A stretch of DNA of 64,000 nt from Bdellovibrionales bacterium (GTDB lineage Bacteria; Bdellovibrionota; UBA1018; CAIMNF01). Position numbers and translations under genes: made by a program. Position 1 is the stretch's first letter. Every line of letters begins with the position of its first letter. The notes beneath the pieces were generated by a model. That model was not told the DNA's origin, did no database searches, and was given only the letters and a program-made list of their open reading frames with translations. This document shows, piece after piece, positions 1-64,000 of this stretch. The stretch lies in contig CANNBJ010000002.1 in the NCBI GenBank assembly GCA_947502835.1, positions 310,001-374,000 on the forward strand, in the 5' to 3' direction.

Positions 1-1097
1 AACTGTGCGCCCACATGGGCCAAAAGAGCGAAGGTTGGATTGAATTGAAGGGTGTACAAAAGTTCCGACCGGATGGGGATCACATCATAGTTGTCGAAGG
101 TTCCGAGGAGGTTGACCCTTGAATAGTATCCGAGCCCGAACTCCAGTGAAAGAGAGTCCTGGGGGGCATGCTCCGTGAACCAAAGATTTCGATCGATGAT
201 TTCATTGTAATATGCGGTGAATCCATTGTGAGCTGTGCCCGGGATGACGAATCCCGACATGTTGGAGAAGCTCCCCACACTCAAGCCAAGCATGTGTTCG
301 TACTGAATCACGGGCGGGTGCTCCTCGATTCCCGGTCCGCCTTGCGCGTTGGTCGAGGGGGTTTCGTCGAATTCTTCACCTGATTTCAAATTGCGTGGAC
401 TGGTGGAGGCATCGAGTTCCTCATCAAACCGCTCCACCGATCCGGCAACAATCGGAGACCCTGATTGCGGTCCCCCGGAGCCGTCATCCCCCAAAAGTGC
501 GGGGGCATTCGGATCGGGTGGTTCCTGGGCGATCGGTTCCTCCGCCTTGGGTTCCCCTGCCATGGTCTCTGGAGCAGGCTCCGCAGTTTCGGGTACCGGA
601 TTTGCTGCGGTGGCGGGAGCGGTGGGGATGGATTCGCTCATCGATCCCCGAGGCACTGCCGATGCCACGACGACAGGCCCGGAGGTCGGCGGATTTTCCG
701 GTTGAGGGGGTGAAACCAGGTCGGCGACTTTTTCGGCTGCAAGGTATCTCTTTTCCAGCTCGAGGCGTCCCTCCTGATCGTATCTCCGGATCCTCTTGGC
801 AATGATTTCCTTGGAAATGGAATCCGTCTTCAGAACCCGGAATGCCATGACCGGACGATCCCCGATTTGCACCAAGAGGAGGTTGCCTGTGCGGGGCACG
901 TCGGTTTCGAGTTTGAATCGATACACCCTTCCGGAACGACTGATTTCTTTCGGGGTGATTTCGAGCTGCCGGGCGTCGATGGAGGGAAGGATTTCCGCCA
1001 TGGCGGGATGCCTGAGGCGTTCGCCGCTGAAGAGAAGAAGCATCCCGAAAAACAGGCTTTGACGAACAAAGTGTTTTGTCTTCAAACTAAGGTCCAT
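1..1097 (-). CDS. Exported envelope protein with Pro-rich linker (3' end off window)
   Basis: The frame is open from an ATG at 1097 to the left edge, so the C-terminus is missing and about 365 residues are visible. Residues 1-35 look like a signal peptide (basic start, then FFGMLLLFSG). Residues 36-125 form a soluble part, followed by about 100 residues rich in Pro, Ala, Glu and Ser that look disordered. From about residue 265 the sequence alternates aromatic and small residues (MLGLSVGSFSNMSGFVIPG and onward), as in outer-membrane beta-barrels. I infer an outer-membrane protein with a periplasmic N-terminal part, but recognise no named family. The start codon abuts that of the divergent gene on the other strand. 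No clear ribosome site precedes the ATG. Confidence 0.7.
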   Translation of the reverse strand, partial: MDLSLKTKHFVRQSLFFGMLLLFSGERLRHPAMAEILPSIDARQLEITPKEISRSGRVYRFKLETDVPRTGNLLLVQIGDRPVMAFRVLKTDSISKEIIAKRIRRYDQEGRLELEKRYLAAEKVADLVSPPQPENPPTSGPVVVASAVPRGSMSESIPTAPATAANPVPETAEPAPETMAGEPKAEEPIAQEPPDPNAPALLGDDGSGGPQSGSPIVAGSVERFDEELDASTSPRNLKSGEEFDETPSTNAQGGPGIEEHPPVIQYEHMLGLSVGSFSNMSGFVIPGTAHNGFTAYYNEIIDRNLWFTEHAPQDSLSLEFGLGYYSRVNLLGTFDNYDVIPIRSELLYTLQFNPTFALLAHVGAQ

Positions 1098-1105
1098 TGT
1101 ATCGT

Positions 1106-2020
1106 ATGGCACACAAAGCTTCCATTTATTTGCTTCTGTCGGTCCTCGCAGTGTCCCGGATTCAGGCGGCATCCTCATTCGATGCAAGCCTGAGAGAAGC
1201 CATTTCCAGTAATGATTGGGCGGCACAGGTTTCCCTTTTGCTTCCTCGAAAGGGTCAAAATTTTGAACAGGACTTCCAACTGGCCAAGGCCCTCCTGCAA
1301 AACGAAAAAAGAAGCGAAAGCTTGAAGGTGCTGTCGGGCCTCCTTCTCTCAGGCAGGGATGAGCGCGTTCCGAGACTGATGCGTGTCGCAAGCGAGATGT
1401 TCTTCAGTCAAGAGACGTCCAATCTTCATTTTGAGGCAGTTCGGCTTCTGAGTGTGGGCAAACATCCGGAAGCGAGGGAGCGCCTCGAACAGGCGAATGC
1501 CCGTGAGGCGGGCAATGTCCTTGTTCTTACGCGCCTCATTCAGTGCGAAATCCTTGCGGGTGCAATGGATCCAGCCCTTGCCCATTTGAAAGAGGCTCTC
1601 GCTTACCTCCCTCCGTCCGCTGAATTGAAAGGGTTTTCCATGAAGATCGCCCTGATGGAAGAGGCGGGGAAGCCGGGAGAAACAAAAGGGCTTGTCCAGC
1701 CCAAACGTCCCTATCCGTCGGCCCAGGTTCCTTTCGTGTTCATGTTGGAGACCCTGAAACGCTTGGGAAGGGAGGAAGACCTGCGGTCGATTCTCGAAGG
1801 TCTTCCGAAGCAACATCCGAAGTGGAGCCATGCAATGGCTTGGGCTTGCGCGAGCGGGAGCCTTCCCGATTCCCTCAAACTCAAATTCAAGCAACAGCTG
1901 AAGCGTGAATTGGAGAGTCGGGAACGATTCGAGAAAGAACTGGCCCGCGAGATGGCCGATACCCAGCATTTCTGGATTGGCTACATTTCCTACGAGGAAT
2001 TAGTGAAGAACACCCGATGA
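1106..2020 (+). CDS. Exported helical-repeat (TPR-like) protein
   Basis: This 304-residue protein starts with a signal peptide (MAHKASIYLLLSVLAVSRIQA). The rest is almost wholly helical with regularly spaced Ala and Leu, for example ARERLEQANAREAGNVLVLT and ALAHLKEALAYLPPSAELKG, the look of tetratricopeptide repeats. It probably acts in the periplasm as a binding scaffold. A TTG at 1097 with AAGG 4 nt upstream is an alternative start that adds three residues. The 3' end overlaps the convergent dksA-like gene by 21 bp. Function is unknown. Confidence 0.75.
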   Translation: MAHKASIYLLLSVLAVSRIQAASSFDASLREAISSNDWAAQVSLLLPRKGQNFEQDFQLAKALLQNEKRSESLKVLSGLLLSGRDERVPRLMRVASEMFFSQETSNLHFEAVRLLSVGKHPEARERLEQANAREAGNVLVLTRLIQCEILAGAMDPALAHLKEALAYLPPSAELKGFSMKIALMEEAGKPGETKGLVQPKRPYPSAQVPFVFMLETLKRLGREEDLRSILEGLPKQHPKWSHAMAWACASGSLPDSLKLKFKQQLKRELESRERFEKELAREMADTQHFWIGYISYEELVKNTR

Positions 2021-2392
2021 GGAAGGGCCGCTCAGGCGGATTGAGCCGTTTTCCTTCTCAAAAATCTCCTGACAATCGAGACAAAGTGTTGCATCCGGCC
2101 GAACACGGAGTCTCTTTACTGGAATGCCCGCATCACACTCAATGCAGATTCCGAATGTACCGGCCTCAATCCGCTGAAGGCTTGTGTTGATCTGGGCCAA
2201 TTCCACTTTCCAGTGTTGGCTCATGCGCTCTTTGGTGAACCATTCGCCTTCCACGTCGGATCGGTCGATGACATCCTTCATGGACTGTTCGTCCTCGGCG
2301 GGGATGTTCTTGTTCAATTCCTGAAGATTCAAAATCGTCTTTTTCTTCGCCAAAAGCTCGGTTTTCAGCTGGGACACGGTTTTCGGATTCAT
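2000..2392 (-). CDS. DksA/TraR family zinc-finger transcription factor
   Basis: This 130-residue protein has an N-terminal coiled coil and a C-terminal four-cysteine zinc finger, CIECDAG then CLDCQEIF, spaced as in DksA/TraR. Family members enter the secondary channel of RNA polymerase and modulate initiation, often with ppGpp. The coiled-coil tip carries acidic residues (IDRSDVEGEW), though not the exact DxxDxA of E. coli DksA, so it may be a DksA-like paralogue. The ATG is preceded by AAGGAGA, and a good promoter lies upstream (TTGACT-17-TAAAAA). Confidence 0.9.
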   Translation of the reverse strand: MNPKTVSQLKTELLAKKKTILNLQELNKNIPAEDEQSMKDVIDRSDVEGEWFTKERMSQHWKVELAQINTSLQRIEAGTFGICIECDAGIPVKRLRVRPDATLCLDCQEIFEKENGSIRLSGPSSSGVLH

Positions 2393-2422
2393 GGAATCTC
2401 CTTTTTGTTTTTCAGAGCCGTT

Positions 2423-2451
2423 TTTTTAGAGGGTTTCGACCATAAAGTCAA
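2423..2451 (-). promoter_or_regulatory. Promoter of the dksA-like gene
   Basis: On the minus strand a -35 box TTGACT (2446-2451) and a -10 box TAAAAA (2423-2428) are separated by 17 nt. The predicted leader is about 25-30 nt and contains the strong ribosome site. Assigned by sequence only. Confidence 0.5.
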
Positions 2452-2541
2452 TTGAGCCGGAAACGGATTGGGAAGGACCCTGAATCAATGGAATCGAGTG
2501 AAAGACCGCGCTTCTCCGTCGTGTATCCGGGAAGGTTGGTG

Positions 2542-2569
2542 TTGAAATGCGGCCCGGTTCGGATAGAGT
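2542..2569 (+). promoter_or_regulatory. Promoter of the SPFH-FKBP operon
   Basis: TTGAAA (2542-2547) and TAGAGT (2564-2569) are separated by 16 nt, followed by a short leader with AAGGAG before the ATG at 2588. The -10 shape TAGnnT recurs at other promoters in this window. Confidence 0.45.
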
Positions 2570-2587
2570 TCGCCCAAGGAGATTTTC

Positions 2588-3526
2588 ATGGGTTTGTTTC
2601 TTTTCGTCGCCTTTTTGTTCTTTTTGCTGCTGGGCTCTTTCTCGACCGTTCAGCAGGGAACCGTGGCCGTACTCACGATTTTTGGAAAATATTCGCGGAT
2701 CCTCCGGCCCGGATTGAACCTCAAGATTCCTTTCATTGAGGTGGTCTTCTCAAGAATTTCCTTGCAGAACCAGTCGGTGGAGCTTCAGTTCCAGGCTGTC
2801 ACCCAGGACCAGGCCAATGTGAACTTCAAGGCGATGCTCCTGTACTCCGTCATGAATTCGGACGAGGAGACCGTGAAGAACGTGGCCTTCAAGTTCATGG
2901 ATTACCGGAGCTTCATGCAGACGCTCGCACGGAGCGTTGAGGGCAGCATTCGATCCTTTGTGGCAACAAAAAGGCAATCGGAGATTCTCTCATTGCGGGG
3001 GGAGATCACACTTGCAGTGAAAGACAACATGGATCAGCACCTTGCCGAGTGGGGCTATCACTTGATTGATCTTCAGGTGAACGATGTGACCTTTGATGAG
3101 GAAGTGATGAGGAGCATGAGCAAGGTGGTTGCAGCGAACAATATGAAGGCGGCTGCCGAAAATGAAGGCCAGGCTCTTTTGATCACGAAAACCAAGGCGG
3201 CCGAGGCGGAAGGAAATGCGATCCGGATCCAGGCCGAGGCGGAAATGAATGCAGCGGTTCTCCGCGGACAGGCAGTCGCCCGATTCCGGGAGGAGGTCGC
3301 AAAGGGGATGAGTGCGGCGGCCGGAGAGATGCAGCGCTCGAATCTGGATTCCTCGTTCATTCTCTTCAGCATGTGGACCGAGGCGTTGAAGCAGATCAGC
3401 GAAAATGCGCAAGGGAACATGATGTTTTTCGATGGCTCTGTGGACGGGATGCAGTCGAATCTGAGGAATCTTCTCGCTCTAAACTCCAAGGCGCTTTTCG
3501 ATCAGGAGCAACGCAATGGAAAGTGA
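2588..3526 (+). CDS. SPFH/Band 7 (prohibitin-like) membrane protein
   Basis: This 312-residue protein has one N-terminal membrane segment (residues 2-20, FLFVAFLFFLLLGSF), then a Band 7 domain (about 20-190, opening with VQQGTVAVLTIFGKYSRIL) and an Ala/Glu-rich coiled coil (about 190-260, with KAAEAEGNAIRIQAEAE) typical of HflK/C, stomatin and prohibitin proteins. Family members oligomerise in membranes and organise microdomains or modulate FtsH-type proteases. No ftsH is present nearby. The start has AAGGAGA 8 nt upstream. The 3' end overlaps the FKBP gene by 11 bp, so the two are cotranscribed. Confidence 0.9.
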   Translation: MGLFLFVAFLFFLLLGSFSTVQQGTVAVLTIFGKYSRILRPGLNLKIPFIEVVFSRISLQNQSVELQFQAVTQDQANVNFKAMLLYSVMNSDEETVKNVAFKFMDYRSFMQTLARSVEGSIRSFVATKRQSEILSLRGEITLAVKDNMDQHLAEWGYHLIDLQVNDVTFDEEVMRSMSKVVAANNMKAAAENEGQALLITKTKAAEAEGNAIRIQAEAEMNAAVLRGQAVARFREEVAKGMSAAAGEMQRSNLDSSFILFSMWTEALKQISENAQGNMMFFDGSVDGMQSNLRNLLALNSKALFDQEQRNGK

Positions 3527-3854
3527 TTTGAAGATCTCGGACTTGGTTGTCGGTACCGGAAAAGAGGCGGTGAAGGGGGCATTGATTCGAGTCCACTATG
3601 TCGGAACATTCGAAAACGGAACGAAGTTTGACTCGTCCTTGGACCGGGGCAGGATGCTGGAGTTTGTTCTTGGTAGCGGGCGCGTGATCAAGGGGTGGGA
3701 TCAAGGGATTCTTGGAATGAAGGTGGGGGGAAAACGACGGCTCTTCATTCCCTCGCACCTTGCATACGGGGATCGGGCTGTAGGGCCGATTCCTCCCCAT
3801 TCAAACTTGAACTTCGAGGTCGAGCTTTTCGAGGTTTTGACCCGGGAGGAGTGA
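3516..3854 (+). CDS. FKBP-type peptidyl-prolyl cis-trans isomerase
   Basis: This 112-residue, single-domain FKBP has the family signature GALIRVHYVGTFENGTKFDSS, followed by GRVIKGWDQGILGMKVGGKR and IPSHLAYGDRAVGPIPPHSN. The length fits a minimal isomerase with no extra domain and no signal peptide, so it is probably cytoplasmic. It accelerates proline isomerisation during protein folding. It overlaps the preceding SPFH gene. Confidence 0.95.
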   Translation: MESDLKISDLVVGTGKEAVKGALIRVHYVGTFENGTKFDSSLDRGRMLEFVLGSGRVIKGWDQGILGMKVGGKRRLFIPSHLAYGDRAVGPIPPHSNLNFEVELFEVLTREE

Positions 3855-3904
3855 GCGCGGAAGAGCCGGTTTTCATTCGGGAATGGTTTTTTCATCAGGC
3901 TCGC

Positions 3905-3933
3905 TTTACATTTTTCAGAAGAAAGCCTAATTT
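3905..3933 (+). promoter_or_regulatory. Promoter of the deoxynucleoside kinase gene
   Basis: TTTACA (3905-3910) and TAATTT (3928-3933) lie 17 nt apart in an AT-rich gap. The gene's ribosome site (GAGGAAGG) follows about 15 nt downstream. Confidence 0.4.
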
Positions 3934-3960
3934 CTGCCGAAATTAAAGAGGAAGGTGCTC

Positions 3961-4605
3961 GTGGGGACTCAGAAAATTTTTATTGCAGTGGCCGGGAACA
4001 TCGGGACCGGGAAAACCACTCTGACTCAAATGCTTGCGGACCGGTTCAAGTGGGATGCTCATTTCGAATCCGTAACCGACAACCCCTACCTCTCGGATTT
4101 TTACAACGACATGAAACGCTGGAGTTTCCCTCTCCAGATTTATTTCATGACCCATCGGGTGGCCGCGCATCAGCGCATTACCGATGGAACCGCATCTGCG
4201 ATTCAGGACCGCACCATCTACGAGGATGCCAACATTTTCGCGAGGAATCTCTTTGAACAAGGCTTGATGGAAGAGCGCGATTACCGGAATTATCTTGAAG
4301 TGTATCGTGTGGTCACCAGTGCGTTGCAGCCTCCTGTTTTGATGATCTATCTGCGGAAATCACTCGGACGTTTGAAGGAGCAGATCAAGAAGCGTGGCAG
4401 GGATTATGAGCAGGATATGCCCTCGGATTACCTCTCCAACCTCAACCGGTACTATGATGAATGGATTGAGGGATACAGGATCGGAAAAAAGCTTGTGATT
4501 GACAGCGACAATCTTGATTTCGTGGCCAATCCGAAGGATTTCGAATCCATTTGTGAACGGGTGATCGGATCCCTCGATCAGCAAGACCTCTTTCTTTCCC
4601 GATAG
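3961..4605 (+). CDS. Deoxynucleoside kinase family protein
   Basis: This 214-residue kinase has a P-loop GNIGTGKTTL near the N-terminus, a DRTIYEDANIFARNL segment matching the substrate-binding ERS/DRxIyED motif, and a lid-like KRGRDYEQ region. These features place it with deoxyadenosine/deoxyguanosine kinases of the dNK family, which phosphorylate deoxynucleosides for salvage. I chose the GTG at 3961 because GAGGAAGG then sits 6-8 nt upstream. The GTG at 3955 is in frame but too close to that site. It appears to be transcribed alone from the promoter at 3905. Confidence 0.9.
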   Translation: MGTQKIFIAVAGNIGTGKTTLTQMLADRFKWDAHFESVTDNPYLSDFYNDMKRWSFPLQIYFMTHRVAAHQRITDGTASAIQDRTIYEDANIFARNLFEQGLMEERDYRNYLEVYRVVTSALQPPVLMIYLRKSLGRLKEQIKKRGRDYEQDMPSDYLSNLNRYYDEWIEGYRIGKKLVIDSDNLDFVANPKDFESICERVIGSLDQQDLFLSR

Positions 4606-4628
4606 GAGTTTGCTTCAATAGGGAGAGT

Positions 4629-5255
4629 ATGCGAATCCCCTCTGCCCTGGCTCATCTGATCGTTCTTGTTGTTGCTTCCTCGTGTGCGTCCTTGCCTGAG
4701 GAGCCTCTGCCGGCCGCGAACTACGACCCGCAGCTTGATTCCGGGCTTCAAAGCGGAAAGACCAAGTACAAGATCATCATCGATTCCTTTGATCGCGCGG
4801 GGCGGGCACCGGGGGTCCGGGACTTCGATTCATTGGATGAGTTCAGGCCCAAGACGCGCTGTTTTTTGACAAGATCCTCGGATCCCGACACCATGTCTGA
4901 AGTTGTCATTCGACAAATGCAGGTCACCTATCCCGGGACACCCGGGTACGGGCCTTTGTTTCCCGGGGTGCCCGAGCGTGAGGAAACCGTTCTTGTGCTG
5001 GGGAAGAACACGGCCTGGGTGAACAGCGCCAACCTCACACAAGAGAAGCGTCAGGTGTTTGAACTCCATTCGATGGGAAATACCCTTGTGATTCGAATCA
5101 ATGAGAACCAGTTCGGAATTTACGAGGACTTTGGAAATCCCGCAGAGATCTGGCTCAAGAAAGGTTCGGACGGGAATGTTTTCTTCAAGGTTTTCAAGGT
5201 TGACGCCGAGCGCAATCGAAATGAAGCATCGGTCGGATACTGTTTCTTAAAATAA
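4629..5255 (+). CDS. Lipoprotein of unknown function
   Basis: This 208-residue protein has a lipoprotein signal peptide (MRIPSALAHLIVLVVASSC, lipobox VASSC, then ASLP). The mature part is hydrophilic with no family I recognise. It includes a Pro/Gly-rich stretch, PGTPGYGPLFPGVPEREE, and strand-rich segments near the C-terminus. The ATG follows GGGAG. It is probably an outer-membrane-anchored periplasmic protein. Confidence 0.7.
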   Translation: MRIPSALAHLIVLVVASSCASLPEEPLPAANYDPQLDSGLQSGKTKYKIIIDSFDRAGRAPGVRDFDSLDEFRPKTRCFLTRSSDPDTMSEVVIRQMQVTYPGTPGYGPLFPGVPEREETVLVLGKNTAWVNSANLTQEKRQVFELHSMGNTLVIRINENQFGIYEDFGNPAEIWLKKGSDGNVFFKVFKVDAERNRNEASVGYCFLK

Positions 5256-5313
5256 ATTCAAAGAAATTAAAGCTTTAGTTGGCCTTCGCCGAAGAGCGCT
5301 GTGGAGGCCAAAT

Positions 5314-6288
5314 ATGGACCAAATTCTCGGGCGGAAAAGCAAATTCGCAGTGCTGATGTTTGCGATTCTCTTGATCTCAGCATGTTCTTCATCGACCGTG
5401 GATCAGGGTGAGGGTTCACCGGAAACGGCAGCAAGCACCGAGATGATGAGCGATGATCCGGCTGCAGGTGAGGAAGTTGCATCCGCAGAAGGAACGCCCC
5501 CTGCAGAAGCAAATACGGACGCAGTCCCTCCGGTTGCAGAGGAAGAGGCTCCTCCTCCGCCAGTGGATCTCGCCTCGGCTCCCTCGGAAGCAGAGGTGCC
5601 CCCTCCTGTTGCTGATGTGACCACAACCACGCAAGAAGCTTCCATTCCCCCGCCGCCGCTTGACGCACCCTTGGCGGACACCGAGGCAAAACCGATGGTC
5701 AGCGAGAATCCAAGTCTGGCGCAAGAGCCGGCTCCTTCCTCGTTCGAAGCCTCCACCAGCCCCCCGCCTGCGCCCGCCGAAGAGCCCTCTCTTGCATCCG
5801 CAGGATCCGGCTCGGTTGCGGGTGAGGTCACACGATATCGCGTGAAGCGCGGGGATACGCTGATGAAAATCGCGTTTGAAAATTACGGGGACCTTTATCG
5901 TTGGAAAGAAATCCTCGATGGAAATCAGAGCGTCCTCAAGGATCCCAATCAGATCGAGCCGGGAACCTTCCTGATGCTTAGCGGGGCCGGAATGGTCACG
6001 ATCGAGCGCAACGGAGAGAAGTATCTGATCAAGTCCGGGGATACCCTTGGTCTGATCTCAAACGAGGTCTATGGCACGCAGGCCAAATGGAAAAAGCTTT
6101 GGGAGAACAATCGCCAGCTGATCAGGAACCCCAATCGGATCTACGCGGGCTTCAACCTTTATTATGTTCCGGAAGGACGCATTACCCAGGATCAATCCCT
6201 TCCATTTAAAGGGAGCTCCGAACCCGACCAGGTCGCGACCGGTCCCAATCCCGGTGATGCAGAGCGCGTTCCCAACTCGGAACAATAA
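5314..6288 (+). CDS. LysM-domain lipoprotein with long Pro/Ala/Glu linker
   Basis: This 324-residue lipoprotein has lipobox LISAC at residues 24-28, then about 140 residues dominated by Pro, Ala, Glu and Ser. Two LysM-type modules follow: VTRYRVKRGDTLMKIAFENY (from about 171) and YLIKSGDTLGLISNEVYGTQ (from about 237). LysM binds peptidoglycan glycan, so the protein likely tethers the outer membrane to the wall or targets a partner to it. No catalytic domain is present. GGAGG lies 8 nt before the ATG and sits in the right arm of an inverted repeat (TTGGCC ... GGCCAA). Confidence 0.85.
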   Translation: MDQILGRKSKFAVLMFAILLISACSSSTVDQGEGSPETAASTEMMSDDPAAGEEVASAEGTPPAEANTDAVPPVAEEEAPPPPVDLASAPSEAEVPPPVADVTTTTQEASIPPPPLDAPLADTEAKPMVSENPSLAQEPAPSSFEASTSPPPAPAEEPSLASAGSGSVAGEVTRYRVKRGDTLMKIAFENYGDLYRWKEILDGNQSVLKDPNQIEPGTFLMLSGAGMVTIERNGEKYLIKSGDTLGLISNEVYGTQAKWKKLWENNRQLIRNPNRIYAGFNLYYVPEGRITQDQSLPFKGSSEPDQVATGPNPGDAERVPNSEQ

Positions 6289-6344
6289 AACTCGAAAATC
6301 CCCTTGGAATGATCCGGTGATCCTTGTTAACCTCGGGATCACCT

Positions 6345-6875
6345 ATGGATAGCTTGAAAAATCGTAATTTCAATCCTGACACCCTTCCCGGCGAATACAA
6401 TGTAGTGGCTCTTTGGACCCGTTTTCGGGCGGAGAGAATCAAGGCCGGTCTTTTTGCCGGAATCTTTGCCGGTGTCATGATGCAGGTATTTGGAATGGTG
6501 TATTCCCTGAGCCAAGGGATGGATGTCACCACCCCGATGCGGATTTCAGCCCTTCCGATTCTTGGAAACCGTGCAATGGAGATCGGTTCCAGTCCGGGGA
6601 TCCTGATTGGTCTTTTCATGTTCTTTCTCTTGTGCGCCGTCTTGGGGACGACCTATGCGCATTTTACGGGGACCAACCACAAGTGGAATCGATTTGGCAT
6701 GGGTCTCACATGGGGTGCGTATTCCTGGATCTTCATCACCTGCCTGTTCAGTCCTGCATTTCGCGCGTATGAAGAGGCTGCGATTCCCCGTGGTGTGATG
6801 TTCTTTGCTTGGATGGTGTTCGGAATTTCCCTGATGAGTGTCGCGTGGTTCGATAAAAAAGGACCTGCCCGTTAA
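6345..6875 (+). CDS. Integral membrane protein of unknown function
   Basis: This 176-residue protein has a short polar N-terminus and about four hydrophobic helices ([57 protein letters not shown] and [19 protein letters not shown]). I do not recognise the family. The ATG at 6345 is preferred over the TTG at 6324. A TTGGAA-18-TAACCT promoter-like pair (6304-6333) lies just upstream. Its stop codon overlaps that of the convergent rfaE2 gene. Confidence 0.7.
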
Positions 6876-7336
6876 CGGGCTTTTTCAAGAATTCGGGTGG
6901 TGCTCCTTCCTTCCAGAAAGGGAAGAGTCTTCACTACCCCCCCGGATGCCACCACATCCTCGTAGCCTACAATTTTTTTAATCTCATAGTCACCGCCTTT
7001 GACGAGTACGTCAGGCTTGAACTTTCGAATGAGCTTCAGAGGTGTATCGTCCGAGAACGAGGTCACAAAGCTCACCGACTCGAGAGCTGCGATCACTTTT
7101 GCGCGGTCTTTTAAAACGTTGATCGGTCGTTTTGGACCCTTCAATCGCTTGGTCGAAGCGTCGGTATTCAATGCAACCACCAGGATGTCACCAAGTTTCC
7201 GTGCTTGTTCGAGATAAGTGACATGCCCGGCGTGCAGAATGTCAAAACAGCCATTCGTGAAGACGACCTTTTTGCGCCCTCTCTTCTTCAAAACGCGAGC
7301 CAAGGATTCCGCTGTATGGATTTTTTCACGGATCAT
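6872..7336 (-). CDS. rfaE2: D-glycero-beta-D-manno-heptose 1-phosphate adenylyltransferase (stand-alone RfaE2 domain)
   Basis: This 154-residue nucleotidyltransferase carries [20 protein letters not shown], with the HxGH motif of the cytidylyltransferase-like fold, and [13 protein letters not shown] and GRSTTRIL as in RfaE domain II. It makes ADP-heptose for the LPS inner core. In E. coli this domain is fused to the HldE kinase. Here it is separate and no kinase domain lies nearby. The start overlaps the stop of the upstream RDD gene by ATGA, so it is translationally coupled. The longer upstream extension of this frame is only the other gene read out of frame. Confidence 0.92.
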
Positions 7337-8019
7337 GGGTTCTGGATCTTCTGACGGACTTGGATTTTTCCGAGTCGGTCCTGAGGGAGAAAATAAAATC
7401 CAAGTCCAAAGCAGAGCACACCCATCATGAACACCACAGAGCGGAGAAAAAGCGACTTGTGGTTCCGTTGGAACTCGAGATTGAAGAAAGCCTTGCCGAT
7501 GGAGTTTTCGAAAAGCAATTCCTGAAGCGCGATGAAGATCCACTGGGAGAGGATGAAGAAAAGCAAAAACTGAGGCAAGCTGTCCCGGACGATCCCGAAA
7601 TCAATCTGGAAATGGAAAAGGAGGAGAGCGGCCAGATTGGTGCCGATCCAAAACCCCGCGTGGATTACGGAATCGAGGAGATAGGCGAAACATCGTTGAC
7701 GGATCAGTCTCGATTCGGAAGCAGGAGCCGGAGAAGCCTTAACGGCAGAAACCTTGGAGGGAGTAGGTCGAGAGACTTGGGCAGGTCGGCTCGAAGGGAC
7801 GATCGAACCCGTGGGAGTTTGGAGCTGACGCGCAGTCTTCAGTTGCGGGCGAACCTGAGGGGGCAGTTGTGTTGTGAATCTCGGCCGACCGGCCGCCGTT
7901 GCGCCCGTACCCATCTGGGGTTTTGACTTGCTTTCAGGTGCATAGGGGAGTCCATCCGAGAAGGGATGAAATCCCATTCCTTCATGAAGAGGCTTGAACT
8001 TGATCTTCCCTTTTTCCAT
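7333..8019 (-). CDS. RDD family membrane protein with long disordered N-terminus
   Basis: This 228-residue protein has about 110 N-terminal residues rich in Pro, Arg, Thr and Gln, probably cytoplasmic and unstructured. An RDD-type domain follows, starting [20 protein letters not shown] with the Arg and Asp of the family, then three membrane helices ([31 protein letters not shown] and [17 protein letters not shown]). The role of RDD proteins is mostly unknown. ATG 8019 has GGAG just upstream and is preferred to the TTG at 8034. It overlaps rsmE upstream and rfaE2 downstream. Confidence 0.8.
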
Positions 8020-8773
8020 AGTGCTCCCCGACAAGCAGTGAGATTCCGAGCAATGCTGCGGTTTCAGCCCTCAAAATCAATGAACCCAAGTGCACTCTCT
8101 TTATCCCTTTGTTTCCGGATACCGTCAATTGCAAAAGCCTGCTTCGTTCGCTGGCACTGAAGCCGCCTTCCGGTCCAACCAGAAGACAGGATGAGGTTCC
8201 AACCGAGGACGCCCTGAGATCAAATGAAAAATGGGAACCTTGCGCTGCGTTTCCGGCGAGCTCCTCGTCCAGCCAATACGTGGATTCGGAGCCTGCAGTG
8301 AGGGCGTCGATCGTCTGCGGAGGGAGAATCTCCATTCGATCAAGGCGTCCGCATTGCTTGAGGGCTTGATCTGCGATTTTCTGCCAGCGCTCCAAAAATG
8401 TTGCGGCACCCTTTTTATGAGTCTTCACCACCGTGAATTCCGTTTCCATCGGTGTCAAGGTGCGAACCCCGAGTTCCACTGCTTTCTCGACCACCCACTC
8501 CATGGCATCGCCCTTGAGGATGCTCATCTTCAGGTGGATCGGCAGCGAGAGAAGGTGCGGCTTGATGACGGGCGGCGTGATCAATTCTCCGAAAACCCTT
8601 CTGTCCCGAAAAACCAGTCTTGCCGGAGCACACTGGCCTTTCCCGTCGAGGACTTCAAATTCATCTCCAGGGCCCAGCCGGAGAACCGAAATGAGATGTC
8701 TGGCTTCGCCGTCCGGAATCTCGACGAGTGACTTTCGATCAGGGAGGAGATCCTCACAAAGTACCCTGCGCAT
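7982..8773 (-). CDS. rsmE: 16S rRNA (uracil1498-N3)-methyltransferase RsmE
   Basis: This 263-residue SPOUT methyltransferase has an N-terminal PUA-like part (DGEARHLISVLRLGPGDEF) and the C-terminal knot with LLVGPEGGFSASE and VHLGSLILRAETAALLGIS, the SAM-binding signature of RsmE. It methylates N3 of U1498 in 16S rRNA. Length is slightly above the usual 240-250. It lies upstream of the RDD and rfaE2 genes with overlapping ends, in one leftward unit. Confidence 0.95.
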   Translation of the reverse strand: MRRVLCEDLLPDRKSLVEIPDGEARHLISVLRLGPGDEFEVLDGKGQCAPARLVFRDRRVFGELITPPVIKPHLLSLPIHLKMSILKGDAMEWVVEKAVELGVRTLTPMETEFTVVKTHKKGAATFLERWQKIADQALKQCGRLDRMEILPPQTIDALTAGSESTYWLDEELAGNAAQGSHFSFDLRASSVGTSSCLLVGPEGGFSASERSRLLQLTVSGNKGIKRVHLGSLILRAETAALLGISLLVGEHYGKREDQVQASS

Positions 8774-8778
8774 CGGAA

Positions 8779-9855
8779 TTACTCTAAACGAAGGAGTCGT
8801 AAAAAGCGAAAAGAATCATCCTGGGTTGGGACATCTCCTTCAAACCGCACGCGGTCCGAGAGAAGGATTCCGTGTTTCCAGGTGAAGAGAGGAATGACGG
8901 GGAGATCTCTTTGAATGAACTCCGTGATTCCTCCGAGGGACGTTTCGGGATGGTTTTTGAGCAGTTGATCAAGCTCAGGGGAGGAATATCCGAAATAGTT
9001 TCTTTTCCTTCCGGTTTCAAAGAAATCCCGGATGGGAGTGTGGTCTGTCTCGCGATGGATTCGTGAGGCGAAGATGTCGAAGTCACCGCGATTGAGCTTG
9101 CTGAAAAAGAGGGATGTCTCAAGAGGAATGATTTCCACTTCGACCCGGATCTTCCGGAGCGCCTCCCTTACGAGGCTGGCGAGCTCTGCGCCTTCACGAA
9201 CCGGTGTGGTGAGGTATCTCAATGTGAATCGAGGATGTGGTCCCGGAGTGGCAAACCCTGCACGGTCAAGATCGAGATTGGCGCCTGCGGGGTCGCCCTC
9301 CGCCGTCGAACCGGGAAAGGGTTCGACGAAGCCGAAATACTTGGATCGTGTCCAGAGTCCGATCGGAAGGGCTTTTTGAATTGCCCGTCTGACTTCGATC
9401 CGGGACAAAACCGGATCGCGAAGATTGAACCCGAGATACGAAAGATGAAACCCCGGGCGGATCCGGAGGTGTGAGCCGGCCTTGGCAAAATATCCGGTCT
9501 TCGACAATGAGAGGGTATCAAAGAGCACATCGCATTTTCCGGATCGATACAAAAGAGCCCGGGCCAGGTCGTCCCGTACGACCTCGAAATGCAATGGAGG
9601 AAGGCGGGGGGTTGGTGGATTCAAGGTGAATCGTTCGAGCGATTCCCGGTCCCCGATCGTGTAGTGTTCCTCTTCAATCAAGGGAAGGATCTTTCGAGCC
9701 ATGATGTCAGGGATTTGACCGGGGGAAAGTGTGTTGGGGGGGCGATCGATCAGTACTCTGATTCCCGTTTTTCGGATATTCTTTCCCTCGGGCGGTAACG
9801 TGAAAAGAATGAGTCCGCAGAAAAAAAACATCACCACGATTGCAGCAATTTTCAT
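8779..9855 (-). CDS. Family 5 extracellular solute-binding protein
   Basis: About 358 residues with an N-terminal signal peptide (MKIAAIVVMFFFCGLILFTL). The body resembles peptide/nickel-type SBP_bac_5 proteins: RPPNTLSPGQ near the start, HLSYLGFNLRDPVLSRIEVRRAIQKAL in the central region, and LTTPVREGAELASLVREALRKIRVEVEII, where such proteins have the second lobe. It is shorter than the usual 500 or more residues. No permease or ATPase gene is adjacent, so it may be an orphan binding protein. The N-terminal codons overlap the divergent transglycosylase gene. A start at 9831 would reduce the overlap. Confidence 0.75.
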   Translation of the reverse strand: MKIAAIVVMFFFCGLILFTLPPEGKNIRKTGIRVLIDRPPNTLSPGQIPDIMARKILPLIEEEHYTIGDRESLERFTLNPPTPRLPPLHFEVVRDDLARALLYRSGKCDVLFDTLSLSKTGYFAKAGSHLRIRPGFHLSYLGFNLRDPVLSRIEVRRAIQKALPIGLWTRSKYFGFVEPFPGSTAEGDPAGANLDLDRAGFATPGPHPRFTLRYLTTPVREGAELASLVREALRKIRVEVEIIPLETSLFFSKLNRGDFDIFASRIHRETDHTPIRDFFETGRKRNYFGYSSPELDQLLKNHPETSLGGITEFIQRDLPVIPLFTWKHGILLSDRVRFEGDVPTQDDSFRFLRLLRLE

Positions 9856-10969
9856 CGGCCTGTTTTTTCTGTTGGCACCCACGGCCCCGACCATAGCGCA
9901 AGAAGGGCGCTTTCAAAAGTTTGGAGTGAATCTGGATCCATGGGCGGAATCGCAAATTCTGTTCTGGCGGAAAGTCTATTCCGAATACACCTCCCGGGAC
10001 CACATGATTCATGATTCAATCAATCTCGGACATGTCTATGAAGTGGTCGGTGACCCCGGGGCTGCGAAACATGCCGTGGACGCTGTTCGAGCCGGTCTCC
10101 TGAATCTTGCCCGGGCAACCCCTGCGGACCGGGTGGAGGAAAAGCTGGAGCCTCGATTGAAACGCCTCTATTTGGCGATGGAGGCCATCGAGGATTCGAA
10201 GGCATACGAATTCGCCGCCCATCCTGATCGAATCAGGGTTCAGACCGGACTGAAAGAAAAACTCGAATCGGCATTTCTGGTTTCGAGAAAATACCTTACG
10301 CGGATGAGGGAGATCTTCCAAGAGGAGGGTGTTCCGGAGGATCTGGTGTACCTTCCATTTGTGGAAAGCGCATTTGACCAGGAAGCTCGCTCCAAGGTCG
10401 GCGCCACGGGGATCTGGCAATTCATGCCCGCGACCGCAATGATGGACTTGCGGGTCACCCCGGCCATTGACGAAAGGCACGATCCGCTCAAGTCGACGAG
10501 GGCCGCCGCGCGCTTTTTGCGGAAAAACCGCGATTTACTGAAAAGCTGGGGTTTGGCGGTCATGGCGTATCATCACGGTGCGGGCCTCGTGCAAAAGGCG
10601 ATCCGGAAGGTGGGGAGCAGGGATCCCGTTGCGATCATCAAGGCTTTCAAGGATCCATCCTTTCGCTTTGCATCCCGCAATTACCTCTTCGAGTTTCTTG
10701 CCATGTCTGACGTGGTTTCAAGTCAGAATCCCTTATTCAGTTCCGGCCCCGACGGGGGCCTTCCGAAGTTCATCACTGTGAGCTTTCAAACAAAAACCAA
10801 GGTCAAAGACATCCTGCAACGATATCATTTGAATGAGGCGGAAATCCGAATCTTGAATCCCCATTTTCGCGAGCCGATCTGGAAAAGTGAAAATCCGATT
10901 CCGGCACACTATCCCGTGAGGCTTGCCGGGATTACGCTTGAGGAGTTCCGCAGGCTTGAGTATCCTTGA
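9809..10969 (+). CDS. Exported lytic transglycosylase (MltD-like)
   Basis: About 386 residues with signal peptide MSPQKKNITTIAAIFIGLFFLLAPTAPTIA. The central SLT domain (about residues 165-290) has the catalytic region LPFVESAFDQEARSKVGATG followed by IWQFMPATAM, with Glu in the ES motif as the predicted acid/base, and AVMAYHHGAG further on. The C-terminal 70 residues resemble one degenerate LysM (VKDILQRYHLNEAEIRILNP). Such enzymes cleave murein glycan to 1,6-anhydro products. A GTG at 9800 is an alternative start. The uridine kinase gene follows 12 nt downstream. Confidence 0.88.
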   Translation: MSPQKKNITTIAAIFIGLFFLLAPTAPTIAQEGRFQKFGVNLDPWAESQILFWRKVYSEYTSRDHMIHDSINLGHVYEVVGDPGAAKHAVDAVRAGLLNLARATPADRVEEKLEPRLKRLYLAMEAIEDSKAYEFAAHPDRIRVQTGLKEKLESAFLVSRKYLTRMREIFQEEGVPEDLVYLPFVESAFDQEARSKVGATGIWQFMPATAMMDLRVTPAIDERHDPLKSTRAAARFLRKNRDLLKSWGLAVMAYHHGAGLVQKAIRKVGSRDPVAIIKAFKDPSFRFASRNYLFEFLAMSDVVSSQNPLFSSGPDGGLPKFITVSFQTKTKVKDILQRYHLNEAEIRILNPHFREPIWKSENPIPAHYPVRLAGITLEEFRRLEYP

Positions 10970-10981
10970 GTCAAGACACCT

Positions 10982-11602
10982 ATGCCAATGTACATCATCG
11001 GGATCGCCGGAGGCTCAGGCTCCGGAAAAACGACCTTTACGCAAAAAGTATTAAGCCAGGTCAATGATTCCAAGGTGGGTGTGCTTCATCAGGACTCGTA
11101 CTATCTTCCTCGTCCCCCGACCCATCTCAAGATCAACAATGAGCTGAACTTCGATCACCCGGAAGCGTTTGATTGGGAGTTGTTTCGGTCCCATCTCGAA
11201 CAGGTGCGTGAAGGAAAGCGGATCGAGAGCCCGGTTTATGATTACAACAGCTCCCGCCGGACTGCGAAGACACAGACCGTGGGTCCCTGCAAGGTGCTGA
11301 TTGTGGAGGGGATCTTCACGCTTTGGGATGAGGCCATCCGGAAACTTTTTGATCTCAAGTTTTATCTCCATGTCGAATCCGACATCAGGTTCATCAGGCG
11401 CCTGTTTCGCGATCTCAAGGATCGCAATCGAACCCTCGATGACATCATCCGGCAGTACTATGATACGGTAAGACCCATGCATCAGCTTTACTTGGAGCCC
11501 ACGCGGCAATATGCGGACATCATTGTGGGAGAAGAGACCGACACAGCGGCCGCAATGCTTTCTGCAATGATCAAACAAAAACTCTACGAGTTGAAATCAT
11601 GA
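10982..11602 (+). CDS. udk: Uridine kinase
   Basis: This 206-residue kinase has the P-loop IGIAGGSGSGKTTF, the HQDSYYLPR substrate segment, NFDHPEAFDW, and VEGIFTLWDE, all matching uridine/cytidine kinases of the PRK-like family. It phosphorylates uridine and cytidine in pyrimidine salvage. Length is normal. Its stop overlaps the start of the RNase J gene (ATGA), so the two are coupled. Confidence 0.95.
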   Translation: MPMYIIGIAGGSGSGKTTFTQKVLSQVNDSKVGVLHQDSYYLPRPPTHLKINNELNFDHPEAFDWELFRSHLEQVREGKRIESPVYDYNSSRRTAKTQTVGPCKVLIVEGIFTLWDEAIRKLFDLKFYLHVESDIRFIRRLFRDLKDRNRTLDDIIRQYYDTVRPMHQLYLEPTRQYADIIVGEETDTAAAMLSAMIKQKLYELKS

Positions 11603-13266
11603 AGGGTGCAGTCAGGATCACTCCCTACGGGGGGCTTGGAGAGATCGGCATGAATTGCATGCTGATTGAGACGGCGCGATCTGCCATTCTTGTGGATTGC
11701 GGACTCATGTTTTCGGAGCTTGATCACTTCGGTGTCGAGTTCGTGATCCCGAACTTCTCGCACCTCCTCAAGAAGAAAGACAAAATCAAGGCAATCTTCG
11801 CAACCCACGGACATGAAGACCACATTGGTGCAATTCCATTCGCAATCAAGGCCGGCATCCGAGTGCCCGTCTACGCATCGCACTTTACGAGTCTCATGGT
11901 GCGGGAGCGATTGAAGGAGGCAGGTCTCGAAACCGCGGTGCCACTCAATGTGATGAACCCCGGGGGGCCGATCCACTTCGGGGACCTCACGGTGACGCCC
12001 GAACGGGTCAATCACTCCATCATCGATTCGTGCGCCCTTTTCATCGATACGCCCATCGGAAAGATCATTCATACCGGCGATTTCAAGATCGATCCGTCTC
12101 CCCACTTTGGCGATGTCATGGAATGGAATGTGTTCAAAAAAGCTGGCGATGAAGGAGTGCTTCTCCTCATGTCGGATTCCACCAACGTGGAGCGCGAGGA
12201 AGAGGGAATCCAGGATGAACACATCTCGGTGAACCTCGAGGAGATCTTTGCTAAGGCAAAGGGGCTGATTCTGGTGTCGATGTTCTCGTCGAATGTCGGG
12301 CGGATGGCGAATCTTTTCAAGCTGGCCGAAAAAATGGGGAAGCGCATCGCCCTGACCGGCAGAAGCATGGAACAGAATGTCCGGCTCGCGATGGAGCACG
12401 GAGCCATCTCGTTCCCACGGTCCCACATGATCGCGATTGATGAGATCGACCGGTACGACCGCAATCGGGTGCTTGTGCTTTCGACCGGATGCCAGGGTGA
12501 GCCGAGATCCGCCCTGAACAGGATCGCCCATGACGAGCACAATCATGTGTCGTTGACGGAGGATGATCTCGTGATCCTGAGCTCAAGCCAGATTCCCGGC
12601 AATGAGGTGCCGATCAGCAAGCTGATCAATGAGCTGTTCCGCCGCGGTGCCCATGTCCTTTATGATGCGATTGAGGACGTGCATACGAGCGGCCATGCCA
12701 CAAAGCCGGAATTGAAGAAGATGATCCAGATGGTGAAGCCGAAGTTTTTTGTGCCGATCCATGGAGAGTACAGGCATCTGGTTCATCACGCGAATCTTGC
12801 CGCCGAGAGCGGGGTGGAAGAGCGAAATGTGTGTGTGATCCAGAATGGAGAGGCCATAGAGATTCGGCCTGACCGGATTGAGATCGTCGAGGTGGTCACC
12901 GAGCTGCGCCTTCTTGTGGATGGTCGTGAAGGGAATGAAATCACAAAAGACCTGCTTCGCGATCGCAGACGCCTTGCCGAAACGGGGGTCGTGATCTGCA
13001 TGCTTGCGCGCGAGAAGGAGTCCGGCAGGATTCTGACCAAGCCGGAGCTTCACGCCAAGGGCCTTGTGAATGCTTCCTTCGAATCGTGGCTGATCGATGA
13101 GGCTCTCACGGTCGTCGATCAAGTGCTTGCAGTTTATAAAAAAGAGCTCAGGCAAGGTGTGATCGACCCGGATCTTGGTGAGAATATCCGCATCGAGCTC
13201 CGCCGGTTTTTTGAGCGGAATCTCGGGAAAAAGCCAACGGTTGTGCCGATGATTCTCGATGTCTGA
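11599..13266 (+). CDS. rnj: Ribonuclease J
   Basis: This 555-residue metallo-beta-lactamase/beta-CASP nuclease has the zinc motif THGHEDHIGAIPF, later GDFKID and SDSTNVE, and the beta-CASP signature HTSGHATKPELKKM with FVPIHGEYRHLVHH. RNase J combines 5'-3' exonuclease and endonuclease activity in mRNA decay and rRNA maturation, and is found in Firmicutes, Actinobacteria, cyanobacteria and some deltaproteobacterial-type lineages. It has the full family length, including the C-terminal domain. It overlaps udk by 4 nt. Confidence 0.96.
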   Translation: MKGAVRITPYGGLGEIGMNCMLIETARSAILVDCGLMFSELDHFGVEFVIPNFSHLLKKKDKIKAIFATHGHEDHIGAIPFAIKAGIRVPVYASHFTSLMVRERLKEAGLETAVPLNVMNPGGPIHFGDLTVTPERVNHSIIDSCALFIDTPIGKIIHTGDFKIDPSPHFGDVMEWNVFKKAGDEGVLLLMSDSTNVEREEEGIQDEHISVNLEEIFAKAKGLILVSMFSSNVGRMANLFKLAEKMGKRIALTGRSMEQNVRLAMEHGAISFPRSHMIAIDEIDRYDRNRVLVLSTGCQGEPRSALNRIAHDEHNHVSLTEDDLVILSSSQIPGNEVPISKLINELFRRGAHVLYDAIEDVHTSGHATKPELKKMIQMVKPKFFVPIHGEYRHLVHHANLAAESGVEERNVCVIQNGEAIEIRPDRIEIVEVVTELRLLVDGREGNEITKDLLRDRRRLAETGVVICMLAREKESGRILTKPELHAKGLVNASFESWLIDEALTVVDQVLAVYKKELRQGVIDPDLGENIRIELRRFFERNLGKKPTVVPMILDV

Positions 13267-13278
13267 ACGGACGATCGA

Positions 13279-14340
13279 TTATGCTTCGCCGGCCAGTTCC
13301 TGCTGCTCGGGCTTGAGATGGTTTCGATAGGGTAAATAGTAGCGTCTTAAAAATTCGGCCTTGTCATTCCTGTAGCTCGCTACGATCCCGAGTTTGTGCC
13401 AGAGTCGAATGACCTCCCATGCGCCGTCGAATTGGTACGGCAGGTATCCTGATCGAGCGGAGTTGGGGTGGAGGTGATGGTTGTTGTGCCACTCACCCGC
13501 AACATATCCGGGCCAGATTTGATTGATCGAACGGTCCTTGCGATTGAAGTCGATGCCATCCCTCCGTTTGTCGACTCCTCTTCCGTGGCCATCATAGTTG
13601 AAAGTGCGCACTCCAAAGGCCCAAACTCCGGCCATTCCGAATATGGCGACGGCGAGGGGTGTTCCACCAATCCAATAAAAGAAGGCGTAGTGAAGACCCC
13701 AATTCAGGATGTAGTGCAAGATCGTGCGGAGCGGGTGGGCGATGGTTCCCCAGCGACGGTACTGTTGATAGGTGTTGGTCTTGACTCCGGTGTGCTCCAC
13801 CATCCGGGCCACCCGGAGGTAATCCTCCTCGCGAAGTGATCTTGAAATCGGCTGGTGATTGGCATCGGCAAGAAAGCAATAAAGCCATCCGCCGTTCACA
13901 TTGTACGGATCCCAGGGACCCTCCGAGTACTTGTGATGGACGTGATGTGAGACGAGGTAGATTTCCTCAGGGATCACCTTGATCACCAGATTTCGAGCAA
14001 TTTGAAGCCAGAAAGGATGGCTGAACCTGAACGCCCGATGTGTGCCGTAGCGATGCAGATAGATCGTGCCATGGGTGCCCATGAGCACCATGCTGTAAAC
14101 AAATCCGATGAAAAACAGCTTCCAGCTGAGGTATTTCAGAAAGAAAATCACGAAAAAAGGAACAAAAAGGAAGGCGGCAAGCCAACTCACCGCAACCAAC
14201 CAGTTCCGCTTGTCCCTGAGAAAATTGAGTCTTGAGAAAAACTCCTTCAGGATCTGGGAATGGGTGGGTCTGGTGAACCCGCCGTTCGCATCTGTAAAGC
14301 CGTAATGAGGACGCTCAAGAACCGATTGAAGCAGACACAC
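13279..14340 (-). CDS. Membrane fatty acid desaturase (acyl-CoA/acyl-lipid type)
   Basis: This 353-residue protein has three histidine boxes of the membrane di-iron desaturases: HRYGTHR, HHVHHK and WHNNHH. Hydrophobic segments lie at about 50-95 and 200-240. It probably introduces a cis double bond (delta-9 type) into membrane fatty acids. I chose the GTG at 14340 because AGGAGG lies 5 nt upstream. A promoter candidate TTAGGA-18-TAGACT lies further up on the minus strand. The gene converges with the RNase J gene, with 12 nt between stops. Confidence 0.92.
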   Translation of the reverse strand: MCLLQSVLERPHYGFTDANGGFTRPTHSQILKEFFSRLNFLRDKRNWLVAVSWLAAFLFVPFFVIFFLKYLSWKLFFIGFVYSMVLMGTHGTIYLHRYGTHRAFRFSHPFWLQIARNLVIKVIPEEIYLVSHHVHHKYSEGPWDPYNVNGGWLYCFLADANHQPISRSLREEDYLRVARMVEHTGVKTNTYQQYRRWGTIAHPLRTILHYILNWGLHYAFFYWIGGTPLAVAIFGMAGVWAFGVRTFNYDGHGRGVDKRRDGIDFNRKDRSINQIWPGYVAGEWHNNHHLHPNSARSGYLPYQFDGAWEVIRLWHKLGIVASYRNDKAEFLRRYYLPYRNHLKPEQQELAGEA

Positions 14341-14458
14341 AAGGACCTCCTGAATCCGACTCAGTCTAGGCTGACGGCTGCCGGTTTCCTAACGAAATCG
14401 TGAGTCTTCGGGATGTTTTCCGTGGCCAAAGCCCCTGTTCATCAGTGGGCCTTTTTGC

Positions 14459-14464
14459 TAGGCT
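14459..14464 (+). promoter_or_regulatory. TAGGCT -10 box placed for a leaderless leuS mRNA
   Basis: TAGGCT ends 6 nt before the leuS ATG, and no Shine-Dalgarno sequence is present (CGCCCC lies between). The same hexamer at 53367-53372 and 57494-57499 is paired with TGACG-type -35 boxes. The -35 region here is weak. Confidence 0.4.
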
Positions 14465-14470
14465 CGCCCC

Positions 14471-16894
14471 ATGGCATACCAACCGAATTTGATCGAGCCC
14501 AAGTGGCAGGCCCATTGGGAAAAGAACCAAACCTTCAAGACCGAAACAAACTCAAAAAAACCAAAGTATTACGTCCTCGACATGTTTCCCTATCCTTCGA
14601 GCACCGGCCTTCATGTCGGCCACCCGGAGGGCTATACCGCCACCGACATCATGGCCCGTTTCAAGCGCGCAAAAGGCTTCAATGTCCTTCACCCGATGGG
14701 GTGGGATGCGTTCGGGCTCCCTGCCGAGCAATATGCAATCAAGACCGGACAGCATCCGGCAGTGACTACCCAACAGGCAATCGACAATTTCCGTCGGCAG
14801 CTCAAGATGCTCGGATTCAGTTATGATTGGAGCCGCGAGATCGCAACGTGTGATCCGAAGTATTACCACTGGACCCAGTGGATTTTCTTGAAGCTTTATG
14901 AAAAGGGCCTCGCCTATCAAACCGAGGTGGCTGTGAACTGGTGTCCGGAGTTGAAGACCGTGCTTGCCAATGAAGAAGTGGTTGATGGCAAGAGTGAGCG
15001 CGGAGGCCATCCGGTGTATCGCGTGCCCATGAAGCAATGGATGCTGAAGATCACCGGGTACGCAGAGCGGCTCCTGCAGGATCTCGACGGACTCGACTGG
15101 CCCGAGAGTACAAAAGAGCTCCAGCGCAACTGGATCGGAAAGAGCACAGGCCTTCAAATCAGTTTCAAAGTCGAAGGGATCCCGGATCATTTCGAGATTT
15201 TCACCACAAGGCCCGATACCCTCTGGGGCGTGTCTTACATGGCGCTTGCGCCTGAGCACCCCTTGGTTTCGAAAGTCACCACGCCTGCGCAAGCTGCCGC
15301 AGTGAAGAAATACCAGGAAGAAGCCTCGCAAAAATCCGAAGTTGCGCGCCAGGATGCCTCCAAGGAAAAGACGGGATGTTTTACGGGTGCCTACGCGATC
15401 AACCCGGCAAACGGCGAGAAGATCCAGATTTGGATTTCGGATTATGTTTTGATGACCTATGGAACGGGTGCCGTGATGGCTGTTCCGGCCCATGATGAAC
15501 GCGATTTCGAGTTTGCAAAAAAGTTCGGACTTTCGATCAAGACCGTGGTTTCCGGAGGCAAAGACGGTGAGTGTTTTTCAGGGGAGGGAGTGAATGTTGA
15601 TTCCGGATTCATCACCGGACTCACCACCGCGGACGCCGTGAAAAAGGTGATCGAATGGGCCGAAAAAGAAGGTCTCGGAAAGGGCACGGTCAAATACAAA
15701 CTCAGGGACTGGCTTTTTTCGCGGCAGAGGTACTGGGGCGAGCCATTTCCGATCAAGAAAGACAAGAGTGGCAAGATCATTCCGCTCAAGGACAGCGAAC
15801 TTCCTGTCACGCTTCCCGATGTGAAGAGCTATGAGCCAACCGGCACAGGCGAGAGCCCGCTTGCCGGCATTGCGTCGTGGCGTGAAATCAAGGACGAGAA
15901 GACGGGTGAAATCCACCTGCGCGAAACCGATACGATGCCGGGCTCCGCGGGTTCTTCGTGGTACTTTTTGCGCTACATCGATCCTCACAACGAAAACGCT
16001 CCGTTCAGTCCCGAGAGTGAAAAATACTGGATGCCGGTCGATCTTTATCTCGGGGGTGATGAGCATGCGGTGGGGCACTTGCTCTACTCCAGGTTTTGGA
16101 TGAAGGTTCTGTATGATTGCGGGATCGTTTCACACAACGAGCCATTCCGGAAACTGGTGCACCAGGGAATGATTCTTGGCGAAGATGGCGAAAAAATGTC
16201 CAAATCGCGAGGAAATGTGATCAATCCGGATGATGTCGTGAAGGAGTACGGGGCCGACACGCTCCGAATCTATGAGATGTTCATGGGTCCGCTCGAGAAG
16301 GACAAGCCCTGGTCGACCCAGGCAATCGAAGGGACCTTCCGCTTCCTGAATCGCGCCTATCGCCTTTTCTACAATGAGGATCGCACACATGGAAATGACA
16401 CCTTCAAAGTGGTCGATCGTCCGCTCACGCCGGAGGACGAAAAGATCCTGCATCAGACCGTGAAGAAGGTCACGGATGACATCGAAGGAATGCGTTTCAA
16501 CACCGCGATCTCGACGATGATGGTGTTTGTGAATCACTTCACCGCATTCGAGCAGACGCCCAAATCCGCCATGAAGGTGTTCACCCAGCTTCTTGCGCCT
16601 TTTGCTCCACATCTGTCCGAGGAATTTTGGTCCGAGTTGGGAGAAACGGAATCGCTCTCGTATGCTGTTTGGCCGACGTACAATACGGAGCTCGTGAAGG
16701 CGGACACCGTTACGATTGCGGTGCAGGTTCTCGGAAAACTCCGGGGTACGCTTGAGGTTGAGCCCGGGACGGACCAGGCGGCGCTGGAATCATTGGCGAA
16801 GCAAAACCAGGCGATCCTGAGGTTTCTTGAGGGCAAGCAGGTCGTGAAAGTGATCCATGTTCCAAACAAGATCCTGAATTTTGTGGTGAAGTGA
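14471..16894 (+). CDS. leuS: Leucyl-tRNA synthetase
   Basis: This 807-residue class I synthetase has the HIGH-equivalent [12 protein letters not shown] near the N-terminus, a CP1 editing domain in the middle ([20 protein letters not shown] and [15 protein letters not shown]), the [11 protein letters not shown] segment and [14 protein letters not shown]. It charges tRNA-Leu and edits mischarged products. Length is slightly under the bacterial norm of about 820-870. There is no ribosome site before the ATG. Instead TAGGCT ends 6 nt upstream, suggesting a leaderless message. Confidence 0.98.
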
Positions 16895-17015
16895 TCCGGA
16901 GCATTGTCGATTCCGTGACGCAGATGTCATGGCGCTGCCCGGTCCTGGATCTGGGCAAAGCCTGCCGATTTCGAGATGCCGTTTCCGGTTTAGAATCATA
17001 AACAGGGAGCGAGCC

Positions 17016-17174
17016 ATGAGTGATTTCGGAGCTTTGGAACGAGTAACCTTGATCGGAGCCGTGTTCTTTTTTTCGATCGGGATTGGACTGATTGTCGACG
17101 GGAAAAAACTCTTTCTGCACCAGCTCGAGGTGTCGGAGCGGGTGAATTATCAAAACACTCTCAATCCATATTGA
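17016..17174 (+). CDS. Small single-span membrane protein
   Basis: This 52-residue protein starts MSDFGALERVTLIGAVFFFS, has one membrane helix (about residues 10-27) and a short polar C-terminus (LHQLEVSERVNYQNTLNPY). AGGGAG lies 6 nt before the ATG, so initiation looks genuine. I do not recognise the family. It sits between leuS and tRNA-Asn and is followed by the terminator of the oppositely oriented tRNA. Confidence 0.6.
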   Translation: MSDFGALERVTLIGAVFFFSIGIGLIVDGKKLFLHQLEVSERVNYQNTLNPY

Positions 17175-17186
17175 GGTTCAGGGAAT

Positions 17187-17243
17187 AAAAAAACCCCGTT
17201 CCCTTTGGAAGTGCCTTTACAGCAAATTCGTGTCGGAACGGGG
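17187..17243 (-). terminator. Intrinsic terminator of tRNA-Asn
   Basis: On the minus strand a perfect 9-bp stem (CCCCGTTCC / GGAACGGGG, plus-strand arms 17194-17202 and 17235-17243) is followed directly by seven Ts (17193 down to 17187). The 32-nt loop is longer than usual. It lies downstream of the leftward tRNA-Asn. Confidence 0.7.
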
Positions 17244-17301
17244 CTCTTAGGTTGGATGTAATTTCTAAAGGATGTTCAGTCGGCCAACGCTAAATCAAAA
17301 A

Positions 17302-17376
17302 TGGCTCAGGAGGAGGGATTCGAACCCCCGACCAATCGGTTAACAGCCGATTGCTCTACCACTGAGCTACTCCTGA
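17302..17376 (-). tRNA. tRNA-Asn (anticodon GTT)
   Basis: The minus strand folds as a standard tRNA: acceptor arms TCAGGAG / CTCCTGA, D-arm GCTC..GAGC, anticodon stem ATCGG / CCGAT with loop CTGTTAA (anticodon GTT), T-loop TTCGAAT and an encoded CCA end. It is 75 nt including CCA. It is a single gene, followed by a terminator at 17187-17243. Confidence 0.97.
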
Positions 17377-17415
17377 AACGTAATATTTTAAGTAACGAAA
17401 AAAGAATTCGTTGTC

Positions 17416-17421
17416 TATACT
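17416..17421 (+). promoter_or_regulatory. TATACT -10 box placed for a leaderless transglycosylase mRNA
   Basis: TATACT ends 7 nt before the ATG at 17429, with no Shine-Dalgarno sequence between (AAATTTC). The -35 region is not convincing. It fits the pattern seen at several other starts. Confidence 0.4.
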
Positions 17422-17428
17422 AAATTTC

Positions 17429-19144
17429 ATGCCTCGAATCCGCCCCTATTTTGCCGCAATTTTCGCATGTTTTCCACTATTTTTCAGTGATTTTGGACAT
17501 GCAAAACCACAGCTGCTCCGGGCTGTCTTTGAGGAGCCGGAGGTGCCGACCAAAAAGGGCAAGAAATCGAAAAAAGTGTTGCCCAAATTGCATCAGGAAT
17601 ACCAATTGCTTGCCCGGGCCAAAGAGGCGGTCGACAAGAAGCTCTCTGTGTCCTCCGTGGATGCGCTTCAAAAAGAGTTGCTTCTTTTGAGATTGAAGTC
17701 CGAGATCAAGCCGCTCGAAAAGGAGTTCGAGGAATTGTTCCATGCACTTGAGATCAAGAAGGGGACATTGCTTGCGAAGCGGAAGATTTGGACTCAGGCT
17801 CTGGCATCGCTTCAAAGAGGGACCTCGGGGTTGAGCACATTCAAGTGGCCCTACTATTGGCGGGAGGAGGCAAGCGAAGGGCTTTTCGGGATCTGCAGCC
17901 GGGATTCCGGGAACAAGGATGAGGCTTGTTTGAGGCTTGCTCGCAGGGTTTTGGATGTTTTTCCCAAGGCTGCAAATGAAACAAAGGTGCTCCGTGATTT
18001 GTCGACCCCCGAGGCTGTGCCGCCCACCGATTACGGAGTGGACCGACTTTCCCAGACCTACTCCGAGAAAATCGAGAAGGATGAGGAGGCGTTCCGGCAG
18101 CTGCTCGACTCGTATCTGAAAGGCTTGGACAGCGATATGATCCGGGAGGTTCGCGAGTTTCAGGAGCTGTATCCAAAGTCGGCCCTTCGCTTCAGGGCGA
18201 ATTTCCTGTTGGCAGAGGTTCTCGCCCGTGGAGGGAACAAGAAGGAGGCTGATGCGATTTATCAAGGCATCGTAGAGCAGATTCCACTCAGTTATTATTC
18301 GATTCTTTCAAGCGAGCGTCTCGGGACGGATCTCAAGGGGCGGGTCTCGGAGGATCCCGTGATGATCGACATTGAAACCCAGGAGTTGAGCCCCCAGGAA
18401 AGAGCATCCCTCGAGCGGGCGGTTGGATTGATGAAGCTCAAAGAGTCGCCGGCCCTGGGAGTGGAGTTTGAGAATTTCTCCAAAGTGAGGAACTACAGCT
18501 CCGACTTCCTGCTCTACCTCATGAAGCTCGCTTCCGCGGGGGGGCAGGATTTGCTGGCCTTCCGCTACGCAAACGAACTCATTCAAAGGAAGTTCACCCG
18601 GATGGCTTCCCGGGAGGTTCTCGAGATTTTGTTTCCGGACGCGTTCCTTTCCGACGTTCAGGTGGAGTCGACCCGCGGAAAACTCGATCCCCTTCTGGTC
18701 CTCAGTCTGATCAAACAGGAGTCGGGCTTCAAGGCGGACGTGATTTCAAGCTCGGGAGCGCTCGGATTGATGCAGCTCATGCCGTTCACGGCCGTGGATG
18801 TTCAGAAGGATTTGAGGCTTTCCACCCTCAAGGACCCTCAAGTGAACATTTCAGTGGGCGTGCGTTATTTTCAAACGCTCATGGAAAAGTATGAGGGAAA
18901 TCCCGCGTTCGCCCTTGCCGCCTATAATGCCGGTCCCCATCGGGTAGCCAAATGGAGAAAAGAGGCGGCGCCCTCTTGGTCCGTTCTTGATTGGGTTGAA
19001 GCGATTCCATTTAAGGAGACCCGGGATTACGTGACCTCGATTCTTCGCAACCGGTACTGGTATCAGGTAAAGAAGGGTTTGACCCCTGTGAAGATCACCG
19101 AACTTAAGGGATTGACCGCCCTTCCCAACGTGGATAAAAATTGA
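17429..19144 (+). CDS. Soluble-type lytic transglycosylase (Slt70-like)
   Basis: This 571-residue exported protein starts MPRIRPYFAAIFACFPLFFS (signal peptide), then a long helical region (about 35-400, TPR-like superhelix as in Slt70) and a C-terminal SLT domain (about 415-545). That domain contains LSLIKQESGFKADVISSSGA with the catalytic Glu in QES, then LGLMQLMPFTA and LAAYNAGPHRVAKWR. It cleaves murein glycan in the periplasm. The TTG at 17411 is less likely. Its stop overlaps the region just before prs. Confidence 0.92.
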   Translation: MPRIRPYFAAIFACFPLFFSDFGHAKPQLLRAVFEEPEVPTKKGKKSKKVLPKLHQEYQLLARAKEAVDKKLSVSSVDALQKELLLLRLKSEIKPLEKEFEELFHALEIKKGTLLAKRKIWTQALASLQRGTSGLSTFKWPYYWREEASEGLFGICSRDSGNKDEACLRLARRVLDVFPKAANETKVLRDLSTPEAVPPTDYGVDRLSQTYSEKIEKDEEAFRQLLDSYLKGLDSDMIREVREFQELYPKSALRFRANFLLAEVLARGGNKKEADAIYQGIVEQIPLSYYSILSSERLGTDLKGRVSEDPVMIDIETQELSPQERASLERAVGLMKLKESPALGVEFENFSKVRNYSSDFLLYLMKLASAGGQDLLAFRYANELIQRKFTRMASREVLEILFPDAFLSDVQVESTRGKLDPLLVLSLIKQESGFKADVISSSGALGLMQLMPFTAVDVQKDLRLSTLKDPQVNISVGVRYFQTLMEKYEGNPAFALAAYNAGPHRVAKWRKEAAPSWSVLDWVEAIPFKETRDYVTSILRNRYWYQVKKGLTPVKITELKGLTALPNVDKN

Positions 19145-19164
19145 GCCGAAGGGTGGGCCGTTCT

Positions 19165-20139
19165 ATGTCCATGCAGCGATTACGCGAGTGGGTTCTTCTT
19201 TCCGGAAGCTCCAATCCCGATCTCTCCCATTTGATTGCGGAACGTCTGGGCCGGCCGCTTGGCAAGGTGGAAATCCGCAGATTCAGTGACGGCGAGATCT
19301 TTGTCGAAATCAAGGAGAATGTCCGGGGACGGGCGGTCTACCTGATCCAAAGCACCTGTGCCCCCGTGAATGATTCCCTGATGGAATTGTTGGTGATGAT
19401 GGACGCCTTGAAGCGCGCCAGTGCAAAAGAGATCAATGTGGTCATCCCGTACTACGGGTATTCAAGACAGGACCGGAAGGTTTCCCCCCGAACCCCGATC
19501 AGTGCGAAACTGACCGCGGATCTGCTGACGGTGGCGGGCGCCACAAGGGTGATTTCGGTCGATTTGCATGCCGGTCAGATCCAAGGGTTTTTCAACATCC
19601 CCTTCGACAACCTGTATGCCATGCCGGAGATCCAGAAATACCTTCAGGACAACATTCCGGAGGTCCGTGATTCGGGAGGGAATCAGATTGTGATCGTGAG
19701 CCCGGACGCGGGAGGGGTGGAGCGTGCGCGGGCCCTTGCAAAACGGCTCGATGCGGGTGTTGCGATCATCGACAAACGGAGGACCGGTCCGAATGTCGCA
19801 AGGGCAATGAATGTGGTGGGAGAGGTGAAGGACAAGGTCGCGATCATTCTTGATGACATGATTGATACCGCGGGGACCCTAACGGAAGCTGCAAATGCCG
19901 TTCTCTCCCATGGGGCCAAGGAAGTGTATGCGGCGGCGTCTCACGGGGTCCTCTCCGGTCCTGCCATCGAGCGGATCCGGAATTCCAAGATCAAAAAAGT
20001 GATCATCACCGATACGATTCCTCTGCGAGAGGATGCGAAGGATTCGGAAAAGTTTGTCCGTGTTTCGGTGGCCGATCTGCTGGCAGAGGCGATTTACCGG
20101 ATTCACCATTATGATTCCGTGAGCTCCCTCTTCACATGA
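19165..20139 (+). CDS. prs: Ribose-phosphate pyrophosphokinase
   Basis: About 324 residues with all class I PRPP synthetase motifs: FSDGEIFVEIKENVRG, PYYGYSRQDRK, VDLHAGQIQGFF, the SPDAGGVERA loop, DKRR and the PRPP-binding VAIILDDMIDTAGTLTEAA. It makes PRPP for nucleotide, His and Trp synthesis. I chose ATG 19165 because GGGTGGG sits about 7 nt upstream. The pth gene follows directly. The usual ribosomal protein L25 gene between prs and pth is absent here. Confidence 0.96.
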   Translation: MSMQRLREWVLLSGSSNPDLSHLIAERLGRPLGKVEIRRFSDGEIFVEIKENVRGRAVYLIQSTCAPVNDSLMELLVMMDALKRASAKEINVVIPYYGYSRQDRKVSPRTPISAKLTADLLTVAGATRVISVDLHAGQIQGFFNIPFDNLYAMPEIQKYLQDNIPEVRDSGGNQIVIVSPDAGGVERARALAKRLDAGVAIIDKRRTGPNVARAMNVVGEVKDKVAIILDDMIDTAGTLTEAANAVLSHGAKEVYAAASHGVLSGPAIERIRNSKIKKVIITDTIPLREDAKDSEKFVRVSVADLLAEAIYRIHHYDSVSSLFT

Positions 20140-20149
20140 GGTGCGAGGG

Positions 20150-20749
20150 ATGAAAATTGTTGTCGGTCTTGGCAATCCCGGATCCCGGTACGAAACCACC
20201 CGCCACAATATCGGATTTCTCTGTCTCGACTACCTCGTTGAACAATGGAAAGCGGATGGGCCGGTAATCAAGAACAAGGCAGAAGTGTATTCGGCCAAGG
20301 TCGAGGGTGAGCCGGTTCTCCTCATTAAACCCCAAACGTTTATGAACCTTTCCGGGCGCTCCGTTGCGCCATTTTTCTCCTTCTACAAATGCGCCCCCGA
20401 AGACCTGATCGTCCTGCATGACGAACTCGACATTTCCCCCTTGGAGATTCGATTCAAGACAGGGGGAAGTGCAGGAGGGCACAACGGGCTCAAGTCGATT
20501 GACGAGTGTTTGGGATCGGAACAGCAGGCGTATCACCGTGTCAGGCTTGGAATCGGTCATCCGCGGAATTTCCAGTCCCGGATGGATGTTGCTGACTATG
20601 TTCTCGGGCAGATCCCGGATTCGGAATGGCAAGGGCTCGAGCCTCTCTTTGAGAAGGCCGAGAAGGGAATTCGGCTCGTTTTCAGCGGAAAAATCGGTGA
20701 AGCCATGAACAAATTCCATGGACGATCCAAGGGATCTCAAGATAAATAG
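20150..20749 (+). CDS. pth: Peptidyl-tRNA hydrolase
   Basis: This 199-residue enzyme has VGLGNPGSRYETTRHNIGF with the catalytic His, KPQTFMNLSGRSV and LHDELDISPLEIRFKTGGSA then GGHNGLKSI, the family hallmarks. It frees tRNA from prematurely released peptidyl-tRNA. GAGG overlapping the prs stop is 8 nt before ATG 20150, which is preferred to GTG 20141. It sits between prs and ychF. Confidence 0.96.
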   Translation: MKIVVGLGNPGSRYETTRHNIGFLCLDYLVEQWKADGPVIKNKAEVYSAKVEGEPVLLIKPQTFMNLSGRSVAPFFSFYKCAPEDLIVLHDELDISPLEIRFKTGGSAGGHNGLKSIDECLGSEQQAYHRVRLGIGHPRNFQSRMDVADYVLGQIPDSEWQGLEPLFEKAEKGIRLVFSGKIGEAMNKFHGRSKGSQDK

Positions 20750-20758
20750 TCAGGATCT

Positions 20759-21859
20759 ATGAGTTTACAATGCGGAATCGTCGGTCTTCCGAACGTCGGA
20801 AAGAGTACTATTTTCAATGCGCTTACCAGTGCCAAGGCTGAAGCTGCAAACTACCCGTTTTGCACCATCGAGCCGAACACGGGAATCGTCAAGGTCCCGG
20901 ATCCCCGTCTGGAGCAAATCACGAAGTACATCCCGCCGCAGAAGCTTGTTCCGGCGATCATGACCTTTGTCGACATCGCAGGGCTTGTTCGGGGCGCTTC
21001 CAAGGGAGAAGGTCTCGGCAATCAGTTCCTCGGGCACATCCGGGAGACAGATGCCATCGCGCATGTGGTTCGATGCTTCAATGATTCCAATATCGTCCAT
21101 GTGGAGGGATCGGTGGATCCGATTCGTGACATTGAGACCATCGACACCGAGCTTGTGCTTTGCGATCTCGAGGCTGTGTTGAAGAAGCTCACCAATTCCC
21201 AAAAACAAGCTCGGGCGGGAGACAAAAAAGCAGCCGCTCTTGTCGGAGTGCTCGAGAGAATCAAGCCCATGCTCGACCAGGGAAAGACGGTACGCGCCTG
21301 CGGTCTCAGCCCTGAGGAAAAAGAGATCGTCTATGAGATGCACTTCCTCACGATCAAACCGGTAATGTACATCGCAAATGTGGATGAAGCTTCCATTTCC
21401 GATCCTTTTGCGAATGAATACGTGAAAAAAGTTGCTGAGCATGCCAAGCGCGAAAATGCCCCTGTGGTCCCGATCTGCGGAAAGATCGAGTCCGAAATTG
21501 CAGAGTTGGCGGAGGAGGATAAAAAAAGCTTCCTGTCAGACCTCGGAATGGAGGAGCCGGGTCTCAATCGGGTGATCCGCGCCGGATATGATTTGCTCGG
21601 TCTGCAGACTTATTTCACGGCCGGAGAGCAGGAAGTCCGTGCATGGACCATCCACAAGGGCTGGAAAGCGCCCCAGGCTGCGGGAGTCATTCATACCGAT
21701 TTTGAACGCGGCTTCATCCGTGCTGAAGTGTTTCACTATGAGGATCTCATGAAACACCACTCCGAGGCCAAGATCCGGGATGCCGGTCTCTTGCGGCTCG
21801 AAGGAAAAGAGTATGTCGTTCAGGACGGCGACATCATGCATTTCCGCTTCAATGTTTGA
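20759..21859 (+). CDS. ychF: Redox-regulated ATPase YchF (OLA1 family)
   Basis: This 366-residue P-loop protein has G1 GIVGLPNVGKSTIFNALT, the YchF-specific YPFCTIEPNTGIVKVPD, FVDIAGLVRGASKGEGLGN, and a C-terminal TGS domain ending VVQDGDIMHFRFNV. It binds ATP in preference to GTP and associates with ribosomes. It has the full family length. It lies 9 nt after pth with AGGA before the ATG, so it is probably cotranscribed. Confidence 0.97.
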   Translation: MSLQCGIVGLPNVGKSTIFNALTSAKAEAANYPFCTIEPNTGIVKVPDPRLEQITKYIPPQKLVPAIMTFVDIAGLVRGASKGEGLGNQFLGHIRETDAIAHVVRCFNDSNIVHVEGSVDPIRDIETIDTELVLCDLEAVLKKLTNSQKQARAGDKKAAALVGVLERIKPMLDQGKTVRACGLSPEEKEIVYEMHFLTIKPVMYIANVDEASISDPFANEYVKKVAEHAKRENAPVVPICGKIESEIAELAEEDKKSFLSDLGMEEPGLNRVIRAGYDLLGLQTYFTAGEQEVRAWTIHKGWKAPQAAGVIHTDFERGFIRAEVFHYEDLMKHHSEAKIRDAGLLRLEGKEYVVQDGDIMHFRFNV

Positions 21860-21870
21860 CCGGATTCGAA

Positions 21871-22311
21871 TCAAAGGGGCGGGTTGTCTCGACGGACCAT
21901 GTGCCAGAATTCGCGCAGAATGTCCTCGGTGGTGACAATTCCCCTGATTTTCCCGGTGAGCTTGGATTCCACGAGCAAGGCCGAGATTTTCTCTTCGATC
22001 AGGATTTGGATCACCTCTTGCAAGGGAGTTCCCAGATCTACGGTGCGGGGAGGCCAACTCATGTACTCTCGAACCTTGCGCTGGGGAGAGAGTACTCTCT
22101 CTGCTTCCCCGTTGACTGTCCTGACCACCATCCCCCGTTGAATGTCCCGTTCGCTGAGCACACCGATCACATCCCCGCGGGAATCCGTAACGGGGAGGTG
22201 CCGGATCCGGCGTTGGAGCATGAGATCGCTCGCTTTTTGAAGGGAGTCTGTCTCTTCAATGCAAAGGGGGTGTTTGGTCATCACTTGTTCCAGTGTTTTC
22301 GTTTGAATCAT
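21871..22311 (-). CDS. Protein with paired CBS domains
   Basis: This 146-residue protein consists of two CBS motifs, VMTKHPLCIEETDSLQKASD through VIGVLSERDIQRG, and YMSWPPRTVDLGTPLQEVIQ through GIVTTEDILREF. CBS pairs sense adenine nucleotides. The partner is unknown. GGAGG lies 6 nt before the ATG. It converges with ychF. Confidence 0.88.
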   Translation of the reverse strand: MIQTKTLEQVMTKHPLCIEETDSLQKASDLMLQRRIRHLPVTDSRGDVIGVLSERDIQRGMVVRTVNGEAERVLSPQRKVREYMSWPPRTVDLGTPLQEVIQILIEEKISALLVESKLTGKIRGIVTTEDILREFWHMVRRDNPPL

Positions 22312-22446
22312 CGGGACCTCCGTTTCGAGTTCCCATCATAGCCCTGCGGGATCTCCGGGAATATGATCTGCGACAGGAATCGCATGAGGATCGTCATGGT
22401 TGGGTCTTGGCACCGGAATTGCTTTGGATTCGATCGAGGAGATTCC

Positions 22447-23103
22447 ATGAAGTACAACCAAGTTCGAATGTTCATTTTGTTTTTCTTGATGTTTTCAATC
22501 CCGGCGGTTGCGCAGGTTCGCGGGCAGGCTGTGATCAGTGAGGGTCAGGATTACCGGGAGCGCACATTGAAGGACCAGAAATGGGGAATTACGCCTCAAA
22601 TGGGGGCTCTGCTGTACGAGGATCAAGGGGGAGCTGCAACAGCGCGGGCTGCTGTGGGTGCTGCGCTCGACCTGAATCTCACCGATCCCATCCTCGGTGA
22701 CGACCCGATGGGGAATTACATCGGACTGAGTCTTTCCGCGATTTATTCACATACTGGCCCTGGAAACGGGAACTTTTTCGGCGCCGCAACCGGCCCCGGA
22801 GGAGGCGCGAATCTGCTCCAGTTGCCACTGGATCTCAAGGTGGGGGGCTATTTCTCGGACACCGTTCGATTCACTGTTCGAGGAGGAGGCAATCTCATCT
22901 ACCGGAGTGATGCGAGTTCCATCAACTTGGGTGCGGGATCCGATTCCCGGAATTCCCTCTGGAAAGTATACCCGAATGTGGGCATGGAAGGTGAATTCAA
23001 GGTAAGCCGGAACATGAGCATCATGGCAAGGCCCGACTTGACCATCACGCCGGGGAAAAACCTCTTTGTTGCTGTGGTGGGGGCTACGTTCCTTGGATTC
23101 TAA
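22447..23103 (+). CDS. Exported beta-barrel-like protein of unknown function
   Basis: This 218-residue protein starts with a signal peptide (MKYNQVRMFILFFLMFSIPAVAQ). The mature part is rich in Gly and alternating hydrophobic strands (MGNYIGLSLSAIYSHTGPG, SDTVRFTVRGGGNLIYR and MSIMARPDLTITPG), ending with FVAVVGATFLGF, a terminal Phe as in outer-membrane barrels. AGGAG lies 6-8 nt before the ATG. The family is not recognised. Confidence 0.7.
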   Translation: MKYNQVRMFILFFLMFSIPAVAQVRGQAVISEGQDYRERTLKDQKWGITPQMGALLYEDQGGAATARAAVGAALDLNLTDPILGDDPMGNYIGLSLSAIYSHTGPGNGNFFGAATGPGGGANLLQLPLDLKVGGYFSDTVRFTVRGGGNLIYRSDASSINLGAGSDSRNSLWKVYPNVGMEGEFKVSRNMSIMARPDLTITPGKNLFVAVVGATFLGF

Positions 23104-23163
23104 GGCCGATCTTGCCCCGACAAAGCTCTTTTCAAGTCGGAGCCTTTCAAGCACACTTCCCCC

Positions 23164-23883
23164 ATGAAGCGAAGAAATCCGGGCCGGTCCTTTTCGAAAA
23201 TCAAAGCTGTTGTTGTCCTTTTGTCTGCGAGTGCCGCAGCAGCGGGGGAGCGCAAGGTGATTGTAGGCGGGGAGTGCAATCTGGAAGTGGAGCCGGATCG
23301 TGGCAGTGTGATTCTGGTGGCGGATGCACAGGCACCCGATGCGAAAGCGGCAATCAAGAGGGCCACTGACCTTCATGAGAGGCTTCGATCAGAGCTAAAG
23401 AAAAGCAAGGTGAAGAATCTCGAGTTGACCCAAGCCGAGTACAATGTGCAAGAGGTGACTGCCTGGGAAAACAACAAGAGTGTTTCGAAGGGATTCCAGT
23501 GCCGGATCGGACTTCGCGCGGTAACTCCCGAGATTTCCGCGCTTGGAGAGGTGCTTGCGATTGCCGGCGATGCCGGAATTCGAAATACGCACTCCCTCCA
23601 GACATATCTGTCGGAGGCCCGAACCCTGGAGCAAAAAAAGACCTGCCTCTCGATTGCCGCGAAGAATGCGAGAGAGAAGGCAAGTGAGCTCGTGAAAGCA
23701 CTCGGAGGAAAGCTGGGAGCGGTGCTTCAGATCGAGGAGCGCACCGCTTCAGGCATGCCGCCGCGACCTTTGATGATGGAAAGTGCTCCGATGATGGCTC
23801 GATCCATGCCGGCTCCTACGATCGAGGCCGCAAAACAGAACATCCACCTTGAGGTCGATGTCACCTTCCAAATTGAGAATTGA
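23164..23883 (+). CDS. SIMPL domain (DUF541) exported protein
   Basis: This 239-residue protein has an N-terminal hydrophobic segment (IKAVVVLLSASAAAAG). The remainder resembles SIMPL/YggE proteins: KVIVGGECNLEVEPDRGSVI near the start, GFQCRIGLRAVTPEISALGE, and AAKNAREKASELVKALGGKLG followed by VDVTFQIEN at the end. A Pro/Met-rich insert (PPRPLMMESAPMMARSMPAP) lies before the last strand. Related periplasmic proteins form oligomers and are tied to oxidative stress, but the mechanism is unknown. It converges with the transporter gene, with 4 nt between stops. Confidence 0.85.
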   Translation: MKRRNPGRSFSKIKAVVVLLSASAAAAGERKVIVGGECNLEVEPDRGSVILVADAQAPDAKAAIKRATDLHERLRSELKKSKVKNLELTQAEYNVQEVTAWENNKSVSKGFQCRIGLRAVTPEISALGEVLAIAGDAGIRNTHSLQTYLSEARTLEQKKTCLSIAAKNAREKASELVKALGGKLGAVLQIEERTASGMPPRPLMMESAPMMARSMPAPTIEAAKQNIHLEVDVTFQIEN

Positions 23884-23887
23884 GGAT

Positions 23888-24781
23888 TCAATTCGACTTG
23901 GAACTCATTCCCACTCCGATCATTGAGATCAAGAGAGAGCAGGCGGCAAGGAGTTGGATCTTCCCAAGGTGCAAATCGAGAAAAATCGAATTGATGGCAA
24001 CTGCTGTGAGCGGGAATGAAAGTTCGAGCAGTGTGGCGCTTGAGGCGCTCACCTTCTTCAGTCCCCGGTAATACAGGTAGACGCCGAAGAAGCCCGGGAT
24101 GATGGCCATGTAGGCAATGCTGCGCAGGACTGTCCACTCGGTCCAAACAAACTCGGCCTCGATTTTGAGGGGAGGACTTTGGCGTACCATCACAAAGAGC
24201 AAAACGAGACCTGTCGAGAAGCGCCAAAACGAGAGTGCAGCGGGGTTCGCGCGCGAGAGCGTTGCCTTTCCGATGACGGTTGAAATTGCCCACAAAACCG
24301 CAGCCAAAAAAGCCAGGACGGCACCATGGTTCGCTTGGCCCAAGAGTGTGGTGAGTCTGATCCCGTCGGGAAAACTGAGGAAAAAAGCACTGATCAATGC
24401 GAGGGCGCCCCAAAGGAAAAACGTTCGGGTGATTTTTTCACCGAGGAAAAGCCAGGAGAGTCCGATCACAATCAGGGGTTGGATCTTCTGAAGGAGAATG
24501 GAGACGCTCGGATTCACAAGGCGGAAGCTTTCCGTAAAGCAGAACGTAGCAAGAACCGACCCGAAAACGCCGATCAGGGCGGCTCCCAGTGTCTGGCTCA
24601 TTCCCATGAAGAAGTCCCGTCTCGCAAACCACATCAACCACAGAAAGCTTGCGATTGTGGCAAAGAGGTGCTCGAAAAAGACAATGGTGAGTGCGGACAG
24701 ATCGTGAAGAAGGGGCTGCCGGAAAAGCGTATCCGTGGCCCAAAGTCCCGCACCTAGGAAGACAAAAAAAGAGTTTCGCAT
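23888..24781 (-). CDS. EamA/DMT-family transporter
   Basis: About 297 residues with ten predicted membrane helices in two EamA halves (second half from VLAFLAAVLWAISTVIGKAT). The drug/metabolite transporter family exports amino acids, metabolites or drugs. The substrate cannot be told from sequence. The ATG at 24781 is preferred to the upstream TTG. The 5' end overlaps the trmFO stop region by 28 bp, so the two are probably cotranscribed. Confidence 0.88.
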   Translation of the reverse strand: MRNSFFVFLGAGLWATDTLFRQPLLHDLSALTIVFFEHLFATIASFLWLMWFARRDFFMGMSQTLGAALIGVFGSVLATFCFTESFRLVNPSVSILLQKIQPLIVIGLSWLFLGEKITRTFFLWGALALISAFFLSFPDGIRLTTLLGQANHGAVLAFLAAVLWAISTVIGKATLSRANPAALSFWRFSTGLVLLFVMVRQSPPLKIEAEFVWTEWTVLRSIAYMAIIPGFFGVYLYYRGLKKVSASSATLLELSFPLTAVAINSIFLDLHLGKIQLLAACSLLISMIGVGMSSKSN

Positions 24782-26097
24782 GAGTCCATCCAAGTCCTGA
24801 AGTGGCGCGGTGCCTGTTTTGAGAGAGTTTCGCGGAGGGCGTCCTTTTTCAAATCCTCGGTTCCCTCGAAAAACTTCGGATCAAACAGGGCGAATTGAAT
24901 GTTGTTCGGTTGATACCGGTCGGGATCCGAAGCCGTCACATGGGAGAGAAGCGCACCCAAGGCCGTATTGGCCGGCGGAGCGGAGTGGGGTCGGTCCTTG
25001 ATCCGCGCATGAATGAACACGGCCGCAAGCATCCCGCAGGCTGCGGATTCAAGGTAACCTTCCACGCCTGTGATCTGCCCTGCAAGGTAGACCCGCGGAT
25101 GCCCTTTCAGCGAGAGATCCGGACGCAGGGCTTTCGGGCCGCACACAAAGGTGTTCCGATGCATGGAGCCCATCCTGAGGAATTCGGCATTCCGAAGCGC
25201 CGGAATCATGCGCAGGGCTTTGGTCTGCGCTCCGTATTTCAAACGGGTCTGGAATCCCACGATATTGTAGGCCGTCTTGGATCGGTTTTCGGGCCTGAGT
25301 TGGACTGCGGCGTGGGGTCTTCTCCCGGTTGCAGGATCCGTGAGTCCAACGGGCTTCATGGGGCCGAAGCGAAGGGAGTCGCGCCCGGTTGCTGCAATTG
25401 CTTCGATCGGCTGACAGCCCTGGAAGTACTTTTCCTTTTCGAAGTTCTTGGTCGGGACCATTTCTCCCGAAAGAATCGCGTCAATGAATGCGTCGTATTC
25501 TTCCTTGGAGAGAGGACAGTTGATGTAGGCTTCCTCTCCACCCTTGTCGTAGCGATTCGCGGTGAAGGCGGAGGACATGTCGATGCTCGATGCCTCGATG
25601 ATCGGAGCGATGGCATCATAAAAATAAAGATCATCCTGTCCGGTGGCCTCCGCAATCCAGGATGCCAGGGAGTCGGAGGTCAAGGGACCTGTGGCAATCA
25701 GTGTGATCTCGCCCGGAGCTTCGAAAGGTTTGGTGATTTCTCCCGCTTCAATGACAATGTTGGGATGGGATTTCAATTTGCCTGTGATGAAGCTCGAGAA
25801 TACATCCCGATCCACTGCGAGAGCCTCTCCTGCCGGAACCTCGGCCATGGTTGCGGCATCGAGGATGAGCGAGCCCACCATCCGCATTTCAGCCTTCATC
25901 ATTCCGGGTGCGGAGACGGGGGACTTGGATTTGAGTGAATTGGAGCAAACCAGTTCGGCGCACTGGCCGGTCTTGTGGGCAGGGGTGGTCTGGTGAGGTC
26001 GCATTTCATGGAGAACGACCCGGACTCCCCGTTCCGCCAAAAACCAGGCGGCTTCGGATCCCGCCAGACCCGCTCCAATAATATGAACCGTTTGCAT
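24754..26097 (-). CDS. trmFO: Folate-dependent tRNA m5U54 methyltransferase TrmFO
   Basis: This 447-residue flavoprotein has the FAD fold VHIIGAGLAGSEAAWFLAER, then LHEMRP, AELVCSNSLKS (conserved Cys) and a C-terminal VYLAGQITGVEGYLESAACG. It makes m5U54 in tRNA using methylenetetrahydrofolate, replacing SAM-dependent TrmA. It is typical of Firmicutes and deltaproteobacterial-type lineages. It is divergent from the XerC-like gene across 26 nt, so their promoters overlap. Confidence 0.96.
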   Translation of the reverse strand: MQTVHIIGAGLAGSEAAWFLAERGVRVVLHEMRPHQTTPAHKTGQCAELVCSNSLKSKSPVSAPGMMKAEMRMVGSLILDAATMAEVPAGEALAVDRDVFSSFITGKLKSHPNIVIEAGEITKPFEAPGEITLIATGPLTSDSLASWIAEATGQDDLYFYDAIAPIIEASSIDMSSAFTANRYDKGGEEAYINCPLSKEEYDAFIDAILSGEMVPTKNFEKEKYFQGCQPIEAIAATGRDSLRFGPMKPVGLTDPATGRRPHAAVQLRPENRSKTAYNIVGFQTRLKYGAQTKALRMIPALRNAEFLRMGSMHRNTFVCGPKALRPDLSLKGHPRVYLAGQITGVEGYLESAACGMLAAVFIHARIKDRPHSAPPANTALGALLSHVTASDPDRYQPNNIQFALFDPKFFEGTEDLKKDALRETLSKQAPRHFRTWMDSCETLFLSS

Positions 26098-26108
26098 TCT
26101 TTTTGAAT

Positions 26109-26114
26109 TAAACT
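26109..26114 (+). promoter_or_regulatory. TAAACT -10 box before the XerC-like gene
   Basis: TAAACT ends 9 nt before the ATG at 26124 and no ribosome site is present. The 26-nt divergent gap to trmFO leaves no room for a longer leader. The -35 is not clear. Confidence 0.35.
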
Positions 26115-26123
26115 AAACAGAGT

Positions 26124-27050
26124 ATGCCAGCAACCGTAAAGGATTGGGTTGATGCATTCCTCGAGTACGGCATCAACGAAAAGAATTGGTCACCGGAAAC
26201 CCATCGGGCCTATCAGGGCGACCTCGGTCAATTCGAGGATCACCTGCGGCGTGAGTTCGAGATTCAGTATGGATCGGATCTCGGGCAGATCCAAGCGGCT
26301 CATTTTCGCTCCTTCACCGCCGAGCTGATGAAACGAAACGAGAACGTTTCCGTTGCGAGGAAAATGAGCGCCCTCCGCAGCTTCTTCAAGTATCTGAAAC
26401 GCAAGGGGGCCATTGAGCGAAACTGGCTTGCATTGATCCCGTCCCCGAAGATGGAGCAAAAACTCCCGACATTCCTCAAGATCGAGGAAATCCTGGAGCT
26501 TTTGCGTGCCCCCGATCGAACCACCTGGACCGGGCTTCGGGATCTTGCCCTCATGGAACTGATGTACGGGTGCGGCCTCCGGGTGAGCGAGGTATCCGGG
26601 CTCAGGAGTGATGCCTTTGAGGCCAAGACCGGTTGGATCAAGGTTCTCGGCAAAGGCCAAAAGGAGAGGTGGTTGCCTCTTCCGGAGACTGTACAGATCG
26701 CCTTGAGAGGCTACCTTCAGGCGCGCCCCGAACCAAGGGATGCCACATGGGTGTTTCTCGGATACCGGGGAACGCCCCTTACCTCACGAGGCATTGCACT
26801 GATTCTCGCGCGCCAGATCTTGAAGGCTGCAACTCTTTCCCCTGAATGGATTGACGGGAATCGTCGGATCTCCCCGCATGCGCTCCGGCATAGCTTTGCA
26901 ACCCATCTCCTGAGTGCGGGTGCGGATCTGAGGAGCATTCAGGAGCTTCTGGGCCACTCAAGGCTCTCCACAACCCAGCGGTACACCCACCTCAATCTCG
27001 GGGAGATCCAAGACTCCTATCTTCGAGCCCACCCTCTTTCAAAAAAGTAA
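26124..27050 (+). CDS. xerC: Tyrosine recombinase XerC/XerD-like
   Basis: This 308-residue protein has an N-terminal SAM-like core-binding domain (about 1-95) and a catalytic domain with Arg in YGCGLRVSEVSGLR, then ISPHALRHSFATHLLSAGAD (HxxR), LLGHSRLSTTQRYTHL (His and nucleophilic Tyr). This matches Xer recombinases that resolve chromosome dimers at dif. There are no phage or integron genes nearby, favouring a housekeeping role. Whether it is XerC or XerD cannot be decided here. Confidence 0.9.
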   Translation: MPATVKDWVDAFLEYGINEKNWSPETHRAYQGDLGQFEDHLRREFEIQYGSDLGQIQAAHFRSFTAELMKRNENVSVARKMSALRSFFKYLKRKGAIERNWLALIPSPKMEQKLPTFLKIEEILELLRAPDRTTWTGLRDLALMELMYGCGLRVSEVSGLRSDAFEAKTGWIKVLGKGQKERWLPLPETVQIALRGYLQARPEPRDATWVFLGYRGTPLTSRGIALILARQILKAATLSPEWIDGNRRISPHALRHSFATHLLSAGADLRSIQELLGHSRLSTTQRYTHLNLGEIQDSYLRAHPLSKK

Positions 27051-27076
27051 AACTTCGTGTCTACTGGTGGCCTCCC

Positions 27077-27712
27077 ATGGATTTCAATTTCATCGTGGAT
27101 TTCCTCATTGATTACTATGGCCCGATCCCCTACCTGGCGATCTTCCTGATCCTGCTTGCCTGTGGACTTGGAATTCCGATTCCGGAGGACATCACCCTGA
27201 TCGCGGGAGGAATCCTGACGTACTACGGGGTGTGCGATGTTTGGCTGATGATTGCCGTCGGAATGGCGGGCGTTTTGATCGGGGATTCCCTTGTGTACTT
27301 GCTTGGCCGGGTCTTCGGAAAACGGCTGATGAAGAAATGGCCGTTTCGGCTTTTTCTTGATGACGGAAAAATCGAGGGGATTCGGGTCAGACTCCATGAG
27401 CACGGGTCCAAACTCCTCTTTTCGGCGAGATTCATGCCGGGTGTCAGATCGACCGTGTTTTTTGCTGCGGGATTGCTTCATTACCCTTACCGGAAAATGA
27501 TTCTTTTCGACGGGCTTGCCGCGGTCCTGAGTGTTCCTGCGATCGTGTATTCGGTATATCACTTCGGTGATTTCCTCGAGTCCGTCATCAAATGGATCAA
27601 GAAGGTCGAGGGCGGGATCGTCGGACTGATCGCGATCTCCATTCTGGTGATTGGATTTCGTTTCTGGAGAAAACACCGAAAGAAGGTCAAAGCCCGGACG
27701 GGATTGGAGTGA
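27077..27712 (+). CDS. DedA family membrane protein
   Basis: This 211-residue protein has about five hydrophobic helices and the DedA signature: LACGLGIPIPEDITLIAGG near the N-terminus and FSARFMPGVRSTVFFAAG in the middle. DedA/VTT proteins move undecaprenyl phosphate or phospholipids between leaflets. It lies 26 nt after xerC with GGTGG upstream of the ATG. The M14 peptidase gene begins 5 nt downstream. Confidence 0.92.
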   Translation: MDFNFIVDFLIDYYGPIPYLAIFLILLACGLGIPIPEDITLIAGGILTYYGVCDVWLMIAVGMAGVLIGDSLVYLLGRVFGKRLMKKWPFRLFLDDGKIEGIRVRLHEHGSKLLFSARFMPGVRSTVFFAAGLLHYPYRKMILFDGLAAVLSVPAIVYSVYHFGDFLESVIKWIKKVEGGIVGLIAISILVIGFRFWRKHRKKVKARTGLE

Positions 27713-27717
27713 TCAAC

Positions 27718-28644
27718 ATGAGGCGCGTGTTCGTGAACCGTTTTTTTCGAATGACCCCGGGACTTGGGATTGCGTGTGTCCTTTTGACAGGTGTCGTCTC
27801 CGGGGGGGCGAACGCCGAGGAGATCGAAACCGACATTCCGGCTTTGTGTGAATCACTCACCAAAGCCTTCAAGAAAAGGAAATGGGGCGAGGCACCGTGC
27901 GGTTCCATCCAGTGGGTGCATGACACCACTTCCGTTCAGGGGCGCCCGCTTTTGTTTGCAGAGTTTGGACCGGAAAATGCTTCGAACCGGACCTTGATTT
28001 TTTCAATGGTTCATGGCGATGAGATCACTCCGCTTTATGTTGGATTCGAGTTGGCGAAATGGGCCTCGGAGCACATGAAGAATTATCCTGACACACGCCT
28101 TGTGATTGCACCGCTTGTGAATCCTGACGGATTTTTCGGATATCCGAAGACGCGCACCAATGCCCATGGAGTGGACTGCAACCGAAACTTTGGAACCAAG
28201 GATTGGAGGAGTCAGGCACTGTCTTCCTGGAAAACCAAGTTCCATTCGGAAAAGCGAAGGTTCCCCGGTTACAAGCCGGACTCCGAACCGGAAACCTTGT
28301 TCCAAAAGGCGATGATTGATCGGGTGAAACCCTCGAAAATCCTCTCCATCCACTCTCCCTTGAATGTGCTTGATTATGATGGGCCGGATCATCTCAAGCT
28401 CGACCGGTTTGACGCCTTTTACGTTAAAAAATGCCAGGAATTGAGGGAAAAGATCAAGGCGAAGTCGACCGGGTTTTTTCCCGGATCGCTTGGGAATTAT
28501 TCGGGGATTGAGCTTGGCATTCCCACCATTACCCTTGAACTTCCGACGGCAAATGCCGCCCATGCCTCCGAATATTGGATTCAATTCAAACGGGGGATCG
28601 AAGCTGTGATCAAGCATGTGATCCCGGACAAGGACAAGGAATGA
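27718..28644 (+). CDS. Exported M14 zinc carboxypeptidase, MpaA-like
   Basis: This 308-residue protein has a signal peptide (MRRVFVNRFFRMTPGLGIAC through GGANA). The M14 zinc site is MVHGDEITPLY with His and Glu, then LVNPDGFFGYPKTRTNAHGV with DCNRNF, IHSPLNVLDYDGPD for the second His, and GIPTITLELP with the catalytic Glu. It most resembles MpaA murein peptide amidases, which cut gamma-D-Glu-diaminopimelate, except that MpaA is normally cytoplasmic while this one appears exported. GGAG lies 8 nt before the ATG. The stop overlaps the next start. Confidence 0.85.
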   Translation: MRRVFVNRFFRMTPGLGIACVLLTGVVSGGANAEEIETDIPALCESLTKAFKKRKWGEAPCGSIQWVHDTTSVQGRPLLFAEFGPENASNRTLIFSMVHGDEITPLYVGFELAKWASEHMKNYPDTRLVIAPLVNPDGFFGYPKTRTNAHGVDCNRNFGTKDWRSQALSSWKTKFHSEKRRFPGYKPDSEPETLFQKAMIDRVKPSKILSIHSPLNVLDYDGPDHLKLDRFDAFYVKKCQELREKIKAKSTGFFPGSLGNYSGIELGIPTITLELPTANAAHASEYWIQFKRGIEAVIKHVIPDKDKE

Positions 28645-29237
28645 GAACCTTTTTCGAAACGCACATTGAGAAGAAACGACTTCCGATTCCGGTGGCGCTG
28701 CACCGGGAGATTCGAAAGACAGCGCTCCGCCTGCCTGAGCTCGATGTCACGGGACGTGCCTGGAGCAAGAAGAACTATCCCAAGGGATATACTTCGTACG
28801 GTTCACTGTCGGAATTGCATCGACACTTTACGGTCTTCGAACGTTTAGGAAATGCTCTGGACCGCGAGGTTCGCGCCTACGCCTCGGGGCTCGGATTCGA
28901 GTCGAAGAAAGAAAGGCTCGCGTTGACCTCACTTTGGGTGAATTTGATGCCGGAGGGCTGCTACCACGCGTTCCATCACCATCCACATTCTGTGGTGAGC
29001 GGTACCTATTATGTGGACGTGCCTCGAGGTTCAAGTCCCTTGCGAATTGAGGATCCGAGGGCCCCGCTCTTCATGGCGTCTCCGATGCGAAGGATTCAAG
29101 AGGATCTCGTGCCTCGCGCGGGGGAGGTCATTCTCTTTGAAAGTTGGCTGAAACATGAAGTGCCTCCGAATCGAATGAAGGGCCTTAGAATCAGTGTAAG
29201 TTTCAATTATGAGCTCGATCGTTCGTCTTCGCGCTAA
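28641..29237 (+). CDS. Putative 2-oxoglutarate/Fe(II) oxygenase-like protein
   Basis: This 198-residue protein contains WVNLMPEGCYHAFHHHPHSV followed by SGTYYVDVP, then VILFESWLKHEVPPN and RISVSFNYEL. The His ... His ... Arg pattern fits the double-stranded beta-helix of the putative 2OG-Fe(II) oxygenase family described by TIGR02466. No substrate is known. The ATG overlaps the previous stop (ATGA), so it is translationally coupled to the M14 peptidase gene. It converges with the next lipoprotein gene by 4 bp. Confidence 0.75.
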   Translation: MRTFFETHIEKKRLPIPVALHREIRKTALRLPELDVTGRAWSKKNYPKGYTSYGSLSELHRHFTVFERLGNALDREVRAYASGLGFESKKERLALTSLWVNLMPEGCYHAFHHHPHSVVSGTYYVDVPRGSSPLRIEDPRAPLFMASPMRRIQEDLVPRAGEVILFESWLKHEVPPNRMKGLRISVSFNYELDRSSSR

Positions 29238-30151
29238 ATTCCGAAACACCGGTCAAATGAGATGTTCTGGGTTTCCAAGCCATAGCTGAATTCCGCGGAG
29301 CCGCAGCCGGTCAGGCGAATCGAGCTGGTTTTTCCGTCAGAGCAGGTCGCCTGCCATGAGCCTGAAACGGGGCAGTTGCAGGTCGAAGACCAGGTGACAT
29401 CCTCCGGAGAAAAATCGCACGAAAAATCACTCTGATTGTTCTTCACCCGGATCACACCTCCCGAAAGGACGCGGCTTGAGCTTCTTTCGGCCCCCGTCAA
29501 GGTCAGATCAGAGAGTGTGCTTGAGGTGAGGTCCACAAGGGTGCTTCCATCAGGCAGAGTGAATACGCGACGGATTCCATCGCTTGAGAACTTGAATTGT
29601 GCTGAATTGCCCAGGCCCGAAACATGCGTGAGACGCTGTCCGTACCCGGATGGAGCCTCGCGGGAAACCTTGAGTGTGGCACCACGCAACCCTGTCACGG
29701 TGAACTCCGGCACACGGGTGATGATTCCGCCCGAGAGAGGAAGGCCAAGGGAGCATCCTGCGCCTGCGCCACTCCACTTGAGAGAGACTGTGCCGCTGAA
29801 GGAGGCAAGGCCCAGGGTGCAGTCGGAAAAGGTTCTCACCATGCTTCGGGAGCTCGTGTGACAGAGTGCAAAGCCCGTATCAATGCAGGAAGCAGCGTGG
29901 GCCACCGGCATCAGCCCCGGAATCGAGAACTCAGGATTGAGTCGATCTCTCATGCGGTGAAAGGATCGTTCGTGCTGGCTCAAGGTCCCACTGGATCCCC
30001 CGGCCTCATCGATCGAGGCCATGACATCTCCCACTTGCTGGGCCAACTCATCAAGAACCTCATCGGATACATCCGGTCCTTTCGCACACGAGGAAAAGGC
30101 AAAGCACAACAAAAACAAGGACATCAGATTGATGTGGCGAATGGTTTTCAT
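29234..30151 (-). CDS. Lipoprotein of unknown function
   Basis: This 305-residue protein has a lipoprotein signal (LMSLFLLCFAFSSC, lipobox FSSC, then AKG), a short helical stretch and a Cys-containing strand-rich body. The body includes cysteine pairs (CDFSPEDVTWSSTCNCPV) that may form disulfides. The family is not recognised. It converges with the oxygenase-like gene. The gap of 88 nt to the next gene holds an AT-rich promoter-like stretch. Confidence 0.65.
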   Translation of the reverse strand: MKTIRHINLMSLFLLCFAFSSCAKGPDVSDEVLDELAQQVGDVMASIDEAGGSSGTLSQHERSFHRMRDRLNPEFSIPGLMPVAHAASCIDTGFALCHTSSRSMVRTFSDCTLGLASFSGTVSLKWSGAGAGCSLGLPLSGGIITRVPEFTVTGLRGATLKVSREAPSGYGQRLTHVSGLGNSAQFKFSSDGIRRVFTLPDGSTLVDLTSSTLSDLTLTGAERSSSRVLSGGVIRVKNNQSDFSCDFSPEDVTWSSTCNCPVSGSWQATCSDGKTSSIRLTGCGSAEFSYGLETQNISFDRCFGI

Positions 30152-30239
30152 CAGGTGTTGATCCCTCTAGAAAAGGATAAAATACCAAATTAAACCGGTC
30201 AAGCTTGCCAGGCCAAAATGGTTCAATGAAAATCGTGGA

Positions 30240-31187
30240 TTATTTGGAGAGGGGTTTTGGCGCAAGCTCTTGTTTTTCAAAGAGGGTGTATCGGATCCCT
30301 GCAATTGCCCTGAAGTCCTGGCCTTGAGGCCCACCGATATGCCCAACCGCTGCCCCTGCGGTGATCGCAAGACCATCGGGTGATCCATAACGAAATCCAA
30401 GGTAGGCATCGTTGGGAGAGATGCTTGGACTGAAGGGGATCATGCTGATGCTTTGGAGTTCGAAATTCATGCCCCACTCCTGGTTGAAGGGAAGAAACCC
30501 GCCCACCCCTGCAATCAGGCGCTTCCGGTAATCAACCGCAACCGGAAACTCGGGCGGATTGATGTAGAAGGAGTTCATGGCGGAGGCGTACCCGAGGTTC
30601 ACAACCAGGGTCCAGTCCGCAAACTGCCGCTCGAGCGCAGCCCTCAGGGCAATGTAGGTGGAGGCATCAGAGACGAAATTGTAAGTGTCACCCGTTGCAA
30701 GATGAATCTCCGGAATCAGGGCGATCGAGGTATTGCTTGCATCGTCCGTCAACCGGATCTTCCCCATGAACTTCAAATCGCCAAAGGTGGTCACGCTTCC
30801 GGTTTGGTATTCTGAACTGAGTGGAACGACAGGAAAGGTCACAAAATGAATGGGTGCTGCAACGAAAACCGCGAAATTATTGGAAAGCTTGATTCCAAGA
30901 AACGTGTCGACGGTTTGGATGTTGTCAATGATGTTGCCCAGTTTTGCCGTTCCGGCATTGTTGAGCGCAACGAAGGGCTCTGATACGAAATTGTAATTCA
31001 TTCCGAAATAGAAACGAGCGGTCTTCGGCCACTCGGAGCGGAATCCGTCCTCAAGGATCACAAAACGATCGGAGGTGGACGGGTTGTAGGTCTGCGCATT
31101 GATACTGTTCACCACCGCATGGGCGTTGCAGGAAAAAAGCAAAACGCCGAGCCAGGAGGAAACCTTCCATCTTTTCATGGGGCTCAT
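30240..31187 (-). CDS. Outer-membrane beta-barrel-like protein
   Basis: About 315 residues with a signal peptide (MKRWKVSSWLGVLLFSCNAHA). The mature part has alternating strands and Gly/aromatic residues (TARFYFGMNYNFVSEPFVAL, FGDLKFMGKIRLTDDASN and YLGFRYGSPDGLAITAGAAV). The size would suit a barrel of about 12-14 strands. ATG 31187 and ATG 31178 are both possible starts. No specific family is recognised. Confidence 0.7.
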   Translation of the reverse strand: MSPMKRWKVSSWLGVLLFSCNAHAVVNSINAQTYNPSTSDRFVILEDGFRSEWPKTARFYFGMNYNFVSEPFVALNNAGTAKLGNIIDNIQTVDTFLGIKLSNNFAVFVAAPIHFVTFPVVPLSSEYQTGSVTTFGDLKFMGKIRLTDDASNTSIALIPEIHLATGDTYNFVSDASTYIALRAALERQFADWTLVVNLGYASAMNSFYINPPEFPVAVDYRKRLIAGVGGFLPFNQEWGMNFELQSISMIPFSPSISPNDAYLGFRYGSPDGLAITAGAAVGHIGGPQGQDFRAIAGIRYTLFEKQELAPKPLSK

Positions 31188-31214
31188 CTTATGCAAAGGG
31201 GGCGGGATTGTGAA

Positions 31215-31871
31215 CTAAAAAGGCCGATCCGGGATTCCCTGAACCGCAAGAGCCCGATCAAAATGACGAAAGCTCTGGGCTCCGTCATCCAGAATCCGCC
31301 GTCCCGGGCAAAGGATGGGTTCATCGGGAAAGTCCAGGTCGTTGTCCGGGGTTTCCATGAGAGCCCTGAGGTCGCCCGTTTTCTCAATCACTTCCTTCAA
31401 ACAGAGCTCAAACCAGCGGCGATCCCGTTCCGAATCAAGCTCGACCTCGGCAATTCCCCCCGGTTTGTATCGATAAAATGCCGGAACCTCCTTGGACCAG
31501 AGCAGGGGAGGAGAGAACTTGGGCTGATGGTCCGGGTTGTGGCGGGATTTTTTACGGTGGGACACGCTCGTATTGAGATCAACGATCTCTCCATACGGAG
31601 TGACCGTCCAGAAATGGGTGTGCTCCCCCCAGCAGCCGGCCCACATGAGGGACTGATTCTCCATCACTTCGATCCAGGCTGCCTCGCCATAAAACACATT
31701 CGCCTCGATCCCGAAGCGACGAAGGGCTTCGGTGGTGACGGTTGCCACGAGCAGCGGGAATTCGGAGCGGTCTCCGGTGACCCTGTCGGTGACTTTGGTC
31801 ACGAGCCTTGAGAGAGTCGCGATCAATGCAAGAGGGGTGGATCCGACTGCGTTCGACGGGGTATTGTTCAT
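31215..31871 (-). CDS. Unknown protein with possible transglutaminase-like fold
   Basis: This 218-residue cytoplasmic protein contains FGIEANVFYGEAAWIEV and later WAGCWGEHTHFWTVTPYGEI followed by VDLN. The spaced His and Asp resemble the C-terminal half of a transglutaminase/papain-like active site. The expected catalytic Cys is not evident (LLVATVTTEALRR at that position), so it may be inactive or a different fold. The start overlaps the stop of the DUF423 gene (ATGA), in one operon with it. Confidence 0.55.
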   Translation of the reverse strand: MNNTPSNAVGSTPLALIATLSRLVTKVTDRVTGDRSEFPLLVATVTTEALRRFGIEANVFYGEAAWIEVMENQSLMWAGCWGEHTHFWTVTPYGEIVDLNTSVSHRKKSRHNPDHQPKFSPPLLWSKEVPAFYRYKPGGIAEVELDSERDRRWFELCLKEVIEKTGDLRALMETPDNDLDFPDEPILCPGRRILDDGAQSFRHFDRALAVQGIPDRPF

Positions 31872-32227
31872 TTCGGAGCGCTCCGGTTTCTTGTTTCAAG
31901 TGCGAACCCAAGCCAGCCGGCCATGAAAAGAAGGCCGCCCATCGGTGTGATCGCACCAAGGGCTTTGATTCCGGTAAAGACAAGGGCGAAAAGGCTGCCG
32001 CAAAAGATGACGACTCCGAACAGAAAGCACCAGCCGGGCCAGGACCTTCCGGACCGGGCCAGCCCGAAAAGAACAAGTGCCACGGCATGGATCATCAGGT
32101 AATGGCTTGCGGTCTTGTAGATCTCAAAGAAGCGGGGCTCGACCCTGTCTTGAATTGCATGGGCACCGAAGGCGCCCAGAACCACTCCGAGGAAGCCCAG
32201 GAGTGAACCAATGGATGTCCAGTTCAT
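31868..32227 (-). CDS. DUF423 family membrane protein
   Basis: This 119-residue protein has four hydrophobic helices and the DUF423 hallmark LLGFLGVVLGAFGAHAIQ near the N-terminus, followed by the YKTASHYLMIHAVALVLFG helix and GGLLFMAGWLGFAL near the end. Function is unknown. It overlaps the genes on both sides (4 bp each), placing it between the aromatic hydroxylase gene and the unknown protein gene. Confidence 0.9.
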   Translation of the reverse strand: MNWTSIGSLLGFLGVVLGAFGAHAIQDRVEPRFFEIYKTASHYLMIHAVALVLFGLARSGRSWPGWCFLFGVVIFCGSLFALVFTGIKALGAITPMGGLLFMAGWLGFALETRNRSAPK

Positions 32228-33936
32228 ATCAACTCCATTCCCCGCTCAATCATCTCTTTTCGCTCCGGAAGTCTGGAGCGAAGCGCTTCCAGGGTTTCGT
32301 AGAGTTTGGCAGTAATCACATTGTCGGGCTCGCGTTCGGAGTAGATTTCAAGAAGCTCCAGCCGAAGGAGCCAGTCGTCGGGAAAATACCCCTCGAGCTG
32401 TTGGAAAACGGTGTCGAGGTAGCGAAGGTTCGTCTCGCCGGAGTCTCGAAACTCGCGAACCTGTCGGTACAGAAAATTCAGGGTTGTGTTCTCCGGTGTG
32501 AGGTTGCTTTTGTGTGCATGAACCTTTTTGCCGGATTTTCGTTGGTGCGGGGAAAAGCTTTTTCGATCCGCCGCCCCCCCGAAGACAGAGGTTACCCGGG
32601 AGCCGAGCACAAGAGGATAGAAGCTGGAATTCTCCGAATACACGAGCCGCCCTTGCTCATCGGTGATTCGAACGTGTTCAAGGAGATGGATCTTCCCGCT
32701 CTTTCCGAGTTCGACGGTCTTGTGAAAACGCCCCTGCAAGCGGAGTCCGGATTTGGTGTGGAGTCCGCTTCCGTGCACTTTGCCCAAAATTTCAACCAAA
32801 GGGGTGCTTGCCACGCCGGGATTGAAAAGCGGAACGAGGAACTCCTCTGAAAGGAGGTGCGGGGCAAGCTCGTGCGACGCCCGGTCGTGGAAGGAGAATT
32901 GTTTTGCGCCGGAAAGGACGAATCCCGCTTCCTCGCCGGATGCGGTGAAGAGCGCATCCTTCAGGATGCCGGTCAGTTGAATCCCGGAGTCGAGCACTGC
33001 GGTCACGGTGTTTTGGGCCTCGACCCCGAGTCGAAGCCCGTAGGCCCCGCCCCGACGATAGGCCATGGTATCTGCAAACTCCTCAAGGGCAAAGGTCAGC
33101 TCTTGGAAGTTTCCGGCCACAAACAGCTGCGGCTGAGGGCGGGTGATGTCATAGGAGGTGTTGATGGAGGCTTTGAGTGTGAAAGGCACCTTCCTCACTT
33201 CCTCGCTCAGGCAATGATAGCTTTCGCTGATCGAGGAGAGGAGGCCTGCTCCATAAATCAGGGGTTCACCCGAACTCTGGATGAGTCCGTATTCGGTTGT
33301 CCACCATGCCATGCGGGTGAGGAGGGCGGCTTCGGAGGGTTTGACCTCTCGATTGGACACCTCTTCGAATTTCTTCTGGATCACGGCGATTTGCTCAGGA
33401 GTGGAATGGGGATCTTCCTTGATCTCGGAAAGTTGAAAGACAGCTTCGTACAGTTCGAGATCGGCCTTGGTGATGATCGCGTTTCTTGCGATCTCGCCAT
33501 AGGCTTCAAGGTATTTCCGATACTCCGGGTCGGCAACGATCGGGACATGGCCGGCCGCCTCATGGATGATGTCAGGCGACGGGGTGTAGCCGATGTTCTC
33601 GAGCTTGCGAATGTCACATGCGATTGCCAGAATTCGCAGGGATTGGAATTCAAGAAAGATGGCAGGAGGAATGAAGCCGTTGATTGCCACCGCACGCCAT
33701 CCGAGTTTTCGAAGGGCGGCATCCATCTCGGTTACGAGGGGGATGCGGTCCGTGGAGATTCCGGTGGTGCTCAAGCCTTGGACGTAGAGCGGATGACCGT
33801 GAACAGCGAAGAACGCCTGGGACACCCTCATCACATAACGCCAAACGGCTTGATCGATCGGGGTGTAAAGGGAAGGGTCTTGCTCGGTGATGTATTCACG
33901 CAGGTGTTCGGGGATGGACTCGAGCGGAGCGTTCAT
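32224..33936 (-). CDS. Biopterin-dependent aromatic amino acid hydroxylase (phenylalanine 4-monooxygenase type), long form
   Basis: This 570-residue protein has the catalytic core in residues 1-330. Iron ligands are the two His of DIIHEAAGHVP and a Glu in TEYGLIQ, both in the expected order. The rest (about 330-570) carries a strand-rich middle and a helical end (TLNFLYRQVREFRDSGETNL) not found in the short bacterial PhhA of about 280 residues. There is no N-terminal ACT domain. It should turn Phe into Tyr using a pterin cofactor. The partner pterin dehydratase is not in this window. It overlaps tatA and the DUF423 gene. Confidence 0.88.
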   Translation of the reverse strand: MNAPLESIPEHLREYITEQDPSLYTPIDQAVWRYVMRVSQAFFAVHGHPLYVQGLSTTGISTDRIPLVTEMDAALRKLGWRAVAINGFIPPAIFLEFQSLRILAIACDIRKLENIGYTPSPDIIHEAAGHVPIVADPEYRKYLEAYGEIARNAIITKADLELYEAVFQLSEIKEDPHSTPEQIAVIQKKFEEVSNREVKPSEAALLTRMAWWTTEYGLIQSSGEPLIYGAGLLSSISESYHCLSEEVRKVPFTLKASINTSYDITRPQPQLFVAGNFQELTFALEEFADTMAYRRGGAYGLRLGVEAQNTVTAVLDSGIQLTGILKDALFTASGEEAGFVLSGAKQFSFHDRASHELAPHLLSEEFLVPLFNPGVASTPLVEILGKVHGSGLHTKSGLRLQGRFHKTVELGKSGKIHLLEHVRITDEQGRLVYSENSSFYPLVLGSRVTSVFGGAADRKSFSPHQRKSGKKVHAHKSNLTPENTTLNFLYRQVREFRDSGETNLRYLDTVFQQLEGYFPDDWLLRLELLEIYSEREPDNVITAKLYETLEALRSRLPERKEMIERGMELI

Positions 33937-34112
33937 GTGAGGCGATTGGGCTGATCCGGATCGTCTTTGTCGTTTGATTTGCCCTCAAGGCCTTTTTTGA
34001 AAGCACCGATCCCCCTTCCAAGAGCGGAACCAAGCTCGGGAAGTCTGCGGCTTCCGAACAGGAGAACCACGATTGCCAAGATAAGAAGATGACCACCACT
34101 TAAACCAAACAT
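33933..34112 (-). CDS. tatA: Sec-independent translocase subunit TatA/E
   Basis: This 59-residue protein has the family layout: a short N-terminus, membrane helix GGHLLILAIVVLLFGSRRLP, amphipathic helix ELGSALGRGIGAFKKGLEG and acidic tail. It forms the pore part of the Tat system. No tatB or tatC is adjacent. ATG 34112 is chosen because the upstream extension lacks a sensible start. No ribosome site is visible. A probable Tat substrate is encoded at 50025-51761. Confidence 0.92.
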   Translation of the reverse strand: MFGLSGGHLLILAIVVLLFGSRRLPELGSALGRGIGAFKKGLEGKSNDKDDPDQPNRLT

Positions 34113-34192
34113 GGAGCAAAGAAGTACCACAAAAGGCTGGATTCCGCATGGATTTTTCGCTAAGTTGGCCTTTCGCTTCAAGGAGTTGTCGT

Positions 34193-34957
34193 ATGGAAAA
34201 GCAAAAGCCGATCACGGTTTCGGCGCGATTGATTGCCAAGAAATCCCTCACGCCGGATGTCGTCGAGTTCACCTTTCGGTCCGAGCCGTCTTTCTCGTTT
34301 CAACCGGGTCAGTTTATCAGCATTGTGATTCCCGGTGCGGGCCCCGGTGGACGCGATCTCAGACGTGCCTACTCAATCGCCTCATCGCCCGAGCTCGCGT
34401 TGGATGGCCAGCCGGCATTTGAGCTCTGTGTGAAGTTGGTCGAGGGCGGTCCCGGGACCACATATTTGAATTCACTCAAGCCCGGTGAGGCCATGACGGG
34501 AATGACACCGTTCGGGGATTTTGTGTACAAACCGAAGGCCGGACGTCATGCGATTTTCATTTCAACTGGAACGGGTCTTGCTCCGTTCCGTTCGATGGTC
34601 CTCTCGAGGATTTACGCCGAACATCCCCCCGCCTCGACGCGAATCCTCTTCGGTGCAAGGGCTGAAAGCGATTTGCTCTATACGACGGAAATCGTGAAGG
34701 CGCTGGGGACAGGTAATCTGGTTCAGGCCCTATCCCGCGCTCAGGCGGATTGGTGCGGATTCAAGGGACGGGTTACCGATTGGCTTCGTGAGAATGAGGG
34801 CCAGATCGATTGGGCGAATACCGAGTTCTACCTGTGTGGCAATGGGGCCATGATCGATGAGGCCAAGCAGATCCTTGCCGGGAAGGGGGTCGAGAAGACG
34901 TCCATCCACCAGGAGGTTTATTACAAACCCAAGCCCGGCGAGACACACGCGAATTGA
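34193..34957 (+). CDS. Ferredoxin-NADP reductase-like FAD oxidoreductase
   Basis: This 254-residue protein has an FAD domain with PGQFISIVIPG and RRAYSIASSPE (RxYS motif), then an NAD(P) domain with ISTGTGLAPFRSMVLSRI and a terminal CGNGAMIDEAKQIL. There is no fused iron-sulfur domain, so it is a stand-alone reductase passing electrons between NAD(P)H and an unknown carrier. ATG 34193 has AGGAG 7 nt upstream. It lies directly before tRNA-Ser. Confidence 0.88.
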   Translation: MEKQKPITVSARLIAKKSLTPDVVEFTFRSEPSFSFQPGQFISIVIPGAGPGGRDLRRAYSIASSPELALDGQPAFELCVKLVEGGPGTTYLNSLKPGEAMTGMTPFGDFVYKPKAGRHAIFISTGTGLAPFRSMVLSRIYAEHPPASTRILFGARAESDLLYTTEIVKALGTGNLVQALSRAQADWCGFKGRVTDWLRENEGQIDWANTEFYLCGNGAMIDEAKQILAGKGVEKTSIHQEVYYKPKPGETHAN

Positions 34958-34983
34958 CAAGGATTCGGATTTGTCGATAGGGT
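34954..34983 (+). promoter_or_regulatory. Promoter of tRNA-Ser
   Basis: A perfect -35 TTGACA (34954-34959) and TAGGGT (34978-34983) are separated by 18 nt, about 22 nt before the tRNA. As a strong stable-RNA promoter it supports TAGnnT as a usable -10 box in this genome. The -35 overlaps the end of the reductase gene. Confidence 0.65.
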
Positions 34984-35005
34984 GGGTCTTCACCCTACTC
35001 AATGC

Positions 35006-35095
35006 GGAGAGATGGCAGAGTGGTCGATTGCACCGGTTTTGAAAACCGGCAGGCTCGCAAGGGTCTCGGGGGTTCAAATCCCTCTCTCTCCGCCA
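35006..35095 (+). tRNA. tRNA-Ser (anticodon TGA)
   Basis: A class II tRNA: acceptor arms GGAGAGA / TCTCTCC, anticodon loop TTTGAAA (anticodon TGA), a long variable arm, T-loop TTCAAAT and an encoded CCA. It is 90 nt. No clear terminator follows. The structured stretch at 35126-35462 lies downstream on the same strand and could be part of the same transcript. Confidence 0.97.
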
Positions 35096-35125
35096 TTCCT
35101 TACTAATCACCTATTTTCATAAGAT

Positions 35126-35230
35126 CGGGGTCTTCAGGAATCCCTTACTCCTCCATGCGGCATCGTGCCGCCTCGCTTTCGCGCATCCCGCGCTCGCGAG
35201 AGTCGTCGTAAGGGATTCCTGAAGGCCCCG
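35126..35230. repeat. 105-nt Y-shaped inverted-repeat element
   Basis: Arms at 35126-35148 and 35208-35230 are complementary over 23 positions with one difference, which would be a G-U pair in RNA transcribed from the plus strand. The inside holds a perfect small hairpin (GCGGCA TCG TGCCGC) and a second weaker one (TTTCGCG ... CGCGAGA), so the whole could fold as a three-way junction. No coding frame is credible. A REP-like mobile palindrome, an RNA processing signal, or a domain of a longer small RNA are all possible. Confidence 0.65.
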
Positions 35231-35341
35231 AATTTCTGTAAGTGGTGGTCAATAAGGGAAGGCGGAGAGAGAGGAGAGTTGGTTACCGTCGTTGGGGTTC
35301 ACAATTTTGCCACGGAAGTAGCGTCAGCTGCGACGGCAAAA

Positions 35342-35385
35342 TTGCACAAACCGGAGGTTTGCCCGCAGGGTCGAGGCCAGGATGG
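35342..35385 (+). repeat. 44-bp direct repeat, copy 1
   Basis: This segment is identical to 35416-35459, with a 74-nt period. It begins TTGCACAAACCGGAGG and ends GGCCAGGATGG, and carries one GGA hairpin and one CAGGATG site. Confidence 0.9.
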
Positions 35386-35415
35386 GCTGGTGACAAAAAT
35401 ATCAGGATGATATTT

Positions 35416-35459
35416 TTGCACAAACCGGAGGTTTGCCCGCAGGGTCGAGGCCAGGATGG
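35416..35459 (+). repeat. 44-bp direct repeat, copy 2
   Basis: Identical to copy 1. The first bases overlap the right arm of the 11-bp GGA hairpin, so stem and repeat are interlocked. Confidence 0.9.
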
Positions 35460-35497
35460 CCGAGATGAAATCCCTCTTCCTGATGTCACTGGATTCC

Positions 35498-36256
35498 TCA
35501 ACGCCTGCCTTCGAGCAGTTTCCTCACAATTCCTGTCGAATAGGCGCTGGCCACTTCTTGAATGAATCGACTGAAGTCCTGATGGGCGTTGTCATCGCCT
35601 GCATCCGAGATGGTCCGAACGACGGAGAATCGAATGCCGTGCTCGGTACAAACTTGCGCAACCGCGGCGCCCTCCATCTCAACGCAAAGGGCATCCGGCA
35701 ATTCGTTCCTGAGCCGGGAAATCTCTTCCAAGGACTGAAAGAAGCGATCTCCACTCACGATCAGCCCGGAACGAACCCTGGCCTCATCAAGCGCGAACTC
35801 GGCGCGAGAGCGGGCCCACTCAGGGGAAGTCCTCAGGTGAGAAAGGAATTCGACTACCGCGTGCTCGAGGGCCTTTGTGCATTCAAGATCTGCTTTCAAA
35901 TGGGTGGATCCCAGCAGGGGAATTTCATATCGGGAGAACAGGGGCCTCGGATCAAGATCGTGTTGAAGGAGTTCGGATCCGATCACCACATCGCCTACCT
36001 TGAGCGAAGGAGCCACGGCTCCCGCAACGCCGGTAAAGATCAGCTCCTCAATCGGGTACTTGGCGAGCAAGTGAGCCACAGTTGCAGCGGCTGCGACTTT
36101 TCCCCAGCGTGAGCACACCAGCACCACTTCTTGACCATAAAGAAGTCCCCGATGGTAGGTTCGTTTCCCGGCCTCGAAGCTTTCCGTGACAGAGAGGTCT
36201 CTCAGAAGTCCCGCGTTTTCCTCAGGCATTGCACTCATGATCGCGATTAGGCCCAT
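35498..36256 (-). CDS. mtnN: 5'-methylthioadenosine/S-adenosylhomocysteine nucleosidase
   Basis: This 252-residue protein has IAIMSAMPEENAGLLRDL at the start, TGVAGAVAPSLKVGDVVIGS in the centre, and the signature ALCVEMEGAAVAQVCTEHGI then VVRTISDAGDDNA with the catalytic Asp. It removes adenine from MTA and SAH in methionine salvage and SAM detoxification. ATG 36256 is preferred. ATG 36265 is also possible. A TATGCT box lies 11 nt upstream. It is downstream of and codirectional with the giant lipoprotein gene, 63 nt away. Confidence 0.92.
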   Translation of the reverse strand: MGLIAIMSAMPEENAGLLRDLSVTESFEAGKRTYHRGLLYGQEVVLVCSRWGKVAAAATVAHLLAKYPIEELIFTGVAGAVAPSLKVGDVVIGSELLQHDLDPRPLFSRYEIPLLGSTHLKADLECTKALEHAVVEFLSHLRTSPEWARSRAEFALDEARVRSGLIVSGDRFFQSLEEISRLRNELPDALCVEMEGAAVAQVCTEHGIRFSVVRTISDAGDDNAHQDFSRFIQEVASAYSTGIVRKLLEGRR

Positions 36257-36319
36257 GCAAGTCATGTAGCATACCTGGCAAGTTCGCGGCAATCATCGGA
36301 GAAATGATCCGCTGTCACC

Positions 36320-39300
36320 CTATTGCGCTTGGTACACGGTAGGAGCGCTCGCTGCAGCCTCGATCTGAAGGGTTGTTGCATACCCGGTGAGTTTTTTTGT
36401 TCCGGTCGCGTTCGAAGTGGAGGAGCCGAAACACTTCACCTTGTTCAGGTTCGTCACGTAGCACGCATGATTGTCGCCTGCTGCGATATCAACCGGCCAT
36501 TCTGTCGCACTCGCACTCAAGCTTGCTGCAGGAGGCATTCCGTTTGAAGCGAATGGAACGTCGGACAAAAAGCCCGCCGCACGACCCAGTTGGCCTTGAT
36601 TTCCCTTGCCGAAGCACTTGATCGAGGAATCGCCAAGAAGGGCGCATGTGAAGGATAGCCCGACCGCAAGTTTCCTCACCTCGGCACCAGAGCCGAGATT
36701 TACAGGTAAAAGTAAGCTCATGTCACCGCTTTTTCCGCCGACATCGATGATGGGAACACTCGTTCCATTGCAAGCAAAGAGCCCTTCACCATTGGAGTTG
36801 CGCATATAGCATTGACCGAGAAGCCCCGCAAAGGTGCTTACGCTTTCAACCGATGGTTCAACCGCTGTTTTTCCGAAGCAACGCAAAACTCCCGTCTGGC
36901 TTCGCGCGCACGTACGGGCACCGAAGGAGGCTACGACTTCAGATGCATTGAATCCGGAGCCCAGGGCAATCTCCGGCAGGGAACTCATTGCCCCGATCTT
37001 TGGATCGGAAGCCGAGGTCGGCTTTCCGTAGTTGTCCATGTTCGGTTGCCCGATTTGCCCGTAGAAATTGTCTCCCCAGCATCGGGCCTTTCCATCACTG
37101 AAGGATGCGCAGGTGTGGGAGGAACCGGCGGAGATGGAAACAGCAACCCCTCCCGGAACCGCGACTGTGGGAAGAGAGTTCCCCATTTCACCGGATGCGT
37201 CGCCAAGGTTGCCTGTCGTCGCTGTCCCAAGTTGGCCCGACCCGTTCGAGCCCCAGCACTTGATCGAGCCATTCTCAAGAATTGCGCACGAGTGCTCGAA
37301 GCCCGCAGAGATGTCGATCGCCTTGAGAGCGCCCGAGGTGCTGCTTCCCAGGTCTATGGGGGCAATCGAGTTGTTGGACAGAACAGGAGCGTTCAGTTGA
37401 ACCACGCTTCCGCGACCGAGTTGTCCGTATTGGTTGTCACCCCAGCAGGTGACCTCTCCCGATCTGGCGGGAGTTGCAGCGGGATAATCGACAATCGCGC
37501 ACACATGATATCGACCAGGAGCGAGCTTTCTTACTTTGGCGCCCGATCCAAAATTGATTCTCGCCATGGTTTGCACCAGCTGGTCACTGAAGTTGGAGCT
37601 AAGATTCTGCCCAAGCTCTCCTTTCAGGTTCGAGCCGAAGCAAATCGCTTCTTCCAATTCAGTGATGAGACAAGTCTTTAAGCCACCAGCAAAAACGCGA
37701 ATCCCCTTCACCACGCTGCCCGTGAGGGAGAGTGTCTTGGAGAAGCTGTTTTCAGGGCTTGCGAGATCCTTGTAGGCGATCGAAAGGGTTTGTGAATACG
37801 ATCCAAGCGCTGTGGGTGTGAAACTCAACTTGATCTTGCAGCTCGCACCCGGGGCAAGGATTGTACTTGAGTTGCAGGTGCTGCCGGCTGAGTCCATGGA
37901 GAATGGTGCCGAAAGACCGGTAAACGTTAGGCTCTTTGCGCTCACCACATTGGTCTGTGGATTTGTGATTGTGGCCTCGAGGCTCGCAGGGTCAACTGTT
38001 CCATCGGGCTTGATGGTTTTGCTTCCGAAGGCCAAAGGTGATGGGCTCAGAGAGAGGTTAGGATCCTGAATCAGAGATGAGCCTTGCAGGGATAGATTCA
38101 GCTGAGCATTCACTGCGGGTGCGGGCCCGGAGGCGTTTCCATTCCCGTCCTGGTAGTTCACGAGAATTGAAGAGGCGCCCGGACTCTGGATCACGGCTGA
38201 TGGTGCAAATTTGATTGAAACCACGCACGAAGAAGAAGCGCCGCTTCCTGGCTGGAGCTCGGAGGCCCCGCATGTGGTGCCAGCGGAATCAATCGTGTAC
38301 GCGGAGTTTGAGGGAGTTGAAAAACTGAAATTCTTGGCGATCCCTCCGGTGGTGGCCGGAGCAGTATTTGTAATGGTTACCGTCTTGATCTGTGACTGAG
38401 ATGGCACCGTGTTGATGATGCGGGCATCGAAATTGATCGAAGCTGCGGACAGTGTGAGGGTAGGATACTTCTGGCTTGCCGTACCACTCAGCGTAAGGGT
38501 AATGATGCCCGGAGGAGTCAGAGGATTGAGGGGCGTCAGCTGTACCTGTTTCGACTGGGCTCCCCACGAAGTCGGCACAAAGTTGAATTTGATCGAGCAG
38601 GTTGTGCCAGTCGGGGCGGCAGCGGTTTGTGGAGCCGCACAATTGTTCTCGGTGATGCTGAAAGGTCCTTGTCCCGTTGGCCAAGTCACGGAGATCGGGG
38701 CGAATGCCGAGTGCCCCCGGGCAGTTAGCGTCACTGTTTTCACTTCAGAGCTTGAGTTCAACGCGTATTGAGTCGAAAATTGTACACTGCTCGCGTTCGC
38801 AGTGACGATATTCAAGTCAGATCCTGTTCCGGAAAGGTCAAGATCAATTGTCTTTACAGCTTGAGCCTGGTCAACCACGCCATTGTTGTAAACAATTCTC
38901 AACTTGTACCCCGTGTAGACTTGGGCGGCTGCTGGTTTGAATCTGATCGGAAGGGAATAGGTTTGGCCCGCATTGAGTACGAAACCGGGATTGACGCTGG
39001 ACGGGGTGGTTACGAAGAAGGGTGAGGTCGAGCTTGCTCCGGCGGGATCAATCACGGAAACAGAATTGACTGTGACCCTGAAGAATCCATCAACCCTGAC
39101 GAATGCATTGATCGAAGCCGACTCAACATTCTTGATCGTTGTTGGGAAGGAGACGGGGGAGGCGGCGGTGCTCGAGGTGCCGCTTGCGACATACTTCAGG
39201 ATCGACGGATTCTTTTGGGTCGCCTTGATTGTGTAGGGGACATCCACCTTGCCGGAATTGTTCGTGGACGGGGTGCCTCCACCCGTGTACGTGGTGACGA

Positions 39301-41260
39301 TCAGATTTTTCTGATACGGGGGGTCCGTTTCGGTGCCGATGGTAGTGGTGCTTGAGAGTCCCACAGAGAATCGGCACGACTGTTGAGACCCACTGATCGT
39401 GAAAGGGGTGTTGCAAAGCGGAGGCGTGGCGCTGGCACTTGAAGGAAGCACTCCCGGAAATGCGACTACGGATGGAGAGCCGCTGAAGAATTTGAACTTG
39501 CTTCCCGTCTCATGTTGTCCACCAATCCAATTCAGGGTTCCTGAGCCGGAGAAGTTCATCGTTCCTAGCCCTGAGTAAATATCTGGAGTCCCACCGATCA
39601 TGACATAGCCAAGATCGATGACTGTTCCAGAGCCGCCGGTCGGATTGGTAATAGTAATGCTCGCGTCCCCAACTGCAGAAACGGAGTGAGAGATCGAGGG
39701 GTAGGGTTGGTTGCGTCCGTCCTGATACTGGAGAGAGAATGATTTGGTTACGGTTCCCCCCGCTTGCGGACTGAAAAGGAGCTTAAAGATACAGCTCCCC
39801 CCGGCAGGAATGCTTGTGCATGCTTGTGTTTGTGCTGAAGTCTGCACAAGGCTTCCCGAGAGCGTGCTCGACCCACCTGCAGCCTCGGTGAGACTTAGTC
39901 CGGATGCGGCTACACCGCCTGTGTTGTTGACAACCACGTTTGCAGTTGAGCTTTGAAAGACCTTTGCAGTCAAAGAGGTGGATGCAGAGGAGAAGGAAAG
40001 CACAGCAGGATTGACCGCAGTTCCTGTCGGATTCACGGAAACGGTTTGTGTGGCCCCGGTTGCACTTTGCTTGAAGCTGAGCACGATCGCACCACTCAAG
40101 GTTCCTGCCGCGGTGGGTTTGTAGAGCAATTTGTAGATGCAATTCCCGCTGATTTCCACGTTTGTTCCCGTGGTGGGGCAGGTGCTTCCGGTGGCTGCAA
40201 GGCTCACGAAATTGGGAAAGGTGATTCCCTGAAACAATGCGGGACCGGAACCAGATTTTTGAATCTGCAGGTCGGCTGTTCCCGGATCTGCAGCATTGGT
40301 GCTGGTCGAGGACCAAACCACGGTTCCAAAGGCAGGAGCCTGACCGCCCACAACGGCGAGAGAGGGGGGCACCACAACGTCGGTTCCCTTACCGGTGAGT
40401 GAAACCTGCGAAACAAATGCGGGTTCCGAGCCGTTATTGTATTCGACCGAGAAGGTCTCGTTCACTTGCAGGTTCCCACCCTGGGTCGGGGAGAAAACAA
40501 TGTCCACGTAGCAATCCTTCCCGATGGAGGAGAGATTGCACGGGGTGAGATTGGAAGGAATGTTACTCGTGGAAACAGAGAAACGGGACGGAGAAGAGGC
40601 GAACTTGAAGGAGACCGAGGTGGCCGGAGAGAGAGGATTGGGCGAGGCCGGATACTTGTCCGTGTTCGCATACACCATCACTCGTCTGCTTCCCGTGAAG
40701 TCCTTGGTGACGGATCCGAAATCGAGGGACTGCAAATCATCCTGATTTGAGGATCCTCCGTCTTTCAATTTGAGGAGCGCAACGCTTCTGCCTTCCCCTT
40801 CAATCGGGAATCTGACGATCTTTCTTTCTCCCAGATGGTTCTTGAATTCCGCAACCAAAAGAGGCTTGAAAGAGCTTACGATTTGAGGGTCGAACTTCAC
40901 GTTGACCGGACAAACCTCCGCCTTGTTGGGCGCGAGTTTTCCACAATTGGCAGTAATCTTGATCTGCTCAGAAAGTGACGGATCCGAAAGGCTCAGGCTT
41001 TGAATTTCGAGCTCATAATCCCCCGTATTCCGCAGTGCATACTCCTGGGTGGCAAATTGACCCAAGGCGAGACGGCCAAGCTTAACCCTGGATGCAGAGA
41101 GGTACTCCTGGGGTTTTGTCTCCGCAGTAACCACAGCAGGGGGTTTTTTTGCCAGCTCGAGCGTGGGGAGGATGTTGATACCGAATTTTTGGGTACAGCC
41201 TTCCAAGAGAAGTGCGCTTGCCGCAAAAGCCCCAAACAAACCCTGATTGATTCTGTTCAT
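36320..41260 (-). CDS. Giant surface lipoprotein with Ig-like (choice-of-anchor D type) and RCC1 repeats
   Basis: This 1646-residue lipoprotein has lipobox LLEGC (Cys22). Residues about 50-1180 hold roughly ten strand-rich repeats of 100-120 residues, each with a FxP or FxPxxxG pattern and a Gly-rich end (for example CSIKFNFVPTSWGAQSKQVQ and LTLSGTASQ), like ASPM/SPD-2/Hydin or choice-of-anchor D modules. Residues about 1184-1646 contain about eight RCC1/BLIP-II-type blades, each with a Cys pair (HSCAILENGSIKCWGSNGSG), probably disulfide-linked and closing a propeller. It is likely an extended adhesin-like stalk with a propeller tip. GGGGG precedes the ATG. Confidence 0.85.
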   Translation of the reverse strand: MNRINQGLFGAFAASALLLEGCTQKFGINILPTLELAKKPPAVVTAETKPQEYLSASRVKLGRLALGQFATQEYALRNTGDYELEIQSLSLSDPSLSEQIKITANCGKLAPNKAEVCPVNVKFDPQIVSSFKPLLVAEFKNHLGERKIVRFPIEGEGRSVALLKLKDGGSSNQDDLQSLDFGSVTKDFTGSRRVMVYANTDKYPASPNPLSPATSVSFKFASSPSRFSVSTSNIPSNLTPCNLSSIGKDCYVDIVFSPTQGGNLQVNETFSVEYNNGSEPAFVSQVSLTGKGTDVVVPPSLAVVGGQAPAFGTVVWSSTSTNAADPGTADLQIQKSGSGPALFQGITFPNFVSLAATGSTCPTTGTNVEISGNCIYKLLYKPTAAGTLSGAIVLSFKQSATGATQTVSVNPTGTAVNPAVLSFSSASTSLTAKVFQSSTANVVVNNTGGVAASGLSLTEAAGGSSTLSGSLVQTSAQTQACTSIPAGGSCIFKLLFSPQAGGTVTKSFSLQYQDGRNQPYPSISHSVSAVGDASITITNPTGGSGTVIDLGYVMIGGTPDIYSGLGTMNFSGSGTLNWIGGQHETGSKFKFFSGSPSVVAFPGVLPSSASATPPLCNTPFTISGSQQSCRFSVGLSSTTTIGTETDPPYQKNLIVTTYTGGGTPSTNNSGKVDVPYTIKATQKNPSILKYVASGTSSTAASPVSFPTTIKNVESASINAFVRVDGFFRVTVNSVSVIDPAGASSTSPFFVTTPSSVNPGFVLNAGQTYSLPIRFKPAAAQVYTGYKLRIVYNNGVVDQAQAVKTIDLDLSGTGSDLNIVTANASSVQFSTQYALNSSSEVKTVTLTARGHSAFAPISVTWPTGQGPFSITENNCAAPQTAAAPTGTTCSIKFNFVPTSWGAQSKQVQLTPLNPLTPPGIITLTLSGTASQKYPTLTLSAASINFDARIINTVPSQSQIKTVTITNTAPATTGGIAKNFSFSTPSNSAYTIDSAGTTCGASELQPGSGASSSCVVSIKFAPSAVIQSPGASSILVNYQDGNGNASGPAPAVNAQLNLSLQGSSLIQDPNLSLSPSPLAFGSKTIKPDGTVDPASLEATITNPQTNVVSAKSLTFTGLSAPFSMDSAGSTCNSSTILAPGASCKIKLSFTPTALGSYSQTLSIAYKDLASPENSFSKTLSLTGSVVKGIRVFAGGLKTCLITELEEAICFGSNLKGELGQNLSSNFSDQLVQTMARINFGSGAKVRKLAPGRYHVCAIVDYPAATPARSGEVTCWGDNQYGQLGRGSVVQLNAPVLSNNSIAPIDLGSSTSGALKAIDISAGFEHSCAILENGSIKCWGSNGSGQLGTATTGNLGDASGEMGNSLPTVAVPGGVAVSISAGSSHTCASFSDGKARCWGDNFYGQIGQPNMDNYGKPTSASDPKIGAMSSLPEIALGSGFNASEVVASFGARTCARSQTGVLRCFGKTAVEPSVESVSTFAGLLGQCYMRNSNGEGLFACNGTSVPIIDVGGKSGDMSLLLPVNLGSGAEVRKLAVGLSFTCALLGDSSIKCFGKGNQGQLGRAAGFLSDVPFASNGMPPAASLSASATEWPVDIAAGDNHACYVTNLNKVKCFGSSTSNATGTKKLTGYATTLQIEAAASAPTVYQAQ

Positions 41261-41315
41261 GTGTTTCCCCCAAACAAACCGAGCCCCCGATCGCGCGGAG
41301 AGCCCAATCTCCTCT

Positions 41316-41345
41316 AGGATACATTTGTTTGATTAATTTAATCAA
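41316..41345 (-). promoter_or_regulatory. Promoter of the giant lipoprotein gene
   Basis: On the minus strand TTGATT (41340-41345) and TATCCT (41316-41321) are separated by 18 nt. The -35 lies inside a perfect palindrome (41329-41345), so a repressor or activator bound there would control it. The leader would be about 50 nt. Confidence 0.45.
41329..41345. promoter_or_regulatory. Perfect 17-bp palindrome, candidate operator
   Basis: TTGATTAATTTAATCAA is a perfect inverted repeat (8-1-8) in the 248-nt gap between the leftward lipoprotein gene and the rightward pseudopilin gene. It overlaps the predicted -35 of the former. The regulator is unknown. Confidence 0.5.
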
Positions 41346-41508
41346 GTACTATTGTCCAGTGAGGAACATCGGACCGAGATGGAGATAATTTTTCTTCATG
41401 GTTTCAATGGTTTGTTTTGTAGAGATCCAGAAAAAGTCGGGTGGGAAAGGGGAAGATGCTTGAAATTTATACTATTTTAGTCAAGAATTAAGGAGGGGAG
41501 GCTGGATT

Positions 41509-41754
41509 CTGAAAAAACTCAATCAAAACGGCGTAAGTCTTGTAGAAATGCTGGTTGCGTCCGCGATTCTTGGAATCCTCGCGCTTGCGCTGACCATGCT
41601 TTTTTCACAGCAGAGCAATCAGCAGAACAACCTTCAGATGCAGGCCTCCTTTGATTCCCTGTTGAATTCCGTTCAGAGTCAGGCGGCAAACCCGGCGATC
41701 ATTCTCCATTCGTCCAAGAAAACGGAGACACAAAGGAATGTGCCCGAGGAGTAG
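41509..41754 (+). CDS. Small type IV pilin-like (pseudopilin) protein with CTG start
   Basis: Reading from CTG at 41509 gives 81 residues starting (M)KKLNQNG then VSLVEMLVASAILGILAL. This is a textbook prepilin signal: basic leader, Gly at the cleavage site, Glu at mature position 5 and a hydrophobic helix. The next ATG, at 41548, falls inside the motif and would remove the cleavage site, so the real start must be upstream. AGGAGGGGAGG ends 7 nt before the CTG, and ATT at 41506 is the only other choice. The mature body is only about 74 residues, as in minor pilins. Confidence 0.75.
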   Translation: MKKLNQNGVSLVEMLVASAILGILALALTMLFSQQSNQQNNLQMQASFDSLLNSVQSQAANPAIILHSSKKTETQRNVPEE

Positions 41755-41766
41755 AGCGAAGGATCT

Positions 41767-42540
41767 ATGAAAAAGTTCAGGTTTCTATTCATGGTGCCGG
41801 GATTCCTGATCGCAAGTGCGGCATCCTCCCAGACGAGTGGTGGTATCGGTGATGCGGTACAGATCGATCAGACACAGGTTTCCTTGAACCCGATCCTGAA
41901 GAGGTGCTTGAATGGGGGGGATTGTCCTGTGGCTCCAGAAGGGCAAGTGGGACATCCTTACCGGATCTTCGTACCGGGAGGAACACAGGAAACGACCGGG
42001 TTTTACTCACAAAGCATGGTTTGGATTGCGAAAAAATCCGACAATCCGCCTCCACAGGCAAAATTTCTGGTGGAGGCCTGGTTCGCACCGCTCTGTTCTG
42101 CGGGCGGCGGGCTTTCGTGTACGGTTTCGCCGGCGGGTTCCCTGAAGTTTTTCTACCAGGTCTCGGCGGTGAATCAATCGCGCCAAGGGGAGAGAAGGAT
42201 TCAAACCAAAAACAATTTCAGTGCTCCCCGGGTCGTGAGTGTGAAGGAGGTCAAGGATGCAGAGCCGGACCCCTTGGCATCGATCATGTTGACGGGCGAT
42301 GTGCATAGTTTTGCGGATTGCCTGAATGCGGGATCGGGAACGCAGGGGGCTCCTTCTTGTGTGATCGGGTTTGGAGGCGCGGGGTCACCGATGTGTTTGG
42401 ACACCAGCAATATCCCTGCGATGCAACAATATTCCGGGAATTCTTATTGCGCCTTTCCATCGGGATGCCCCGCCGGTTGGACGGATGTATCCACTCGTGA
42501 CCAGGGAAACCCCTGTGGCAGCGGGATCTGTTGTCAGTAA
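41767..42540 (+). CDS. Cys-rich secreted protein of unknown function
   Basis: This 257-residue protein has a signal peptide (MKKFRFLFMVPGFLIASAAS). The first 170 mature residues are strand-rich with a few cysteines. The C-terminal 60 residues hold eight more, ending NPCGSGICCQ. These suggest a disulfide-stabilised extracellular domain. It starts 12 nt after the pseudopilin stop with AAGGA upstream, so the two are cotranscribed, and it may be exported or assembled with the pilin. The family is not recognised. Confidence 0.7.
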   Translation: MKKFRFLFMVPGFLIASAASSQTSGGIGDAVQIDQTQVSLNPILKRCLNGGDCPVAPEGQVGHPYRIFVPGGTQETTGFYSQSMVWIAKKSDNPPPQAKFLVEAWFAPLCSAGGGLSCTVSPAGSLKFFYQVSAVNQSRQGERRIQTKNNFSAPRVVSVKEVKDAEPDPLASIMLTGDVHSFADCLNAGSGTQGAPSCVIGFGGAGSPMCLDTSNIPAMQQYSGNSYCAFPSGCPAGWTDVSTRDQGNPCGSGICCQ

Positions 42541-42563
42541 AGGCAAGCAATCCAAAGACGTGA

Positions 42564-42569
42564 TATAGA
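42564..42569 (+). promoter_or_regulatory. TATAGA -10-like box before the beta-CASP gene
   Basis: TATAGA ends 7 nt before the GTG at 42577, with no ribosome site between (TCCCAGC). The -35 region is not convincing. Confidence 0.3.
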
Positions 42570-42576
42570 TCCCAGC

Positions 42577-43980
42577 GTGGAACGGATGCGGAAATTTCAT
42601 TTTGAGAACGGGATCGAGCTTGAGTTCTTTGGCGGCGCAGGGGAGGTCACGGGAAGCAAGGCGGTCTTGTCCGCCCATCGCAAGCGAATTCTGGTGGATT
42701 GCGGTCTCTTTCAAGGAGAGAAAACCAGCCGTGAGAAGAACTGGGCGCCCATCCCCGAGGCGTTGACCGGTTTGGATGCGATCCTGATCACGCACGCCCA
42801 TCTGGATCACTGCGGCTCTCTTCCCCGAATGCTGTCGGTTGGATTCAAAGGCCCGGTGTATTGCACTCCCGGCACCCGGGATTTGATGCGCATTATCCTC
42901 CTCGATTCCGCGCACCTTCAAGAGGAAGATTCTGAGTACGCCAATCGTACCGGCTACTCGAATCACAAACCCGCAAAGCCGCTCTATACTGTGAAAGACG
43001 CCCAGCAGATTCTGAGACAAGTGCGGACACTTGCCATCGGGGGCTGGCAAACGGTGGTTCCCGGAGTCGAGGTTCAGTTCACCCGCGCCGGACATATCAT
43101 CGGTTCCTCTGTCGCGCGTTTTCGGATCAAGGGCGAAAAACGCGATTTTCATATCACTTTCAGTGGCGACCTCGGACATGGCAGGCAGGAGACGATTGCA
43201 CCTCCGGATCCTTTGCCGGATACGGAGTGCCTCGTTCTGGAGAGCACCTATGGGGATCGCGTACATGAAAAGCAGAGTGCACTTGCGCTTCTTCAGGAAA
43301 ACATTCAGCAAATTTCCAAAAACAGCAGCACCCTCGTGATTCCCTCCTTTGCTGTGGGACGCGCACAGGAAGTGCTCTTTCTGATCCGAATGCTCGAGGA
43401 CCAAGGGCGGATTCCCCGGGTGCCGGTCATCCTCGATTCGCCCATGGCCGAGGATGCAACCGCCGTGTATCTTTCGCATCCCGAGGACCATCCCCCGAAT
43501 CTGGGATTCGAACGGAAACAACGAAACTTTTTTCCCCGTCACTTCGAGTGGACCAGGACAGCGCAGGAGTCGGTTGAGCTTGCAAAGCGAAAGGGCCCTT
43601 TGGTGATCCTTTCGGCATCCGGAATGCTGCAAGGAGGTCGGATTCTTCACCATTTGAAAACGCGGTTGCCGAACCCCGAAAACATCGTTTTGTTTGTCGG
43701 GTATCAGGCCGAAGGCACCAAGGGTTGGTTCCTCAAGAATTACGGAAAGAAAGAGGGTTCCCTTCGAATTCATCACGAGCCTATTCCGGTCAAGGCCCAA
43801 ATCGAATCCATTGATTCGCTCTCGGCCCATGCGGACGCGAATGATCTGGTTTCCTGGATCCGCAGTTCGCCGAAAAAGCCCGATCAAATCATTCTCAATC
43901 ACGGACAGCCGGATGCCACGCAGTCTCTTGCTGAGAAGATCAAAAAAGAACTCGGGATCAAAGTCATTCCCCTGATTTGA
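42577..43980 (+). CDS. MBL-fold/beta-CASP RNA-processing exonuclease-like protein
   Basis: This 467-residue protein has zinc motif THAHLDHCGSLPRML, then AGHIIGSS, FSGDLGHGRQ, the EST motif LVLESTYGDR, and beta-CASP/KH-like segments VILSASGMLQGGRILHHL and DSLSAHADANDL, followed by NHGQPDA. It resembles the CPSF-100/YSH1-type bacterial exonucleases (MBL fold with RNA specificity domain), distinct from the RNase J at 11599. The start is GTG 42577 (or ATG 42586). GTG fits the -10 box distance. Confidence 0.9.
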   Translation: MERMRKFHFENGIELEFFGGAGEVTGSKAVLSAHRKRILVDCGLFQGEKTSREKNWAPIPEALTGLDAILITHAHLDHCGSLPRMLSVGFKGPVYCTPGTRDLMRIILLDSAHLQEEDSEYANRTGYSNHKPAKPLYTVKDAQQILRQVRTLAIGGWQTVVPGVEVQFTRAGHIIGSSVARFRIKGEKRDFHITFSGDLGHGRQETIAPPDPLPDTECLVLESTYGDRVHEKQSALALLQENIQQISKNSSTLVIPSFAVGRAQEVLFLIRMLEDQGRIPRVPVILDSPMAEDATAVYLSHPEDHPPNLGFERKQRNFFPRHFEWTRTAQESVELAKRKGPLVILSASGMLQGGRILHHLKTRLPNPENIVLFVGYQAEGTKGWFLKNYGKKEGSLRIHHEPIPVKAQIESIDSLSAHADANDLVSWIRSSPKKPDQIILNHGQPDATQSLAEKIKKELGIKVIPLI

Positions 43981-43989
43981 GTTTTGGGG

Positions 43990-43995
43990 TAGGAT
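43990..43995 (+). promoter_or_regulatory. TAGGAT -10-like box before the peroxidase gene
   Basis: TAGGAT ends 7 nt before ATG 44003. The AGGA within it could instead act as a weak ribosome site, so this case is ambiguous. Confidence 0.3.
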
Positions 43996-44002
43996 CTGCA
44001 GC

Positions 44003-44572
44003 ATGAAAAACACAACAATCGCCCGTATTTTCTTCAGTCTTTTGATTGCTTCCGGATTCTCCGGAATTCGAGCGGAGGCGGCCTCCTCTTTTTACGACTT
44101 CAAGGTGAATACCCTTGCCGGAGTTCCGGTTGACCTCTCATCCTACAAAGGCAAAGTGCTCATGGTGGTGAATACGGCATCCAAGTGCGGCTACACGCCC
44201 CAGTATCAAGGACTTCAAACATTGTATCAGCGCTATCAGCCAAAGGGTTTCGAGGTTCTTGCATTCCCGAGCAACGATTTTGGCGGACAGGAGCCGGGGA
44301 ATGCAAAAGAGATCAAGACGTTTTGTGAAACCAAATACAAGGTGAACTTCCCGCTGTTCGAGAAGAATCCGGTTTCAGGATCCATGAAGCAGCCTCTTTA
44401 TGATTGGCTCATCAAGAATGAACCCGGGAACATCCGCGGTCCGAGCGATGTGAGTTGGAATTTTGAGAAATTCCTGATCTCAAAAGAGGGCAAGGTGCTC
44501 GCCCGATATCGCTCGAGTGTGACCCCCGAGAGCCCCGATGTGGTGAAGGCGATCGAGGGGGCCTTGAAGTAA
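44003..44572 (+). CDS. Exported glutathione peroxidase-family thiol peroxidase
   Basis: This 189-residue protein has a signal peptide (MKNTTIARIFFSLLIASGFS through AEA), then the GPx fold: VNTASKCGYTPQYQGL with the peroxidatic Cys (Cys, not Sec), LAFPSNDFGGQEPG with the Gln, and DVSWNFEKFLI with the Trp. The tetrad is complete. Most bacterial homologues use thioredoxin. Its stop overlaps the msrBA start by one base, so it forms an oxidant-defence unit for the envelope. Confidence 0.93.
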   Translation: MKNTTIARIFFSLLIASGFSGIRAEAASSFYDFKVNTLAGVPVDLSSYKGKVLMVVNTASKCGYTPQYQGLQTLYQRYQPKGFEVLAFPSNDFGGQEPGNAKEIKTFCETKYKVNFPLFEKNPVSGSMKQPLYDWLIKNEPGNIRGPSDVSWNFEKFLISKEGKVLARYRSSVTPESPDVVKAIEGALK

Positions 44573-45654
44573 TGTCCGGGCTTGCGGGCATGCTGATGCT
44601 GGGAGCGAGTCTCTCGTTTCTCGTGCCCGCGAATGCTGAAGCCGCGGCATTCAGGTCGCGGGGAACGGAGGCGGGAATGGCGGATAAGAAAACAGAGGCG
44701 AAAGTCCTTCGACATCTGAACCAGGAGCAGTTCCGGGTCACGCAGCTCTGCGCAACCGAAAACCCGTTCAACAACGCGTATTGGAATCATCATGATGCCG
44801 GAATTTATGTGGATGTGGTCGATGGAAAGCCACTCTTCAGTTCCAAGGACAAATTCGATTCCGGCACCGGATGGCCGAGTTTTTCGCGTCCCATTGAGGA
44901 AAAGTTTGTTGCGCTCTCGGAAGACCGCTCTCATGGCATGGTCCGCACCGAAGTGAAATCGAGCGTCGCAGGTTCTCACCTCGGACACATGTTCGATGAC
45001 GGTCCCGCTCCGACCCGCAAGCGGTATTGCATCAACTCGGCATCGCTCCGGTTTGTGAGCGCGTTGAACCTTGAAAGAGACGGGTATGGAAAATACCTTG
45101 GGCTGTTTTCGAAAGAGGTTCTCGATGCCGAAAAAAAGAAACGGAGTGAACGCATGAAAAACGGCGACTATCAAACCTTGGTTCTTGCAGGCGGCTGTTT
45201 CTGGGGCGTGCAGGATTTGATCCGGAAATTGCCGGGGGTCATCGACACCGAGGTCGGCTACACAGGCGGATTTACTGAGAATCCAGTGTATGAGCAGGTC
45301 AAGAAAGGCACCACGGGTCACGCGGAATCGGTGCGCGTGGTTTTTGATCCGAAAGTCATCGGAATTGAAAAGCTCCTCGATTTGTTTTTTACGCTTCATG
45401 ATCCCACGACAAAGAATCAGCAGGGCAACGACATCGGATCGCAATACCGCTCGGCCATTTTTTACTCAAGTCCCGCACAAAAAGAGGCTGCACTCAAAAA
45501 AATCAAGGAATGGAATGACTCCGGAAAGTGGAAACGTCCGATCGTGACTGAAGTCGTGGAGGCTTCGAAGTTCACTCCTGCGGAATCCTATCACCAGGAC
45601 TACCTGGTGAAGAACCCCGAGGGGTACACCTGCCACTACTACCGGGAGTTCTGA
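44572..45654 (+). CDS. msrBA: Exported methionine sulfoxide reductase, MsrB-MsrA fusion
   Basis: This 360-residue protein has an N-terminal hydrophobic segment (GLAGMLMLGASLSFLVPANA), then an MsrB domain (about 45-175, FSSKDKFDSGTGWPSFSRP and RYCINSASLRF with the catalytic Cys), then MsrA (about 205-355, VLAGGCFWGVQDLIRKLPGV, HAESVRVVFDP and SAIFYSSPAQKE). The order B-A is the reverse of PilB. The usual CxxC zinc sites of MsrB are missing. Cys in QLCATENPF may serve for recycling. It repairs oxidised Met in exported proteins. It follows the peroxidase gene. Confidence 0.93.
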   Translation: MSGLAGMLMLGASLSFLVPANAEAAAFRSRGTEAGMADKKTEAKVLRHLNQEQFRVTQLCATENPFNNAYWNHHDAGIYVDVVDGKPLFSSKDKFDSGTGWPSFSRPIEEKFVALSEDRSHGMVRTEVKSSVAGSHLGHMFDDGPAPTRKRYCINSASLRFVSALNLERDGYGKYLGLFSKEVLDAEKKKRSERMKNGDYQTLVLAGGCFWGVQDLIRKLPGVIDTEVGYTGGFTENPVYEQVKKGTTGHAESVRVVFDPKVIGIEKLLDLFFTLHDPTTKNQQGNDIGSQYRSAIFYSSPAQKEAALKKIKEWNDSGKWKRPIVTEVVEASKFTPAESYHQDYLVKNPEGYTCHYYREF

Positions 45655-45655
45655 A

Positions 45656-46492
45656 ATGCAGGAATTGCGCCCCTCTCCCGCAATCAGCGTGAATTCGGAT
45701 GTTTCGATCCGGGAAGTGCTCCGGATCATGAAGGAGCACAATGTGGGTTCGGTGCTTGTGAATTCGTACGCCCCGCCGCATGCACTCGAGGGGATATTCA
45801 CGGAGCGGGATCTGTTGAAGTGGGTGGCCGACATCGCCCATAATGATGCCTGGGACAAATCGATTGCAACGATCATGACGAAGAAAATGATCACCCTGAA
45901 CGTCCTTGAGCTCGATCAGGCGGCCGAGACGATGATCCGGCACAACTTCCGGCATGTTCCGATCGTGTATGATTCCGAGGATGGCCGCTCGCATGTAGCG
46001 GGTGTGGTCTCGATGCGCGATCTGTTCAAGGGGATGGTGGCCGAGCGAAAGCAGAAGAAGCTGCTTGAGCAATTCAACGCCAAGCGTGTTCTGGTCCTTG
46101 CACGTGAGCGATCCGAGCGCGAACTCCAGCAAAAGCTTCTTGCAGATCATGTGAATCTTGTATTCCACGTTCCGGCGGCGGGAACGGCGGGAGAGGTGCC
46201 GGACGCCGGTGCCTCGCTCGATCCGGCGCGGGTGATTCCGGATGTTCTTTCGTCTGAACTTTTTGTGATGGATCTGGATCATCTGCCGTCCGAAGCATGG
46301 GTCGGGATTTTGAAGAGTGTGCTTTCAGAAAAGAAACGGCCTCCTGTGTTCATTGTCTACGATCCCGTCATGCAGGACCCGAGAAGCGTGCTTGCGCTCA
46401 AGCAGCTCTCCCAGGGTTCTGTCATTCACGTATTTCCGAAGCCGATAAATCTGCTTGAGTATTTGCGGCAAATGGAAAAGAGCCTGAAATAA
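45656..46492 (+). CDS. CBS-pair protein with C-terminal unknown domain
   Basis: This 278-residue protein has two CBS motifs in residues 1-140 (ISVNSDVSIREVLRIMKEHN to GIFTERDLLKWV, and MITLNVLELDQAAETMIRH to GVVSMRDLFKGM). The C-terminal half (about 145-278) looks like a receiver-like alpha/beta fold (KRVLVLARERSEREL and SELFVMDLDHLPSEAW), but lacks a clear phosphoacceptor set. It probably senses adenylate ligands. It begins 1 nt after the msrBA stop, so it is in the same operon. Confidence 0.8.
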   Translation: MQELRPSPAISVNSDVSIREVLRIMKEHNVGSVLVNSYAPPHALEGIFTERDLLKWVADIAHNDAWDKSIATIMTKKMITLNVLELDQAAETMIRHNFRHVPIVYDSEDGRSHVAGVVSMRDLFKGMVAERKQKKLLEQFNAKRVLVLARERSERELQQKLLADHVNLVFHVPAAGTAGEVPDAGASLDPARVIPDVLSSELFVMDLDHLPSEAWVGILKSVLSEKKRPPVFIVYDPVMQDPRSVLALKQLSQGSVIHVFPKPINLLEYLRQMEKSLK

Positions 46493-46600
46493 AACTGCGC
46501 CGCAACGCGCAAGATGCATTCCAAGAGTTTAATCTGCTTTCCGTGGTTTCATTTCTTGATACACTACCCAAGGTAAAATCCACGAAAGGACCTAAATCCC

Positions 46601-47746
46601 ATGATCAGTTTTGAACTTTCAGACGAGCAGAAACAACTTCAAGAGCTTGCCCGCAAATTCGCAAAAGAGGAAATGATCCCGAAGGCTGAACATCACGACC
46701 ATACGGGAGAATTTCCGTATGAGGTGACCAAGAAGGCCTGGGAGCTTGGCTTGATGAACACTCACATCGGTCAGGAGTACGGCGGACTTGGTCTGGGTGT
46801 GCTCGACGGAATCATCATTACCGAGGAGCTTGCATACGGATGTACCGGAATTGCAACCGCAATGGAGGCAAACGCTTTGGCTTCCGCTCCGGTCATGGTT
46901 GCCGGAAACGATGCCCAGAAAAGGCAGTTCTTGGGTATGCTCACTGCTGAGCCAAAATACGCCGCATATTGCGTGACCGAGCCCGGTGCGGGGTCTGACG
47001 TTGCTGGGATTACTACGACGGCTAAAAAGGTCGGCGATGATTATGTCATCAATGGCGCAAAGATGTGGATCACGAACGCCAATGTTGCAAGCTGGTATTT
47101 TGTTCTCGCTTATACTGATCCTTCTCTCAAGCACAAGGGAATGACCGGCTTTCTGGTTCCCCGTGAAACTCCCGGCATTACGGTGGGGCGCAAAGAAGAC
47201 AACCTTGGGCAGCGGGCATCTGACACGCGCGGACTCACCTTTGAAGACGTGAAGATTCCATCGAAATACCGTCTTGGAAACGAGGGTGACGGATTCAAAA
47301 TCGCCATGAGCGCTTTTGATCACACTCGTCCAGTGGTTGCAGCAGGAGCGGTGGGACTTGCAAGACGCGCGATGGATGAGTCCATCAACTACGCGACCAC
47401 GCGCAAGACCTTCGGGACCCCAATTGCCGGATACCAAGCCGTGAGCTTCATGATTGCCGACATGGCGAAAGACATCGAGGCTGCGCGCTACCTCGTTTGG
47501 CGGGCCGGTTGGGAAATCGATCAGGGACGGAGGAATACCAAATTCGCAGCATTCGCGAAGGCCTTCGCAGCAGACATGGCGATGAAGGTCGCCACCGACG
47601 CGGTTCAGGTGTTCGGCGGGTATGGCTATTCAAAGGAATATCCGGTCGAAAAGCTCATGCGGGATGCAAAGATTTATCAGATCTATGAGGGAACTTCGCA
47701 AATCCAGCGTCTGATCATCGCAAAAGAGATCTTCGAGCGTCGCTGA
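46601..47746 (+). CDS. Acyl-CoA dehydrogenase
   Basis: This 381-residue flavoenzyme has [59 protein letters not shown] and [20 protein letters not shown] followed by [18 protein letters not shown]. The last stretch includes the catalytic Glu of the IYEGT motif, as in short- and medium-chain enzymes. It catalyses alpha,beta-oxidation of acyl-CoA in beta-oxidation. AAGGA lies before the ATG. A terminator follows at 47772. Confidence 0.95.
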
Positions 47747-47771
47747 GTCGCGGTTTCAAAAAGAAAAAGTT

Positions 47772-47817
47772 TGGGTCAGTCCTGACACCTGTGTCGAGGC
47801 TGACCCATCTTATTTTT
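47772..47817 (+). terminator. Intrinsic terminator after the acyl-CoA dehydrogenase gene
   Basis: Outer stem TGGGTCAG / CTGACCCA (47772-47779 and 47800-47807), inner stem TGACAC / GTGTCG, followed by TTATTTTT (47810-47817). It is the clearest plus-strand terminator in the window. Confidence 0.85.
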
Positions 47818-47858
47818 AAGGTTCACGCGCGATATTATATTTTGAGGGGGTGTATCGC

Positions 47859-49349
47859 GTGTTCGGTTCTTGCAGTGATTTCCGAAAAAGAACATTTCGA
47901 TGGGTTTTGTCCGTCCTGGTGATCACCCACAGCGCGATTTCTGCGCGTGCTGCCGCTGCGAATCCGATTCAAACCGAGCTCAGGAGACTCAACAAATGTT
48001 ACGCCCAATTTGTGGGGTTGCGGATTAAAACAAGTGACCCTCTTTGGCAACAGGTCGCGGCTGGCACGAAGAACGGGGTGGATGCCTGCATGGATGTTTT
48101 TCATCGGGGCGATCTTGGGAGTGATGGCCGAATTTCTCAGGTTGCGGGAGAGTATGATTCGGTCGGATCCCAGATCCTGAGTCGTTTTCTTGAGTTTTAT
48201 AGGTCCACCTTCTACGTCACTGACATCGCGACATCGACCGGGTTTCAGCCAGATCTGTATGATGCGAATTCGCCTGCGTTCCATTTTTTGTATTCTGCGT
48301 TCAAGCCCGGCGAATTGTATTCGAATTCGGTGAAACGCGCTCAGGGACTGCGCGCATATCGCCTCAGTTTGCGCACGGGTCCCAGAATCCGTTCCGTGAT
48401 TGGACTGAAGGCCTTGGTGCAGTATCAACAAGGCAACACCGCAGATGGTGCGCAAACCATTGTCAATTTCAATCCCACTCTTGTCGAAACAGGTCGACTG
48501 ATCGGCATCAGGCCGGATGAGGTGTCCAATGTGGAAACCGCGATGCAGTGGAAAAGGGTTTCGTTTCAAGGAAGAAACGTGAGCGCCTCCATGGGAGCTG
48601 GATTTCTGGGCGATCAAACCTATCTCACTGCCAATAACAATCAGGATGGAGTTTGGGCGAACAACAACGGCACCATCAGAATTTTCAGAGTCTGGGCCCG
48701 ATCCATGCTCAGTGATTCCTTGGGTAGACCACTCCCGGCCCTTCGGGCCTCGGATGTGACCTCAGAAGTTGAAGCCTCTTCGGACATTCCTTGGAGACAA
48801 TCGAGCTCCTGTCTTCGATGTCATGATTCCATGGACAATGCCGCCGGAGCGATCCGGAATCTTGCCAGGCTCAGGACTACCGACGGAGGCGAGGGGCAGG
48901 TGAGGTTCTGGGTGAATTTCGTAAGTCCGAGCGATATGGCTACGGCTGCCCCCTTGCCCCGTACCAGACTCGAAATCGGAGATTCCTCGTACTTCAAGCG
49001 CCCCGCCGATTTCAAACTTCGGTATCGAAGTTACGACGGAACACTCGTCGATGTTTCCGGCACGGGCCTTGCCAGTCTTGCAGAAAAGATTGCAGAGACG
49101 AATGACTTCTATGCGACAGCGGCGAAACGGCATTATGAGTTTCTGACGGGGATTGCTGCAAATCTAGATGACATTACCGATCCCGATGCGGTGTCCCTGA
49201 GTCCTGCTGAGCTGAAGATCCGAAATCGAGTCATAGAACTGGGGATCGCCTTGAAGAATCATCAGAGCATACCCGCACTGATTCGTTCCATCCTCGCACT
49301 CCCTGAATACCTGGATCAGTCGGCAGCAAAAGCGGGAGGTGGCAAGTGA
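47859..49349 (+). CDS. Exported protein with a single CxxCH motif (PSCyt/DUF1588-like)
   Basis: About 496 residues with signal peptide (RTFRWVLSVLVITHSAISAR). A single CLRCHDSMD site (48810-48824) has the CxxCH form that binds haem c, followed by NAAGAIRNL. The phrasing SSCLRCHDSMD...G resembles the DUF1588/1592 proteins of planctomycetes and myxobacteria. The C-terminus ends LIRSILALPEYLDQS, similar to such families. GTG 47859 is 8 nt from GAGGGG. GTG 47850 is possible. The stop overlaps the next start (GTGA). Haem binding is inferred and unproven. Function is unknown. Confidence 0.7.
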   Translation: MFGSCSDFRKRTFRWVLSVLVITHSAISARAAAANPIQTELRRLNKCYAQFVGLRIKTSDPLWQQVAAGTKNGVDACMDVFHRGDLGSDGRISQVAGEYDSVGSQILSRFLEFYRSTFYVTDIATSTGFQPDLYDANSPAFHFLYSAFKPGELYSNSVKRAQGLRAYRLSLRTGPRIRSVIGLKALVQYQQGNTADGAQTIVNFNPTLVETGRLIGIRPDEVSNVETAMQWKRVSFQGRNVSASMGAGFLGDQTYLTANNNQDGVWANNNGTIRIFRVWARSMLSDSLGRPLPALRASDVTSEVEASSDIPWRQSSSCLRCHDSMDNAAGAIRNLARLRTTDGGEGQVRFWVNFVSPSDMATAAPLPRTRLEIGDSSYFKRPADFKLRYRSYDGTLVDVSGTGLASLAEKIAETNDFYATAAKRHYEFLTGIAANLDDITDPDAVSLSPAELKIRNRVIELGIALKNHQSIPALIRSILALPEYLDQSAAKAGGGK

Positions 49350-50011
49350 GATCAATTCGCTTCCTTTTGCTTTTAGTGCTTTCGTCCCCCGCGTGCGACA
49401 TGGCCCGTACGAGGCTTGTTTTCATGGAGCCCGAGAGCGTAGTTCAATCAGAAAAGCTCGAAACCTTTGGTCAATCCCTGCAGCTTGCAGACCGCTCCTA
49501 CGTGGAATCTGCCTTGAAGGATGTCTTCGAAGTAACTCCCGAATTCCCGGAGGCCAAACAGCTCGAGGATCTGATCTATTTTGATGGGTCCTTCGGGGGC
49601 GGATGTGATCTCTACGGAGCATCCGAAGTCGTGAGCGGAACCGCAGCCCAGGCTGAATTCAAGCGCGCATCCTGCGGGATCAAGCTTTCTGAGAGTCAGC
49701 CTGTGACTTCAAGCGCGCAGAGAATGGCACAGACAGTAAAGGCATGTGATGTCTTGATTTACGGGGCAAATACGTTTCCGCGGGTGATGGCGAAAGTCAT
49801 TCCCGGGTGGACAGCGGGTAGGGCAGCGAATCGACCCACGCCTGAGCGATTGAAGGTTGCGTACGCACTGTTTGACCGGACAGGACTCCTTCCTGATACC
49901 GTGATTGAGAAGCTGATGGATCTTTCAAATTCCGTAAGCGATGCGGATGAGGCTTGGAGGTGGGTGCTGAAGGCTTACTGTGAATCACCGGAGTTCTTGC
50001 AGGCTTGGTAG
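49346..50011 (+). CDS. Lipoprotein of unknown function in the CxxCH operon
   Basis: This 221-residue lipoprotein (lipobox LSSPAC) starts with GTG overlapping the previous stop and has GGAGG upstream. It carries several cysteines (CDLYGAS, RASCGIKLS and KACDVLIYG). The C-terminus, WRWVLKAYCESPEFLQAW, echoes the ends of the large DUF1592/DUF1800-type proteins, as does that of its upstream neighbour, so the two may be parts of one ancestral protein. The next gene follows in 13 nt. Function is unknown. Confidence 0.65.
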   Translation: MRSIRFLLLLVLSSPACDMARTRLVFMEPESVVQSEKLETFGQSLQLADRSYVESALKDVFEVTPEFPEAKQLEDLIYFDGSFGGGCDLYGASEVVSGTAAQAEFKRASCGIKLSESQPVTSSAQRMAQTVKACDVLIYGANTFPRVMAKVIPGWTAGRAANRPTPERLKVAYALFDRTGLLPDTVIEKLMDLSNSVSDADEAWRWVLKAYCESPEFLQAW

Positions 50012-50024
50012 GAAGGAATTCAAT

Positions 50025-51761
50025 ATGGATCGACGCAAGTTTTTGAAAAATACGATTGGCGGGATTGGCGGATCCATTCTCACCTCCTCACTCATCGATT
50101 TCTATCTTCTAAATGTTTACCGGGGAATGATCCATCAGGCCTTTGGGCTTCCGCAGGGAGGAGAGGTCGAAAAGAAATTCCTGAACGTCGCAGTGTATGG
50201 TGGCATGCCGGGCTGGATGTGGAACATTCCCCTTCGGCCCAACGGGGATTCGGATGCATTCAGCTACGGGTATCAAACCAATGATCCCTCAAAAAGCATG
50301 CTTTGGACGAAGTTCGTCAGTGACTCGGCGGCTCCGGGTGGCTTCTCCGGGCGTTACGAACATACGAGAGTGGGGGATTGGCATTTGCCCCATCTGTGGT
50401 CCGGGTTGATCGCAAGGCCTGATGGACAGACCGAGCAAATGAGCAAGCTTGCTGCAAACATGCTCGCCATGCGTGGAATCAAGCTTCAGTTTGATGATCA
50501 TGAAGGCAACCGATATCGAAATGTCCGCCCCGAAAAGGGGTTGTCCATCGGTGGGTTGGTTGCCGATCGGGCTACCACTCCCATGCCTGCAATCGCATTT
50601 GATGCCGGGGTGAACTATTTCAAGTCTGCAAAAGGAATCAGTCAGCTAGAACTCACGAAAGATCAAACTTTTGCCAGCGCTTTCTCAAGCTTTCAGGGGG
50701 CGGGTGAGCGGATCAGCGGGAACGCCACACTCCAAAGCAAGCTGGATGGAGTCCTTGATTTGATGAAGGCAAACTCGGCCCTTAAGAATTCCTCCCTCCC
50801 CACTACCTATTCCGACCGGGTTGCGGCACGCAAGCTGATGACGAAGGACCTGGTCGCACTGGAGGCCCAGTTCAACACGATGAAATCGAAATATCTTGAT
50901 CTCATCACACGAGCCATTTCAGATCCCCTGCTGAGACTGGAAGGCCTGGATAATGTCGCCATGCCCGGGCAGGTAAGCAAGCACTTCAGGCTCTCGACTA
51001 CATCGGATGGTTCCAAGCAAGGAATCTATTATGGTGGAGATGACATCCGGAATCTCGCGGCAAATGCATCGATTCCCTGGCTTGCCGAGCAGTTTGCAAT
51101 TTCCGAACTGATGCTCACCGGGGGGAGCATTGGCAGCGCATTCAGCTCTTCCATCAACATTGTTGCTTTCGGGGGCTTTTTTGCAAAAGCGGACAAGGTC
51201 TACGTGGGCGAGAGTTCGACGGCACCGGTTCTCAATCGTCAGTATTATTTTCCGGTTGATTCGCACTATGTCGGATCGCATGCGCACTTAATCCTTCATT
51301 CAAAATACGCACGCGCCCTTTCATCTTGCCTCTATGAATTGATCACTCGTCTGAAGGGCGTGAGTTTAGTCAACGGGAGTCTTTTCGATTCCACTCTGAT
51401 TGCGGTGACGACCGAGTTCAATCGGACCAATGATCAACTGCAAGTGGGAACGGGGCACGGATATACGGGCTCGGGCTATACCTTGTTCTCGGGATCAATC
51501 CCGAAGACAACAGTCGTGGGAAACATCAAAGCCGATGCGGCAGTCGAGAATTTTGGTGGTACTTGGGGAGAGGGGGCGCCGATGGGGGGCACCGTTTCGA
51601 ATGGAAACGTCCTCAGCATCGGAAATGCAGTCTCCACAGCTTGTCAGATTCTTGGAGTTCCTTCTCCAACGCCCCTGTATCCCTCACTGGCCACAAGGAA
51701 TCCCGTCACGGGAAAGGTGTCTGTCCCTGAAGTCTGGGCAAGGCCCGAAAACATTTCATGA
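50025..51761 (+). CDS. Tat-exported DUF1501/DUF1552-like protein
   Basis: This 578-residue protein starts with a Tat-type signal (MDRRKFLKNTIGGIGGSILT), matching the twin-arginine RRxFLK form. The body includes VAVYGGMPGWMWNIPLRPNG, then a helical middle (KDLVALEAQFNTMKSKYLDL), DSHYVGSHAHLILHSKYARA and STLIAVTTEFNRTND near the end, the general plan of DUF1501/DUF1552 secreted proteins that sit beside PSCyt-type genes. AGGAAGGA precedes the ATG. It may bind a cofactor or fold in the cytoplasm before export. Function is unknown. A tatA is in this window. Confidence 0.72.
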   Translation: MDRRKFLKNTIGGIGGSILTSSLIDFYLLNVYRGMIHQAFGLPQGGEVEKKFLNVAVYGGMPGWMWNIPLRPNGDSDAFSYGYQTNDPSKSMLWTKFVSDSAAPGGFSGRYEHTRVGDWHLPHLWSGLIARPDGQTEQMSKLAANMLAMRGIKLQFDDHEGNRYRNVRPEKGLSIGGLVADRATTPMPAIAFDAGVNYFKSAKGISQLELTKDQTFASAFSSFQGAGERISGNATLQSKLDGVLDLMKANSALKNSSLPTTYSDRVAARKLMTKDLVALEAQFNTMKSKYLDLITRAISDPLLRLEGLDNVAMPGQVSKHFRLSTTSDGSKQGIYYGGDDIRNLAANASIPWLAEQFAISELMLTGGSIGSAFSSSINIVAFGGFFAKADKVYVGESSTAPVLNRQYYFPVDSHYVGSHAHLILHSKYARALSSCLYELITRLKGVSLVNGSLFDSTLIAVTTEFNRTNDQLQVGTGHGYTGSGYTLFSGSIPKTTVVGNIKADAAVENFGGTWGEGAPMGGTVSNGNVLSIGNAVSTACQILGVPSPTPLYPSLATRNPVTGKVSVPEVWARPENIS

Positions 51762-51777
51762 ATCGACAAAGACGGAG

Positions 51778-52647
51778 TCAGCGCCCCTCGTCTTCAAGCG
51801 CGGCCTTGATGCGAAGGTAGCTCTCAAATCGAGGCAAGTGCTCATAGGGCTCGCGCTTGATTTGAAGCTCATAGAGTTCAGGGAAGTATTGAATCAGGTC
51901 TTTGGGGCCAACGTGGATGAGTCCGAACTCCTTGATCCCCGGAGTGTCGATGAATCGGGTGCCTTCGCCAGCCGCAATCATCTTTGAAACGGTGGTGGTG
52001 TGCTTGCCCTTTCCGGTGACTCCGCTCACTTCGCCCACCTTGCCCACTGTTTCGCCGAACAGGAGCGAAAGAAGAGAAGTCTTTCCCACGCCGGAATGAC
52101 CGCAGAATGCCGAGGTTTTTGATTTCAGCACTCCCCGGAGAACCTCGAGTCCGGCCCCCGTCCTGGTCGATACCGGAAAGCAACGATAGCCCAGATCCTC
52201 ATAGAGCTGCCACGGGCGCTCGGATCCGGAATCGAGATCCATCTTGTTGATGACGATGAGGGGCGTGATTTGCGCCACCGTTGTTGCGATCAGGAAGCGA
52301 TCGATCAGGCCTGGCGAAAAGTCGGGTTCATGCAGGCTCGAGGTGATCACGACGAAGTCGAGGTTCGCAGCAATCGTATGCATGATCTTGCCTTCGCGCC
52401 CCGGAGCTTTTCGCGAAATGAAGTTGCGGCGTGGCTCCACCTCTTCGATGACGCCGTCTTTTGAGCCGTAGAGGTGGACCTTGACCCGGTCACCGGGCGC
52501 GACGGGGGATCGCTCCCGCCATTCGGCATCGCGATCGACAATCTGGCCGCGCCGGTAGCTGCAGAGTACCCGCTTTGATTCATCCTGATCGAGAATGACA
52601 TTGGCCATCTTCGGAAAAACTTCACTGATGACGCCCGTTGCGCTCAT
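51778..52647 (-). CDS. rsgA: Ribosome small subunit-dependent GTPase RsgA lacking the zinc module
   Basis: This 289-residue circularly permuted GTPase has an N-terminal OB-fold, then G4 VINKMDLDS, G1 CGHSGVGKTSLL and G3 IDTPGIKEFGL in the permuted order, followed by the C-terminal helices. RsgA matures the 30S subunit. The C-terminal zinc module (usually CxxxxCxHxxxxxC, about 25 residues) is missing: YFPELYELQIKREPYEHLPR runs straight to FESYLRIKAAL. It overlaps the methyltransferase gene stop (ATGA). Confidence 0.9.
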   Translation of the reverse strand: MSATGVISEVFPKMANVILDQDESKRVLCSYRRGQIVDRDAEWRERSPVAPGDRVKVHLYGSKDGVIEEVEPRRNFISRKAPGREGKIMHTIAANLDFVVITSSLHEPDFSPGLIDRFLIATTVAQITPLIVINKMDLDSGSERPWQLYEDLGYRCFPVSTRTGAGLEVLRGVLKSKTSAFCGHSGVGKTSLLSLLFGETVGKVGEVSGVTGKGKHTTTVSKMIAAGEGTRFIDTPGIKEFGLIHVGPKDLIQYFPELYELQIKREPYEHLPRFESYLRIKAALEDEGR

Positions 52648-53360
52648 TTTTTCCTCGCAAGAATGGCGACCATGTCCATGTTTTGATCAATGTACTCCCG
52701 GTAAATCAAGGTCTCGAACTCCTGCAGGGACGCCTTCAGTGCGCCCCCTTTCACCCGGAAATCATCCGGAACAAGGCTTGAAGCCGGTCGGCCGTTGTCC
52801 CTCTTCAAATAAAACATGATGTAACCGCCTTTCTTCAGTGCGCTCTTGAATTTCGGAAGCAGGCGCTCCGAAAAAAAGAGGGAGACCAGGATGAAGTCAT
52901 AGGCTTCTTTCGGGTAGGGATATTCGAACAGATCCCCCACGATTCCCTTGATCGAGGTCTTTTTTGCCTTTGCCTCTTGCAGTGCCCGATCCACGGCGAT
53001 TTGCGACAGGTCCACGCCCTCGACCTTGAAGCCGTTCCTCGCTAAAAAAATCGCGTTTCTTCCCTCACCCATTGCGGGGACAAAGGCCCGCCCCCGTGGA
53101 ATGATTTCCAGGTTTTCCCTGAGGAATCCGATCGCATCTTTGCCGAAGGCGTGGTTCTTCTTTTGGTAAAAACGATCCCATGCGGAGTGGTCCTCCTCCG
53201 GGCTCTCCCCGGTGAGGGCCTCGAAGGTTGCGGAATCGGGAGGGGGCAAGGGACCTGAAGAATCCGGAAGAGCGGGAGGCGCGAACAGGCAAAGGAGAAG
53301 AATGAGGCCGAAGACCCGACCGGAAGTCCTTTGAATGCTCTCGAGCCCTGTCATCCGCAC
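52644..53360 (-). CDS. SAM-dependent methyltransferase-like protein with signal peptide
   Basis: About 238 residues. The N-terminal 33 residues look like a signal peptide (RVFGLILLLCLFAPPALPDS), after which comes a class I methyltransferase fold: GRAFVPAMGEGRNAIFLARN (motif I), GFKVEGVDLSQIAVDRALQ, and FDYPY-type motif FEYPYPKEAYDFILVSLFF. It resembles TehB-like proteins. A methyltransferase outside the cytoplasm would lack SAM, so the export signal or the function is odd. GTG 53360 is chosen because a TAGGCT box ends 6 nt upstream. ATG 53354 is possible. Confidence 0.75.
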   Translation of the reverse strand: MRMTGLESIQRTSGRVFGLILLLCLFAPPALPDSSGPLPPPDSATFEALTGESPEEDHSAWDRFYQKKNHAFGKDAIGFLRENLEIIPRGRAFVPAMGEGRNAIFLARNGFKVEGVDLSQIAVDRALQEAKAKKTSIKGIVGDLFEYPYPKEAYDFILVSLFFSERLLPKFKSALKKGGYIMFYLKRDNGRPASSLVPDDFRVKGGALKASLQEFETLIYREYIDQNMDMVAILARKK

Positions 53361-53366
53361 TCAAGG

Positions 53367-53395
53367 AGCCTACGAAATTCCCGTGACTCCGTCAA
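53367..53395 (-). promoter_or_regulatory. Promoter of the methyltransferase gene, leaderless
   Basis: On the minus strand TTGACG (53390-53395) and TAGGCT (53367-53372) are 17 nt apart, and the GTG start lies 6 nt after the -10 box, where transcription should begin. This is the best-defined example of TAGGCT as a -10 box here. Confidence 0.6.
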
Positions 53396-53399
53396 AGAG

Positions 53400-54161
53400 A
53401 TGCTCCAAAATGCGGCAGAGATGGTGATGTCGCGAACGCTCCGGATTTTAACGATTTTCATGGTGGGGTTTCCCATCCTTCACCCTTTGCTTTCGGCACT
53501 GGTGTTTCAGCTTCCGATCAAGGGGGTGGTGTCGATTGCTCTTTCACCGCTCTTCTACCTCTTATCGGTGTTCTGGGTGATGAGTGGCATCGGGATCCGG
53601 TCGTTTCATCACTGGTCTTGGTATACCTTTGGAGTCGCACAGGTGCTTGCTGCCTATTTCAATGCCTTGATTCTCGTGAATCACAGCAATTCGGAATTCA
53701 AAGGGTTCTCCTTCGGGTTTGTCATGTTGCTTCAATACCTCCTGTTTCGCCTCGTGGCGCACGAGGTTCGTGTTCCCTACCTTTTCCCCAAGATCAACTG
53801 GTGGGAGAGTGGAATCGCCGGCACCCACCACCTTGAAGTGGATCTCACACCCACCCAAGGGGGAGTTCCCGCGTCCAAGGGGCAGCTCCTGGATTTGAAT
53901 CTACGGGGGTGTTTCATCAAGTCCCCCCATGATTTTCGTCTTCATGATCCGATCCAGGTCCGGATCAATGCCTACGGGCAGGAGCTGGTTTTGCCGGGAA
54001 GAGTGGTCTGGAATGCGAAAAGCACCGTGACCCATCCGAAGGGGATCGGAATCCAGTTCGGCGAGCTTGAAAGACCGCTCAAGCGGAAAACCAGGGTGCT
54101 CATCAAATATTTCAACCAGCAAAAGGAGAGTTCCGGTGGAAACCCAGCCCTACCTGCTTGA
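53400..54161 (+). CDS. PilZ-domain membrane protein
   Basis: About 253 residues with four hydrophobic helices (residues 12-120) and a C-terminal PilZ-type domain (about 150-245). The domain has QLLDLNLRGCFIKSP, where the second PilZ motif (D/NxSxxG) is degenerate (NLRG), and VVWNAKSTVTHPKGIGIQFG. No N-terminal RxxxR motif is evident, so c-di-GMP binding is uncertain. The start is uncertain: ATG 53400, 53421 and 53427 are all possible. It overlaps tadA at the 3' end. Confidence 0.75.
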   Translation: MLQNAAEMVMSRTLRILTIFMVGFPILHPLLSALVFQLPIKGVVSIALSPLFYLLSVFWVMSGIGIRSFHHWSWYTFGVAQVLAAYFNALILVNHSNSEFKGFSFGFVMLLQYLLFRLVAHEVRVPYLFPKINWWESGIAGTHHLEVDLTPTQGGVPASKGQLLDLNLRGCFIKSPHDFRLHDPIQVRINAYGQELVLPGRVVWNAKSTVTHPKGIGIQFGELERPLKRKTRVLIKYFNQQKESSGGNPALPA

Positions 54162-54591
54162 GGCACTGAAGCTCGCCAAAGAGGCCGGAACGCGGGGGGA
54201 GGTCCCTGTCGGTGCGGTGGTGGTTCATGAGGGAAGCGTTGTGGGGCGCGGATCGAATTCGAGGGAGGTCGAGCAAGATCCCCTGGGTCATGCGGAAATG
54301 CAAGCGCTCCGGGATGCTGCCAAAGCACTTGGTTCGTGGCGTCTCGTGGATTGTGATCTGTACGTTACGCTTGAGCCGTGTCCCATGTGTCTTGCCGCTT
54401 GTCAGCAGGCGAGGGTCCGGAAGGTGGTGTATGGAGCGCGGGATGAAAAGGGGGGTGCCCTTTGCCTTGGATTCGGTGTTCATGATCACCCGAAATTGAA
54501 TCACCGTTTCGAGGTCATCCACTCTCCGATGGAGGAGTGTTCGCAGGTGCTGAAGGATTTTTTCAAATCCCTCCGGAATCAGTCCGGTTGA
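54136..54591 (+). CDS. tadA: tRNA-specific adenosine deaminase TadA
   Basis: This 151-residue deaminase has the zinc site GHAEMQAL (HAE) and LEPCPMCLAACQQ (PCxxC), as in TadA. It converts A34 to inosine in tRNA-Arg. GTG 54136 is chosen because AAGGAGAG lies 7 nt upstream. It overlaps the PilZ gene end, so it is coupled to it. It has the family length. Confidence 0.95.
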   Translation: METQPYLLEALKLAKEAGTRGEVPVGAVVVHEGSVVGRGSNSREVEQDPLGHAEMQALRDAAKALGSWRLVDCDLYVTLEPCPMCLAACQQARVRKVVYGARDEKGGALCLGFGVHDHPKLNHRFEVIHSPMEECSQVLKDFFKSLRNQSG

Positions 54592-54597
54592 GTGTGA

Positions 54598-54603
54598 TAG
54601 GGT
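54598..54603 (+). promoter_or_regulatory. TAGGGT -10 box before the AmpG-like gene
   Basis: TAGGGT ends 6 nt before the ATG at 54610, the same hexamer as in the tRNA-Ser promoter. No good -35 is present. AGGG could also act as a weak ribosome site. Confidence 0.35.
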
Positions 54604-54609
54604 CCATCC

Positions 54610-55848
54610 ATGCAAGAATCGTTTTTTAAAAACCTGCTTCATGTTCTCGGCAATCGCCGGATGGGTGTGACCTTGATTCTCGGGTTCTCCTCCGGAATTC
54701 CCCTTGCGCTGACCGGAAGCACGCTTCAGGCCTGGCTGACCCAAGAGAAGGTGGATCTCACCACAATCGGGATTTTTTCGTTGGTGGGGATGCCCTATAC
54801 GCTCAAGTTTCTCTGGTCCGCAGTGATGGACAGGTATGTTCCGTCGTTCTTCGGGCGCAGGCGTGGTTGGATTCTCATCACCCAGATTCTCCTGATTCTC
54901 GGGATTGTCGGGATGGGCGTTACACATCCCGCTACCTCGCCGTTTCAGATGGCACTCATCGCATTTCTCGTCGCGTTCTTCAGCGCAAGCCAGGACATTG
55001 TGGTGGATGCCTGGAGAACCGAGGTTTTGAAGCCTGAAGAATACGGTCTTGGGGCCGGTACCTACACCATGGGTTACAGGCTTGCGATGATCGTCAGTGG
55101 GGCATTTGCACTGATTCTTGCGGATCGGATGCCGTGGAGCCGGGTGTATTTCTGGATGGCGCTCTCCCTGGGGGTGGGTGCCCTTACGACGATGTTTCTC
55201 GCACCCGAACCTGAAATCCGGGAAACCCCGCCACGCACCTTGAAGGAAGCCGTGGTTTTACCGCTCGTGGATTTTTTCAAAAGAAAAGGCTCTCTCGAGG
55301 TCCTCGCATTCATTGTTCTCTACAAGATGGATGTTGTGGTCGCCCTTGCTTTCACAACGACCTTCATGCTTCAGCTTGGCTTCACCAAAACGGACATCGG
55401 AGTTGTGAACAAAGGGGTGGGAATGATTGCGACCCTCGTCGGGACCTTCGCAGGCGGGATCGTGATGACCCGTCTTGGGGTGAAGAGATCGCTTTGGATC
55501 TTCGGGATCCTCCAGGGTCTCGGAAATCTCACCTTTGTTGCCTTGGCACACGTGGGTAAGAATTATCCCCTGATGGTGGCTGCCATTACGACGGAAAATC
55601 TCCTGAGTGGAATGGGTACGGCCGCATATTCCGCCTTTCTCATGATGTTGTGCAATCCCAAATTCACAGCAACCCAATACGCGCTCCTCACGAGCCTCAT
55701 GGCGTTCACGAGGGTCCTTGCGGGGCCACCGAGCGGATTTTTGGCAGAGCACGTGGGGTGGGAGATGTATTTTTTGATCGCCATCTCCCTGATGACCCCC
55801 GGTCTTTTGCTTTTGACCCGATTTGACCGCTGGAAATTGCGGTCCTGA
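54610..55848 (+). CDS. AmpG-like MFS transporter (muropeptide permease family)
   Basis: This 412-residue MFS protein has about 12 helices. LGFSSGIPLALTGSTLQAWL and GMPYTLKFLWSAVMDRYVPS match the N-terminal signature of AmpG, and ASQDIVVDAWRTEVL is also typical. AmpG imports anhydromuropeptides for murein recycling, consistent with the several lytic transglycosylases and the MpaA-like amidase here. Substrate identity is inferred from the family. Confidence 0.88.
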   Translation: MQESFFKNLLHVLGNRRMGVTLILGFSSGIPLALTGSTLQAWLTQEKVDLTTIGIFSLVGMPYTLKFLWSAVMDRYVPSFFGRRRGWILITQILLILGIVGMGVTHPATSPFQMALIAFLVAFFSASQDIVVDAWRTEVLKPEEYGLGAGTYTMGYRLAMIVSGAFALILADRMPWSRVYFWMALSLGVGALTTMFLAPEPEIRETPPRTLKEAVVLPLVDFFKRKGSLEVLAFIVLYKMDVVVALAFTTTFMLQLGFTKTDIGVVNKGVGMIATLVGTFAGGIVMTRLGVKRSLWIFGILQGLGNLTFVALAHVGKNYPLMVAAITTENLLSGMGTAAYSAFLMMLCNPKFTATQYALLTSLMAFTRVLAGPPSGFLAEHVGWEMYFLIAISLMTPGLLLLTRFDRWKLRS

Positions 55849-55857
55849 ATAAACCGC

Positions 55858-55875
55858 TTAATTTAATCAGGTACT
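55858..55875 (+). promoter_or_regulatory. Promoter-like 18-mer shared with 41333-41350
   Basis: TTAATTTAATCAGGTACT differs at one base from the copy at 41333-41350. Both end in a TACTnT box and both lie upstream of a plus-strand gene. Chance similarity of AT-rich DNA cannot be excluded. Confidence 0.25.
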
Positions 55876-55891
55876 CTGCCGAAGAGGGAGC

Positions 55892-56512
55892 ATGGGCGCG
55901 GGCAGAGGCGAAATCATCAGGAAAATAGGGGCCTCCCTCGTTGATTTCATTCTGGAATTCACGGGGGGAGTGCTCGGGTCCTATTTTGGAGCGATGGTCG
56001 CAGCATTGGTCACGGTCATGAACCAGAATCCAAGCCCCCATGTCATGCAAAGCTCCATCAAGAGCGGGTTCGGGATCGGGTTTGTGTTTTGGGCCCTTGG
56101 GGTTTCCTTTTTGAACCGCGTCTTGATTCAGGGAATTTCCCGCGCATCCATTGGCAAAAAGATCTTCAGGCTTGAACTGATTTCAACAGGAGATAACCTG
56201 ACTTGGTCGAAAGTCACCTCCAGATGGGTATACTCCATTGGTTCGCTCTCGTTTTTTGGCTTGGGATACCTCTACGCATTGATTCATCAGGAGTTCCGTA
56301 CCCTTCATGATGTCATCTCGGACACAGATGTGGTTCCCGCGTTCGAATCATCATCCCTTGAAATTTCTCCCAAGGAAACGATGCGCGAGTCCGAGGTTGC
56401 CATCCAGAGAATCGTGATTGCGAAGGCCCGGACGGAAGGCCCTTCGGCGACCGTTATCCAATTGCCCACGAAGCCAAAAGGCGACAAGAAAGACAAGAAA
56501 AGGGTTGCGTGA
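55892..56512 (+). CDS. RDD family membrane protein
   Basis: This 206-residue protein has an RDD-type hydrophobic domain (about 10-140): KIGASLVDFILEFTGGVLGS, then FVFWALGVSFLNRVLIQGIS and SIGKKIFRLELISTGD, with the RDD-type GKKIFRLEL signature, followed by a basic tail (KPKGDKKDKKRVA). GAGGGAG lies before the ATG. Function is unknown. It is the second RDD gene in the window. Confidence 0.82.
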   Translation: MGAGRGEIIRKIGASLVDFILEFTGGVLGSYFGAMVAALVTVMNQNPSPHVMQSSIKSGFGIGFVFWALGVSFLNRVLIQGISRASIGKKIFRLELISTGDNLTWSKVTSRWVYSIGSLSFFGLGYLYALIHQEFRTLHDVISDTDVVPAFESSSLEISPKETMRESEVAIQRIVIAKARTEGPSATVIQLPTKPKGDKKDKKRVA

Positions 56513-56542
56513 GTTCTGTGCAGGATCCGTTCGGCGGGAAGC

Positions 56543-56860
56543 TCAATTTCCCGTGACGATCGTGCAGACTTTTCCAAACACCCCGAGAGTACTCTCGTAG
56601 TGCTGATCCACGGAGCTCACCGAGGTGATGGCCCCATCCTTCATGGCTGCCGAGAGGGTTGCATCACCAGAGGTGACCAATCCGAAGTAGTTCGAAGAAC
56701 ATGCGGTTCCCCGCTTTTTCCCGGCAGGATTCTGGGTCACCATGATCCCCTCATAATGATCGGTGCGGATCAAACCCGGTCCGGTCCGTGAGGAAGGTGT
56801 TGCACAAGAGACGAGAAAACATCCGAGAGCCAGGGCGGGGAGAATCTGGTTTTGAATCAT
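56543..56860 (-). CDS. TRL-like small lipoprotein
   Basis: This 105-residue lipoprotein (lipobox LVSC, then ATPSS) has KKRGTACSSNYFGLVTSGDA and TLSAAMKDGAITSVSSVDQH followed by GVFGKVCTIVTG, the signature of the TRL-like family. Function is unknown. ATG 56860 is chosen for the signal peptide. The longer upstream frame is not needed. It probably shares a transcript with the 66-residue gene upstream. Confidence 0.8.
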   Translation of the reverse strand: MIQNQILPALALGCFLVSCATPSSRTGPGLIRTDHYEGIMVTQNPAGKKRGTACSSNYFGLVTSGDATLSAAMKDGAITSVSSVDQHYESTLGVFGKVCTIVTGN

Positions 56861-56903
56861 GCCCTCATTTGAGCAAATCTTTACCCTGCGGGCCACAGGT
56901 ATC

Positions 56904-57104
56904 TCAGGAGCAGGACCCGTCTGTGACCAGGCGTTCGCGATCATGGATCCGTAGTTCATCCAGATTCCATGTCGGATAATCGGAAAGGGAAGAGGTTGTG
57001 GTACGAACCGAGACCTTCAGTCCAAAGGTCTCGACAGTGTCCCGTTTTTCGCGGGTAGAGTCGGGTTTGGGTCGAAAAATGAGCACTCGTTCAGTTGCAG
57101 CCAT
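56904..57104 (-). CDS. Possible 66-residue protein of unknown function
   Basis: The frame encodes 66 residues starting MAATERVLIFRPKPDSTREK, with no signal peptide or family I recognise. Support for it being real comes mainly from upstream: a TTGACT-17-TAGGAT promoter ends 9 nt before the ATG, with no ribosome site, as at other leaderless starts. It precedes the TRL-like lipoprotein gene on the same strand. It could also be non-coding. Confidence 0.4.
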   Translation of the reverse strand: MAATERVLIFRPKPDSTREKRDTVETFGLKVSVRTTTSSLSDYPTWNLDELRIHDRERLVTDGSCS

Positions 57105-57113
57105 GGCGGGCGG

Positions 57114-57142
57114 ATCCTACATGCTATTTCCGACTGAGTCAA
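57114..57142 (-). promoter_or_regulatory. Promoter of the 66-residue gene
   Basis: On the minus strand TTGACT (57137-57142) and TAGGAT (57114-57119) are 17 nt apart. It is one of the strongest promoter matches in the window. Confidence 0.55.
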
Positions 57143-57470
57143 TCCAATATTGAACGAAATCCTTGGAGAGACCCCAACTGGTCTTTTGGAGTCGGCGAAA
57201 CACGACTCACTCCGATGGATTCAAACCCCGGTGCTCGTAAATCATGCCCACTCCATGAGGGCAGTTTGCGTTTATTTTATTCATGATTTCATACTCTTAG
57301 AGTCTTGCAAAAAAAATCCTCAAGTTTTGCATTCGGGGGCCGATAGGAGAATTGTCCACGCTGGAGGTGCTTTGGTGGGTACTGAAAGCATGGGCACTTG
57401 ACTGGGGGCCGTTTCATCTAAATTCGGAGAGACCAAAGACTGAGGAGGTCAATCCGGGTACAGCGAGGTG
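57143..57470. other. Intergenic stretch without a convincing gene
   Basis: About 330 nt lie between the divergent promoters of the 66-residue gene and the epimerase gene. Short frames exist on the plus strand (for example 57150-57401) but lack a ribosome site, promoter or recognisable sequence. I see no strong repeat or tRNA. A weak AGACC/GGTCT hairpin with four Ts lies near 57165-57185. Confidence 0.5.
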
Positions 57471-57499
57471 ATGACGGCTCCTTTTTTTTTCGCTAGGCT
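57471..57499 (+). promoter_or_regulatory. Promoter of the epimerase gene, leaderless
   Basis: ATGACG (57471-57476) and TAGGCT (57494-57499) are 17 nt apart with a T-run between. The ATG at 57507 lies 7 nt after the -10 box. Confidence 0.5.
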
Positions 57500-57506
57500 C
57501 AGGCCC

Positions 57507-57935
57507 ATGTCGATCAAAATCTCCCTCAATCACATTGGAATCGCTACCGAGGCCGGTGGCACCTCGTTGGAGCGCCTGTTCCGGATTCTTGGCATCGGTC
57601 GCGGTCCAAGCGAGCAGGTTCCGGAGCAGGGAGTGAATGTCCATTTCTTCAATCTCACCGGGGAGCCCCCGCATCTGGAGCTCCTTGAAGTGATGGATCC
57701 GTCAGGGTCAGTTGCAAAGTTCATCGAAAAGCGCGGGCCCGGCATCCATCACCTGTCCTTCCAGGTGGAGTCGGGAAGCTTGGACTCCCTCTGCGAAACC
57801 TTGAAACAAGAGGGATTCCGTTTCACTTTCGATGCGCCCAAGCGCGGCGCACAGAACATGCGAATCAATTTCATCCACCCCTCGACCGCAGGAGGAGTGT
57901 TGATCGAACTCATGGAGTCTTCGAATGCCCATTAG
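57507..57935 (+). CDS. mce: Methylmalonyl-CoA epimerase (VOC family)
   Basis: This 142-residue VOC protein starts ISLNHIGIATEAG (metal His) and has LLEVMDPSGSVAKFIEKRGP, GIHHLSFQVES with the second His, and GGVLIELMES with the Glu at the end, as in methylmalonyl-CoA epimerases. It interconverts 2R and 2S methylmalonyl-CoA in propionate and odd-chain fatty acid use. No mutase is in view. The ATG has no ribosome site. It overlaps the rhomboid gene by 11 bp. Confidence 0.88.
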   Translation: MSIKISLNHIGIATEAGGTSLERLFRILGIGRGPSEQVPEQGVNVHFFNLTGEPPHLELLEVMDPSGSVAKFIEKRGPGIHHLSFQVESGSLDSLCETLKQEGFRFTFDAPKRGAQNMRINFIHPSTAGGVLIELMESSNAH

Positions 57936-58641
57936 AATCAGTGAAACGCTGAAGCGGCTGTTGATTGTGTATGTCGTGGTGTTTGTCGTTCAGCAGTCGC
58001 TGAGCCAATTCGCGGGCTTCCCGTTCAATGCCTGGTTCGGTCTCATTCCGAATGCAATCCTGAACGGAAAGGTATGGCAGCTTTTCACGTATAGCTTCCT
58101 TCATGCGGATGTGATGCATCTGATCCTGAACCTTCTCGTCCTCGCGTTTGTGGGGTCGGACATCGAAGCAGTGTGGGGTCGCCGCAAGATGCTGCTGTAT
58201 TACTTTTATTGCGCCACGATGGCAGGGCTCTTTTATCTCTTCATTCAGTTTCTCATGTCCAATCCCTTGTACCTTTCCATTCCCATGGTGGGTGCATCCG
58301 GTGGAATTTATGGATTGCTCCTGGCGTATGGAATCCTGTTTCCCGAGCGGCAAATGTTTTTCATGATGCTGTTTCCGATGAAGGCAAGCCAGTTCATCTG
58401 GGTTCTTGCAGGAATCGAGTTCCTCCAGGCCGCATTTTCCTCAAACCAAGGGGGCTTGGGTGCGATCGCGCATCTTTCCGGAATGGGCGCCGGGTTCCTG
58501 TTTCTTTGGCTTCAGGCCAAGGGCTTTCAATTGACCCGCGGGCCTTCTCCGAAAAAGAAGAAATCCGCCTCCCACTTGCGACTCGTGAAGGGCAATCCCC
58601 CGGACGAAGATGATCGCAACGGGCCGAAAACCTGGCACTGA
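57925..58641 (+). CDS. Rhomboid-family intramembrane serine protease
   Basis: This 238-residue protein has about six membrane helices and the rhomboid features: FTYSFLHADVMHLILNLLVL, MVGASGGIYGLLLAY with the catalytic Ser, and IAHLSGMGAGFLFLWL with the catalytic His. It cuts membrane proteins within the bilayer. The C-terminal tail is basic and probably cytoplasmic. It overlaps mce and precedes the next gene by 16 nt. Confidence 0.93.
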   Translation: MPIRISETLKRLLIVYVVVFVVQQSLSQFAGFPFNAWFGLIPNAILNGKVWQLFTYSFLHADVMHLILNLLVLAFVGSDIEAVWGRRKMLLYYFYCATMAGLFYLFIQFLMSNPLYLSIPMVGASGGIYGLLLAYGILFPERQMFFMMLFPMKASQFIWVLAGIEFLQAAFSSNQGGLGAIAHLSGMGAGFLFLWLQAKGFQLTRGPSPKKKKSASHLRLVKGNPPDEDDRNGPKTWH

Positions 58642-58657
58642 CCCGAGAGAGGTTTCA

Positions 58658-59473
58658 TTGGATTACGTTGAATACAATCGAAAGGCATGGAATCATCAGG
58701 TGGCGATCCGCAATCGCTGGACCATCCCTGTCACACCTCAACAGATTGAGGAGGCAAGGGGCGGGATTTGGAGCGTTCTCCTGACTCCGGCCAAACCAGT
58801 GCCCATGGGTTGGTTTCCTGCAAAGGGCGGAAGAATGGACGGGGTGAAGATTCTGAATCTCGCCTCCGGTGGCGGGCAGCAAACTCCGATTTTTGCGGCA
58901 GCAGGGGCTCTTGTCACTGTTCACGATTTTTCCGAAAGCCAACTTGAGCAGGATCGCAGCACCGCCGATTCAGCAGGCCTCGACATTCGTACCGAGTGTG
59001 GCGACATGAGGGATTTGTCCCGGTACCCGGAGGGGAGTTTTGATTTTATTTTTCACCCTTGTTCCAATACGTTCGTCCCGGAGATCCAACCCGTTTGGGA
59101 CGAAGCATTCCGGGTGCTCAGGCCCGGTGGAGAAATGATCGCGGGGTTTGTGAATCCGATCCTGTATTCGGTCGACCCCGACCTTGATGCCAAAGGGATC
59201 GCCCAACTCAAATATGCCATTCCGTATTCGGACCTCACCTCCCTGACCGAGGAGGATCGGAGACGGTACACCGATAAAAATGAGCCTCTTTGTTTTGGCC
59301 ATAGTCTTGAGCAACAGATCGCAGGACAGCTGCGGGCGGGGTTTCACCTGATAGATTTGTATGAGGACCGCTGGGGCGATGATTTCGAAGCTTCGGGCGC
59401 ACTGAATGCTTTGATTCCCTGTTTTATGGCAACGCGCGCGATTAAACCGATTTCCTCTCAGGTGTGCCGCTGA
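58658..59473 (+). CDS. Class I SAM-dependent methyltransferase
   Basis: This 271-residue protein starts with TTG (MDYVEYNRKAWNHQVAIRNR). It carries ILNLASGGGQQTPIFAAAGA (motif I), VHDFSESQLEQDRSTADSAG, FDFIFHPCSNTFVPEIQPVW and FRVLRPGGEMIAGF, as in small-molecule or ubiquinone/menaquinone-type methyltransferases. The substrate is unknown. GAGAGAGG lies 6 nt before TTG 58658. Confidence 0.85.
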   Translation: MDYVEYNRKAWNHQVAIRNRWTIPVTPQQIEEARGGIWSVLLTPAKPVPMGWFPAKGGRMDGVKILNLASGGGQQTPIFAAAGALVTVHDFSESQLEQDRSTADSAGLDIRTECGDMRDLSRYPEGSFDFIFHPCSNTFVPEIQPVWDEAFRVLRPGGEMIAGFVNPILYSVDPDLDAKGIAQLKYAIPYSDLTSLTEEDRRRYTDKNEPLCFGHSLEQQIAGQLRAGFHLIDLYEDRWGDDFEASGALNALIPCFMATRAIKPISSQVCR

Positions 59474-59497
59474 GCGTGGCCAAAACCGGCTATTTCT

Positions 59498-59526
59498 TTG
59501 ACATTTCAGATGGTTTCACGTAACTC
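59498..59526 (+). promoter_or_regulatory. Promoter of the 59-residue gene
   Basis: A perfect -35 TTGACA (59498-59503) and TAACTC (59521-59526) are 17 nt apart. The ATG at 59536 lies 9 nt after the -10 box with no ribosome site. It may also serve trxB. Confidence 0.55.
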
Positions 59527-59535
59527 TTCTCCACT

Positions 59536-59715
59536 ATGTCATTACTCCACGAAGCCATTCAGGATAAGAAATTCGATGTTCGCATGCTCGAGAGGAATCT
59601 CGTACGCAATGTGGTGACCGACAAGGAAGCAAAAACCTTCCTCGATTCACTTCCCGATGATGCCGAAAATGCCGCATACATCACCCTGGATGAGCTGAAC
59701 GAGCAAGGCACATAA
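59536..59715 (+). CDS. Small acidic protein of unknown function
   Basis: This 59-residue protein starts MSLLHEAIQDKKFDVRMLER and ends AAYITLDELNEQGT. It is largely helical and hydrophilic with no membrane segment. Its own promoter and codon use like its neighbours suggest it is real. It lies 30 nt before trxB and may share its transcript. I do not recognise the family. Confidence 0.65.
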   Translation: MSLLHEAIQDKKFDVRMLERNLVRNVVTDKEAKTFLDSLPDDAENAAYITLDELNEQGT

Positions 59716-59745
59716 GGTTCAAACCGCATTCCTGGGGAACACACC

Positions 59746-60732
59746 ATGGGTCAAGCATCTGCATCTTCGTCCACCACCAGCACAGCTCCCGCGGATGGGA
59801 TTGAAAATCTTGTGATTCTTGGCACCGGACCTGCGGGTCTTACGGCCGCGGTCTACGCTGCCCGCGCGAATCTGTTTCCTCTTTGTGTGGAAGGAGCACA
59901 GCCCGGAGGGCAGCTCACCATTACCAGCGAAGTCGAAAATTATCCCGGCTTTCCGCATGGAGTCCAGGGGCCCGAGCTCATGCAATCCTTCCGTGCGCAA
60001 GCTGAGCGCTTCGGAACGAGATTCAAGGTCGGCGATGTTCAGGCGGTCGATCTGAAAAACAAGCCATTCACATTGAAGCTCGCTGACGGGTCGGAAGTGA
60101 AAACCCGGGCTCTTGTGATTGCAACCGGTGCTTCTGCCAAGCTTCTTGGACTCAAGAACGAAAGCCGCCTGATGGGGCGCGGGGTTTCGGCCTGCGCCAC
60201 CTGCGATGGATTCTTTTTCAGAAATCAGGACATCGCGGTTGTCGGCGGCGGTGATACCGCGATGGAAGAGGCGAACTTCCTGACTCGCTTTGCGAAGTCC
60301 GTGACGCTCATTCACCGTCGGGACACCTTCCGTGCTTCGAAAGTGATGCAGGATCGCGTTCTCAAAAATCCCAAGATCAAGGTGATCTACGATACCGGAG
60401 TCGAAGATGTTCTCGGCCAGGACGAAGTCATCGGCCTCAGAATCAAGAATCTCAAGACCGGAGTGGTGAGCGATTTGCCTGTGACCGGATTTTTTGTTGC
60501 GATTGGACATCAGCCGAACACCAAGCTTTTCAAGGACCAGCTGAAGACCACCGCCGCCGAGTATCTCATCATTGAGCCGGGCTCCACCCGGACTGAAATT
60601 CCCGGCGTTTTTGCTGCGGGAGATGTTGCGGACCATGTGTATCGCCAGGCGATTACGGCTGCCGGCACCGGATGCATGGCGGCGATCGACGCCGAGCGCT
60701 GGCTTGAAAGCGAGCACGCGGGCTCCCACTGA
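59746..60732 (+). CDS. trxB: Thioredoxin reductase
   Basis: This 328-residue flavoprotein has FAD motif VILGTGPAGLTAAVYAARAN, GGQLTITSEVENYPGFPHG, the redox-active CATC in VSACATCDGFFF, NADP motif VGGGDTAMEEANF, and GVFAAGDVADHVYRQAITAA at the end. It reduces thioredoxin, and could drive the peroxidase and Msr enzymes here through thiol relay. An N-terminal Ser/Ala/Thr-rich tail of about 15 residues is extra. The LolC-like gene follows 26 nt downstream. Confidence 0.97.
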   Translation: MGQASASSSTTSTAPADGIENLVILGTGPAGLTAAVYAARANLFPLCVEGAQPGGQLTITSEVENYPGFPHGVQGPELMQSFRAQAERFGTRFKVGDVQAVDLKNKPFTLKLADGSEVKTRALVIATGASAKLLGLKNESRLMGRGVSACATCDGFFFRNQDIAVVGGGDTAMEEANFLTRFAKSVTLIHRRDTFRASKVMQDRVLKNPKIKVIYDTGVEDVLGQDEVIGLRIKNLKTGVVSDLPVTGFFVAIGHQPNTKLFKDQLKTTAAEYLIIEPGSTRTEIPGVFAAGDVADHVYRQAITAAGTGCMAAIDAERWLESEHAGSH

Positions 60733-60758
60733 GCGGGTCCGGGGCGGAGGGGACGGTC

Positions 60759-62006
60759 TTGAAATCGCGCTTGAAGCTGTCTCTTGAAATCGCAATCCGC
60801 TTCCTGCTTTCGAAAAGCAGGGGGAATTTTCTCTCCTTCATCACCATCATCTCCATCATCGGCGTCAGCGTGGGAGTTCTTGCTCTTCTGGTTGTCACAA
60901 GCGTGGTCAATGGCTTTGAGAACGAACTTTCCCGGGTCATCACCGGAACCCAGGGTGAGGTTCTCTTCTACACCCGCGCCAGCCCCATCCGCGATCGGGG
61001 GGCGCTTGAGAAAAAGATCCGTGAGTTTGCCCCGGGCATCGAGGCCATGACCGGATCCTTCGTGAGTGAAGTGATGTTCCATGGTCCCGATGGAGTCGGG
61101 GGTGGCGTGCTTGAGGGCGTGGACCTCGCGTCCTGGAGCTCGGTACTTTCGGTGGGGAATCGATTGAGTGAGGGAGGCGCTCTTCCTGTCAATGATGGCG
61201 AGATCCTTCTCGGTTCAGCGCTCGCAGAAAAGCTCGGAGTCAAAGTCGGAGAGGCCATCCGGGTGATCATTCCTTTCTCCAGCATGGAGGAAGATGAGGA
61301 CCAGGGATTCGGGGCCCCCAGGGTCCAGGACTTCAAGCTCGTGGGAATCGTCCATTTGGGAATGTATGATTACGATTCAAAATACGCCTATGCCCCCCTG
61401 TCCTCCGTCCAGCGCCTGGTCTACGGAGAGGATCTGGACTTCATCACCTCGTTCCGGATCAAGCTGAAGAATCCTGCCGCCGCTCAGGCTGTGGGGGCCG
61501 AACTTTCACAGCATTTCGGCTTTCCGTACCGAGTGCGCGACTGGAGTCAGCTGAATCGGAATCTTTTGTACGCGATCAAGCTCGAAAAAGCGGTCATCGC
61601 GGTTCTCCTCACCGCGATCATGATCGTGGCGGCGTTCAATGTGATCAGCGCACTGCTCATGATGGTGTATGAGAAGGAAAAGGAAATCTCCATTCTCAGG
61701 GTGCTTGGCGTAAGGAGACGCGATCATTTCATCCTCTTTGCGATGATCGGATCGGCGCTCGGGCTTGCGGGCACCGTCGTGGGCGTGATTCTCGGATTCT
61801 TTTCAACCCTGCTTCTCCGATCCAACCGCTTCATCGAGTTGCCAGCGGAAGTGTACCATCTTGAATACCTTCCGGTGATCATCCGATGGACCGAGTGGTG
61901 TGCGATCGGGCTCATGGCATTTGTGATTTGTTTTCTTGCGACTGTGGGTCCTGCCGCCCGAATTGCACGGCGGAATCCAGTGGAGGGTTTGAGATGGACA
62001 ACGTGA
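60759..62006 (+). CDS. Lipoprotein-releasing permease, LolC/LolE family
   Basis: This 415-residue protein has an N-terminal membrane helix (IAIRFLLSKSRGNFLSFITI), a large periplasmic domain and three helices at the C-terminus (VLLTAIMIVAAFNVISALLM and onward), the LolC/LolE plan. It extracts lipoproteins from the inner membrane for LolA. GGAGGGG lies 6 nt before the TTG start. Only one permease gene is present, so it may work as a homodimer with LolD (a LolF-like arrangement). Confidence 0.92.
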   Translation: MKSRLKLSLEIAIRFLLSKSRGNFLSFITIISIIGVSVGVLALLVVTSVVNGFENELSRVITGTQGEVLFYTRASPIRDRGALEKKIREFAPGIEAMTGSFVSEVMFHGPDGVGGGVLEGVDLASWSSVLSVGNRLSEGGALPVNDGEILLGSALAEKLGVKVGEAIRVIIPFSSMEEDEDQGFGAPRVQDFKLVGIVHLGMYDYDSKYAYAPLSSVQRLVYGEDLDFITSFRIKLKNPAAAQAVGAELSQHFGFPYRVRDWSQLNRNLLYAIKLEKAVIAVLLTAIMIVAAFNVISALLMMVYEKEKEISILRVLGVRRRDHFILFAMIGSALGLAGTVVGVILGFFSTLLLRSNRFIELPAEVYHLEYLPVIIRWTEWCAIGLMAFVICFLATVGPAARIARRNPVEGLRWTT

Positions 62007-62680
62007 TTTTGAGGGCGAAGAACCTGCACCGTGAATTCAAGAAGGAAAAAGACCGGATTTCCGTTGTGAAGGGAGTCACGCTCGATTTGGTTGCCGGAGA
62101 TTGCGTTGCCATCATGGGAGCCTCGGGGGCGGGCAAGTCGACCCTCTTGCACATGCTCGGGGCGCTGGATCGGCCAAGCCATGGGGATCTCTATTTTGGT
62201 CCAAAAAACACGAATGTCTGGAAGATGTCGGATGAGGAACTTTCCGACTTCAGGAACCGGAATCTCGGATTTGTGTTCCAATTCCACTACCTCCTTCCGG
62301 AGTTCACTGCGCTTGAAAATGTCATGATGCCCGCACTCATTTCCGGCATGAACCGGGAAGAGGCTGCTAGGCGCGCCTCCGAATTGCTCCGGTTTACGGG
62401 GCTTGGAGAACGCCTTCATCATAAGCCGGGGGAGCTTTCGGGCGGAGAGCAGCAGAGGGTTGCCATTGCACGGGCCGTGATCCTGAAGCCAAAAGTGCTT
62501 CTCGGGGACGAAATGACGGGGAATCTTGATTCAGAGAACAGCAAGCGGGTCATCGACCTGCTCCTTGATCTCAATCGCGAGTTCGGAATCGCCATTTTGA
62601 TCGTGACCCATGACCAGGAGGTTGCCAACCGGATGAAGCGGGTTCTCACGATGAAGGATGGAAAAATCCTGGGTTCGTGA
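61994..62680 (+). CDS. lolD: Lipoprotein-releasing ATPase LolD
   Basis: This 228-residue ABC ATPase has Walker A GASGAGKST, signature LSGGEQQR and Walker B-region VLLGDEMTGNLDSENSK, which carries Met where most such ATPases have Pro (DEPTGNLD). VTHDQEVANRM follows. It pairs with the LolC/E-like permease, whose stop lies 13 bp inside it. It powers lipoprotein release. Confidence 0.95.
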   Translation: MDNVILRAKNLHREFKKEKDRISVVKGVTLDLVAGDCVAIMGASGAGKSTLLHMLGALDRPSHGDLYFGPKNTNVWKMSDEELSDFRNRNLGFVFQFHYLLPEFTALENVMMPALISGMNREEAARRASELLRFTGLGERLHHKPGELSGGEQQRVAIARAVILKPKVLLGDEMTGNLDSENSKRVIDLLLDLNREFGIAILIVTHDQEVANRMKRVLTMKDGKILGS

Positions 62681-62696
62681 TACTGAAGATTTACGC

Positions 62697-64000
62697 GTGA
62701 AACTCCTGTTCGTAGTAATTGCATCAAGTATTGTTTTCGTCCGCGCCAGTGCCGCTCCCGTGATCGGGGTGGACACGGTCGGATTGAAACGGATCGAGCG
62801 GGATGCTGTTCTGGAGAAGATTTCCTCCAAACCCGGAACCGAGTACTCCCAGGAAAAAATCCGAACGGACATCGAGGCCCTTTACGGGATGGGGTACTTT
62901 GAGGGGATCGAAATCTCCCGGGAGGAAAAACCGGAAGGAATCGGTCTTCGCCTTGAATTCAGGGAGCGACCGCTCATCAACGAGGTCCTGTTCGAGGGGA
63001 ACGAAAAGATCGGAACGTCCGATCTGGAAGAGGCCATCAAGGTCAAGAAGTGGTCGATTCTCGATGTGAACAAGGTTCAGGCGGACGTCGAAATCCTTCA
63101 AAAGCAATACGAGGACAAGGGGTACTTCCTCGCCAAGATCACCCATGAAACCCGTCCCGACAAGGACGGTGAAGTCAAGCTCGTCTACAAGATCTCGGAT
63201 TACGAGAAGGTGGAAATCAAGCGGATCACCTTTTTGAACAACAAGCGTTTCACTTCGGACAAGCTGAAGGGTCTGCTGGCCGAGACCAAGGAAGGCGATT
63301 CGGTGAGTTTCCTCTCGAGCGGAGGTTCGTTCAAGGAAGCATCTTTCAAGACCGATCTCCAGCGGCTCACCTATTTTTATCTCGAGAACGGGTACCTGAA
63401 GTTCCGCCACGAGACCCCGGTGGTCACCATCAGTGACGACAAGAAATACGTCTACATTTCCACCTATCTGGATGAAGGCGAGCAGTATTCCATCGGATCG
63501 TACGATTTTTCGGGTGATCTTTTGTTTCCGAAGGACGAATTGCGCCAAGAGGTCAAACTCAAAGAGGGGCAGGTGTTCACCATTTCCGGAAGAAATGCCG
63601 ACATTCAGCGACTCACCGAGAAGTACCAGGATCTCGGCTATGCGTTCGTGAACGTCGTTCCGCGCATGGAATTCAATGACGAGGCGAAAACCGTTTCGAT
63701 GGATTATTCCTTTGAGAAAGGGAATCTCGTCCATTTCGGTGAAATCCGTGTGATCGGAAACTCGAAGACCTATGACAAGGTGATCCGTCGGGAACTCAGG
63801 ATCTACGAGGGCGAGCTTTACAGCGGGACAAACCTCAGGATTTCCAAAGAGCGGGTGGAGCGCCTCGGGTTTTTTGCTCCGGGCGAGACACAGTTCAACC
63901 AGATCCCCCGCAAGGGTCGTGATGATGTCGTGGACATCGAAATCCAGGTGAAGGAACGCTCCACGGGGAGTGTGACTCTCGGGGCAGGGTACAGTTCGGT
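62697..64000 (+). CDS. bamA: Outer membrane protein assembly factor BamA (3' end off window)
   Basis: The frame runs from GTG 62697 to the right edge (434 codons). It has an N-terminal signal (KLLFVVIASSIVFVRASA), then five POTRA modules, for example RPLINEVLFEGNEKIGTSDL, EKVEIKRITFLNNKRFTSDK and VHFGEIRVIGNSKTYDKVIR. The last visible residues, RSTGSVTLGAGYSSV, open the barrel. It inserts outer-membrane proteins. It follows lolD by 16 nt, joining the two envelope assembly pathways in one cluster. Confidence 0.96.
   Translation, partial: MKLLFVVIASSIVFVRASAAPVIGVDTVGLKRIERDAVLEKISSKPGTEYSQEKIRTDIEALYGMGYFEGIEISREEKPEGIGLRLEFRERPLINEVLFEGNEKIGTSDLEEAIKVKKWSILDVNKVQADVEILQKQYEDKGYFLAKITHETRPDKDGEVKLVYKISDYEKVEIKRITFLNNKRFTSDKLKGLLAETKEGDSVSFLSSGGSFKEASFKTDLQRLTYFYLENGYLKFRHETPVVTISDDKKYVYISTYLDEGEQYSIGSYDFSGDLLFPKDELRQEVKLKEGQVFTISGRNADIQRLTEKYQDLGYAFVNVVPRMEFNDEAKTVSMDYSFEKGNLVHFGEIRVIGNSKTYDKVIRRELRIYEGELYSGTNLRISKERVERLGFFAPGETQFNQIPRKGRDDVVDIEIQVKERSTGSVTLGAGYSS

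Follow-up and report, generated by a model that had tools for sequence, protein, structure and literature searches.

The window analysed here, a stretch of 64,000 nucleotides from a Bdellovibrionales bacterium, contains a tRNA-Ser(TGA) gene that is followed on the same strand by a long palindrome, pieces of the tRNA 3′ end and two tandem arrays of four hairpins each. The arrays begin ∼207 nt downstream of the tRNA and are placed between it and a convergent gene of the phosphorylase superfamily (35498-36292, PF01048). Inspection by eye of the translated 1646-amino-acid open reading frame at 36320-41260 suggests numerous Ig-like repeats and, at the C terminus, an RCC1-like region, after a lipoprotein-like start. 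The tRNA-linked features are:

35006..35095, + strand: tRNA-Ser(TGA), the linked gene (ARAGORN and Rfam RF00005)
35076-35095, + strand: piece A1, the repeated last 20 nt of tRNA-Ser, from T-loop to CCA (ARAGORN and Rfam RF00005)
35081..35274, + strand: long palindrome P, whole span (repeat search and fold)
35081-35111/35244-35274: outer arms of P, 31 nt, 84%, including the tRNA acceptor 3′ strand
35115-35148/35208-35241: inner arms of P, 34 nt, 85%
35261..35274, + strand: A′, inverted copy of the tRNA-Ser 3′ end, GGCGGAGAGAGAGG (sequence and repeat search)
35294..35301, + strand: GGGGTTCA, copy of the T-arm 5′ strand and T-loop start, before array 1 (sequence; same position in related cassettes)
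35302..35344, + strand: array 1, hairpin 1, 10-bp stem CAATTTTGCC/GGCAAAATTG with a 23-nt loop containing ACGGA
35347..35361, + strand: array 1, hairpin 2, CAAACC-GGA-GGTTTG, a GNA triloop whose GGA is not conserved
35362..35370, + strand: array 1, hairpin 3, CCC-GCA-GGG (sequence)
35373..35390, + strand: array 1, hairpin 4, imperfect, GA-GGCC-AGGAT-GGGCTGG (sequence)
35394..35418, + strand: array 2, hairpin 1, CAAAAATATC-AGGAT-GATATTTTTG
35421..35435, + strand: array 2, hairpin 2, CAAACC-GGA-GGTTTG
35436..35444, + strand: array 2, hairpin 3, CCC-GCA-GGG (sequence)
35447..35463, + strand: array 2, hairpin 4, GA-GGCC-AGGAT-GGCC-GA (stem GGCC-AGGAT-GGCC at 35449-35461)
35468..35477, + strand: A2, direct repeat of the tRNA-Ser 3′ end, running from the T-loop and cut short to AAATCCCTCT (10 nt)

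The order of the cassette is tRNA 3′ end, long palindrome, inverted tRNA-end copy, GGGGTTCA, two four-hairpin arrays and truncated direct tRNA-end copy. Because the tRNA acceptor 3′ strand is part of the outer arms of the palindrome, the tRNA end reappears behind the tRNA in inverted form. The arrays form a 44-nt exact direct repeat with a spacing of 74.

The first-pass annotation had reported stems closed on GGA, and all motifs that it named are found where it placed them. When hairpins are counted only if GGA lies in a loop of 3-6 nt and the stem is strict over 4 bp or more, the array has four, against a mean of 0.15 in 5000 mononucleotide shuffles, none of which reaches four. The three CAGGATG sites are likewise present, around 35379, 35404 and 35453. 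The stem described as a perfect one of 11 bp (array 2, hairpin 1) has 10 bp with an AGGAT loop, and 11 bp only if an A-T pair closes GGA. The fold of 35096-35500, suggested as a check, lies 5.9 SD below dinucleotide shuffles; much of this is contributed by the palindrome at 35115-35241, outside the region first annotated. The tRNA-derived pieces flanking the array (inverted copy 35261-35274, direct copy 35468-35477) had been overlooked: the hairpins are real, but they are the hairpin part of a tRNA-Ser cassette and not an isolated small RNA.

In the window (35115-35241) and in other tRNA flanks, the palindromes between tRNA and array can be sorted into families whose cores are conserved and whose arms are specific to the locus. 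Some have a TC-rich core (ACATC...CTCGATTTCC), some the core ACAGTCCTCGGACT...CGTCCTGCGGAACTCG, and others are ordinary terminators.

Cassettes in the same genome and in the phylum

Depending somewhat on the score cut-offs, about 15 of the 40 tRNA genes of this genome are followed by a copy of their own 3′ end in direct orientation, inverted orientation or both. Copies in direct orientation are cognate in 13 of 40 cases and non-cognate in 9 of 1560, and the nine non-cognate matches are mostly between related or neighbouring tRNAs. The 15 cassettes tabulated contain 18 GGA-loop hairpins, compared with 3.5 in shuffles. The window cassette, with four, has the highest number, and several cassettes have none.

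A covariance model of the array, termed R1, was built from an alignment of twenty-five arrays from many genomes. Searches at the DNA level and with R1, which follow up the suggestion to look for further copies, detect six arrays in the genome: two behind Ser-TGA (the window) and one each behind Arg-TCT, Met, Glu and Ser-GGA. All six R1 matches lie behind tRNAs and on the same strand. A repeated intergenic palindrome with GGA loops had been named at the outset as the alternative to a regulatory RNA. The arrays do constitute a repeat family, but every model match in this genome stands behind a tRNA.

A second array type (GTGGCTAGGCGGAG...GAGCGCTTAGCCGA) has a closing stem formed by the inverted and direct tRNA-end copies; this cassette type, at L159, L161, L138, L059 and L084, displays a similar three-hairpin fold. 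Among 55 genomes of the order, exact matches to the 14-mer GTGGCTAGGCGGAG are restricted to the window's own family. An exact 20-mer, CAGGGTCGAGGCCAGGATGG, was found at 17 loci of GTDB genomes (Xanthomonas and others), but these appear unrelated by eye, being apparently protein-coding, with no tRNA nearby and no array.

In the phylum, R1 detects 1-26 copies in 16 of 17 genomes, many of the genomes being drafts. Stem 1, with 10 bp and a 5-nt loop, covaries strongly, as had been proposed for examination with relatives: nine of its ten pairs vary in both partners, pairing holds in 99.6% of cells, none of 500 shuffles is as good, and slid controls drop to 33-56%. The loops are less uniform. Hairpin 1 displays ANGA in 62 of 75 loops and GGA in 44 of 75 (59%), 41% being without GGA; hairpin 4 displays GGA in 47 of 64 (73%). 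AGGA is a frequent, though not invariant, feature of hairpins 1 and 4. The middle hairpin loops are mostly GNA, with GGA in only 3 of 71 and mostly GAA or GCA elsewhere; the GGA of CAAACC-GGA-GGTTTG is therefore not a conserved feature.

The tRNA-derived copies have a characteristic form. In most cassettes compared in the phylum, the direct copy starts in the T-loop, 19-21 nt before the tRNA end, and it stops either at CCA or at most 42 nt past it. Many other cassettes have a full copy of 20-21 nt to CCA, and the window cassette keeps 10 nt. Orthologous Leu-CAG tRNAs are occupied in genomes G000 and G008, and empty in G001, G003, G006 and G009.

Three loci, L200 (tRNA-Val), L113 (tRNA-Leu) and L279 (tRNA-Arg), have direct repeats that run 30-42 nt past the tRNA end into the flank and resemble recent duplications. 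At L264, L265, L266, L275 and L180, several tandem arrays lie at or near one tRNA, some with more than one model match within a few hundred bases. Genus g89 (L221-L240) has ∼4-18 copies of the same hairpin array per genome, often ending beside other hairpins. Most of its copies whose surroundings were examined are intergenic and away from tRNA loci.

Relation to the tRNA-linked repeats of Escherichia coli

The tRNA-linked repeats (TLRs) of E. coli were already known in 1978 and have since been given no general function (PMC8144298). There are 22 in ten loci, and they end in 18-19 bp that match the 3′ end of the tRNA or rRNA before them (PMC8144298). Three of them, RrA, RrB and RrF, lie in rrnA, rrnB and rrnD, in each case between the pair of terminators; they are transcribed together with the rRNA by terminator read-through, are processed, and bind Hfq and CsrA (PMC8144298). 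RrB binds CsrA in vitro via GGA loops at ∼100 nM, and changing three GGAs to UUU abolishes the shift in the tested range (PMC8144298).

The model R1 was trained only on arrays of the phylum, with no E. coli sequence. Run against 66 kb of E. coli K-12 that comprise the rrnB, rrnD and tyrT loci, it detects the rrnB and rrnD elements with 37.9 bits and E 7e-9 as the sole significant matches, the next best having E 0.42; these E-values are rough, as the calibration was short. A BLASTN search of E. coli with a consensus gave no match, and the relation is visible by covariance model alone. The rrnB element consists of a CGGGA-loop hairpin, a GAA-loop hairpin, CCC-GGA-GGG, an AGGA-loop hairpin and then a copy of the 5S 3′ end, AACTGCCAGGCAT. 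The order common to the phylum arrays and E. coli is a first hairpin with a GGA loop, a GNA hairpin, CCC-GNA-GGG, a fourth hairpin with CAGGA, and the 3′-end copy. The window sequence fits an RrB-type fold of four hairpins with GGA in loops 1 and 4, array 2 having AGGAT in both.

RrA, RrB and RrF thus have the same hairpin order and loops (with the model match for rrnB and rrnD), have a 3′ end that copies that of the upstream stable RNA, and are placed behind a hairpin or terminator after a stable RNA gene. The window array also lies directly behind a tRNA gene, as TLRs do behind tRNA or rRNA genes. Copies of 19-21 nt occur in many cassettes of this genome and of the phylum, and their start 19-21 nt before the tRNA end agrees with the published hallmark of 18-19 bp; the window cassette has 10 nt (35468-35477). 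In contrast to RrA, RrB and RrF, the window element stands behind tRNA-Ser and not 5S rRNA, has two tandem arrays, an inverted tRNA-end copy and a truncated terminal copy, and belongs to another phylum. On the basis of the R1 match to rrnB and rrnD and the published TLR features, it is filed as a TLR of RrB type, albeit with reserve, as only 10 nt of the terminal tRNA copy are left in this cassette. Common descent would explain the resemblance to the E. coli elements most simply, convergence on a similar fold being a possible alternative.

The RtT RNA (rttR) repeats of E. coli, at tyrT-tyrV (RF00391), are a more distant parallel. They too stand behind a tRNA, and they repeat 19 nt of its 3′ end exactly. 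By eye, they further share GGGGAAGGAT as a short inverted piece, hairpins with GNA loops, CCCGAAGGG among them, and, immediately before AATCC, a hairpin of the form GA-stem-GA. Unlike those of the window, however, their loops are GCA and not AGGA, and they score only 5-7 bits with R1. With the RtT model, neither the window, at a cut-off as loose as E 10, nor the other cassettes scanned give a match, compared with 133-138 bits for the E. coli copies.

Possible CsrA binding and competing explanations

The best explanation as a whole, and on balance a probable one, is that of a TLR cassette which, after low-level read-through and tRNA-type processing, yields a short RNA that mildly titrates CsrA. 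With low efficiency, RNA polymerase would pass the hairpin that follows the tRNA, and the read-through piece would be freed by tRNA 3′-end processing at the tRNA 3′-end copies. The resulting short RNA may then bind CsrA dimers with its first and fourth hairpins, via their AGGA(U) loops, so that CsrA would be mildly titrated in step with tRNA synthesis. This explanation takes in the observed cassette plan, its recurrence at about 15 of 40 tRNAs, the covariation of the main stem and the structural match to RrB and RrF. The genome has an intact csrA, and its product retains L4 and R44, two residues with a role in CsrA function. Together with the RrB precedent and the loops, this points, with some reserve, to CsrA binding as the most likely activity of the window element. 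The presence of csrA, put forward originally as a check, is in itself uninformative, as csrA is found in all 40 genomes tested.

Several observations count against this best explanation. GGA is present in only 59% of hairpin 1 and 73% of hairpin 4 loops, and several cassettes are without a GGA-loop hairpin. G-T pairs are scarce in stem 1, the direct tRNA copy is truncated, and a simple scan detected no promoter-like or terminator-like site. In E. coli, tRNA-linked TLRs, unlike the rRNA-linked ones, were rated poor CsrA binders (PMC8144298). In genus g89 most of the copies examined lie away from tRNAs. The original proposal of a CsrA-binding RNA processed from the tRNA transcript has accordingly gained the precedent of E. 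coli RrB and RrF, stem covariation and an intact csrA, but it is weakened by incompletely conserved GGA loops and by a csrA that does not discriminate.

A different explanation, rather unlikely but of some weight, is that a hairpin element enters or copies itself at the DNA level at the tRNA T-loop, duplicates the tRNA 3′ end and is kept as palindromic DNA, the CsrA-like loops being incidental. Under selection on RNA, G-U pairs are normally better tolerated than mismatches of other kinds. Over 81 distinct arrays, the pairs of stem 1 comprise 778 of Watson-Crick type, 6 G-T (6 of 810) and 26 other mismatches, compared with 508, 14 and 3, respectively, in tRNA acceptor stems; the p value of 3e-5 (G-T versus other mismatches) is only indicative, since related sequences are not independent. 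Stem 1 alone separates in this way: over whole folds, G-U pairs amount to 6.8% in cassettes, 9.9% in tRNAs and ∼15% in shuffles, with no clear separation of RNA from DNA. The near absence of G-T pairs in stem 1, the occupied and empty orthologous tRNAs, the copy boundaries, sharply defined in the T-loop but variable at the downstream end (to +42 nt at L113, L279 and L200), and the copies dispersed outside tRNA loci in genus g89 and in genome G029 keep spread at the DNA level a live possibility, and the inverted tRNA 3′-end copy within the cassette is in line with it. On the other hand, no mobilising enzyme was identified, the same kinds of loops recur at hairpins 1 and 4, and the E. coli relatives are expressed RNAs (PMC8144298).

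REP/BIME repeats with their RAYT transposases are also multi-copy intergenic palindromes. The window family differs in that it is tRNA-linked in its own genome, with a stem of exactly 10 bp, an ANGA loop and no link to Y1 transposases. Mobilization of the REP/RAYT type was rejected because the number of REP-type Y1 transposases is uncoupled from copy number: G029 has 26 copies and no transposase match, and G010 has no copies and four matches.

A more speculative proposal, improbable as it stands, joins the two lines of thought. TLRs might represent an ancient hairpin element that crosses phyla and duplicates itself at the T-loops of stable RNAs via folded single-stranded DNA, and that in some lineages came to serve as a CsrA buffer, distributed over many loci, that reports on the transcription of tRNA and rRNA.

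Two further explanations have very little probability. A dedicated sponge RNA of the CsrB/RsmY type with its own promoter would account for the tandem GGA-loop hairpins and the three CAGGATG sites, as CsrB/CsrC and RsmX/Y/Z also have several hairpins with CAGGA(U)G loops, and a sub-threshold RsmY match was obtained (16.3 bits, E 0.13). However, the RsmY gathering score is 57, the CsrB/RsmX/Y/Z families have no match at threshold in the window, where the Rfam scan detects tRNA alone, no promoter-like site is seen, and the array is part of a multi-copy family linked to stable RNA genes. It is equally hard to credit that the cassette is a remnant of an integrative element whose integrase attachment site was the tRNA T-loop/3′ end, with attL and attR around a hairpin-rich remnant: the direct repeat runs from the T-loop at least as far as the tRNA 3′ end, and tRNA attB sites that include the T-loop do exist (PMC2647930), but the same arrays stand behind many different tRNAs, each with a cognate copy and often an inverted copy, the inserts are only a few hundred bp, and a phage or plasmid origin was rejected, as both collections are without similar DNA.

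The name 'tRNA-linked repeats' is rare in the literature searched. With the cassette read as a TLR, a family of this type is far more widespread than the E. coli description suggests, as ∼15 of 40 tRNA genes carry it in one small genome. TLRs are then not an enterobacterial oddity, since their fold, loops and tRNA-end copies recur in a second phylum. The comparative depth gained, from covariation, occupied versus empty tRNAs and GGA versus non-GGA loops, can be brought to bear on questions of TLR function and spread. If the link to CsrA is true, stable RNA synthesis would be coupled to post-transcriptional control via many small sites.
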